In this document: in pieces, positions 1 through 31,158 of the stretch
Layout of the letters: each line of letters opens with the position of its first letter
How positions within the stretch are numbered: position 1 is the first letter of the stretch
IMG/VR virus record: IMGVR_UViG_3300042731_007704
Location: 1 to 31,158 of that record
Length of the DNA stretch: 31,158 nucleotides
Direction: 5' to 3' (one strand)
Origin: a virus
Notes under the pieces: generated by a model
The model's database searches: none
Told to the model about the DNA's origin: nothing
Seen by the model: only the letters and a program-made list of their open reading frames with translations
Made by a program: the position numbers and the translations under genes

Positions 1-38
1 CCCAACTCGAACTCTCTTTTGATTGTCGCCGCGCTCAT
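1..38 (-). CDS. Partial unknown gene (N-terminus only)
   Basis: Only the first 12 complete codons are inside the window (MSAATIKREFEL). The ATG at 38-36 overlaps the TGA stop of the upstream gene in an ATGA arrangement, the usual junction in this genome, which is the only reason to believe the start. No function can be assigned. Confidence 0.5.
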   Translation of the reverse strand, partial: MSAATIKREFEL

Positions 39-250
39 CCCTTGTTCTCCTCGTTTCTGAGACTGATCAGCACCTCAATCAGCATTTCCCAGGCAAACCG
101 CATCAACTTCTTGGTCATGGACAGCTTGAGACGGCGAAGGTGGTTCATACTGCAGTCGTCGGCGTTGCCACAGTCGTTCATCCACTGGGCTAACTGGGAC
201 TCCATATCGAGGAGGGATAGCGTTACCTCATGCACTTCGTCCCTGGTCAT
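35..250 (-). CDS. Small hypothetical protein, 71 aa
   Basis: The protein starts MTRDEVHEVTLSLLDMESQL and appears mostly helical, with a Cys pair in the middle (CGNADDC) and a basic second half. The ATG at 250 overlaps the TAA of the preceding gene (TAATG), which supports this start over a longer one that would overlap the neighbour by 30 bases. It is the second-to-last visible gene of the left-hand operon. I do not recognise the family. Confidence 0.65.
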   Translation of the reverse strand: MTRDEVHEVTLSLLDMESQLAQWMNDCGNADDCSMNHLRRLKLSMTKKLMRFAWEMLIEVLISLRNEENKG

Positions 251-582
251 TATCGGCCTCGCTTTCTTGACTGCGCCCACAGCTTGAGAAAGTCATGCAG
301 GCTGAGCGTTAGCTTGTCGACGAGCTTGACGTGGACAGTTGGTACGTAACAGACAAGCGGAATCAGCTCAGCCGTCTGCACCACCAAACACCACTTTCGG
401 CTGGACTCGGCCGACCACTTGGCGTTTGTGACGACGACACACTCGCCAGGCTTTAGCTTGAACTCCTTGGCGAGGTGGAACGCACGACGTCGAACCATGC
501 GTAGGTCCTGCCCGGGCTTCCACGCCTTGAGCGACATCTGGCTTGGTAGGTTGACTCCGCTGTTTACGGTCAATGCCCTCAT
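250..582 (-). CDS. Hypothetical protein, 110 aa
   Basis: The start MRALTVNSGV is preceded by GGAGACAGACAA, a variant of an initiation string seen before several genes here, and forms an ATGA overlap with the gene upstream. The middle reads like a small beta-rich domain (GECVVVTNAKW, KWCLVVQTAELIPLVCYVP), followed by a basic tail ending KRGR. No catalytic motif is visible and the family is not recognised. Expression is probably coupled to the neighbours. Confidence 0.7.
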   Translation of the reverse strand: MRALTVNSGVNLPSQMSLKAWKPGQDLRMVRRRAFHLAKEFKLKPGECVVVTNAKWSAESSRKWCLVVQTAELIPLVCYVPTVHVKLVDKLTLSLHDFLKLWAQSRKRGR

Positions 583-890
583 TTGTCTGTCTCCTCTGTC
601 TTGTTGATGATGCCCAACTGTTCGCACAGCAGAGCAAGCATATCGACGAACACGACATGCATCACTTTGACCAGCTTCCCGTCATTCTTGCGTAGGGCTT
701 TCGCATGCCAGGCGCCATATTCGCACCAGATATACAACTTGTGACTTCCCTCTTTATCTTTCGCGACGTGTTCGGTTATCCTGCACGCGAACTCCTCGAC
801 GGTGCGCGGTAGGTTGGCATATCGAATCTTGCGAAGGTGGCGGTTCCGCATGTCGATGTCGTGCTGCCTCTTGGAATAAGTTGTTTTCAT
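579..890 (-). CDS. Hypothetical protein, 103 aa
   Basis: A small basic protein (MKTTYSKRQHDIDMRNRHLR at the start) with a more hydrophobic centre (KLYIWCEYGAWHAKAL, VMHVVFVDMLALLCEQLG). ATG 890 overlaps the TGA of the DUF2786 gene, and its stop overlaps the next start, so it sits firmly inside the operon. No known domain is recognised. Confidence 0.7.
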   Translation of the reverse strand: MKTTYSKRQHDIDMRNRHLRKIRYANLPRTVEEFACRITEHVAKDKEGSHKLYIWCEYGAWHAKALRKNDGKLVKVMHVVFVDMLALLCEQLGIINKTEETDK

Positions 891-1666
891 TTGTTGTTAA
901 AGTCCTTCAGTTTCTTGGCTGGCGCGTTGAGCCCAGCACTGCTGTCGAGGTTGATGTTGTGTGCTGCCCTGATACCCTGGCTGTAGCCGCTATCAGACCA
1001 GTTGCTGACTCTGCGCTGACGATAACTAACCCTGTAGTTATCGTGGATATAGTCGGCCACTTCGTCGTCGGCCTTAACCAATGCAGTCACCTGGGCATTG
1101 GCGAATGCTTCTTCTTGTTCCCTGCGCTTGCGGTTAAGGATAGTGCCGATTTCTCCAGCTGCGCCTTTTCGAAAGCAGTCCATCCAGGTTCGCTTGCTAC
1201 CGTCGATCTGTGCGTCGTAAATCGTTTTGCCGGCTTTCTTGGCGAGCTTGTCCACCTCCTTTACCAACCATCGATAGATGTAGAGCACAGCCTCAACGTC
1301 ACCTTTCTTGCCGAACAGCATAAGCCTACCCTTGCGCATACCCGTTCCCGGAGCCTGGCCAACATCGAATTGGGCACCCCATTTCAGCACGCTGCAAAAG
1401 TTGTTCTTGGCGATACCATAGAGCAGATCCCATTTCCAGGCTCGCGGGCTTTTGCCGCCTTCCTCAGCCAACACGTCGTACTCGACGATAGGGGTCTCGT
1501 CGGCATCAAGATCGGCGAGGTCGGCCATTTCGATCTTGTTCTCGACCATGAGTTTCTGGGCTAGAGACGCTGCCGTGGCTGCTTCCTCGACGGAGCCGAT
1601 CTTACGCGCCGACTCCGACAACGACAGCATCTTTTGTATGCGAACTAGCAGATCCTCTCTAGTCAT
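887..1666 (-). CDS. DUF2786-type phage protein, 259 aa
   Basis: The N-terminus (about residues 1-45) has the helical DUF2786 pattern: RIQKMLSLSESA followed by EEAATAASLAQKLMVENKIE. The rest (about 60-259) is an uncharacterised alpha/beta region usually found with it, containing KKGDVEAVLYIYRWLVKEVDKL and a basic, Tyr-rich C-terminus. DUF2786 proteins are common in phages and have no established function. The start MTREDLLVRI overlaps the upstream stop by 8 bases; longer starts would run about 115 bases into the preceding gene. Family assignment is from pattern memory. Confidence 0.75.
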   Translation of the reverse strand: MTREDLLVRIQKMLSLSESARKIGSVEEAATAASLAQKLMVENKIEMADLADLDADETPIVEYDVLAEEGGKSPRAWKWDLLYGIAKNNFCSVLKWGAQFDVGQAPGTGMRKGRLMLFGKKGDVEAVLYIYRWLVKEVDKLAKKAGKTIYDAQIDGSKRTWMDCFRKGAAGEIGTILNRKRREQEEAFANAQVTALVKADDEVADYIHDNYRVSYRQRRVSNWSDSGYSQGIRAAHNINLDSSAGLNAPAKKLKDFNNK

Positions 1667-2135
1667 CGTCTCGTCTCCCAAAGCATTCCTCGAGCGATGG
1701 TGCGCTGTAGTCGCCAGTGTCGGGCTCGTCGAGCCCTTCGCTTTTCTGCTGCCGGTTCTTGTTGCAGTCACCACAGACGCCGGTGTGCATTTCGAACTGG
1801 TTGTTGGGGTCTAGCTTAGCGTCGCACTTGTCGCAGGTTGGTCCGTCATCGCCAAGCTCATCAGACACCAGCACGGTAACATAGGCCATATCGAACGCCT
1901 CGTGGATGATGGCCAGATGAGGCTTGAGGTTGTCCAACGCGCTGATCGCGTTCTGCATCCGGTTAAGGTCGGCGGACAAGTCCTGTTCCCTGATCACGTT
2001 TGCCGGCACACCCACTCCCGGAGGGATACTGCCCAGGTCAGACAAGTCGGTGGTTACGACGTCGACCCAAAACTGGCAAGCGTCTCTCATCTTTGCCACC
2101 AGCTGCTTTACCGTTACTTCCTTTGGCGTTGGCAT
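1659..2135 (-). CDS. Hypothetical protein with C-terminal zinc-ribbon motif, 158 aa
   Basis: The N-terminal 95 residues look helical, with no recognised fold. A four-Cys metal-binding motif follows: CDKC at 101-104 and CGDC at 121-124, spaced like a zinc ribbon. The tail after 125 is acidic and likely disordered. A strong Shine-Dalgarno (GGAAGGAGAT) lies 6-7 bases before ATG 2135, which also overlaps the stop of the gene upstream. Zinc ribbons of this kind often bind nucleic acid or protein, but no specific role can be read from the sequence. Confidence 0.7.
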   Translation of the reverse strand: MPTPKEVTVKQLVAKMRDACQFWVDVVTTDLSDLGSIPPGVGVPANVIREQDLSADLNRMQNAISALDNLKPHLAIIHEAFDMAYVTVLVSDELGDDGPTCDKCDAKLDPNNQFEMHTGVCGDCNKNRQQKSEGLDEPDTGDYSAPSLEECFGRRDDD

Positions 2136-2656
2136 TACAGATCTCCTTCCACGAACCGCTTGACCAGGTAAGCCTCGCAGATGGATAGAAACTGCTTGTT
2201 GATCTCGTAGAACCTGGTGTCCAGTCTGTCCAGCTCATCGTAGTCTGGATGGTTTAGGAAGTCGTCGACCCGGTGGTCAACCTCTTTCCAAATGCGGTGG
2301 ACTTTGGATACCATGTCCGAGATTTCGTTCACCACCTTTTTGGCTTTCTCGTTCACGCAACTATTGGCGATGACGTCCAAAACGCCTACCACCAAATCAT
2401 CGGCGCAAACAACGTACTCGTTCTCGCACCACTGATGAAAACCACCGTTTTCTATCTGATAGTTCAGGTTGCCGACGAGGACAGCCTTTTTCTCGAGGCC
2501 ACCCAAGCTATTAACGAAGGTGCGATACGGGTGTTTAGCCCAAGGACTGAGAGGATAGCCCGACACCTGGCCAGCAGCATCCTTGTTGTTGCGCCACCGA
2601 AAGTATGCCCTATCCATCAACGCCTGCAAAAAGACCGGTTCCTTGTTGTCGTTCAT
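2135..2656 (-). CDS. DUF4375/DMP19-like protein, 173 aa
   Basis: The central segment (about residues 45-80: FVNSLGGLEKKAVLVGNLNY, then IENGGFHQWCEN) matches the signature I associate with DUF4375, the fold of the Neisseria DNA-mimic protein DMP19, where the NGGF motif is typical. The C-terminal half is helical and acidic (VDHRVDDFLNHPDYDELDRLD), as expected for a DNA mimic or interaction surface. ATG 2656 has the recurrent GGGAGCAGACAG leader and an ATGA overlap with the acetyltransferase gene. Whether it mimics DNA is inference; many DUF4375 proteins have unknown roles. Confidence 0.6.
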   Translation of the reverse strand: MNDNKEPVFLQALMDRAYFRWRNNKDAAGQVSGYPLSPWAKHPYRTFVNSLGGLEKKAVLVGNLNYQIENGGFHQWCENEYVVCADDLVVGVLDVIANSCVNEKAKKVVNEISDMVSKVHRIWKEVDHRVDDFLNHPDYDELDRLDTRFYEINKQFLSICEAYLVKRFVEGDL

Positions 2657-3135
2657 CTGTCTGCTCCCTGCCAGTAGTTCATGATGGTAACTCTACCATC
2701 GTATCTTTCGTCCATGCGCCGATAAAATCGGTCGCTGCGTTCGTCCCAAATACTAACGATGACGTTAAGGTAAGCCAACATAACACGATCGAACAGCTTA
2801 GTGGCAAAACCAAAACCTCTGTACTCCGGCTGAACAAAGATGCTAACCTCTGGTGTCGCGTTTGGGCAATGTTTACTGCGAGCTGCCATTGCCCAACCAA
2901 CCACTGCCCAACCAACTTCTACAGAGAACCAAAACGCCGGCCGATAATAGGGCATATCGCCGCTCCACAGCACGAAGGTGTCAACCCAAACCTCCGGGTC
3001 ATTCAGTGCCGTGGTGGCCATAGCATCATCACCATTCACCCAACTGGCACCAGGTTCTGGCCGGGCAGCAACCAACTTGCGTAGCCGATGCTGTATGAAC
3101 CTGGGCCAGTCACACCAAGCACGATGTTCTATCAT
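2653..3135 (-). CDS. GNAT-family N-acetyltransferase, 160 aa
   Basis: The acetyl-CoA binding motif A of GNAT enzymes is visible at about residues 95-120: VSIFVQPEYRGFGFATKLFD, a beta strand followed by the R-G-x-G-x-A turn and helix. The N-terminal half supplies the preceding strands (AFWFSVEVGWAVVGWAMAA). The substrate is unknown; phage GNATs may act on small molecules, proteins or modified DNA. ATG 3135 lies just after the stop of the VWA gene; a TTG at 3141 would be an alternative. It is co-transcribed with the DUF4375 gene, with which it shares an ATGA overlap. Confidence 0.7.
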   Translation of the reverse strand: MIEHRAWCDWPRFIQHRLRKLVAARPEPGASWVNGDDAMATTALNDPEVWVDTFVLWSGDMPYYRPAFWFSVEVGWAVVGWAMAARSKHCPNATPEVSIFVQPEYRGFGFATKLFDRVMLAYLNVIVSIWDERSDRFYRRMDERYDGRVTIMNYWQGADR

Positions 3136-3137
3136 CG

Positions 3138-4643
3138 TCAACCACCCAGGTTGATTACGGGGGCTAGCTTGTCGTCGTCGCCCCGTGTCGCATTAACGTT
3201 CAGTGTCTTGGTTGCGATCTTGCCCAGACTGTTTCTCACCTCCGCTTCATCACCAACACAAATCACGTAGAAGTTGACCCCGTGCTTCTTGGTCATCTGC
3301 TTGGCTCGGTCAATGTGCTCTTGGTCGAGGTCAGACTCGCCATCGGTGATGATGATGACGTCGGCTTTGCGCATGGTCTTGCTAGTGGTGATGATATCCA
3401 ACGAACGAGCAACAACCGGGTTAAAGTCTGTGCCACCACTGGGTCGCGTGCTCACCACATCCAAAATCTCGGCCAGCGTTGGCGTCTTACCCTTAGGTAC
3501 CGACTTTTCACGGATGACGTCGGCGTTGAAGTCGATCAGATGATAAAGCCGCTTTTGCTTGGTAGCGGTGGTAAGAATGGAAATCGCAGCAGCGTTGGCC
3601 CACGTCGTGCGTCCGCTCCTCATCGACGTCGACCGGTCAACAGCGACCACCACGGGACCACGAGCCTTGCTCTTCTTGGTGCGCTTGCGATAGCTCAACG
3701 CCTTGCGCTGCTGCACCTTTTGCAAGGTCTCGAGCCTGATCATCGGGTTGTTGCTCGCCAGACCGACCAGCTCGACAGGGAGCACGTCGTTGACGTCGCC
3801 ACCCATCGTCACGCCAGAAACCGAAGTGCCACCATGGGTCACTTGCTTGCGCTTCTTGGTTGCCGCCTTGCGCTGCATACGTCCTGCTTCGGCCAACATC
3901 CGCTTGAGCTGTTGGTTGTTGCGAATCATCTCCCAAGCAGCACGCTCGGCGTCAAGGTTGTCGGCTTTCTCGGGTGCGCCGACCTCGGTACCAGGAAGGC
4001 CCAACGCTTGGTTGATGCCTTCCAACGACTCACGAGCTTCGTCGACGGCGCCACGGGCAGCACGGCAAGCGGCACGGATCCGACGGCGCAGATTGGCGTC
4101 TGCGTCCTCGTCCGGTGACTGCGCCATGGCTTGCTGCTGTGCCTGCTCGTCTGCAACCATCTGAGCAATGGCATCGCCAGCACCACCCGAACCATCGCCA
4201 AACTGACCGCCCATCTCGTTGGCGAACTGCGACATCGGACCAGCTGCCTGACCCTGGCCTCCGCCTTGACCACCACTCTGCTGTTGCTGTTCTTCTTTCT
4301 CAGCTTGGGTAGGCACCAGCGGAGCCAACGCCGAAAGGAGCTTTTCGGTTGCAATGCTGGCAGCCAACGAACGACGCGAGCAACGCTTCTTCAGGTCGTG
4401 CCACTCGTTAAGCTCCTGCGCCGTCTCGAGCAAATCGGTTGCCCACTCCGGAGCTTCGTCACGTCGGGTTGGCTCGTTGGGAAGGTACATCGCCGCGTGA
4501 ACATCCTGCGCGAAAGCAGCAAAGTCGGCTTGCTTGCTTGCGCCGTTATCGACGGCATAACGAGCTTGATGACTGCCATCAACGTGGCGCTGCCATCGCT
4601 GATCGGCAAAGTTGGACGTTTTGTAAACCAGACCACCCATCAT
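3138..4643 (-). CDS. VWA-domain protein, partner of MoxR ATPase, 501 aa
   Basis: The C-terminal domain (about 328-500) is a von Willebrand factor A domain with an intact metal-ion site: D336, S338 and S340 (DRSTS), T405 (GGTDF) and D434 (ITDGESD). Upstream lie a helical N-terminus, a Gln/Gly-rich linker (about 117-175) and a basic helical segment. In MoxR/VWA pairs (such as RavA-ViaA) the VWA protein docks the AAA+ ATPase onto a client. The MoxR gene lies directly upstream, 6 bases away. Two adjacent ATGs (4643, 4640) follow TAGGGGGCA; the second has the better Shine-Dalgarno spacing. The client is unknown. Confidence 0.85.
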   Translation of the reverse strand: MMGGLVYKTSNFADQRWQRHVDGSHQARYAVDNGASKQADFAAFAQDVHAAMYLPNEPTRRDEAPEWATDLLETAQELNEWHDLKKRCSRRSLAASIATEKLLSALAPLVPTQAEKEEQQQQSGGQGGGQGQAAGPMSQFANEMGGQFGDGSGGAGDAIAQMVADEQAQQQAMAQSPDEDADANLRRRIRAACRAARGAVDEARESLEGINQALGLPGTEVGAPEKADNLDAERAAWEMIRNNQQLKRMLAEAGRMQRKAATKKRKQVTHGGTSVSGVTMGGDVNDVLPVELVGLASNNPMIRLETLQKVQQRKALSYRKRTKKSKARGPVVVAVDRSTSMRSGRTTWANAAAISILTTATKQKRLYHLIDFNADVIREKSVPKGKTPTLAEILDVVSTRPSGGTDFNPVVARSLDIITTSKTMRKADVIIITDGESDLDQEHIDRAKQMTKKHGVNFYVICVGDEAEVRNSLGKIATKTLNVNATRGDDDKLAPVINLGG

Positions 4644-4649
4644 TGCCCC

Positions 4650-5849
4650 CTACAGACTCAGCGCCAGCTTGGACTCATGCTGCAGAGCCAGACCGGCTGC
4701 CTCGGCGTGCCACTGCTGAATCTTGCTCAACGCCTGCTCGGACCGATGCTTGCGGTTGTTCGGGCTGTCGTCGTGTGCCTGCTTCAGCTCGGAGTAGATA
4801 TCGACGAGCTGCTGCAGAACGTTCTCGATGCGAGACCGAAAGTCGTTGTCGCCAAGCTCTGGCATCTGGTTGTATACCTCGCGTGCTTGGTCCTCTTTCT
4901 CGATGGCCGTCAGGTGCAACGGATTGGCGATGGCGAAAACGATCCGCTCGACGGCATCGATCTGCTCGGGCTCGTTCCAGGCAACGTTAGCCAAGATCTC
5001 GAGGTCGCAGATCTCGATGGTCTTGCCACCACGCAGCCAAGACACCGCCTGCAAGATACCGCCGATCTTGTACCAACTACGGTCGCTGACCCAAACGCCG
5101 TTGTTCTCGAACTCGACCTTGATGTTTTTGAGCTTCTGCAATGCCTCGGGCGACATCGTGATCTTGCTTGCTTCTTCCTGCGCACGCATCACGTCGTCAA
5201 TGGTGACGGTGGCGTTGACCTGCTTCAGCGGAAGATCGCGCTGCACCAGACGCTCAAAGCTGACCTCTTCCTGGCAGGACTGCACGACCTGGCGGATCAT
5301 GAACCTGTCCCACAACGCGCGGAGCTTCTTCTGTTCTTCCTCGTCGTCGGAACCAGGCATTTCGTTCGACGCGGCGAACATGGAAAGCAGAGGAGCCTTG
5401 GTAGACGGCATGCCAACCTGGTGAACGGTGCGCTCATTGGTCAGGCTGAGCAAGGCGTTGAGGACTGCGCTGTTGGCCTTGAAGATCTCATCCAGGAACA
5501 CAACCTCGCTATCCAACGCGCTTTGGTTGGTGATGCGAGTGTACTCGCCTTTGCTGCTGTAGCGCTGCAGATCGACCGGACCAAACAGCTCGTCAGGGGT
5601 GGTGAACTCGGTCATCAGGTACTCGAAGTAGTTGGCATCCACCATCTGGCCCTTGGTGCCGTGAGCCTTGATGCGGTCTTTTACCTGGCGCACCAACTCG
5701 GACTTGGCGGTTCCGGGCTCGCTCAACTGCACGAAGTGCTCACGTGAGACCATCGCCACCCAGGCCAGGTAGACGGTGTGGTCACGCTCGAGTAGCGCGT
5801 TGGTGGTGTCCTCGATGACGTCGTTGATCTTGTCGCAAAGTGTCTTCAT
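4650..5849 (-). CDS. MoxR-type AAA+ ATPase, 399 aa
   Basis: Walker A reads EPGTAKS at residues 44-50, preceded by the HFVQLS strand. Walker B reads FLDEIFK at 118-124 and is followed by NALLSLTNER (131-140), the MoxR-type continuation. A sensor-1-like segment (MFAASNEMPG) and arginine-finger region (LWDRFMIR) follow. This is the layout of MoxR/RavA ATPases, which remodel protein complexes together with a VWA partner. The start at 5849 is chosen because GGGAGCAGACAA immediately precedes it; longer versions would run into the upstream gene. The last 100 residues are helical and may contact the VWA partner. Confidence 0.88.
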   Translation of the reverse strand: MKTLCDKINDVIEDTTNALLERDHTVYLAWVAMVSREHFVQLSEPGTAKSELVRQVKDRIKAHGTKGQMVDANYFEYLMTEFTTPDELFGPVDLQRYSSKGEYTRITNQSALDSEVVFLDEIFKANSAVLNALLSLTNERTVHQVGMPSTKAPLLSMFAASNEMPGSDDEEEQKKLRALWDRFMIRQVVQSCQEEVSFERLVQRDLPLKQVNATVTIDDVMRAQEEASKITMSPEALQKLKNIKVEFENNGVWVSDRSWYKIGGILQAVSWLRGGKTIEICDLEILANVAWNEPEQIDAVERIVFAIANPLHLTAIEKEDQAREVYNQMPELGDNDFRSRIENVLQQLVDIYSELKQAHDDSPNNRKHRSEQALSKIQQWHAEAAGLALQHESKLALSL

Positions 5850-5874
5850 TTGTCTGCTCCCTTGGTTCATTGGC

Positions 5875-6879
5875 CTACTGGCAGTCCTCGCACACCCACT
5901 TGTTCGCACGCTTCTTGGCACCCTCCAACGGCTTCGGGTGCTTGCACACGGAACAAATAATCTTGTTCCCCTTCTTCGCCTTGCTGCCCTTGTCGCTGAC
6001 GGTGCCATCCTTGTGAACGGTGATGCACTGCCGAAGGTCCATCATCTTCTCACACGCGGTGTCGAGCTTCTTGAGAACGGAGTCCATCTTGGAAACGCCA
6101 ACACCCAATGCCGACTTGTAGAGGTTGGCCTGCTTGCGAAGCTCCAACGAGCGCTGCATGCGAAGAGTATACACGGTGCTGCGCTCCGTGCCGTCGAACT
6201 CGTCGACCTGCTGCACCAGCTCATCCAGCTTGTCAGCCAACGTCTTTTTGGCTTTGTCTTTGATGTCAGCAACAGCTTCCTTGCCGGAGATCTCTGCGAT
6301 GTAAACCCTGATGTTGACGGCCGTACGCAGAAACTCGGCAAGCTCTTTGACCTTGGCGACCATCTGAGGTGGAACCCAGTAGTTGGGCTTAAAGTACATA
6401 GCCGCACAGCGGCTGACGAGATAGTCGGTGATGTTGTTCGTCCAGTCATCGCCAACGATCTTGCCGCGAATGTCCTGGTAAGCCAAGTTGATCTCTTGCG
6501 CGACCTGGTGGTTACCACGGATGACGCTGGGGTCGGGCTCAGCTTCCCACGTGAGCTTCCCCTCGAACTCGTGCGTTACCGTCTCGCCATGCTCGTCGAC
6601 CTCTTCAGGCGAAATGCCCATGATGACGGTTTTCTTGGTCTTCTTGATGGGACGGATGACGTAGCGCTGCTCACCGTTCTTACGGTTGGCGAAACGAGGC
6701 ACCTGACCACGCAGCGTGCGAAAGATCTGCATCCTGTCGCCAGCGTAGTCAGGCACCAGTTCATCTGGGTCAAGACCCGCACCGATGGCCATGTCGCGTG
6801 CTTCATCGGGGAAACGAGGAACCGTGCCGCTGACCTGAAAGAAAACGAGCGCCCCGTTGCTGAATTGCTTGGTTGTCAT
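5875..6879 (-). CDS. Uncharacterised protein with C-terminal zinc ribbon, 334 aa
   Basis: The N-terminal 110 residues look beta-rich (GALVFFQVSGTVPRFPDEAR, QRYVIRPIKKTKKTVIMG), the middle (about 110-295) is long and helical, and the end carries CSVC at 309-312 and CEDC at 330-333, a classical zinc-ribbon spacing. ATG 6879 overlaps the upstream stop (ATGA) with a strong GGAGG site. It lies directly before the MoxR and VWA genes with no promoter between, so it may be the third member or substrate-facing part of that module. I do not recognise a named family with certainty. Confidence 0.75.
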   Translation of the reverse strand: MTTKQFSNGALVFFQVSGTVPRFPDEARDMAIGAGLDPDELVPDYAGDRMQIFRTLRGQVPRFANRKNGEQRYVIRPIKKTKKTVIMGISPEEVDEHGETVTHEFEGKLTWEAEPDPSVIRGNHQVAQEINLAYQDIRGKIVGDDWTNNITDYLVSRCAAMYFKPNYWVPPQMVAKVKELAEFLRTAVNIRVYIAEISGKEAVADIKDKAKKTLADKLDELVQQVDEFDGTERSTVYTLRMQRSLELRKQANLYKSALGVGVSKMDSVLKKLDTACEKMMDLRQCITVHKDGTVSDKGSKAKKGNKIICSVCKHPKPLEGAKKRANKWVCEDCQ

Positions 6880-7394
6880 CGGTTGGCCTCCTTCTCCTGC
6901 TTCGCGCCTACGAGGTAGCCGAGATTGAAGGCTGCATCGGCAACAGCCGATGCCAACGAATCGCCCTTGCCCATGACGCAATCGGTGTTGTTCTCCTTCA
7001 GCTCAGGGAACCGCACCTGCCACTCGGTCGGGTCAGCGGCAACCAGATCGACGTCGAACTCCGTCAACTCCAACTCGCCCATCATCTCCTCAAGCTCCTC
7101 GAGACCAGCCGGACCGAACACTGGCGAGCAGGTAGCGAGCGGGTTTTTGCTGCCGTGTTCCCTGACCTGATCGCGCAGCACAGACAGGTACTGCTGCTCA
7201 TGCCTCATAGACAACAGAATCTGCGCGAGGTCGTCTTTGGTGGCAGCCGTTGACCAACGCTTGCCAGCATCGCCCAGCAGCATCGTCATATCGACGCGAG
7301 TGAACCTGGCCTTGATACCATCCACCCCCACCTCCGGGTCCAACGCTTGGAATAGATGCTTGATGGTCTTAAATCTCTTCTCTCTGTCAGTCAT
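6876..7394 (-). CDS. Hypothetical acidic protein, 172 aa
   Basis: The start MTDREKRFKTIKHLFQALDP is preceded by GGGAGCAGAGCA, the initiation string also seen before the MoxR and DUF4375 genes. The protein is rich in acidic helix in the middle (GLEELEEMMGELELTEFDVD), with a short Gly/Ala-rich end (GDSLASAVADAAFNLGYLVG). It is the first large gene of the MoxR/VWA module and follows a 120-base gap with two hairpins. Function unknown. Confidence 0.72.
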   Translation of the reverse strand: MTDREKRFKTIKHLFQALDPEVGVDGIKARFTRVDMTMLLGDAGKRWSTAATKDDLAQILLSMRHEQQYLSVLRDQVREHGSKNPLATCSPVFGPAGLEELEEMMGELELTEFDVDLVAADPTEWQVRFPELKENNTDCVMGKGDSLASAVADAAFNLGYLVGAKQEKEANR

Positions 7395-7424
7395 TGCTCT
7401 GCTCCCTTTTCTCAATTGAAACCT

Positions 7425-7453
7425 GCCACGCAGCCAAAATCGGTCTACGTGGC
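7425..7453 (-). other. Intergenic hairpin 1
   Basis: An 11-pair stem: GCCACG/CGTGGC extended by three pairs including one wobble, then a bulged base and CC/GG closing a 6-base loop. It sits 30 bases before the start of the 172-aa gene and covers the end of a tiny open frame. No run of T follows, so it is more likely an RNA structure that affects the downstream ribosome site or mRNA stability than a terminator. Confidence 0.4.
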
Positions 7454-7516
7454 GAAACGGACAAACTCACCAAGCCGATCAAGCTGGTGAGCAAAACGAA
7501 CATCGTGACGCTGCAT
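7445..7516 (-). CDS. Possible 23-aa coupled mini-ORF
   Basis: The ATG overlaps the TAA of the 122-aa gene (TAATG), and the frame runs 23 codons (MQRHDVRFAHQLDRLGEF and five more) to a TAG inside the stem of hairpin 1. The coupling geometry is the same as at real gene junctions here, but the peptide has no recognisable feature and could be a chance frame. If translated, ribosomes would open both hairpins, which suggests a leader or regulatory role rather than a functional peptide. Confidence 0.25.
   Translation of the reverse strand: MQRHDVRFAHQLDRLGEFVRFAT
7466..7491 (-). terminator. Intergenic hairpin 2, possible weak terminator
   Basis: Read on the minus strand, CTCACC pairs with GGTGAG, with an inner AGC/GCT pair and a single bulge. 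It is followed by TTTGTCCGTTT, a poor T tract. It lies between the 122-aa gene and the MoxR module and could attenuate readthrough from the promoter upstream. Only the structure is visible; termination is inference. Confidence 0.25.
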
Positions 7517-7884
7517 TACAAAGCCTCGTTGATCTCGGCAACTGGGCGCCAGTTGAGCGCCAACAGCATGGTGAACCTGGCTCTATTGAGAGCACGGTAA
7601 TAGGTTAGCGTCGTCTCATCCCCAAACTCGGTCGAGACAAACGTAGTGTTGATCAGCTTGGCGATCTTATCAAGCTGCTTCTTGGCCTGCTTGTCCTGAT
7701 GCGAACGAATGATGCGAAACACTCGACCATCATTCGTTCTAGCGAATAGGAACGTACCGCTGGTGCGCGGATCACGTATTCGCTCTTGCGTCGCCCAATG
7801 CGTGACAGTGGAGACTGCGATCTCCACTGTCTCATAGTCGTACGTCAACGCCGGGCTTGGTAGCCACTCGGCCTTGATCATCAT
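7516..7884 (-). CDS. Hypothetical protein, 122 aa
   Basis: The start MMIKAEWLPSPALTYDYETV is chosen because CCAGGAG lies 6 bases upstream, and because a promoter with predicted start near 7920 would leave almost no leader for the longer ATG at 7911. The sequence looks like a small alpha/beta domain: strands VEIAVSTVTHW, GTFLFARTND, GRVFRIIRS, then a helix KKQLDKIAKLINTTF. No known catalytic motif is seen. It is the first gene behind the only clear promoter in the left third of the window. Confidence 0.7.
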   Translation of the reverse strand: MMIKAEWLPSPALTYDYETVEIAVSTVTHWATQERIRDPRTSGTFLFARTNDGRVFRIIRSHQDKQAKKQLDKIAKLINTTFVSTEFGDETTLTYYRALNRARFTMLLALNWRPVAEINEAL

Positions 7885-7927
7885 GAGTTTCTCCTGGGGT
7901 TTCGTCGTCATCGAGGTTTTTAATTTT

Positions 7928-7957
7928 ATTGTACCACAGTCGTATGACAGATGTCAA
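7928..7957 (-). promoter_or_regulatory. Sigma70-like promoter P1
   Basis: On the minus strand a perfect -35 (TTGACA, 7957-7952) and a near-consensus -10 (TACAAT, 7933-7928) are separated by 18 bases. The spacer ends CTGTGG directly before the -10, exactly as in the promoter at 29579-29608. It lies in the 223-base gap between the genes ending at 8108 and starting at 7884; the rest of that gap shows no convincing gene. It should drive the 122-aa gene and probably the MoxR/VWA operon. Confidence 0.7.
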
Positions 7958-8107
7958 GCCTCGCGTAATACAAAGGTAGGAGCGTATCCCACATTCTCGA
8001 GTAAGCTTTCTTGGGTATCAGGAAGGCCGTCTGTGGATATTCAGCCCAGGAAACAATCGAAACAAGACGACAACGAACTTGACGAGAGAAGAAACACGGG
8101 AGCTGAT

Positions 8108-8338
8108 TTAGCCCAAAATCATCCCTGACGCGAACCGGCTGCCCAACTCAGTCAGCTTGAAGCAAGTTTCCCCGTCATCGAACATGGTCGCATCAAGCTC
8201 TCGCAGATGGACCAGCCCAAACAACACCTCATCCAAATCAAACCTCCCCACTACCTCTTCGATTTCCCTGATTGTGGCCCACCTGCCGTCAGCTTCCATC
8301 AACAACGCTTCGTAGGTGAGGCGTCTCTCCTCCTCCAT
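8108..8338 (-). CDS. Small hypothetical protein, possible winged-helix, 76 aa
   Basis: The protein begins MEEERRLTYEALLMEADGRW and reads as helix-helix-strand-strand: ATIREIEEVVGRFDLDEVLF, LVHLRELDATMFDDGETCFK, then LTELGSRFA. This order and the ELDA...FKLT hairpin resemble a short winged helix-turn-helix, but the match is structural guesswork. ATG 8338 follows the ThyX stop immediately. It is the last gene of its operon, ahead of the gap holding promoter P1. Confidence 0.6.
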   Translation of the reverse strand: MEEERRLTYEALLMEADGRWATIREIEEVVGRFDLDEVLFGLVHLRELDATMFDDGETCFKLTELGSRFASGMILG

Positions 8339-8340
8339 CG

Positions 8341-9141
8341 TCAAACCTTCTCGTACTCGAAAACCCATTCTTCGGCCTCGTTTTTGTGCATATCGTAGAA
8401 GACATGCGGATAGGTGTCCTTGCAGATCTGGGCAACCTGGCCGATGATCAGTCTGATCTCTTCCTCCGCCACCGTCTCGGTTCGCATCTTGATAATGTGA
8501 CGCCAAGCTCGTAGATTGCCGGTCACCATGATGGAAGTCGCCAGCCCAATCGGCGCCAAGCGGCGAAACATCGAAGTGAGCATCTTCTTAGTGGAGAAGT
8601 CCTTGATCCGGTCGATTTGGAAGATACCAAACAACGTCGCCTGGATGTTCTCCAACGTAGGCAACACCTCCTTGAAGAAGTCCACCGCTTTGGGCTTCTC
8701 CTTCACCAACTCAGGCAGCCAAAATCGGATATCGCTGAGCCGAACATACCGCAAGCTTTCTTGGCTGTAGGCCATTCCAGCCCGATGGCGGACCAACTCA
8801 TGAGTAAAAACCCGTGAACAGTCACGAATGATGAAGGTCAGATTGACATGCTCTAGCACAGCGCCATGGCCTGACTTGATGATGTTGGCCATGTATTTGT
8901 TGTTGCCTTCGCGAACCTTCGTCACGTTCGGATTGCTGCACTCGGGCTTGTTGGGGTCCCACGGCTGCCAACTACGATAGCACATGCGACCGGCTGCCTC
9001 GATCAAGTTCTCCCCACCAGACACACGCGGCTCAACGAACCAATCCGGACCACCAATATCCGCCAAATACTCTTCCATGCCCTCGGAAACGATGTCAGTC
9101 TTGCCAACCAAATAGACTTTGGGTTGATCAACGATCTTCAT
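8341..9141 (-). CDS. thyX: Flavin-dependent thymidylate synthase ThyX, 266 aa
   Basis: ThyX makes dTMP from dUMP using methylenetetrahydrofolate, NADPH and FAD. The family signature is clear at 118-132 (RHRAGMAYSQESLRY), with one residue more between RHR and the Ser of SLRY than in the textbook RHR-x7-S form. The upstream conserved SGHGAVLEH (90-98) and the late RAWRHIIKMRT are also present. Length is in the usual range. The ATG at 9141 has an ATGA overlap with the DUF3310 gene. Phages use ThyX to supply thymidylate during replication, consistent with its place among replication genes. Confidence 0.95.
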   Translation of the reverse strand: MKIVDQPKVYLVGKTDIVSEGMEEYLADIGGPDWFVEPRVSGGENLIEAAGRMCYRSWQPWDPNKPECSNPNVTKVREGNNKYMANIIKSGHGAVLEHVNLTFIIRDCSRVFTHELVRHRAGMAYSQESLRYVRLSDIRFWLPELVKEKPKAVDFFKEVLPTLENIQATLFGIFQIDRIKDFSTKKMLTSMFRRLAPIGLATSIMVTGNLRAWRHIIKMRTETVAEEEIRLIIGQVAQICKDTYPHVFYDMHKNEAEEWVFEYEKV

Positions 9142-9446
9142 TGTTTGTTCTCTTCCTTCCTGATCTCGATTAAACGGTCCAGATACCAACGAGCTTTCTC
9201 AAGGTCCTCGATCGGCTTACCTTTATCCATATGCCTGGCGATGTATTTGATAGCATTGCCCGCACAAAACCCTGACCCAAAACCCCAAGCTTTGATAGCC
9301 TCAATAGGCCTCACCGCCTTATCCTGGTAATAGCTCGGCTCGATCGGGTCATCCACAACAACAGGATTAGCGCAATGGGAAGTACACTTCACCCCAGGAG
9401 GCGCACCACAAGAAGGACACTCGATCTCCAACGTTTTACTACTCAT
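9138..9446 (-). CDS. DUF3310 (T7 gp1.7-like) protein with zinc motif, 102 aa
   Basis: The C-terminal part (about 40-95: PIEAIKAWGFGSGFCAGNAI, KYIARHMDKG, then EDLEKARWYLDRLIEIRK) is the DUF3310 pattern found in T7 gp1.7, reported as a dTMP/dGMP kinase without a classical P-loop. The N-terminus adds a short metal-binding motif, C10, C13, C21 and C25. Directly after it lies thyX, so the pair may make and then phosphorylate dTMP; acting on dGMP would also fit a phage with a PurZ-like enzyme. The start at 9446 overlaps the upstream stop by 8 bases. Confidence 0.75.
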   Translation of the reverse strand: MSSKTLEIECPSCGAPPGVKCTSHCANPVVVDDPIEPSYYQDKAVRPIEAIKAWGFGSGFCAGNAIKYIARHMDKGKPIEDLEKARWYLDRLIEIRKEENKQ

Positions 9447-9759
9447 CCTCGCCAACCCCAGCGATGGAATTGCGCAGCTTTGTGATCCTTGATGACAGAC
9501 CGCCACGACCTTGCTCATTGCAGATGTCGTTACGCTTGAACAGGTGGCCACGCAATGTGATGAACTGGCCAATCAGGATGTCCATCGCCACCACACCCTC
9601 CCGCGATTCCTTCTGTCCAAGATTATGGATGACGGTCTTGCCGCCTAGAGTCTCAGAAAGACACCACTCGGTAAACTCCGTCACCTCCTTCACCATGCAA
9701 GACAAGTCTTCAAGAAAACGACTATCGATTTCAGGGTCCCCCTTTATCGCTTCACTCAT
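9439..9759 (-). CDS. Hypothetical protein, 106 aa
   Basis: The protein starts MSEAIKGDPEIDSRFLEDLS and is mainly helical and acidic at both ends, with a long central helix (GVVAMDILIGQFITLRGHLF) and a polar C-terminus ending GEDE. It begins one base after the stop of the Mre11-Rad50 gene. No family recognised. Its position between the nuclease and nucleotide genes suggests only co-expression. Confidence 0.65.
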   Translation of the reverse strand: MSEAIKGDPEIDSRFLEDLSCMVKEVTEFTEWCLSETLGGKTVIHNLGQKESREGVVAMDILIGQFITLRGHLFKRNDICNEQGRGGLSSRITKLRNSIAGVGEDE

Positions 9760-9760
9760 T

Positions 9761-12613
9761 TCATACCTCCAGTATCTTGGTTTCTCCGTCCACTAAGGTC
9801 AGATGCATCCTATGGTCGGCATCAGCTTCTACGAACTTCTTATGCGTCATCAACAGTATCGTCTTGCCGGCCGACTCTTCCCTCAAAAGCTCTATGAATA
9901 TCTGCGTAGCCTCGTCGTCTAGCGGGTCGATGATTTCATCGCCAACCAACAAGTTCACGAACCCGCCGGTCTTTGTCGCCAAATCGTTGAACGCTTTCTG
10001 AATGGCTAGGTCGACCTTCCGCTTTTGACCACGCGAGCAACCGCGATAGGTCAGCCTGCCAGCCAACGCCACGTCGAGCTTGTTCTCGATCTTTCCTCCC
10101 TTAGTCTCCACCTCATTGGTCAGCTTGACCGGCAGGCCGAACCGCTCGGAATACCTCTCCACTCGGCTATTAAGGTAAGGCATCGTCACAGTGGAGAGCA
10201 CCTTGGCTCGGATGCCCTTAGTGCTAAACGCACTGACAAGCCAGTCCAGCGCGTACAGCTCGTGTTTCTGAGTCTCTATCTGCTCGTCTATAAAATCCAG
10301 CTCAGCCATTGCCGAACTAAACTGCTCATCCACTTCCTTCCGTACTGCCTTCAGCCCATCCAACGCTGTTCGCCGCTTGTGCATTTCGGCCTTAAGCTCG
10401 TCGATCTCTTTCTCCAAACTACGTAGTGCTTGTTGCTTGTCTTCCCTAGCCTTCCTTAGGTCCGCTGGCCTGGGTATAGAGTCTAGGTCTTGTTCGGCCA
10501 GCCGAAGCACCCCCATGCTCTCGGAATGCTCTCGGCGAATATCAGCCACCTTATTGCTCAGGCTAGCCAACTCACCCCTCATCTCCTTCACCCTAACAGA
10601 TATCAAGGTAAAAGCAAGATCCTGCCCACAGGTTGGGCAAGCTCCTCCATCCATTGTTTTTATTTGCTCGTCGAGTCGGTCCTTCGTCGTGCTGTAGATA
10701 TAAGACGTCTGGTTAAGCTTTCGTTCTAGCGCAGATGCGGACCGAGCTGCTTCGTCAACCTTGGCTGCCATCTCGCCAAAAGCTAACTCGTTAGCCTGCT
10801 CGAACTTCTCCACTTGTTCGATTTCTACGGATAGTACGCCGCGTCTGTCGACCAGGCTAGCCAGCCTCAGCTTTAATTCGGCCATACCCTGCTTTTGGTT
10901 GCGCATGGCCTCGACTATCTCGCCGGTTACTTGTTTGCTGCGTTCGTTCAGCTTGGTCACGTTGTTCGCAGCTTGCGCGCGCTCGCCAGTGAGCTTGTCC
11001 ATCACTTGGCTAGCCGACTTCAACAGTGAGACGACCTCGGAATAGATTTCGCCATAGATCTCGGCGCCAGTTATTTGCTCCACGAGTTTGATACGATCTG
11101 GATAACGCAGAGCTGTGAACCTAGTTTGCAAGTCAGACGTGAGGAACACACTGTGCTGCAATACCGCTTTGCTTCGCCCGATAAGGTTTCTAATAAGATC
11201 ATCAGTATCGCGGCTGACACGGCAACTGATCTCCTCCTCGCCTGCCCACAACCTCACCTTGTTCGGGTGGCGACTGCGCATCACGAGATAAGGCTTGTGG
11301 TTCACGAAGAATGAAAGCTTGACGTGGCAGGACTTGTTTCCCCAATGAATCACGTCGTCGCCCGTGTACTCTCGAAGCGAAACACCGGTCAACGCCCAGA
11401 AGATAGCCTCAACGATAGTCGACTTGCCGACACCGTTGTTGCCCATTATCGCCACCAAGCCACGGTTGGCCAAGTTGATGGTGTCCTTACGTATGCTCTG
11501 GAAGTTGACGATCTCTACCTCGTCGAACTCGATGGATGCAGCGTGCGTATCTGCTTTGCTTTTACACTTGTCGATGATGTGGAGCCCATACTCGAGAATG
11601 CGTTCTCTGTCGCCCTCACTGTCGAATAGCATCACCTCGTCGACAGCTTTGCGAAAGTTCTCTTCCGGCGAGAACGACTCGTCTATTGCCGGCATATCAT
11701 CGGATAGCTTCTTGTCCGGAATCTCTTCGATGCGTGCGCCAGCAGCCAGACAAGCGACAAGCTCGGCAACCTCGCGCGTCTTGCTAGTGCATTTCACCCG
11801 AACGTAAGCGTTCTCGTAACCGTCAGGCGTCTCCTGCCAATACTCTGCGTCATCTTCGTTCAAGATTTCTACGGTGGAAAACGGTCTTTCATGCGGGTTG
11901 ACCAGCCTAGTCACTTCAAAGTAGCCATCCTGTTCCACCTCGGCAAGAACGGCGCCTCTAGGCGAAGTAGCACCATTCTGGCTGTCACGGAACGAACGAG
12001 ATAGGATAGCACCAACATTGAAGAAATGCCCAGCTAGGGTTTTTGGCGCGTGTTGGTGGCCATTGAACGTCAAACAAGGGAATTGATCCGGAGTTACACC
12101 AAAATCGCACACCCTCCCGCTGTCCATTATCCCGCCAAACACGTCCAAGTGGGTGAGACACACCTCAGCCTCTTCGGGCACCTTAATACCCTTGATATCG
12201 CTCGCCCATGGGATGCAATACAGCCAACCCCACAACAGCATCGGCTTGTCGATGACTTTGTCGACGATCGGGCGCAAAAACTCTAGTATATGGATACGAT
12301 GTTCTTCGGAGTAAGTGTCATGATTCCCCGTCAAGAAAATCAGCTTGGCGCCAAAGTCGTTGCACACTCTCTTCATATATACGATGAGTTCGGTAGCCAA
12401 CTTCAACGAGATGGTTTCAACATGACCCGTAGACTCGAACAGGTCACCCAGACAAGCTACGACCTTAGGCCTGTTCTTGCAGATTTGGTCAGTGAGCCAA
12501 TCGAAAGACCGCTCCACCTGATGGAGGTAGTCAGACAGACCATCGCTGGTCGGTTTACTGAACTCAGCCTTGGGCGTGATGTGGGGGTCAGAGAATATAA
12601 ACAACCGCTTCAT
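9761..12613 (-). CDS. Single-chain Mre11-Rad50 (SbcD-SbcC) nuclease, 950 aa
   Basis: Two subunits that are normally separate are joined. Residues 1 to about 340 are an Mre11/SbcD/gp47 metallophosphoesterase: D9 and H11 (SDPH), GDLFE 56-60, GNHD 96-99, H155, GHQH 185-188. From about 360 comes a Rad50/SbcC/gp46 ATPase: Walker A GNNGVGKST (391-399), coiled coil with a CPTC zinc hook at 659-662, a signature region near 858 (GCSRGQKRK), Walker B LLVGDE (889-893 area) and MTHK (922-925). The complex processes DNA ends and hairpins for recombination. The hook arms are short compared with bacterial SbcC. No stop or frameshift is present between the halves. ATG overlaps the upstream stop (ATGA). Confidence 0.93.
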   Translation of the reverse strand: MKRLFIFSDPHITPKAEFSKPTSDGLSDYLHQVERSFDWLTDQICKNRPKVVACLGDLFESTGHVETISLKLATELIVYMKRVCNDFGAKLIFLTGNHDTYSEEHRIHILEFLRPIVDKVIDKPMLLWGWLYCIPWASDIKGIKVPEEAEVCLTHLDVFGGIMDSGRVCDFGVTPDQFPCLTFNGHQHAPKTLAGHFFNVGAILSRSFRDSQNGATSPRGAVLAEVEQDGYFEVTRLVNPHERPFSTVEILNEDDAEYWQETPDGYENAYVRVKCTSKTREVAELVACLAAGARIEEIPDKKLSDDMPAIDESFSPEENFRKAVDEVMLFDSEGDRERILEYGLHIIDKCKSKADTHAASIEFDEVEIVNFQSIRKDTINLANRGLVAIMGNNGVGKSTIVEAIFWALTGVSLREYTGDDVIHWGNKSCHVKLSFFVNHKPYLVMRSRHPNKVRLWAGEEEISCRVSRDTDDLIRNLIGRSKAVLQHSVFLTSDLQTRFTALRYPDRIKLVEQITGAEIYGEIYSEVVSLLKSASQVMDKLTGERAQAANNVTKLNERSKQVTGEIVEAMRNQKQGMAELKLRLASLVDRRGVLSVEIEQVEKFEQANELAFGEMAAKVDEAARSASALERKLNQTSYIYSTTKDRLDEQIKTMDGGACPTCGQDLAFTLISVRVKEMRGELASLSNKVADIRREHSESMGVLRLAEQDLDSIPRPADLRKAREDKQQALRSLEKEIDELKAEMHKRRTALDGLKAVRKEVDEQFSSAMAELDFIDEQIETQKHELYALDWLVSAFSTKGIRAKVLSTVTMPYLNSRVERYSERFGLPVKLTNEVETKGGKIENKLDVALAGRLTYRGCSRGQKRKVDLAIQKAFNDLATKTGGFVNLLVGDEIIDPLDDEATQIFIELLREESAGKTILLMTHKKFVEADADHRMHLTLVDGETKILEV

Positions 12614-12978
12614 GGTAACTCCACAACTATCAACGGCTTCCCATACAACCTAGCCTTATCTATGACGTCCTTTGTTCCACCGGATCGTTTGTGCCAAAAC
12701 GCAACAACGACCTGAGCCTCGTTGACGATGGTAGTGTTCCTGAACTTCTCCGGATTAGCTATGTTGCCCGGCACCTCCTCAACGGCGTGCTCCACCACCG
12801 GAATGCCCTTGGTTCGCGCAGCATATGCCGCTGTTCTGTCCACGCCATCGGCAGCGCCACTGATCAACTTCTCAGCCTTAACCAGCCAACAACCAACGAA
12901 CTCGCTCACCAGCCTCAAATCTGGCCACCCACGAGACCCGACTACCGCCACCCTCTTTCCTGCAAACCAGTTTATCAT
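12610..12978 (-). CDS. SLOG-domain protein (DUF2493/YspA-like), 122 aa
   Basis: Rossmann-like motifs of the SLOG superfamily are present: VAVVGSRGWPD near the N-terminus, LISGAADGVDRTAA (the phosphate-binding GGxxG-like turn with ADGVD), then GIPVVEH and a late VVAFW...SGGTKDVIDKAR. Members are thought to bind nucleotides or nucleotide-derived ligands; DprA and YspA are related. The phage role is unknown; location between two nucleases suggests DNA or nucleotide sensing, which is inference. Start at ATG 12978 (ATGA overlap with the 5' nuclease gene). Confidence 0.75.
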   Translation of the reverse strand: MINWFAGKRVAVVGSRGWPDLRLVSEFVGCWLVKAEKLISGAADGVDRTAAYAARTKGIPVVEHAVEEVPGNIANPEKFRNTTIVNEAQVVVAFWHKRSGGTKDVIDKARLYGKPLIVVELP

Positions 12979-13958
12979 CGCACCAGCCGTTGAAAGGGGA
13001 CAACCCACGTGTGAAGGTCTTTAAGTATGGAAAAGATATCGAGTTTGGTGAGCAAGCTCTTCACAGCCGACAAGTCTATATCTGGTTTCACCGACAGCTT
13101 GTCGTCAAACACCGGCATTAACGGACCCCAGTCCTCCAACGGAAGAAACATCAGCTCATGGTTTCGCCAAACGATTTCCATGTTGTTGGCCACTCGCTGA
13201 ACGCGTTTGTTACTACTACCGTCGCAAAACTCGAACAGCTCGGTGAACGGATACTCATAAGGCAGACATCCATGGCCTATTTCGAATATCTCCTCTATCG
13301 TCTTCTTCCCGACACCAGGAATGCCAGGAATATTGTCGTTGCCTGGGTCACCCGAAACAATGCGGCGAAGCTCGAACTCCTGTTGGTTTCTATCGAAGAT
13401 CTGCTCGAAGTTGTCTACGTCGACGACTTGCTTCGCTATAGCCCTAACCACCTTGACAATAGCATCATCATTTTCACGAACCAGCTGCAGCATGTCCTTA
13501 TCGTCAGAGACAACATAAACCGCATGTGCCATTCTTTCTTCGTGCTCGAAGTAGTCGCATAGTGCAGCGATAACGTCGTCAGCTTCCCAACCATCAAATC
13601 GCCAAGCATGCACGCCAAGCTTCGGCAACAAGTAAAGAAGACAAGACCGCTGATAGTTGAATTTCTCCTTGAACTCCTTTGTCTTGTCGTCAAGTTCCTC
13701 GTAAAGTGGGTCGTCTTTATCGCGATAACGGTTCCCTTTGTAAGGCGGATACTCCTTACGGCGACGCTTCGAGACACCCCCGTCATAGATAACGACGCAT
13801 TGCTTGGCTCGGAAGGTATGTAGCGCAGCATTAATGCTGCGCAAGGTGCCAAAGAGACCTCCGGTTGGTTTACCCTGGTGACTCTCAAGGTCGGCCGTCT
13901 CGGGTACTCGCATATTACGATGGAGTAGATGATTGCCGTCAACGACTAGTGTTCTCAT
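12975..13958 (-). CDS. 5'-3' exonuclease / flap endonuclease, 327 aa
   Basis: The FEN-family acidic residues are in place: D7 (VDGNHL), D59 (IYDGG) before the arch-type RRRKEYPPYKGNR, E125-D127-D128 (WEADD), D152-D153-D155 (SDDKD), and GDPGNDNIPGIPGVGKKT (203-220), the helix-three-turn-helix DNA-binding element. Such enzymes remove RNA primers and flaps. This fits the polymerase in this window, which lacks the 5' nuclease domain that bacterial Pol I carries. The start at 13958 (MRTLVVDGNHLLHRN) is chosen because the family begins right at this strand. Confidence 0.92.
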   Translation of the reverse strand: MRTLVVDGNHLLHRNMRVPETADLESHQGKPTGGLFGTLRSINAALHTFRAKQCVVIYDGGVSKRRRKEYPPYKGNRYRDKDDPLYEELDDKTKEFKEKFNYQRSCLLYLLPKLGVHAWRFDGWEADDVIAALCDYFEHEERMAHAVYVVSDDKDMLQLVRENDDAIVKVVRAIAKQVVDVDNFEQIFDRNQQEFELRRIVSGDPGNDNIPGIPGVGKKTIEEIFEIGHGCLPYEYPFTELFEFCDGSSNKRVQRVANNMEIVWRNHELMFLPLEDWGPLMPVFDDKLSVKPDIDLSAVKSLLTKLDIFSILKDLHTWVVPFQRLVR

Positions 13959-14472
13959 AGCCCTGCCCTGCGTTCGTGTTTTCTCCAACCGGGATCGATA
14001 ATTCGCACACTCTCGAATAGAAGAACACAACTCGATCAAACGCTTTGTGCCCGATGGCTCTGGCTACTAGTCTAGTAAGGTCGAACTTCCCGCGCCGTTT
14101 CCACCCGGGTTGGAGCTTGATCTGTGCCTGCCACCAGAAACAGACCCGACCCCACTTGTGTCTCTTGGGAGTGCCGATGCCCCCCTTCGAGGGGCCTTTG
14201 TACCTTCGACAAGGAATAACCGCGCCCCAAGGTCCACGGTCCGAAACAACAGTTCGGACACAAGCTCCTGTGCGAATATTACACACAAAACCGGGGGTAC
14301 CAAGAGGAAGTCTACGGTGAGCGATGTGATTGTCTTTCTTAGTGAATCTAGTTCCATCAGCTTTATGAGTGCCACAGTTCCCGTCTCCTGGATAGTAAAT
14401 TGTCGCCGCACCGACTTCTACTCGATATTCACTCGATAAGCTAAGCAAAAACCACAACAACATTCTAGTCAT
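13939..14472 (-). CDS. Secreted RlpA-like double-psi beta-barrel protein, 177 aa
   Basis: The segment at about 23-80 matches the RlpA/DPBB pattern: ATIYYPGDGNCGTHKADGTR, FTKKDNHIAHRRLPLGTP, then VVSDRGPWGAV with the conserved Asp-Arg-Gly-Pro. A hydrophobic stretch (MLLWFLLSL, residues 4-12) ahead of VGAATIYY looks like a signal peptide. RlpA-type proteins bind or cleave peptidoglycan strands; a phage version could help lysis or entry. It is oddly placed inside the recombination genes. ATG 14472 overlaps the RecA stop; ATG 14463 is an alternative. The last 20 bases overlap the nuclease start. Confidence 0.75.
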   Translation of the reverse strand: MTRMLLWFLLSLSSEYRVEVGAATIYYPGDGNCGTHKADGTRFTKKDNHIAHRRLPLGTPGFVCNIRTGACVRTVVSDRGPWGAVIPCRRYKGPSKGGIGTPKRHKWGRVCFWWQAQIKLQPGWKRRGKFDLTRLVARAIGHKAFDRVVFFYSRVCELSIPVGENTNAGQGYENTSR

Positions 14473-15526
14473 CCTGCGTTGGTGGCCACGAGGCCTCGGC
14501 ACAGTTGGAAAGGTATTCCAGAAGATCTGGATACTTATCCATCACCTTGGGTAGCTGTTTCATCCAAAACTGGACCTGCTCCCCAGGCTCCGGATAGTCT
14601 GGAACAACGACCTGCCCGGCATCCATATTGACGTATCGGGAGTTGTCTAGTAGGTAAACCACAAGCTCGTATCCAGGATGGATGCCAGAATCGTACATTA
14701 GAGGCAAGTCGACCGTGTAATTGGGCGCTTGCATCTTGTCCTTTTTGCTCAGCACAGTTACCAAAATCCCACTGTGCGACTCCGGATAGTCCCACCGTTT
14801 GTTGCGCCAAATCTTCAACCGCTTAGACGCCCAGAAACGGAGAGCATTACCGCCAGACGCAGCAATCTTACGCGACCCATCACCACCACCTCGACCTTTG
14901 CCCTTGTTGATGGTGGTTATCGTCTGGCTGACAAATACCAAAGAGGCATTAGCCTTAGGTAGCAATGGGCTTACCGTACGCAGCATCTGGCGAATCTTGC
15001 GAGCTTTATCGGCGATGCCATCCTTGTATAGATCACCTTCCTTCTCGCCCTCCGTTTGGCTGCTACTAATCGTGTCCCAAAAGATGCCAATAGGCATACC
15101 CTTCGGAAACTTGCCGGGCATAGTCAACCTGTCCACGGTACGCAACAAAGCCTTAGCACCAAGCTCTACCGTGTCTGCCTGCAAATGGAGATGACGGTCG
15201 TTGTCGTGCCCCATTGCCAACGCACGTTCCCGATCCCAGCCTGTTTCTGCATCAAGAAGAACGCTAATTCCACCGCTTTGTTGAAAGCCGACCATCATGT
15301 GCTGCGCAACGGTCGACTTACCGACGCTCTCGTCTCCGTAAACCTCCATCACCCGGCCAAGCGGCACGCCACCACCAAGCAACAGGTTAAGAATGAAAGA
15401 GGTGGTCGGGATACGAACCTTGCCCGCGTCGGACAGGTTGGGATCGGGGCCAGCAACCGCCACCTCCATTTTGAGGTCTTTGTTGATGGCAACTGCTATA
15501 TCGCGAATTTCTTGAATGAATGCCAC
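14465..15526 (-). CDS. UvsX/RecA-like recombinase, 353 aa
   Basis: Walker A is GDESVGKST (64-72), Walker B is at GIFWD (147-151), and the L2-type region follows SQTITTINKGKG with Gly-rich GRGGGDG, then ASGGNALRFWASKRLKI. This is the core of RecA/UvsX strand-exchange proteins; length is close to bacterial RecA. It begins with GTG one base after the SSB stop, preceded by GGGGAAG. With the SSB and the helical protein upstream it forms a gp32-UvsX-(UvsY) style cassette that would perform recombination-dependent replication and repair. Confidence 0.92.
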   Translation of the reverse strand: MAFIQEIRDIAVAINKDLKMEVAVAGPDPNLSDAGKVRIPTTSFILNLLLGGGVPLGRVMEVYGDESVGKSTVAQHMMVGFQQSGGISVLLDAETGWDRERALAMGHDNDRHLHLQADTVELGAKALLRTVDRLTMPGKFPKGMPIGIFWDTISSSQTEGEKEGDLYKDGIADKARKIRQMLRTVSPLLPKANASLVFVSQTITTINKGKGRGGGDGSRKIAASGGNALRFWASKRLKIWRNKRWDYPESHSGILVTVLSKKDKMQAPNYTVDLPLMYDSGIHPGYELVVYLLDNSRYVNMDAGQVVVPDYPEPGEQVQFWMKQLPKVMDKYPDLLEYLSNCAEASWPPTQDD

Positions 15527-16627
15527 TTACTTCCCCTTTTGCTGCTTGGCGTTGCTGCAGCTCAACTCCTCGTCGCAGAGTAAACACTTCTCCAACTCAT
15601 GGTTGAACCCAACGGACCCGTCGTTATGGGTCTCAGGGTCATCCAACGCCGCGTGGCAAGCCGGCAAATCGGTCGGTTTCACGTCGCCAATGTCGTCCGC
15701 CTTGCTCGCTCGGGCTCTGCGCTCGTGCTTCTCGTCGTCGCTTGGCTTCTTGACGTCGCGGTCTTCTTCGTCCTCGTCACGCCGACGCCTGCGTTCGCTG
15801 CGATCATCATCATCCTCGTCACGCCGACGGGTGCGACGCTCGCGACGATCATCGTCATCATCCTCGTCACGCCGACTAGACCTGCGTTCGCTACGGTCAT
15901 CGTGTTCGTCCTCATGTTTCCTGAGGTAATACCGCTCCATCTGCTTCGCCATGCTGCGAATCTCAGCCAACTTGTCATCGTCGGGTGGGCTGACGATTTT
16001 GTCGAGGTCGAAGATTTCGCCCATCCACTTAGCAATCATCTCATCGCTCTCATGCAGAGGTGAGCGATCCGGGTCACGGTCGGGCTTGTAGTCAATGAAG
16101 GTCCGCTTTTTGTTCTTACCCTTCCCTCGTTTCTCCTTCCGAGTGATGGTGACGTCGAAACCGCGCTCGATATCCGAGAGGTCGCCAACCTTGCGGTTGT
16201 CGAACTGCAAAACGAACCAGTTGCGTACACCGGGGGTATATCGAACGATCTGAGGACCTTTATCCTCCTCGTCACGATCGATGATGTTGGCATAGTAAGC
16301 CCACGACGTCTCTTGCCGACCAAGGTTGAGGTTAGGCAACTTCTTCAAGATGCGATCAATAGCATCGCAAATGGGGCACCTGTCGAAGACATCCGGCCAC
16401 GTCAACAGACAGTCGCGGACCTCGTTATCCGGCTTGATCTGGAAATGTGTGCCGAACTTGCGAAAGAATATCCCCTTGGCGCTGTATGGTGGTAGCAAAC
16501 GATGGATGTTTTCATCTTTCCATTCGTAACGCTCGATATCGCGAAGTGGGCCTTTCTGATCCTCCTGCTCGCGAACTCGCTCTGCTTCTTCGTGGATCTC
16601 GTCCCAATTTACCTCATGAACTATCAC
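15527..16627 (-). CDS. gp32-like single-stranded DNA-binding protein, 366 aa
   Basis: The N-terminal half matches phage T4 gp32-type SSBs. It carries the metal site pattern His-x11-Cys-x10-Cys-x2-Cys (FGTHF ... RDC ... RCPIC), close to gp32 (H-x12-C-x9-C-x2-C), and basic/aromatic segments typical of the OB fold. After about residue 235 the chain becomes an unusual alternation of acidic and basic clusters (RRDEDDDDDRRERRT type repeats), then an acidic/Cys-containing tail (CLLCDEELSC). GTG 16627 is chosen because AGGAGA sits 6 bases upstream; ATG 16663 would overlap the previous gene by 26 bases. It probably works with the RecA-like protein encoded next. Confidence 0.85.
   Translation of the reverse strand: MIVHEVNWDEIHEEAERVREQEDQKGPLRDIERYEWKDENIHRLLPPYSAKGIFFRKFGTHFQIKPDNEVRDCLLTWPDVFDRCPICDAIDRILKKLPNLNLGRQETSWAYYANIIDRDEEDKGPQIVRYTPGVRNWFVLQFDNRKVGDLSDIERGFDVTITRKEKRGKGKNKKRTFIDYKPDRDPDRSPLHESDEMIAKWMGEIFDLDKIVSPPDDDKLAEIRSMAKQMERYYLRKHEDEHDDRSERRSSRRDEDDDDDRRERRTRRRDEDDDDRSERRRRRDEDEEDRDVKKPSDDEKHERRARASKADDIGDVKPTDLPACHAALDDPETHNDGSVGFNHELEKCLLCDEELSCSNAKQQKGK
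15772..15909 (-). repeat. Three imperfect tandem repeats in the SSB tail
   Basis: Units start at 15772, 15814 and 15862 (42, 48 and about 48 bases), each opening with CCTCGTCACGCCGAC on the plus strand. All lengths are multiples of three, so the frame is kept. They encode Arg-rich/Asp-rich blocks of 14-16 residues in the C-terminal region of the SSB. Variation in copy number between isolates is likely. Confidence 0.8.
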
Positions 16628-16637
16628 TTGGTTTCTC

Positions 16638-17132
16638 CTATTGTTGATTGTCGACTTCTTCATGTCGGCGAACGTTGACAGAAATGTCGTTTATCTTATC
16701 GTTTCTTCGGATCACCATCTGCTCCAGCTTCACCAAGTCGCGAAGCAAAGCATCCGATGCATCCTTTTGATCCTCAGCATCCCTCACTTCTTCACTTATG
16801 CCAAGCAATGCCTCCCTATCTTCTTTATTATATTTACGCCCGGTCTCCGCCTTATCGGGCAACGTCAACCGCTCGTTGCCTTTAGCCCGCTCCAAGTTGC
16901 GCTTAGCAGCGATAGCATAATCGGTGTATCTACTCACAAGATAGACCATGGCCGCTTCGATGCGCTGCTGCTTCGCCCATCGGTCGTTTTGGTCCTTTGG
17001 GCTAGTATCGTCGTCCAAGCTCAGCGCATAAACAATGCGCTTGACTACGACCCGATCCGACTTTTCTAGCTCCTGATTGACTACTAACCGACTAGCCAAC
17101 AGCCTAAACTCGTCGAACTGGTCTTCGTTCAT
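16638..17132 (-). CDS. Helical protein, candidate UvsY-like recombination mediator, 164 aa
   Basis: The protein is almost entirely helical and charged. It lies directly upstream of the SSB and RecA-like genes. The order of features resembles T4 UvsY as I recall it: RIEAAMVYLVSRYTDYAIAA (like the RIEAQ...LDYY region), a variable loop, then a C-terminal helix ALLRDLVKLEQMVIRRNDKI followed by a basic amphipathic end. UvsY loads UvsX onto SSB-coated DNA. The similarity is weak and found by eye, so context carries much of the weight. ATG 17132 has an ATGA overlap with the gene upstream. Confidence 0.5.
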   Translation of the reverse strand: MNEDQFDEFRLLASRLVVNQELEKSDRVVVKRIVYALSLDDDTSPKDQNDRWAKQQRIEAAMVYLVSRYTDYAIAAKRNLERAKGNERLTLPDKAETGRKYNKEDREALLGISEEVRDAEDQKDASDALLRDLVKLEQMVIRRNDKINDISVNVRRHEEVDNQQ

Positions 17133-17335
17133 CGGTTACACCTATCGATATGAAGAGCCACACTTGTCGACAAACGATCAAGCTTGTCCTTGGTCAACGA
17201 CATCTGCTTTTTCCACTCAGCAAACTGCGTCCTGGTTATCCGATGGTTATTCTGGACGATGCTTGCCAACGTCGCCACTCTCTGGCTTACCGAACGAAAC
17301 TCGTCAAACAACCTCTTGTCTGCTTCTACTCTCAT
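17129..17335 (-). CDS. Small helical hypothetical protein, 68 aa
   Basis: MRVEADKRLFDEFRSVSQRV continues into two probable amphipathic helices (ATLASIVQNNHRITRTQFAE; KKQMSLTKDKLDRLSTSVAL), suggesting a coiled coil. The ATG overlaps the TAA of the tiny membrane ORF upstream (TAATG). A longer frame exists but would overlap two other small genes. No family recognised. Confidence 0.6.
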   Translation of the reverse strand: MRVEADKRLFDEFRSVSQRVATLASIVQNNHRITRTQFAEWKKQMSLTKDKLDRLSTSVALHIDRCNR

Positions 17336-17403
17336 TAATCTAACAGCCACCCTATCAACAGAGCAAACCCTACTGCTGCTAGTATCCATCCCATGCCACT
17401 CAC
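17335..17403 (-). CDS. 22-aa single-pass membrane microprotein (candidate)
   Basis: A GTG start at 17403 overlaps the previous stop (GTGA), with GAGGTG 5-6 bases upstream. The frame ends in a TAA that overlaps the next ATG (TAATG). The peptide after the first residues is one hydrophobic helix: GWILAAVGFALLIGWLLD. Exact coupling on both sides and membrane-helix character argue for a real gene; its very small size argues for caution. An ATG at 17394 would give 19 residues. Function unknown; a regulator or lysis-type peptide are possibilities. Confidence 0.42.
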   Translation of the reverse strand: MSGMGWILAAVGFALLIGWLLD

Positions 17404-17555
17404 GGCCACACCTCATAGTCGTCCCCCTCCCAAGCGTAGCCTTGAACACCGCCACGCCACTGCACCACAAACCAGCCTGGCAGCCCGCCTTTGTCGGGAC
17501 CCAGCACCTCGCCTACCGCCCCACTGCTGGTGCGGATCCACGCCCCCATCCTCAT
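17400..17555 (-). CDS. Small hypothetical protein, 51 aa
   Basis: Starts MRMGAWIRTSSGAVGEVLGP and ends with a Trp/Gly-rich beta-type sequence (GWFVVQWRGGVQGYAWEGDD). The Val/Gly/Trp pattern suggests a small SH3- or barrel-like fold. GGAGGT lies 9 bases before the ATG, and the start overlaps the stop of the 36-aa frame (ATGA). A much longer version of this frame exists but would overlap the DNA polymerase gene by about 180 bases. Function unknown. Confidence 0.6.
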   Translation of the reverse strand: MRMGAWIRTSSGAVGEVLGPDKGGLPGWFVVQWRGGVQGYAWEGDDYEVWP

Positions 17556-17662
17556 CGGACCGGCACCTCCCGCTCTCGCACCACGAACCCCGCCAGCCCG
17601 GTCACAACAGCCGCATTCTTTACTCCGACCAAGCGACAAAGCCACGACCTCATGCAGCTCAT
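17552..17662 (-). CDS. 36-aa small protein (candidate)
   Basis: The ATG overlaps the TGA of the DNA polymerase gene (ATGA), with GGAG 9 bases upstream, and the stop overlaps the next ATG in the same way. The peptide MSCMRSWLCRLVGVKNAAVV continues TGLAGFVVREREVPVR: a basic N-terminus, a short hydrophobic middle and a charged end, compatible with a small membrane-associated protein. Support comes from junction geometry only. Confidence 0.42.
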   Translation of the reverse strand: MSCMRSWLCRLVGVKNAAVVTGLAGFVVREREVPVR

Positions 17663-20649
17663 TCGCAGTTACTCCGCTCGGGAAAACGCCAGACAGACTT
17701 GATGGTTGACGTGTTGTTTCCCTCGTCGTCCTCTTCATCTTCCCTCTCAATCTCCACGATCTTCGGTCTGGGTATCCACTTGAGTACCACAGCCTTGAAC
17801 TTGGCAAAATGTTCTGGCTTACCGGAGATAGACACCAGCCCATTACCTAGCAGCTTCATCTTAAGTGTCTCGCCCCAGCTAACACCAACGTCGAAGTCCA
17901 CTGCCAACGGTACCCTAAGCCAATCCAGATTTTCGGATGGCCAGTCCTCCATGATTTCCTTGAGCACCAAGGCATAAGCCAACAGCTCTCCGGGATAAAT
18001 AGAACTACAAATGGAGTCATGAATTGTCGCCCAAATGCTCGACTTGAAGTCGTCTGCTTCTATCCGCTCCGTGGCCATGGTCAACGCGTTGGTGCAGATG
18101 TCTCCTGCGGTCATCTGTATGGGGTTGTTTATACCGCGTCGGCGGAGATCATCCTTATCGTATTTCTTCTTGTCTAGTATGCGTCGAAAGCCCCACTCGC
18201 TCCATACCTCGCCATCTTGCTGAGCCTGCTTCTCCTGCTGTTTATGATAGCGCCGGACAGACGGAAATGTGTCTAGATACTTCTTGATGATCTTCTGGGC
18301 TTTCGCCTTGGAAATGCCCAGCTGACCAGCCACAGCTGCAGCACCACGACCACCGATCGCAACGCCGAGGGATACCGCTTTGTGTGAGCTTCGCTCAACG
18401 CTCGTTACGCTCTTCTCGTCTTTACCTTGGCAAAGAGCCGTCACCAAGGTATGGATATCTCGGCCCTCCCGAAAGGCCTTTATCATCTCCTCGTCGCCAC
18501 AGTAGTTAGCCAAAACACGCAATTCCTGCTGCGACCAGTCAGCAATCAAGATTAACCCAAGATCGTGTAACGGGATTACACACTCCTTGGTTACGGAGCC
18601 TCGGGTGATCCCATGCCAAGGTGGTACGCCTTTGCAGTTGTATCGCCCCGTATCCGTCGTCCTGATGCCGAACTGTGCATGCGCTACGTCCTCAAGGTCA
18701 GCATATTTGGGTATCGGCTTGAGAAAGCTGCTGTTCAGCTTCGCGGCTGCGTTATACCGCTGAAGCTCCTTGATTGCCTTTACCTTCTCATCTATCTCGA
18801 TCTTGGTTGAGTCTCGTTTAGCTTTATCCAGTTTGTCATAAAGACTAACCAAAATATCGTTCAAGACGTCTTTGTCCGCAGATGGGGCACCTGCGTCTGT
18901 TGTTCTGATCACTGGGCACTTGAGGATATCGAACAACCACACACGTTTGTTGCGCGGCGAAGACAGCTTTATCTCCTTCGGCACTTTCTTCACCTCTGGC
19001 ATGTCTTCTAGCTTGCGCCGCACCTGATCTTCGTAGCTCTGGTCAAACCACTGTTGGACTTCGTCCATGGTCTGCTGCATTTCTTGGTATGCCTGCTCAA
19101 ACCGACGAAGGTCGAGCTTTATTCCTCTTCGCTCCATCTCCACAGTGGGCAAAATAGCAGGCACCGTGACTCGTTCGTGTGGGTCTAACAGCCCCTCTTC
19201 GTCCAGCAAATCGGTCAGCTTTTCGTGTAATCGGCCAGTACTGTCAGCATCAGCACAGCAATACCTATGCACGAGGAACAAGTCTAAGTCGCCCATGTGG
19301 CGTTCGCGATAAATCACTTTATCAGCATCGACCTCGATCGCCCACGGGTTGTGCTTCTTGTCGGTCAGCCGACTTAGATTGTCAGTCAAGTCTAAGGTAA
19401 GCTGTTCATATTGGCCTTCGATGGGCAACCACGGAGGCAAATCCAGAAGCGCCTGCTCCATTTCATCTTTGTGGCTGACCATACCGAGGTATCGCGTAGC
19501 CAACGTCTCCAAATTCTTCTCACCCATGTCGTTGTAAAGCGACCAATGAGCAAGATAGGTATCGCCTGCTACCTTTTTGGGGAAAATGCCTACTCGGTTA
19601 AGCCAATGGATATCGAACTTGAGGTTATGCCCTACCAACGGCACTGTCGCCAGCAAGTCGTTGGTCATATGTATAATCGCCCGTAAGCTAATCGTATCCT
19701 TCCAAAACGGCGACTCCGGATGGTTGAACGGCACAGTGTACCCACGCCCAGGTCTATCGGAAAGCGAAAACAAGAGCAGTTCGCCGTAGGGAAGCAAGAA
19801 GCTGTGCAGCCCAGTGGTCTCAGTATCGAGCGCCACAAAGTCGATATGCCCTTCGCGATAAGCTCGTTTGATCTTGGTGTAGACCTTTTTGATCTTCTCC
19901 AATGAGTCGAGCAGAACGTATTTGTCCCAAGGTACCTGGTCCTCGCCAGTTATCTTCTTCGTCAGATATGATAAATCCTCGAGGATATACTGCCTGGCTT
20001 CCTCGCCACCTCCGCGCAGAACGTATGACGGATGAAAAGTCGGCCAGACAGTAAACTCCTCGCATTTGAACTTCGGAAAGCCATGCTTCTCCCCTCTCTC
20101 AATGGCTTTCCTGCGTTGCAGCTGAGTATGCGTGTCCTTAGGCAACAGACCCATCTGATCCGTAGACTTCAGCCACTTAAGGAGCTTGCCAAATCTGAAG
20201 TCTATCGATGGAAACTCGGATACCCAACGCTTACGGCGAACGCCGCTTATCGCCTTGGCATCGGGGATGAAAAACTTCGCAGAAGTATAACCTAACGGCA
20301 CGATGAACACCGGTCGCAACCTCAACACTTCCGCTTCGATATACGGCCGGCAAGCTTCTATTTCTTCTGGTTCGGGTGGGCGTACTCCTTTCCTCCGGTT
20401 CTTCGGATTCCGCAACGGCACGCACCTAACGACGTTGGTCCAACGACACCACTCCTCATCCACGCCAGCTTGTTTCATCAAGCTCTTCAGCTCACGCCAA
20501 GCTTCGCCAACAAAAGCCTTGCCTTGTTCGTCCTCATCCCGTCCTGGCGCTTCGCCGACGAACAAGACGATTGGCTTTTCGGCACCTCGCGCGTTGACCT
20601 TCACCGTTGTCGCCGACTTGTGCAGCCGGCAGCGCGTACAGTCACCCAT
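17659..20649 (-). CDS. Uracil-DNA glycosylase fused to family A DNA polymerase, 996 aa
   Basis: Residues 1 to about 230 form a family 4 (Fe-S) UDG: ligand cysteines C4, C7, C76 and C100, motif GEAPGRDED (32-40), FVGEA (46-50), and HPS (206-208). Then comes a 3'-5' exonuclease: D275/E277 (LDTET), N342/D346 (HNLKFD), Y463/D467. The polymerase follows: motif A DWSQQELR (704-711), motif B R753-K757 with KAVSLGVAIGG, and motif C IHDS (876-879). There is no 5' nuclease domain; that enzyme is encoded separately at 12975-13958. The SPO1 polymerase is a known case with a UDG-like N-terminal domain. Several active-site positions deviate from Pol I (Tyr to Trp in motif A, Phe762 equivalent to Leu, Tyr766 equivalent to Ile, HDE to HDS). 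Confidence 0.95.
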   Translation of the reverse strand: MGDCTRCRLHKSATTVKVNARGAEKPIVLFVGEAPGRDEDEQGKAFVGEAWRELKSLMKQAGVDEEWCRWTNVVRCVPLRNPKNRRKGVRPPEPEEIEACRPYIEAEVLRLRPVFIVPLGYTSAKFFIPDAKAISGVRRKRWVSEFPSIDFRFGKLLKWLKSTDQMGLLPKDTHTQLQRRKAIERGEKHGFPKFKCEEFTVWPTFHPSYVLRGGGEEARQYILEDLSYLTKKITGEDQVPWDKYVLLDSLEKIKKVYTKIKRAYREGHIDFVALDTETTGLHSFLLPYGELLLFSLSDRPGRGYTVPFNHPESPFWKDTISLRAIIHMTNDLLATVPLVGHNLKFDIHWLNRVGIFPKKVAGDTYLAHWSLYNDMGEKNLETLATRYLGMVSHKDEMEQALLDLPPWLPIEGQYEQLTLDLTDNLSRLTDKKHNPWAIEVDADKVIYRERHMGDLDLFLVHRYCCADADSTGRLHEKLTDLLDEEGLLDPHERVTVPAILPTVEMERRGIKLDLRRFEQAYQEMQQTMDEVQQWFDQSYEDQVRRKLEDMPEVKKVPKEIKLSSPRNKRVWLFDILKCPVIRTTDAGAPSADKDVLNDILVSLYDKLDKAKRDSTKIEIDEKVKAIKELQRYNAAAKLNSSFLKPIPKYADLEDVAHAQFGIRTTDTGRYNCKGVPPWHGITRGSVTKECVIPLHDLGLILIADWSQQELRVLANYCGDEEMIKAFREGRDIHTLVTALCQGKDEKSVTSVERSSHKAVSLGVAIGGRGAAAVAGQLGISKAKAQKIIKKYLDTFPSVRRYHKQQEKQAQQDGEVWSEWGFRRILDKKKYDKDDLRRRGINNPIQMTAGDICTNALTMATERIEADDFKSSIWATIHDSICSSIYPGELLAYALVLKEIMEDWPSENLDWLRVPLAVDFDVGVSWGETLKMKLLGNGLVSISGKPEHFAKFKAVVLKWIPRPKIVEIEREDEEDDEGNNTSTIKSVWRFPERSNCE

Positions 20650-20650
20650 T

Positions 20651-21001
20651 TTACTCGCTCGGCACGTCTAGTGCTTCGTCCAATAACTTCTCTGCCCCTT
20701 CCTCAAACTCGACGCGAGCTTGGCAGTCAGCCCACTTGACGATGGTCACGTTCTTGTTGCCCAGACGGAATACGGTACCGATGTACCTAGCAATGAGCCA
20801 GTACTCACCGGGCTCACACTGCGGTTTGGTTTCGGGTCGGTTGGGCAAACCTGGCCCAACTTCGATGATCTTGGCTAGGTTGCTTTCTTGCCGATCCTCG
20901 TGGAACGGCATGATTACACCGGCCGGTGTTCTGGTTGAGTCAACCCGTTGTACCAACACAAGATCGTGGTGCACATGTACTTTCTTTACGCTGTAGATCA
21001 T
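20651..21001 (-). CDS. GroES-like co-chaperonin, 116 aa
   Basis: The Cpn10 order is visible: DLVLVQRVDSTRTPAGVIMP (strand, mobile-loop region, then the GVIMP hinge), AKIIEVGPG (the strongly conserved VGPG turn), EPGEYWLIARYIGTVFRLGN (the GD-V...Y-GT strand pair), then VTIVKWADCQARVE. Co-chaperonins cap GroEL; phage versions such as T4 gp31 help fold the capsid protein. The C-terminus is acidic and slightly longer than bacterial GroES. It ends one base before the polymerase start and overlaps the previous gene by ATGA. Confidence 0.82.
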   Translation of the reverse strand: MIYSVKKVHVHHDLVLVQRVDSTRTPAGVIMPFHEDRQESNLAKIIEVGPGLPNRPETKPQCEPGEYWLIARYIGTVFRLGNKNVTIVKWADCQARVEFEEGAEKLLDEALDVPSE

Positions 21002-21243
21002 TTTCTTGTCCTTTGCTGTTTCTTGTGGTCAGGGTTGTATCGGCGAATAGTTATGTCCAGCCCGAACTCTCCGCTGTCGTTCTCCCAAGGAAACGCATGG
21101 ATAACGGAATCAGTAAGATCCAGTTGAGCTGGCACACGTGCCTTCGTGAAATAATAACGATCACCGTTGGCGTTTTCTGCGCCGACTAGGCCAATACGGA
21201 TCTTTTCCATACCCACTACGGCCTCTTCTGAATCGTTTGGCAT
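20998..21243 (-). CDS. Hypothetical protein, 81 aa
   Basis: A small protein with probable beta strands (KIRIGLVGAENANGDRYYFT, AQLDLTDSVIHAF, EFGLDITIRRYN) and a basic tail. AAGGACAAGG precedes ATG 21243. It overlaps the 3' end of the primase by 83 bases, the longest overlap in the window; the internal Met at 21210 would shorten this to 50. No family recognised. Confidence 0.62.
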   Translation of the reverse strand: MPNDSEEAVVGMEKIRIGLVGAENANGDRYYFTKARVPAQLDLTDSVIHAFPWENDSGEFGLDITIRRYNPDHKKQQRTRK

Positions 21244-22225
21244 TACCTTGTCCTTGCCCCCGCAAGGTGAAAATCACCCGGTTGCGTAGGCTGAATGGCA
21301 GCGCTTCTTTCCTTCGCTGCTCGAAGTCAGTGCAAGAGTCGGGGTCCTCGTCATAGTCGAACTCGACCAACGACACCGAACACCGACGCTCGGTTAATGC
21401 TTGAGCCAACGCCACAGCATCTTTCCGCGCATCACCATCCAGAGCGACCACATACTTATCGAACTTAGCCCTAACCAACATAGAAATTTGAGCGTCAGAA
21501 ATGTTCTTCCCGTACGTGCCTACTGCGTCGTCACCCACAGCAATCGCAGAGAATACCCCCTCTGTGATCACCACTTCCGTATAGGCAATAGCCGCAGACA
21601 GATGAAATACCTGAGTCCGGGCGTTCGTGCCTTCCGGGTTTTTATACCTGAGCTTGTGGCCGCGATATGTGCGGGCTACCCAATAGCAGCAGTCGCCATA
21701 GTCGTCAAAGTCAGGAATAACTACCCGTCCTTCCCCCGCATAGTATTTCCTCTCCTCTTTAGTCATTTCGGCCAAATCTTCAGTACCGAACCCAATCCGA
21801 TAGCGTTCGATGATTCGCCAGCTGAGCCCACGCTTCGCCAAGTACTGATAAGCCTCACTGCCTTCGATGACTTCCATGTAGTCCTTTGGCAGCTCGACAG
21901 GCACAGCATACCTAGGCATGAACCGACGGAAGCCTTTTATTTCCTTGACAAACTCGCTCCATCGAGCCGCTGTGTATCGATGGTCCTCTACGCCTTGACC
22001 ACAAAGCAACCGCTTAACCGGACCGCTAGCCTTGCATCGCATGCAGTGGTACCAACCAACGACACCATCGATCACCAAGCTAGGATTAATATACAACCGA
22101 TATTTTTGGTCCTGCTTGCCCACACGTGTTGAGCAAAACGGGCATTTGAAGCGTAGCTCGCCTTTGCCCGTAGTCTTAAAGTCGCCCAGTATTCGAGCGA
22201 ACGGGTTTATCTGAACAAACGCCAT
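21161..22225 (-). CDS. DnaG-type primase (zinc finger plus TOPRIM), 354 aa
   Basis: The N-terminal zinc-binding domain has CPFC at 28-31 and CMRC at 61-64, as in DnaG/T7 gp4-type primases. A region rich in basic/aromatic residues follows (AYQYLAKRGLSWRIIERYRI, a typical primase-core motif), then TOPRIM motifs VVITEG (218-223) and ALDGDA (261-266). It makes RNA primers for lagging-strand synthesis and should act with the DnaB-type helicase encoded upstream. ATG 22225 overlaps the previous stop (TGATG). The C-terminal tail is strongly basic and lies in the overlap with the next gene. Confidence 0.9.
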   Translation of the reverse strand: MAFVQINPFARILGDFKTTGKGELRFKCPFCSTRVGKQDQKYRLYINPSLVIDGVVGWYHCMRCKASGPVKRLLCGQGVEDHRYTAARWSEFVKEIKGFRRFMPRYAVPVELPKDYMEVIEGSEAYQYLAKRGLSWRIIERYRIGFGTEDLAEMTKEERKYYAGEGRVVIPDFDDYGDCCYWVARTYRGHKLRYKNPEGTNARTQVFHLSAAIAYTEVVITEGVFSAIAVGDDAVGTYGKNISDAQISMLVRAKFDKYVVALDGDARKDAVALAQALTERRCSVSLVEFDYDEDPDSCTDFEQRRKEALPFSLRNRVIFTLRGQGQGNAKRFRRGRSGYGKDPYWPSRRRKRQR

Positions 22226-22494
22226 CAATAAATCGGGTTACACGCTCTACCGCGAGCCAACAACGACCGAAGGGCCTTGTTCGCCAAAGCTTTGGGCGTC
22301 ATCCTGTAGTCCTCGCTGGCGCTGAACTCCTTCTTGAACGTGCCCCATTTAGCTACCACTCGACGAACCAACACGTATCGTGGCAATTTCCTCAGCTTAC
22401 GAAGCTTGGCGCCCAACGCCGCTTCCTCCCTAGCTCTCTGCTCCCAATACTCGCGCCGTCTCTGTTCCTCTTCGGTCTCTTCCCGCTTATCCAT
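22225..22494 (-). CDS. Small basic/charged hypothetical protein, 89 aa
   Basis: Starts MDKREETEEEQRRREYWEQR, a highly charged helix, followed by a basic region (KLRKLRKLPRYVLVRRVVAK) and a C-terminal segment KALANKALRSLLARG. It sits between the synthetase and primase genes with coupled junctions on both sides. The charge pattern suggests nucleic acid or protein binding; no domain recognised. Confidence 0.62.
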   Translation of the reverse strand: MDKREETEEEQRRREYWEQRAREEAALGAKLRKLRKLPRYVLVRRVVAKWGTFKKEFSASEDYRMTPKALANKALRSLLARGRACNPIY

Positions 22495-22729
22495 AAGTGA
22501 TCCTTTTGAACTCGCCCCATGTCAGCGGGTATACACCAACAGTAGTCTTCCTGTTGACAAGAACACCTAGTTGGGTCACCCTAGCTCCGTTAGGCGCATG
22601 CGCACCACCAATGTGCAAAGACTGACCGTATTCCTTGATGTCTTCGTCGTCGGCCACCACATATTCTTCGCCTTGCCTTACTGCCAACCTAATGGCCTTA
22701 CCTAATCTAGTGTCCTCCGGAAATATCAT
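22487..22729 (-). CDS. Hypothetical protein, 80 aa
   Basis: MIFPEDTRLGKAIRLAVRQG is followed by several short strands (EEYVVADDEDIKEYG, THIGG-like SLHIGGAHAP, RVTQLGVLVN) and ends in LTWGEFKRITYG. ATG 22729 forms an ATGA overlap with the stop of the kinase-synthetase gene; a GTG at 22735 is less likely. Because it directly follows the PurZ-like gene, a link to the modified-nucleotide pathway is conceivable but nothing in the sequence shows it. Confidence 0.6.
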   Translation of the reverse strand: MIFPEDTRLGKAIRLAVRQGEEYVVADDEDIKEYGQSLHIGGAHAPNGARVTQLGVLVNRKTTVGVYPLTWGEFKRITYG

Positions 22730-24315
22730 GCCCACACCCGACGGTCGATGATCGCATTCGGCCCGAACTCCTTAGAGACCAGACTGACTGGAACACCGGT
22801 CTGTTCCTCGATGCGCTTGATCAGGTGCTTGGCGGTGGAGTCCAACTCATCAAAACTCGTTGCTGCCCGGTTTTTGATATTCAGGTAGTCGACAAACGTC
22901 AAGGCAATGTCGGTGGGGGCATTAAGGTGACAACTTTGCCTGAGCAAACCCCAGTCGAACTCGCCAATGCGTCGCTTGCGCTTGGTCGTAGAGGTGGTTT
23001 CCGTTTTCTGAAGCTCAGCAAGGTCAATGCCTGCACGCTCATGAATTTCCTCGATAGTGATCTCCTTGAACATTGGCCCACTGGTTCCTCCTTGAGGAGA
23101 CTGCACACGAATAGGATAGGTACGGCAGATCATCATCACGCGGTTGACTCTCGACGGAGGAACACCGGCCTCGGACAATAACCCGCTGATGGAACAGTCA
23201 CGGCTAGTGCAGTAAGGAAAAGGGCCATGGTGAAGACTGAGCCCAGTACCCTGAGTACCTTCGACGAGCACGCGACGACCCTCGGCGTAAGCCGACTCCA
23301 GCACCGACATCGTAGGCGTGATGTACTTCTTTAGATCGTCGTGATTACCGGCCAACACCGTGTCCAACCCACGAAGTACCTTTCGCGCCGTTGCCTGGCC
23401 AACACCTTGCCCAGTCGACCCTATCTCGCCCACAAGCCCGCGTGCCTCCTTCTCCTTGTCCTCGTCGCTGATGATCATGGCGTTCGGGTCGATGAACAGC
23501 CTATCCGGACCAAGACCACACTCCTTGATCTCGTCGAGCAGACGGGGTACGTACATCACTGCGCCGGGTGCCAACACGATCTTGGCCTTGGTACAACGAG
23601 TACCGGAGGGTAGATGGTGAAAAACGTAAACACCCTCGGGTTCCCAGACGGAATGGCCGGCATTTGGTCCGCCACTGCGGATAAGGACATCGTATTCCTT
23701 GGCGACATAGGCAGCCACATTGCCTTTGCCTTCGCTACCATACTGACCGCCCAGCAACACGTCCACCGAACGATGCTCGCTTGGAGCCTCACCCATGATG
23801 ATCAACGCGCGCCCAAAGGTCTGGCCAGGAGAAGACCAACCCGTGTCGATCACGCCATCCGACAGATCGGCGAGCTTGTTGACCGCCTGCTCAACCGGGC
23901 AACGCTTGGCGCTATCATAGTCGGTGTCGATCACATTGAAGTTGTTGCGTACCTTGAACCGTTCGCGAAGCATCCGGTCAGGAGCAATCAGATGAATATG
24001 CGTTACCAACGCAAAACGCTCACGAATGGCACGCACCTGCTCGGGAGTACGCACGGCGTCGATCACGAAACCGATACCACATCCCTCCACGTCGGCCTCC
24101 ATTTCCTCCACGATCCATCGGCCATTCGTATCTCCATCCAAGCTACGGCCTAGCTCCTGCAGCAGCTCACGATTCTGGTTAGCGCCGAGTCGCTTGCGGA
24201 TAGCCTCCCTGGTCTTGAAGTGCCGCATGCCAAACCTACGAGCCAAGTTCTCGGCAAGATGCGACTTGCCAGACGCGATAGCGCCAGTAATCAACACCAC
24301 TCTATTGGACAGCAT
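22726..24315 (-). CDS. purZ: P-loop nucleotide kinase fused to PurZ/PurA-like succinoadenylate synthetase, 529 aa
   Basis: Residues 1 to about 165 form a small P-loop kinase (Walker A GAIASGKS, 11-18; LID-like RERFKVR near 117) of the dNMP/dephospho-CoA kinase type. From about 183 on is an adenylosuccinate synthetase homologue: GGQYGSEGKG (189-198), GGPNAGH (215-221), STGQGVG (300-306), EGTQGTGLSLHHG (352-364), TTSTTKRKRR (440-449). Compared with E. coli PurA, the catalytic Asp13 is replaced by Ser194 and the TKxD guanine-binding motif reads TFVD (473-476). PurZ, as I recall it, uses dGMP and aspartate to make dSMP, later converted to dZMP. The kinase could then act on a dNMP of the same pathway. 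It is adjacent to helicase and primase genes. PurA activity on IMP is the alternative. Confidence 0.82.
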   Translation of the reverse strand: MLSNRVVLITGAIASGKSHLAENLARRFGMRHFKTREAIRKRLGANQNRELLQELGRSLDGDTNGRWIVEEMEADVEGCGIGFVIDAVRTPEQVRAIRERFALVTHIHLIAPDRMLRERFKVRNNFNVIDTDYDSAKRCPVEQAVNKLADLSDGVIDTGWSSPGQTFGRALIIMGEAPSEHRSVDVLLGGQYGSEGKGNVAAYVAKEYDVLIRSGGPNAGHSVWEPEGVYVFHHLPSGTRCTKAKIVLAPGAVMYVPRLLDEIKECGLGPDRLFIDPNAMIISDEDKEKEARGLVGEIGSTGQGVGQATARKVLRGLDTVLAGNHDDLKKYITPTMSVLESAYAEGRRVLVEGTQGTGLSLHHGPFPYCTSRDCSISGLLSEAGVPPSRVNRVMMICRTYPIRVQSPQGGTSGPMFKEITIEEIHERAGIDLAELQKTETTSTTKRKRRIGEFDWGLLRQSCHLNAPTDIALTFVDYLNIKNRAATSFDELDSTAKHLIKRIEEQTGVPVSLVSKEFGPNAIIDRRVWA

Positions 24316-25665
24316 TTAGTCCTCCTCTTCATCTCGTTCTTGTTCAATTTCCTCTGCTGTAAGCTGGCGAACGTAGCAAGCTCCCAGGTCCGTAAACAGC
24401 GGAACGACGTATTTGCTCCGCCCACGACGCACCTTATCAACCCACATACGCGCTCTGCTGTTGATGTGTTCCTCGTTTGTTTGATTGAAGCTGACGATGC
24501 CGTCGGCCTTTGCTGCTTTTAACCAACTATCAGCAATATTATCCATGGTAATTACGTCTGTGTCCTTGTCTGGTCGCCACCGCCTTACTTGCGAAGCTAC
24601 CCAAACAAGCACATCGAAGTCAGCAGCAATGGCGCCAAGCTCGCTATACACCCGGCCCATGTTTAGGTACATGTTGTCGTGGTTGTACGGCCTAAACTCG
24701 TCTGGATAGTCAACAATGAGCATCGCCGGCCGCACACCATCAACCGCAATTAGCCTTTCCAGATAAGCCCTGACGCCTATTGGGTTGATCGAATATGACG
24801 AGTAGTACTTGATGCGTAGGTACCGCTCAAGAAGACGATCTAACTTGGCTGCCTTGCGAAGGTACTCCTCCGAACCATCGGTTACGTCGTCTATCGACAG
24901 AAGCGACAACCGCGCACCGTACCTAGCACTGACGTCCAGTTCGTCAAGATCACCAATGGTTATATGGACGACCGGTAAGGCCTCAGTGGCAATGCATACC
25001 GCACCAAAGTTGGTGAGCAACTGGGACTTACCGATACCAGGCATACCCATCACTATCCACACCTCACCCCTACCTGGCCCACCACGCAACCCACGGTCGA
25101 ACATCGGGAAGTTGGTCGGTATCTTGCCCCGGTTATAAACCGACTCCCTTGCCATCGAAGGAAGATCATAGAAGCTACCGAACAGCTGAGTGCCAAGTTG
25201 GTTCGCGTTTGACCCAACAGCGGCAGCGTCGCTGATCAGTCTGGTAACTTTGTCGAACTCGTCATCGTCTTCTATTAGGTCCGTAGCCTCAATAATGGCC
25301 ACGCGCATGGCCTGGCGCTTACCAAACCGGATCACCCTTTCGCTGATCGCGTCTCGGTCTAGCAAGTTCACTCGGTAAAGATCAGCAATCTCGGAGAGTA
25401 TGTCGTCTATTTCCTCCTTCGGCACCTTGTATGAAGTCGCGAACTCCTTTATTTCCTCGACCAACGTCGCATGGCTAGGCACTTGCCCGTGCCGTTCCAC
25501 CAAATCCAAACAAACACGAGTGGCAGTTGAGAGATACGGATAGTCAAAATAGCGCGGATCTATAACATCCTGGTAGTCACGCAGAAAAGTGACGTCACGC
25601 AGGCATAAGGCGGCTATTCGGCGCTGGAACGCCTCGGTGTATCGATATGTCTCCTGCCGACTCAC
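24316..25665 (-). CDS. DnaB-type replicative helicase, 449 aa
   Basis: The RecA-like helicase core starts after residue 155 with PTNFPMFDRGLRGGPGRGEV, then Walker A GMPGIGKSQ and Walker B in MLIVDYPDEF, followed by LGAIAADFDVLVWVASQVRR, the usual DnaB continuation. The N-terminal 110 residues resemble the DnaB interaction domain (CLRDVTFLRDYQDVIDPRYF, TRVCLDLVERHGQVPS). It unwinds the fork and works with the primase encoded nearby. The GTG at 25665 overlaps the upstream stop (GTGA); GTG at 25671 would add two residues. Its stop directly abuts the synthetase start (TAAATG). Confidence 0.92.
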   Translation of the reverse strand: MSRQETYRYTEAFQRRIAALCLRDVTFLRDYQDVIDPRYFDYPYLSTATRVCLDLVERHGQVPSHATLVEEIKEFATSYKVPKEEIDDILSEIADLYRVNLLDRDAISERVIRFGKRQAMRVAIIEATDLIEDDDEFDKVTRLISDAAAVGSNANQLGTQLFGSFYDLPSMARESVYNRGKIPTNFPMFDRGLRGGPGRGEVWIVMGMPGIGKSQLLTNFGAVCIATEALPVVHITIGDLDELDVSARYGARLSLLSIDDVTDGSEEYLRKAAKLDRLLERYLRIKYYSSYSINPIGVRAYLERLIAVDGVRPAMLIVDYPDEFRPYNHDNMYLNMGRVYSELGAIAADFDVLVWVASQVRRWRPDKDTDVITMDNIADSWLKAAKADGIVSFNQTNEEHINSRARMWVDKVRRGRSKYVVPLFTDLGACYVRQLTAEEIEQERDEEED

Positions 25666-26045
25666 CGCCACCCAACCGAATACACCGGAAACGGGATACG
25701 AATATCGATAAAGTTCCTGGGGTCGTTCTGGCCGGGACTAACTCCTCTTTCGTCGGCTGCGTCCTTCAGTCGCTGGTTATGCTCGTCGAGCGCTGCGACC
25801 AGATTTCGCACCTTAGATCTGGCCTTAGCCAATGGCACACCAGACTCAGTGATGAACTCCCTGACTTCCTGGACCAACTTCTCCAAGGTGGGGTCGATCT
25901 CCTGCAACGACTTTCCCTCGCCATAATGTTCAGCATAGGCTTGTGCGCCGCGTATCTCGATCTCTTCCAAATGTTCCATTCTAGCATCCACCATAACCAA
26001 CAACTGACGAAGGAAAGGAAAGTCAAAATCCGTATATGTGATCAT
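25662..26045 (-). CDS. Hypothetical helical protein, 127 aa
   Basis: Mainly helical: MEHLEEIEIRGAQAYAEHYG, LEKLVQEVREFITESGVPLA and SKVRNLVAALDEHNQRLKDA, ending in a short Pro/aromatic tail (RIPFPVYSVGWR). It overlaps both neighbours by ATGA/GTGA. Directly upstream of the DnaB-type helicase is where a helicase loader might be found, but no AAA+ or loader motif is present, so this stays unassigned. Confidence 0.65.
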   Translation of the reverse strand: MITYTDFDFPFLRQLLVMVDARMEHLEEIEIRGAQAYAEHYGEGKSLQEIDPTLEKLVQEVREFITESGVPLAKARSKVRNLVAALDEHNQRLKDAADERGVSPGQNDPRNFIDIRIPFPVYSVGWR

Positions 26046-26329
26046 TTGAGAAGTCCCTTCACTTGCTGCCTAGTTTGGCCTGTTGTAGCCGTAAACTCGT
26101 GCATCTGGTCCTTCTTTCGCCGACCAGCAACCCACGCCAGCTCAGTTAACGCGTTCTTCGCCCACATCTTCGTTGCTTGGTTGTGCAGTTGCTTCACACA
26201 CTCGGCTGGGTCATCACCTTTTTCCAGCTCAGCCGTCAACGTCACCGAAGGTTTTATCGTTTCGTACTTCGCCACGGCTATAGCCTGGCTAATCGTCACC
26301 GATACTTGGGTTATCTTCACAATCCTCAT
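26042..26329 (-). CDS. Hypothetical protein, 95 aa
   Basis: An N-terminal beta pair (MRIVKITQVSVTISQAIAVA, YETIKPSVTLTAEL) is followed by a helix with DDPAECVKQLHNQATKMWAK, then a basic C-terminus. The IKPSVTLTAEL...GDDP arrangement recurs in phage proteins I have seen but cannot name. It starts within the end of the regulator gene (41-base overlap). Function unknown. Confidence 0.62.
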   Translation of the reverse strand: MRIVKITQVSVTISQAIAVAKYETIKPSVTLTAELEKGDDPAECVKQLHNQATKMWAKNALTELAWVAGRRKKDQMHEFTATTGQTRQQVKGLLK

Positions 26330-26657
26330 CCTTTCTGTGTTTCAGAAGACTGTCCACTGCTGAGAGCGTTTTCTGGTCAGTAACTACCCCAGCCACACAA
26401 TTGGCGCAGAACACATGTTTATCTCCGGCCAACGACCTACGACACTTACGGCAAGCTCGCGCCTGTTTAACGCCGAATTTACCGCCCATCATCATACTAA
26501 TCGCAGCGCTTATGAATTCTGACCGACCACGAAAGTCATGGTGGTTAGCTATGTAGCTATCCATAGCGTTTAGTTGGTCTTCGGGCAAACAAATATTAAC
26601 TCGCTTGGTGGGTTCGTTATAGAATAGCGACCGTTTAAGCCCACCTCTAGTCTTCAT
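26289..26657 (-). CDS. Ribbon-helix-helix protein with zinc ribbon, 122 aa
   Basis: Residues about 17-58 (TKRVNICLPEDQLNAMDSYI, then RGRSEFISAAISMMM) form a classic ribbon-helix-helix: a DNA-contacting strand, helix, turn with GRSEFI, second helix. C69, C72, C84 and C87 (CRKC...CANC) make a zinc ribbon. The C-terminal end is acidic (KDEDCEDNPS). This is most likely a phage DNA-binding regulator; a palindrome such as the one at 30763-30781 would be a candidate target, which is inference. The start has ATGA overlap with the KH gene. Confidence 0.75.
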   Translation of the reverse strand: MKTRGGLKRSLFYNEPTKRVNICLPEDQLNAMDSYIANHHDFRGRSEFISAAISMMMGGKFGVKQARACRKCRRSLAGDKHVFCANCVAGVVTDQKTLSAVDSLLKHRKDEDCEDNPSIGDD

Positions 26658-26923
26658 TTTCCCTCTTCCTTTATGTCTAGCTTGACGTGCCGCCCACGAG
26701 TCATGGCCACGAACATCTTATGCAAGGCGCCGACCGTGGCGCCTCCTTTGCCAATGATCTTGCCATGGTCAGATTTATTCGCTATTATCGTAAACCGCAA
26801 ACAGTCCGGGTCTTCTACCTCTCTCACCTCCAAGTCTTCAGGATGATCGACTACCTGGACTAAAACATCTTCCAACAACTCCTCATACGCCGTCACCTTT
26901 TGGTATGGCAAATCTGTAGTCAT
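26654..26923 (-). CDS. KhpA-like KH-domain RNA-binding protein, 89 aa
   Basis: The whole chain follows the pattern of bacterial KhpA (YlqC): a helix ELLEDVLVQVVDHPEDLEVR with the characteristic VDHPED, then a strand, then the GxxG-loop HGKIIGKGGATVGALHKMFV (GKGG at 58-61), and a final strand HVKLDIKE. KhpA binds RNA in bacteria, often with a Jag/KhpB partner. A phage-encoded version beside an SF2 helicase suggests RNA handling or host RNA takeover. Stop and start overlap neighbours by ATGA. Confidence 0.82.
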   Translation of the reverse strand: MTTDLPYQKVTAYEELLEDVLVQVVDHPEDLEVREVEDPDCLRFTIIANKSDHGKIIGKGGATVGALHKMFVAMTRGRHVKLDIKEEGK

Positions 26924-28389
26924 TTCTTCTTGCTCTTCTTCTTCTTGTAGAACAAACTACGATCCAAAGTCAACTCGATACCCATCATCTCCTGCATATG
27001 GTCAAGCGACTCCGCAAACGTAAACTCCTCTACGCCGTACGTCCACATCCGCGTTTTGCTGTGATTCTCCAAGAACACGTGGTTGTCGTCGTAGAAGTCG
27101 AATATAAATACTCGGTTATCTCCTTCCTTGGGCCGCATGCCTCGGCCAGCACGCTGGATAGTGCGGCGATACTTCTTCATCGCCGTAGCCATGATGAGCA
27201 CATTGACGGTAGGTACGTCAAAGCCCTCATCAAGTACAGTAGTGGCGAGCATTACCGCTTGGTCGCGCTTGTTTATGTAAGCCGCAACGTCGTCCACTGA
27301 CCACTTGTGTCGCTTTATAACACCCGATGCCTTCCAGATAGACACCTGCTTGTTGCCTTGGACCAAAGCACACTCAATACCTTGCCTCTCGGAAAGCTCG
27401 GCCGCAATGCGCTCACCATGCTTGACATGGCCAACAAAGATCATCACCCGGTTGCCGCCTTGGTAGCTGCTCTTCGCCAAGGAGACGATCAGCGAATTTC
27501 GTTTTTTATTGCCGACGATCCCCGCCTTGTACACCGAGTTCCACGACCAAGTGGGTATTGACCCAGAATGTGGCCGGGTAACGCAAACCACTGGTTGAGC
27601 CAAATAGCCTTGATCGCGTAACGCCTTGGACGAAATATTGTAGATGATAGGACCAGTCAGTCCCTGCAACACGAGGTCGTCATAGCAGTATTCTTGTGGG
27701 TTCTCAAACGCGGTAGCAGTAAAGGCCAAACGACGAGGTGCGCGCAAACGCTCACAGATATACGTCCATCTGGCAGCTCTGGCGTGGTGTGCCTCGTCAA
27801 GCATAATCATGTCTGTGCGTTCCAAGTCCGTCGACTCTTCCCTTAGTCGTTTGTACGCAGAGTCAACAACGCAGACATAGACCTTGGCGCCAGGCTTGTA
27901 TTTGTGCCCATAGCCTACAACGCAAACATCGGGTATTCCCCACTCTTTGAACTTACTGCCGGTCTGTTCGGTAATGAACCCTTGCGGACAAAGGTATAGC
28001 ACCACCTTAGCCAAGTTGCGCTCAAACATATGCATTATCGTGGCGGCAGCGATGTTGGTTTTGCCAGAACCAGTAGGCGCCTGAACGATGCCACGACCCC
28101 AATATACAGCTTTACGTACGGCCGAGACTTGGTAGTCGCGCAGGATACAACCATTCAGCGCAAACTCGTCGACATCGGGTAGCTTGTCCAGCTTTACATT
28201 AGCGACGTCCTCAACAATACGCACGTCCATGCCGCACTGCTCAAGAAACGGAATAAGCCCGGTATAGAAACAGTCCTTAACTAAAAGGCTGCCTTCCTCG
28301 AACTCGTCGAGCAAACCTAGCAATTGGTCCCTTTCCTCTTTGGCCAGGTTCGTAGCGATGGTAAAGACAATGTCGCGTTTAATAATCAT
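26920..28389 (-). CDS. SF2 helicase, UvsW/RAD25-like, 489 aa
   Basis: Helicase motifs in order: Q-type LRDYQVSAV (83-91), Walker A APTGSGKT (104-111), LDEAHH (197-202), FTATAF (motif III), then in the second domain MIFVGHVKHGERIAAELSER, ATTVLDEGFDVPTVNVLIMA (motif V) and QRAGRGMRP (motif VI). The layout matches phage UvsW, which unwinds R-loops and branched DNA and switches origin- to recombination-dependent replication in T4. The C-terminus is strongly basic (KKKKSKKK). It fits with the gp32/UvsX genes in this genome. Confidence 0.9.
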   Translation of the reverse strand: MIIKRDIVFTIATNLAKEERDQLLGLLDEFEEGSLLVKDCFYTGLIPFLEQCGMDVRIVEDVANVKLDKLPDVDEFALNGCILRDYQVSAVRKAVYWGRGIVQAPTGSGKTNIAAATIMHMFERNLAKVVLYLCPQGFITEQTGSKFKEWGIPDVCVVGYGHKYKPGAKVYVCVVDSAYKRLREESTDLERTDMIMLDEAHHARAARWTYICERLRAPRRLAFTATAFENPQEYCYDDLVLQGLTGPIIYNISSKALRDQGYLAQPVVCVTRPHSGSIPTWSWNSVYKAGIVGNKKRNSLIVSLAKSSYQGGNRVMIFVGHVKHGERIAAELSERQGIECALVQGNKQVSIWKASGVIKRHKWSVDDVAAYINKRDQAVMLATTVLDEGFDVPTVNVLIMATAMKKYRRTIQRAGRGMRPKEGDNRVFIFDFYDDNHVFLENHSKTRMWTYGVEEFTFAESLDHMQEMMGIELTLDRSLFYKKKKSKKK

Positions 28390-28408
28390 CGGTTAAAATC
28401 TTGAATCA

Positions 28409-28738
28409 TCATTCTTCCGTATCGGGGCCCAAGGTATCCCAACAACTAGTCAGCCCGCTGTCGACAACCTCCTCAGCTTCGTACGATGCGCCGTGAAGAT
28501 AATGCTGCCGGCCTTCGCCACAGATTATACAATCCGGGCTGTCAGAAGACTGCTCGACAAAATCGTGCGGCAAACCGTCGTGTAGCCTTTCTACAAACCC
28601 ACCAGCGTCGTATATTCTATCACGAATCAGGATGTCTGGAGCCCGGCTCATCCAGAACACACAACCTGGCGTATGGCACTCACCACCATCTCCGCGAAGG
28701 CAAGCATCACAAATAATCACCACTGCCCTATTTAGCAT
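28409..28738 (-). CDS. Cys-rich hypothetical protein, 109 aa
   Basis: The N-terminus has a dense Cys/His cluster: CDACLRGDGGECHTPGCVFW, and a second pair, CIIC, follows near residue 70. This pattern suggests one or two structural zinc sites and is common in small phage proteins of unknown function. The C-terminus is acidic. ATG 28738 lies within the last bases of the upstream gene (11-base overlap), with GGGGATGG upstream. Confidence 0.62.
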   Translation of the reverse strand: MLNRAVVIICDACLRGDGGECHTPGCVFWMSRAPDILIRDRIYDAGGFVERLHDGLPHDFVEQSSDSPDCIICGEGRQHYLHGASYEAEEVVDSGLTSCWDTLGPDTEE

Positions 28739-29510
28739 CGTTCAACCATCCCCAATTATAGATATGAAACCGACCATCGAAATAAAGGTCGCTCGGCACC
28801 AACGGAAAAAACCACCGACCACCCAAGCAACGAGCTTGTTGGTGCACCACCAACGCCTGTCGCTGAATCTTGAACAGAAGTGGCCGGTTGTCCTCCACCG
28901 TGTCTTGTATCTCGTTGATCTGGGTTATCGACGACACGTCACGCAAACAGTCAAGCGCTCGCGTGTACAAACCTAATGCCTGCTCCTCGATCAACTCGCG
29001 ATCGGCTTTCCTTTTAATTTCCTCCCACTCACTGAAGAGATAATGAGCATCCCGACCTCGAAGCACCTGATCGAGATACACCAACACCTTGCACGCATGA
29101 GTAAGAGACAGGATCGAATACGAAGTGAACCAATGCCGCTTGAGATAAGTAATGATATAAAAGATGGGCGGCGTTAACGCGATCAGCGGAAAGGTAAAGG
29201 TACAGATATTGACCAGCCGCTGCTCGCAAATGTTATGCGTCAACAACGGCGAGTTACCGCCGTACCACTCAGTTCGATAACTAACTGAGTAGCCAGCCCA
29301 ATAATTGTTGAGGAAAGAAACCGGCAGATCAGGGAGATCTACCTCGGGCAACGGAGGAAAATCTAACGAGGGAGGTTCTTCTTCTTCCTCCTCGCCAATT
29401 TGTCGCCCGTATTCGTCAGGATCGAAGAGCTGGAGGGAGGCAATCTCCAGCTGCTGTTGGTAAGGCAGACGCCGAAACTCCTCTGTCCCAACAGCAGGTA
29501 GTGTCGCCAC
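28728..29510 (-). CDS. Hypothetical protein with a putative membrane segment, 260 aa
   Basis: A Pro/acidic N-terminal region (EEEEEEPPSLDFPPLPEVDL) precedes a hydrophobic stretch at about 102-124 (FTFPLIALTPPIFYIITYLK) that could be one membrane span, and then a helical domain with many aromatic residues. GTG 29510 is supported by GAGGGG about 6 bases upstream and by promoter P2 ahead of it. No family recognised; a structural or membrane-associated role is possible. Confidence 0.65.
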   Translation of the reverse strand: MATLPAVGTEEFRRLPYQQQLEIASLQLFDPDEYGRQIGEEEEEEPPSLDFPPLPEVDLPDLPVSFLNNYWAGYSVSYRTEWYGGNSPLLTHNICEQRLVNICTFTFPLIALTPPIFYIITYLKRHWFTSYSILSLTHACKVLVYLDQVLRGRDAHYLFSEWEEIKRKADRELIEEQALGLYTRALDCLRDVSSITQINEIQDTVEDNRPLLFKIQRQALVVHQQARCLGGRWFFPLVPSDLYFDGRFHIYNWGWLNDAK

Positions 29511-29578
29511 AACAGCCCCTCAGCAAAACCAGCGATTTAGCGCTTCAGCAATTAGCTGTGATCTCGACCAAGGGACGA

Positions 29579-29608
29579 GTTATACCACAGCTCGATTGGG
29601 GCTGTCAA
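29579..29608 (-). promoter_or_regulatory. Sigma70-like promoter P2
   Basis: On the minus strand -35 TTGACA (29608-29603) and -10 TATAAC (29584-29579) are 18 bases apart, and the spacer ends CTGTGG, as in P1. The -35 overlaps the stop codon of the upstream gene. The expected start near 29572 leaves a leader of about 60 bases before GTG 29510. It should drive the long run of replication genes to its left. Confidence 0.72.
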
Positions 29609-29898
29609 GTATTTGCGTCAGGCAGACTGTCGCAGAATGCCTCCACCTCCGGAAGAAGAACTGCCAGGTCTGGCATGTCGGTAGGCTTGAAGTTGGCGCC
29701 TCGGCGCCATTCGGACTTTCCGTTGACCTTCACCTTGCGGAAGAAGACAATATCGTAGAAGGTCTTTCTGGCGTACTTATTCTTGTAAACGACGACGGAG
29801 ATGTACCCCTCGCGAAACATCCGGACCATCTTGCTGTACAACTTCTTGCCCGGGTCAGCAGATTCCGCATCTTGCTGCTGGCGAGGTTTGTATGCCAT
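29605..29898 (-). CDS. Hypothetical protein, 97 aa
   Basis: The N-terminus is polar (MAYKPRQQQDAESADPGKKL), followed by strands and a helix: YISVVVYKNKYARKTFYDIV, FFRKVKVNGKSEWRRGANFK, then LAVLLPEVEAFCDSL. The strand-rich core followed by a helix loosely recalls small PC4-like DNA-binding folds, but this is weak. ATG 29898 overlaps the preceding stop (TGATG). Conserved in style with small phage proteins; function unknown. Confidence 0.65.
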   Translation of the reverse strand: MAYKPRQQQDAESADPGKKLYSKMVRMFREGYISVVVYKNKYARKTFYDIVFFRKVKVNGKSEWRRGANFKPTDMPDLAVLLPEVEAFCDSLPDANT

Positions 29899-30761
29899 CA
29901 CTTTCGCCGTTTCTGCTGTTGCTTGATCTTCCGCAAGACAGTTTTGGCGGAGAGGTGCTTGCGTTTAGCTCTACGTACGTCGGCCGCTGAAACCTGATCG
30001 ATGCGAAGCTCGCAGTAGCAGTTGCCACGGCACCTGGTCTGGCCGGCTTTCGGCGTAGTAGGGAGGGTGTCAGGTGTGTAAGGGTTGTAACGAGCAATCA
30101 GCTTGCAGTCGTCGCAAGGAGCATCGCTTTGCAATACCCAAGTGATCACCACATTAGGCCCAACAGTGAGCACACGAGCAGATTCGTAAACAGATCGCAT
30201 GGCGGCAGCATACAAACCCGCCCGATATTTCAACTGCTTATCGCTCTGAGTCTTCGCTTGGCGCAAGAACTTTTTGAAATATCCGAATTCCTCGTTGAAG
30301 TACGAAGCTACCCACTTGTTCTCATTCTTGTCGAGGTCGTAAAGCTGGCCTGTCGCCTTGACCAAACCGACTGACTTCATCCCAAGCTGAAATGCTCGTT
30401 TTACTGTTTCCTTGAACGCTATCGACGCACGAGCTTGCGCACGTCGGAGCGAGATATCGCCTGCTTTGACCTTGTTGAGCTGAGTAAGCAGATGTTTGTA
30501 GAGCGACTCGACCTCTTTATCCAACGCTTTAGAGGCAGCGCGAGCGTGGCCGCGCTGCGAAGCTTTGAATCGCCGCTGCTTCTGGAGATCACGGATGGTC
30601 TGTTGTTTCGTGCTTGTTGGCCCAGCTGCTGTGGCTACAGCTTTCGACTCGGCCAACCGGCGAAGCTCGGCCAACACGTGAGGCACAATCGTATCGCTAA
30701 CGCCAAAGACAGCACAGCGCTCGCGAACAACCTCCTCAAGCCTTGGGGTTTCGGCGTTCAT
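29898..30761 (-). CDS. Mu F-like minor head / head morphogenesis protein homologue, 287 aa
   Basis: The long N-terminal region (about 1-200) is helical and basic. The C-terminal 80 residues contain the phage Mu F-like signature: TWVLQSDAPCDDCKLIARYN, then LPTTPKAGQTRCRGNCYCEL, where paired cysteines and the late C-x3-C-x-C likely bind zinc. Such proteins are minor head components that join the portal. Its place beside replication genes suggests that a structural block may lie to the right. The ATG at 30761 has no clear Shine-Dalgarno and starts one base after an inverted repeat, so it may be translated from a nearly leaderless mRNA. Confidence 0.7.
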   Translation of the reverse strand: MNAETPRLEEVVRERCAVFGVSDTIVPHVLAELRRLAESKAVATAAGPTSTKQQTIRDLQKQRRFKASQRGHARAASKALDKEVESLYKHLLTQLNKVKAGDISLRRAQARASIAFKETVKRAFQLGMKSVGLVKATGQLYDLDKNENKWVASYFNEEFGYFKKFLRQAKTQSDKQLKYRAGLYAAAMRSVYESARVLTVGPNVVITWVLQSDAPCDDCKLIARYNPYTPDTLPTTPKAGQTRCRGNCYCELRIDQVSAADVRRAKRKHLSAKTVLRKIKQQQKRRK

Positions 30762-30762
30762 G

Positions 30763-30781
30763 GCTAAATAAGGTATTTAGC
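30763..30781. promoter_or_regulatory. Perfect inverted repeat in the divergent control region
   Basis: Two exact 8-base arms (GCTAAATA and TATTTAGC) flank AGG, giving a 19-base palindrome between the diverging genes at 30761 (minus) and 30840 (plus). It is 10 bases upstream of the plus-strand -35 and touches the minus-strand start. It is a good operator candidate, but no bound protein can be named. Confidence 0.55.
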
Positions 30782-30790
30782 ATCACAAGG

Positions 30791-30819
30791 TTGACAACGA
30801 AAACCCAACCTGTCACAAT
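30791..30819 (+). promoter_or_regulatory. Plus-strand sigma70-like promoter P3
   Basis: -35 TTGACA (30791-30796) and -10 CACAAT (30814-30819) with a 17-base spacer ending in CTGT. The -35 lies in an odd palindrome (GTTGACAAC), so the opposite strand reads TTGTCA and could serve a weaker leftward promoter. The start of transcription would be about 15 bases before the ATG at 30840. Confidence 0.55.
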
Positions 30820-30839
30820 TTAAGAAACGGAGGGAGCAG

Positions 30840-31058
30840 ATGATAGAAGACATGAAGATCAATGTAAGCGGCAACAAAGTCACGGTTACCGGACGTTCTT
30901 TCCGGCGAACCAAAGGCGGAGGGAAACAGCCGATATCACCGGCATTTCGAATGTTGTTCGTCAAACACGAAGATAGTATAACGGTAACCGAAACGGGGAT
31001 ATTAGACCGAGACGCCCGACAAGTAACTGACACCTTACGCGCAATGGGCATTATCTAG
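30840..31058 (+). CDS. Small hypothetical protein on the opposite strand, 72 aa
   Basis: The only convincing plus-strand gene. It starts MIEDMKINVSGNKVTVTGRS, giving two short strands, then a basic loop (FRRTKGGGKQ) and further strands (FRMLFVKHEDSITVTETGIL) with a final helix (DARQVTDTLRAMGII). GGAGGGAG precedes the ATG at a normal distance, and promoter P3 is just upstream. Its stop overlaps the stop of the facing minus-strand gene (CTAG). The family is not recognised. Confidence 0.65.
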   Translation: MIEDMKINVSGNKVTVTGRSFRRTKGGGKQPISPAFRMLFVKHEDSITVTETGILDRDARQVTDTLRAMGII

Positions 31059-31158
31059 TTGGTATCACCGAGGCTCATTGCGCCAACGACACGCTTGATA
31101 GCTTCGTCTATCTCTACCAAGCTAACACCGTTGCCCCCGTCCTCTTCGCTTTCCTTAG
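31055..31158 (-). CDS. C-terminal part of an unknown gene
   Basis: The last 33 codons of a minus-strand gene run from the window edge to a TAG at 31055-31057: an acidic linker (KESEEDGGNG) then VSLVEIDEAIKRVVGAMSLG and a short end. Codon use and the regular helix-like pattern look like real protein. It converges on the plus-strand gene with overlapping stops. Function unknown. Confidence 0.55.
   Translation of the reverse strand, partial: KESEEDGGNGVSLVEIDEAIKRVVGAMSLGDTN

Follow-up and report, generated by a model that had tools for sequence, protein, structure and literature searches.

The window analysed here comprises positions 1 to 31,158 of IMG/VR record IMGVR_UViG_3300042731_007704 (31,158 nucleotides). 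On its minus strand four intact ORFs, encoding proteins of 172, 334, 399 and 501 amino acids, are tightly packed (Table 1). In gene order, the first two overlap in an ATGA, spacers of 25 nt and 6 nt separate the next ones, and Shine-Dalgarno-like stretches precede the starts of all four genes, that of the VWA gene being weak. The initial annotation described them as a four-gene module transcribed as one unit behind a promoter, P1. The tight run is indeed there, but the best promoter-like site that we found (7957-7928; an equally good site arises in 6 of 200 shuffles) fronts a fifth gene at 7884-7516, and downstream of the GNAT-type gene more genes follow gaplessly, so that the run continues past 3138. 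Hence the four genes are not a bounded transcription unit and, as described below, the conserved set comprises only three of them.

Table 1. Positions of genes, motifs and the promoter-like site in the window
Feature	Position	Strand	Remarks
Sigma-70-like promoter site	7928..7957	-	TTGACA-18-TACAAT with TG (extended -10)
Small co-directional gene	7516..7884	-	First behind promoter-like site, upstream of the four
Acidic protein, 172 aa	6876..7394	-	pI 4.88; orphan; first gene of tight run, outside conserved module
DUF6744-like third component, 334 aa	5875..6879	-	hhalign, AlphaFold2
Zinc ribbon of DUF6744-like protein	5881..5955	-	CxxC-x19-CxxC; sequence
MoxR AAA+ ATPase, 399 aa	4650..5849	-	PF20030, 150 bits
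Walker A of MoxR	5700..5723	-	SEPGTAKS; first G is S
Walker B Asp-Glu of MoxR	5487..5492	-	D120 in 92/92, E121 in 91/92
ViaA-like VWA protein, 501 aa	3138..4643	-	PF13519, PF00092; ViaA 57 bits
MIDAS DxSxS of VWA protein	3624..3638	-	DRSTS, residues 336-340; T405 (3429-3431) and D434 (3342-3344) complete the site
GNAT-type acetyltransferase gene	2653..3135	-	PF00583, 28.7 bits; starts 2 nt past VWA stop

The 399-aa protein belongs to the MoxR family: it has the MoxR-type AAA core with both Walker motifs and scores above the cut-offs for PF20030 (27 bits), PF07728 (AAA_5) and PF17868 (AAA_lid_8). The serine that opens its Walker A motif is rare, since among 92 MoxR sequences this position is glycine in 88 and serine in four, namely the window and three relatives. 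RavA is its sole NCBIfam match (NF010054, 163.4 bits over residues 3-302, against a curated cut-off of 681 bits) and also the closest protein of solved structure, aligned over residues 4-304 with E 3.9e-39. The latter alignment reaches only RavA chain residues 298-300 and leaves the C-terminal region of RavA unmatched; a profile of the viral MoxR proteins likewise scores cellular RavA at 361 bits and ends at residue 346 of 509. Beyond its AAA module RavA carries the LARA and triple-helical parts (named in PMC4124505).

The 501-aa protein has a helical N-terminal half and a VWA domain reaching the very C-terminus, with no Pfam effector domain found; its AlphaFold2 model has a mean pLDDT of 88. 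The metal site was said to be intact, and it is: D336, S338, S340, T405 and D434 are all present and near-invariant, being conserved in 59, 57, 59, 57 and 59 of 59 sequences, respectively. The best NCBIfam match is ViaA (NF008230, 57.1 bits over residues 251-464, below the curated cut-off of 500 bits), and a profile of the viral VWA proteins scores cellular ViaA at 175 bits. We call the protein ViaA-like on account of its complete DxSxS-T-D MIDAS, its GxDLxRLLPxEL segment and the adjoining position of its gene to that for MoxR. With enterobacterial RavA-ViaA the viral pair shares this adjacency of MoxR and VWA genes in one operon, the AAA core, the GxDLxRLLPxEL segment before the VWA domain and the MIDAS. 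However, the C-terminal third of RavA is not matched by the viral MoxR, and both proteins score far below the curated cut-offs. The earlier designation as a RavA-ViaA-type pair is thus appropriate at the level of the clade, where the NCBIfam and profile matches place it. In structural comparison, the predicted VWA model aligns with Rea1-MIDAS (Z 17.1, rmsd 3.4, 195 residues) and with the NorD chain of a NorD-NorQ complex (Z 16.2, rmsd 3.1, 187 residues); both alignments span residues 243-501 of the model, i.e. they extend past the VWA core.

The 334-aa protein was presented as a zinc-ribbon protein. A C-terminal CxxC-x19-CxxC ribbon is present, but the main body is a divergent relative of Pfam DUF6744 (PF20529), to which the ribbon has been added: it is the sole case of this pattern among 59 DUF6744 ORFs and no conserved trait of the family. 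A direct Pfam search with the protein gave no PF20529 match at E up to 1, and even its nearest relative (locus L007, in a 130 kb virus) scores 19.7 bits, likewise under the gathering score of 27 bits. Profile-profile comparison by hhalign, against a set whose 20 members all match PF20529, identifies the same domain with a probability of 99.8% (E 6e-28, 251 columns, residues 6-281). The conserved DUF6744 motif (R)xGGVYFVP is altered in the window protein, which lacks the GG and has KPNYWVPP instead. The AlphaFold2 model (mean pLDDT 85) predicts an N-terminal alpha/beta part followed by three long helices. Against solved structures Foldseek returned a best E of 0.16; VIA rows fall mainly on residues 161-300. 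The N-terminal part is barely covered, and we therefore make no claim of a novel fold. The C-terminal tails of DUF6744 proteins vary, with the zinc ribbon, a basic Lys/Ala/Pro tail and a weak Rho_N-like match among them. Our literature search found no paper naming DUF6744, nor one naming DUF3150. The latter, which on plasmids adjoins CbbQ/CobT-like genes and has a similar GGxxxVP stretch, was considered as a tentative parallel only.

As to the acidic protein, its reported acidity is correct (see Table 1), while its membership of the module is not, since it never co-occurs with the other three genes. No relative was found in Pfam, NCBIfam or PADLOC, PHROGs gave none better than E 0.17, and none was seen in viral contigs, phages or the fetched loci.

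The initial annotation held that conservation of all four genes should be sought in a gene-neighbourhood survey. Single-protein scans of viral contigs with each of the four proteins gave no relative, and neither did tblastn of the DUF6744-like protein against phages; relatives were found by an alignment-based scan of viral contigs, which yielded 118 confirmed MoxR loci, 80 of which were kept for the neighbourhood count. DUF6744 adjoins MoxR and VWA in 57 of these 80 loci; once the loci are dereplicated to 65 groups, the count is 47. Conversely, among genome loci fetched by DUF6744 alone, all three genes are present in 38 of 46, VWA in 42 and MoxR in 39. The survey therefore shows strong co-occurrence for three of the genes and none for the acidic fourth. 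With D, M and V for DUF6744, MoxR and VWA, the gene orders are DMV (30), MVD (18), MDV (6) and three others, so the set is kept despite shuffling; between the window and L007 only these three genes are common among the flank ORFs compared. The three proteins also have correlated distance matrices, with r 0.82-0.88 over 70 groups (reached in 0 of 2000 permutations, which were the sole control). DUF6744 thus accompanies the pair in many viruses that have little else in common, and is probably a dedicated component and not a bystander. PF20529 is matched in only one of 20 whole records behind MoxR loci that lack DUF6744, thus the pair can exist without it.

Isolates carry the genes as well. In the Moorella phage MTATph1 the genes for DUF6744, MoxR or AAA_5, and VWA all lie within a few genes, and HVTV-1 has DUF6744, AAA_5 and VWA genes in one genome, not adjacent (HVTV1_25, _57 and _59); the MoxR/VWA pair of HVTV-1 is not found by our viral MoxR and VWA profiles. 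Haloarcula viruses related to HVTV-1 also have a DUF6744 gene. Two other candidates were rejected: HVTV1_100/103/104, picked on gene sizes, where the profiles match nothing, and Aphanizomenon phage gp148, upstream of MoxR, which is an LPD29 protein in a record without a PF20529 match. Loci L083 and L093 are the two ends of one contig with DUF6744 and MoxR; their 24-base end overlap lies inside a tandem repeat, so that the contig is at most tentatively circular and the two genes at most tentatively adjacent. A zinc-ribbon gene stands directly upstream of MoxR in 11 of 51 cases where the upstream gene is not DUF6744, compared with 51 of 1285 other genes (62 of 65 loci were usable; L027, L035 and one more were dropped). 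We give this excess little weight, because it was tested post hoc and six of the 11 genes are one homologous family from one clade.

Pairs of MoxR and VWA proteins are widespread, and few of their clients are known. Virus-borne pairs are already in print: ATV p618/p892, orf66/orf63 of 0305phi8-36, and those of group 2.2 jumbo phages and haloviruses (PMC4124505, PMC2147016, PMC7824862, PMC7911831). The accessible portions of these descriptions do not mention a DUF6744 component, and where compared, the ATV and HVTV-1 pairs belong to different MoxR/VWA branches. For cellular RavA-ViaA we know of no counterpart of the DUF6744 partner. Because the third gene is kept through reshuffled orders in otherwise unrelated viruses, it offers a concrete handle on the client.

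The homologies, the conserved three-gene set and the intact catalytic and metal sites are observed. With moderate confidence we suggest that they represent a viral AAA+/VWA remodeller with DUF6744 as third subunit and likely adaptor, whose client would most likely belong to DNA replication or recombination. The MoxR protein would assemble into an ATP-driven AAA+ ring; the ViaA-like protein would dock on it and hold a ligand via its metal site; and the DUF6744 protein, as a dedicated third subunit, would most likely link VWA to the client. Possible examples are assemblies of polymerase, clamp, clamp loader or recombination proteins, which would have to be loaded, stripped or recycled, and the zinc ribbon gained by the adaptor in the window would fit contact with nucleic acid or the replisome. 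The neighbours favour DNA metabolism as the client area in DUF6744-carrying viruses, which speaks of location and not of substrate. In the window these are PolA, primase, DnaB, RecA, SbcDC, a 5'-3' exonuclease and ThyX. Around the DUF6744 loci most neighbours are nameless and the nameable ones mostly belong to replication and recombination: among the 25 of 102 PHROG families listed for 131 flanking proteins there are exonucleases, polymerases, ligases, clamp loaders, Sak4, helicase and primase.

That the pair instead helps to fold or assemble head or tail proteins, as a virion-assembly chaperone, seems to us rather unlikely, although such a role has been proposed for other viruses. ATV p618 is a virion protein that binds the VWA protein p892, with a proposed chaperone role in tail development (PMC4124505), and virion assembly has been proposed for the MoxR-vWA pair of group 2.2 jumbo phages (PMC7824862). 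In our own reading of the sequences, a large-phage clade without DUF6744 has the pair near portal-like (structural) and large RNA-polymerase-like genes. However, no head or tail family occurs among the 25 PHROG families listed for the DUF6744 loci, the surroundings in the window are those of DNA metabolism, and p618 is distant from the window MoxR (25% over 47% of the latter).

Less probable still is a host-takeover or conflict system of the MoxR-vWA ternary type, acting on a host or defence target. The window MoxR does pass PF20030, a domain named for the MoxR-vWA-beta-propeller ternary systems, the combination of MoxR, VWA and a conserved third protein recalls the VMAP and iSTAND systems (PMC7159879), and DUF6744 modules occur also in bacterial contigs and one plasmid. 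Against this, the third component is predicted to be alpha/beta plus helices and not a beta-propeller, the VWA protein ends with its VWA domain and has no effector, and PADLOC gives nothing beyond a weak AAA match (E 0.004). A CobST-like or NorQD-like machine inserting metal cofactors, e.g. for ribonucleotide reductase or cobalamin, is very improbable: NorD is among the structures aligned to the VWA model, pairs of archaeal tailed viruses have been read as CobST (PMC8651126), and in MTATph1 the second gene upstream of DUF6744 encodes a ribonucleotide reductase, but there is no NCBIfam cobaltochelatase (CobS/CobT) match at E up to 1, the best family for the pair is RavA-ViaA, and ribonucleotide reductase is absent from the 25 neighbour families listed.

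Returning to the remodeller of replication or recombination complexes, a more specific version can be imagined, which we regard as speculative and quite unlikely in all its details. Rea1/Midasin likewise works as an AAA+ ring together with a MIDAS domain; here the two would be separate subunits, the ring being presumed. In a virus-specific machine of this kind the VWA metal site would grip an acidic residue of DUF6744, the MoxR ring would strip viral DNA of replication or recombination complexes tagged with DUF6744, and the variable DUF6744 tails would address different DNA-bound targets. The candidate residue is E92, which is Asp or Glu in 56 of 74 relatives and is predicted to lie in a loop after a strand. 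Given that the isolates MTATph1 and HVTV-1 carry the genes, the question is testable outside metagenomes.

The four genes that the initial annotation had joined in one MoxR-VWA module are not conserved as a set of four. Those for MoxR (P0003), the VWA protein (P0004) and the DUF6744-like protein (P0002) do recur together, but the acidic protein (P0001) has no relatives in L007 (the locus with the nearest relative of the module), in the other loci, or in viral contigs or phages. An alignment scan of viral contigs gave 118 confirmed MoxR relatives; at the 80 loci taken from these, a VWA gene is present in 78 and both VWA and DUF6744 genes in 57 (63 and 47 of 65 groups after dereplication), fractions which are not natural frequencies because the MoxR seed alignment, including the Moorella phage, and the chosen 80 favour near relatives. 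The DUF6744 count is not circular, since the loci were picked by similarity to MoxR and not to P0002. With D, M and V for the DUF6744, MoxR and VWA genes, the orders at the 57 three-gene loci are DMV (30), MVD (18), MDV (6) and dMV, VMD and DVM (1 each), with summed gaps of at most 3 kb in 54.

In the reverse direction, 46 bacterial contigs fetched via DUF6744 alone (by title mostly Bacillota and Actinomycetota, one being a named plasmid) hold a VWA gene in 42 cases, MoxR in 39 and all three genes in 38; contig ends cut at least three of these loci (L097, L099, L124). Viral loci fetched via DUF6744 have all three genes in 5 of 7, four of the five being on contigs of the MoxR-anchored set. MoxR-VWA pairs without DUF6744 do exist, particularly in one clade of large phages, as 1 of 20 records behind DUF6744-less MoxR loci, each searched over its full length, matches PF20529 (DUF6744). 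A reverse transcriptase gene lies shortly past VWA in that clade (12 loci, 9 groups). Separately, a small zinc-ribbon gene recurs directly upstream of MoxR, mostly at DUF6744-less loci (11 of 51 upstream genes, in a post hoc test).

P0002 had been described as a zinc-ribbon protein, and indeed it has such a ribbon at its C-terminus. Nonetheless, judged by profile alignments, it is a divergent homologue of DUF6744 that stays below the Pfam cut-off, no direct Pfam match exceeding it. Moorella phage MTATph1, an isolate, encodes upstream of its MoxR and VWA genes a 301-aa protein that is weakly like P0002 (12.8 bits) and belongs to PF20529 (E 5.6e-61). An iterated P0002 profile found 59 ORFs in 86 sequences (the window and loci L002 to L086), and we make the assignment because the joint P0002 and L007 alignment matches a 20-member set (99.8% probability, E 6e-28) of which 20/20 match PF20529. 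The ribbon pattern is in none of the other 58 DUF6744 ORFs and is an addition to the domain. C-terminal tails of DUF6744 proteins vary elsewhere too: one type is very basic and rich in Lys/Ala/Pro (net +27), another gives a weak, sub-threshold match to Rho_N (E 0.0024), and a third has possible small barrels without a Pfam match.

The P0002 model (mean pLDDT 85) is confident to about residue 280, its tail being partly under 50. Foldseek returned no solved structure at E below 0.16; among viral models four matches stand out, including HVTV-1 L7TK87 (E 7e-10). The DUF6744 gene of HVTV-1 (HVTV1_25, PF20529 E 3e-19) shares its genome with AAA_5 (HVTV1_59) and VWA (HVTV1_57) genes, both of another branch than the window's pair; the available text of PMC8651126 reads such pairs, in the same virus family, as CobST. 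Earlier publications already describe MoxR-VWA pairs or MoxR genes of viruses (available text of PMC2147016, PMC4124505, PMC7824862, PMC7911831, PMC8651126 and PMC9964418). Full-text search, subscription papers and preprints aside, found no mention of DUF6744, nor, in the available MoxR and phage texts of that scope, a description of a third component of this type.

The pair itself had been likened to RavA-ViaA-type pairs, which is right as to branch. P0003 passes PF20030, AAA_5 and AAA_lid_8; the one NCBIfam family that it matches at E up to 1 is RavA, which is also the best relative of solved structure (residues 4-304); P0004 matches VWA models in Pfam and ViaA in NCBIfam. Against profiles made from viral relatives, cellular RavA scores 361 bits and ViaA 175 bits, the latter match including the ViaA segment preceding the VWA domain. 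Since both proteins are under the RavA and ViaA cut-offs and the RavA C-terminus is unmatched in the window MoxR, we place them on the RavA-ViaA branch but give them neither name. In P0003, Walker B is intact; in Walker A, Ser replaces the first Gly, likewise in 3 others of 92 sequences. The metal site (MIDAS) of P0004 is present, as had been noted, and its residues are kept in 57 to 59 of 59 VWA sequences. Residues 243-501 of P0004, as modelled by AlphaFold2 (mean pLDDT 88), align with Rea1-MIDAS (Z 17.1, rmsd 3.4, 195 residues) and NorQ-bound NorD (Z 16.2, rmsd 3.1, 187 residues); plain VWA domains score equally high, but over a shorter stretch.

Between the window and L007 (130 kb record) the three genes are common at 35, 42 and 42% identity in identical order, and 17 kb around the L007 module gave no other ORF matches apart from frame shadows. 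Across 70 groups, the three proteins have correlated distances (r 0.82, 0.88, 0.83; 0/2000 permutations), with values of 0.38-0.60 for distant pairs only; at the level of these distances this shows co-inheritance, not contact, since it was computed without a neutral-gene control.

The window (31,158 bases, the whole IMG/VR record) is probably a fragment of a larger genome; searches of it gave neither an Rfam family at gathering score nor a tRNA. The four ORFs are tightly joined (ATGA overlap, then 25 nt, then 6 nt), but they are not the closed transcription unit behind promoter P1 that had been supposed, having a small gene upstream and a GNAT-type gene directly downstream. As to the PurZ-like ORF of the window, PF00709 is matched in 0/10 records of module-bearing relatives.

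Features in the window and in compared loci (L-numbers)
Feature	Position	Strand	Description
P0001-P0004	7394 to 3138	minus	four ORFs: acidic 172 aa, zinc-ribbon 334 aa, MoxR 399 aa, VWA 501 aa
Small upstream gene	7884-7516	minus	behind best promoter-like site
Best promoter-like site	7957-7928	minus	equal quality in 6/200 shuffles
GNAT-type gene			begins 2 nt past VWA stop, continues run
DMP19-like protein	2135-2656	minus	PF14300, 35.5 bits; two genes past VWA gene
SbcD-SbcC ORF	9761-12613	minus	single 950-aa ORF joining SbcD-like and SbcC-like parts
UDG-PolA ORF	17659-20649	minus	996 aa; UDG-superfamily domain N-terminal to fused family A DNA polymerase
PurZ-like ORF	22726-24315	minus	529 aa; PurZ/adenylosuccinate-synthetase-like, N-terminal P-loop kinase-like stretch
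Reverse transcriptase	L069:12018-12899		PF00078; with homologues
Zinc-ribbon genes	L031:1111-1680, L055:7365-7934, L061:7264-7956		upstream of MoxR; others exist
DUF6744 tail variants	L015:9212-10360, L077:5798-7750, L045:4001-5296		differing C-terminal tails

In the window the module is surrounded by DNA metabolism: PolA with UDG domain, DnaB-like and ResIII-type helicases, primase, RecA, SbcD-SbcC, 5'-3' exonuclease, PurZ-like protein and ThyX. For other loci, 147 flanking ORFs were chosen from 49 DUF6744 groups, 16 were left out by hand (most opposite to the module strand) and 131 were scanned. The best 25 of 102 PHROG families in these 131 proteins include exonucleases (6 and 5 members), DNA polymerase, ligases, clamp loaders, Sak4, helicases, primase, DNA modification and two endolysins; none of the 25 is a head or tail family, and the best 25 of 53 Pfam matches agree. 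One lineage repeatedly has past VWA a PD-(D/E)XK nuclease, a Sak4-like ATPase and what we take to be a DUF669-like protein, that label being our own reading. A DnaN gene is near the MoxR-VWA pair in gut element L003 (PF00712) and, by annotation, in Aphanizomenon phage CL131, and DUF6744 was found in neither. The location in early replication regions is a circumstantial pointer to the client.

The available text of PMC13036017 describes NorD as binding through its VWA to the NorQ ring, with MIDAS thought to be what grips the target; the client is then opened as the ring twists its partner. The viral MoxR ring and VWA protein may work in the same way, with DUF6744 as a putative adaptor. Our first choice is that ring, VWA and adaptor would act on a client in DNA metabolism, a statement which, taken whole, in our opinion has about an even chance of being correct. 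A client in virion assembly is our second choice, favoured by ATV p618 and p892, a viral pair which the available text of PMC4124505 connects with the development of tails. As a minor point, UDG and PolA matches, two of each, also turn up among the 131 proteins scanned from other loci.
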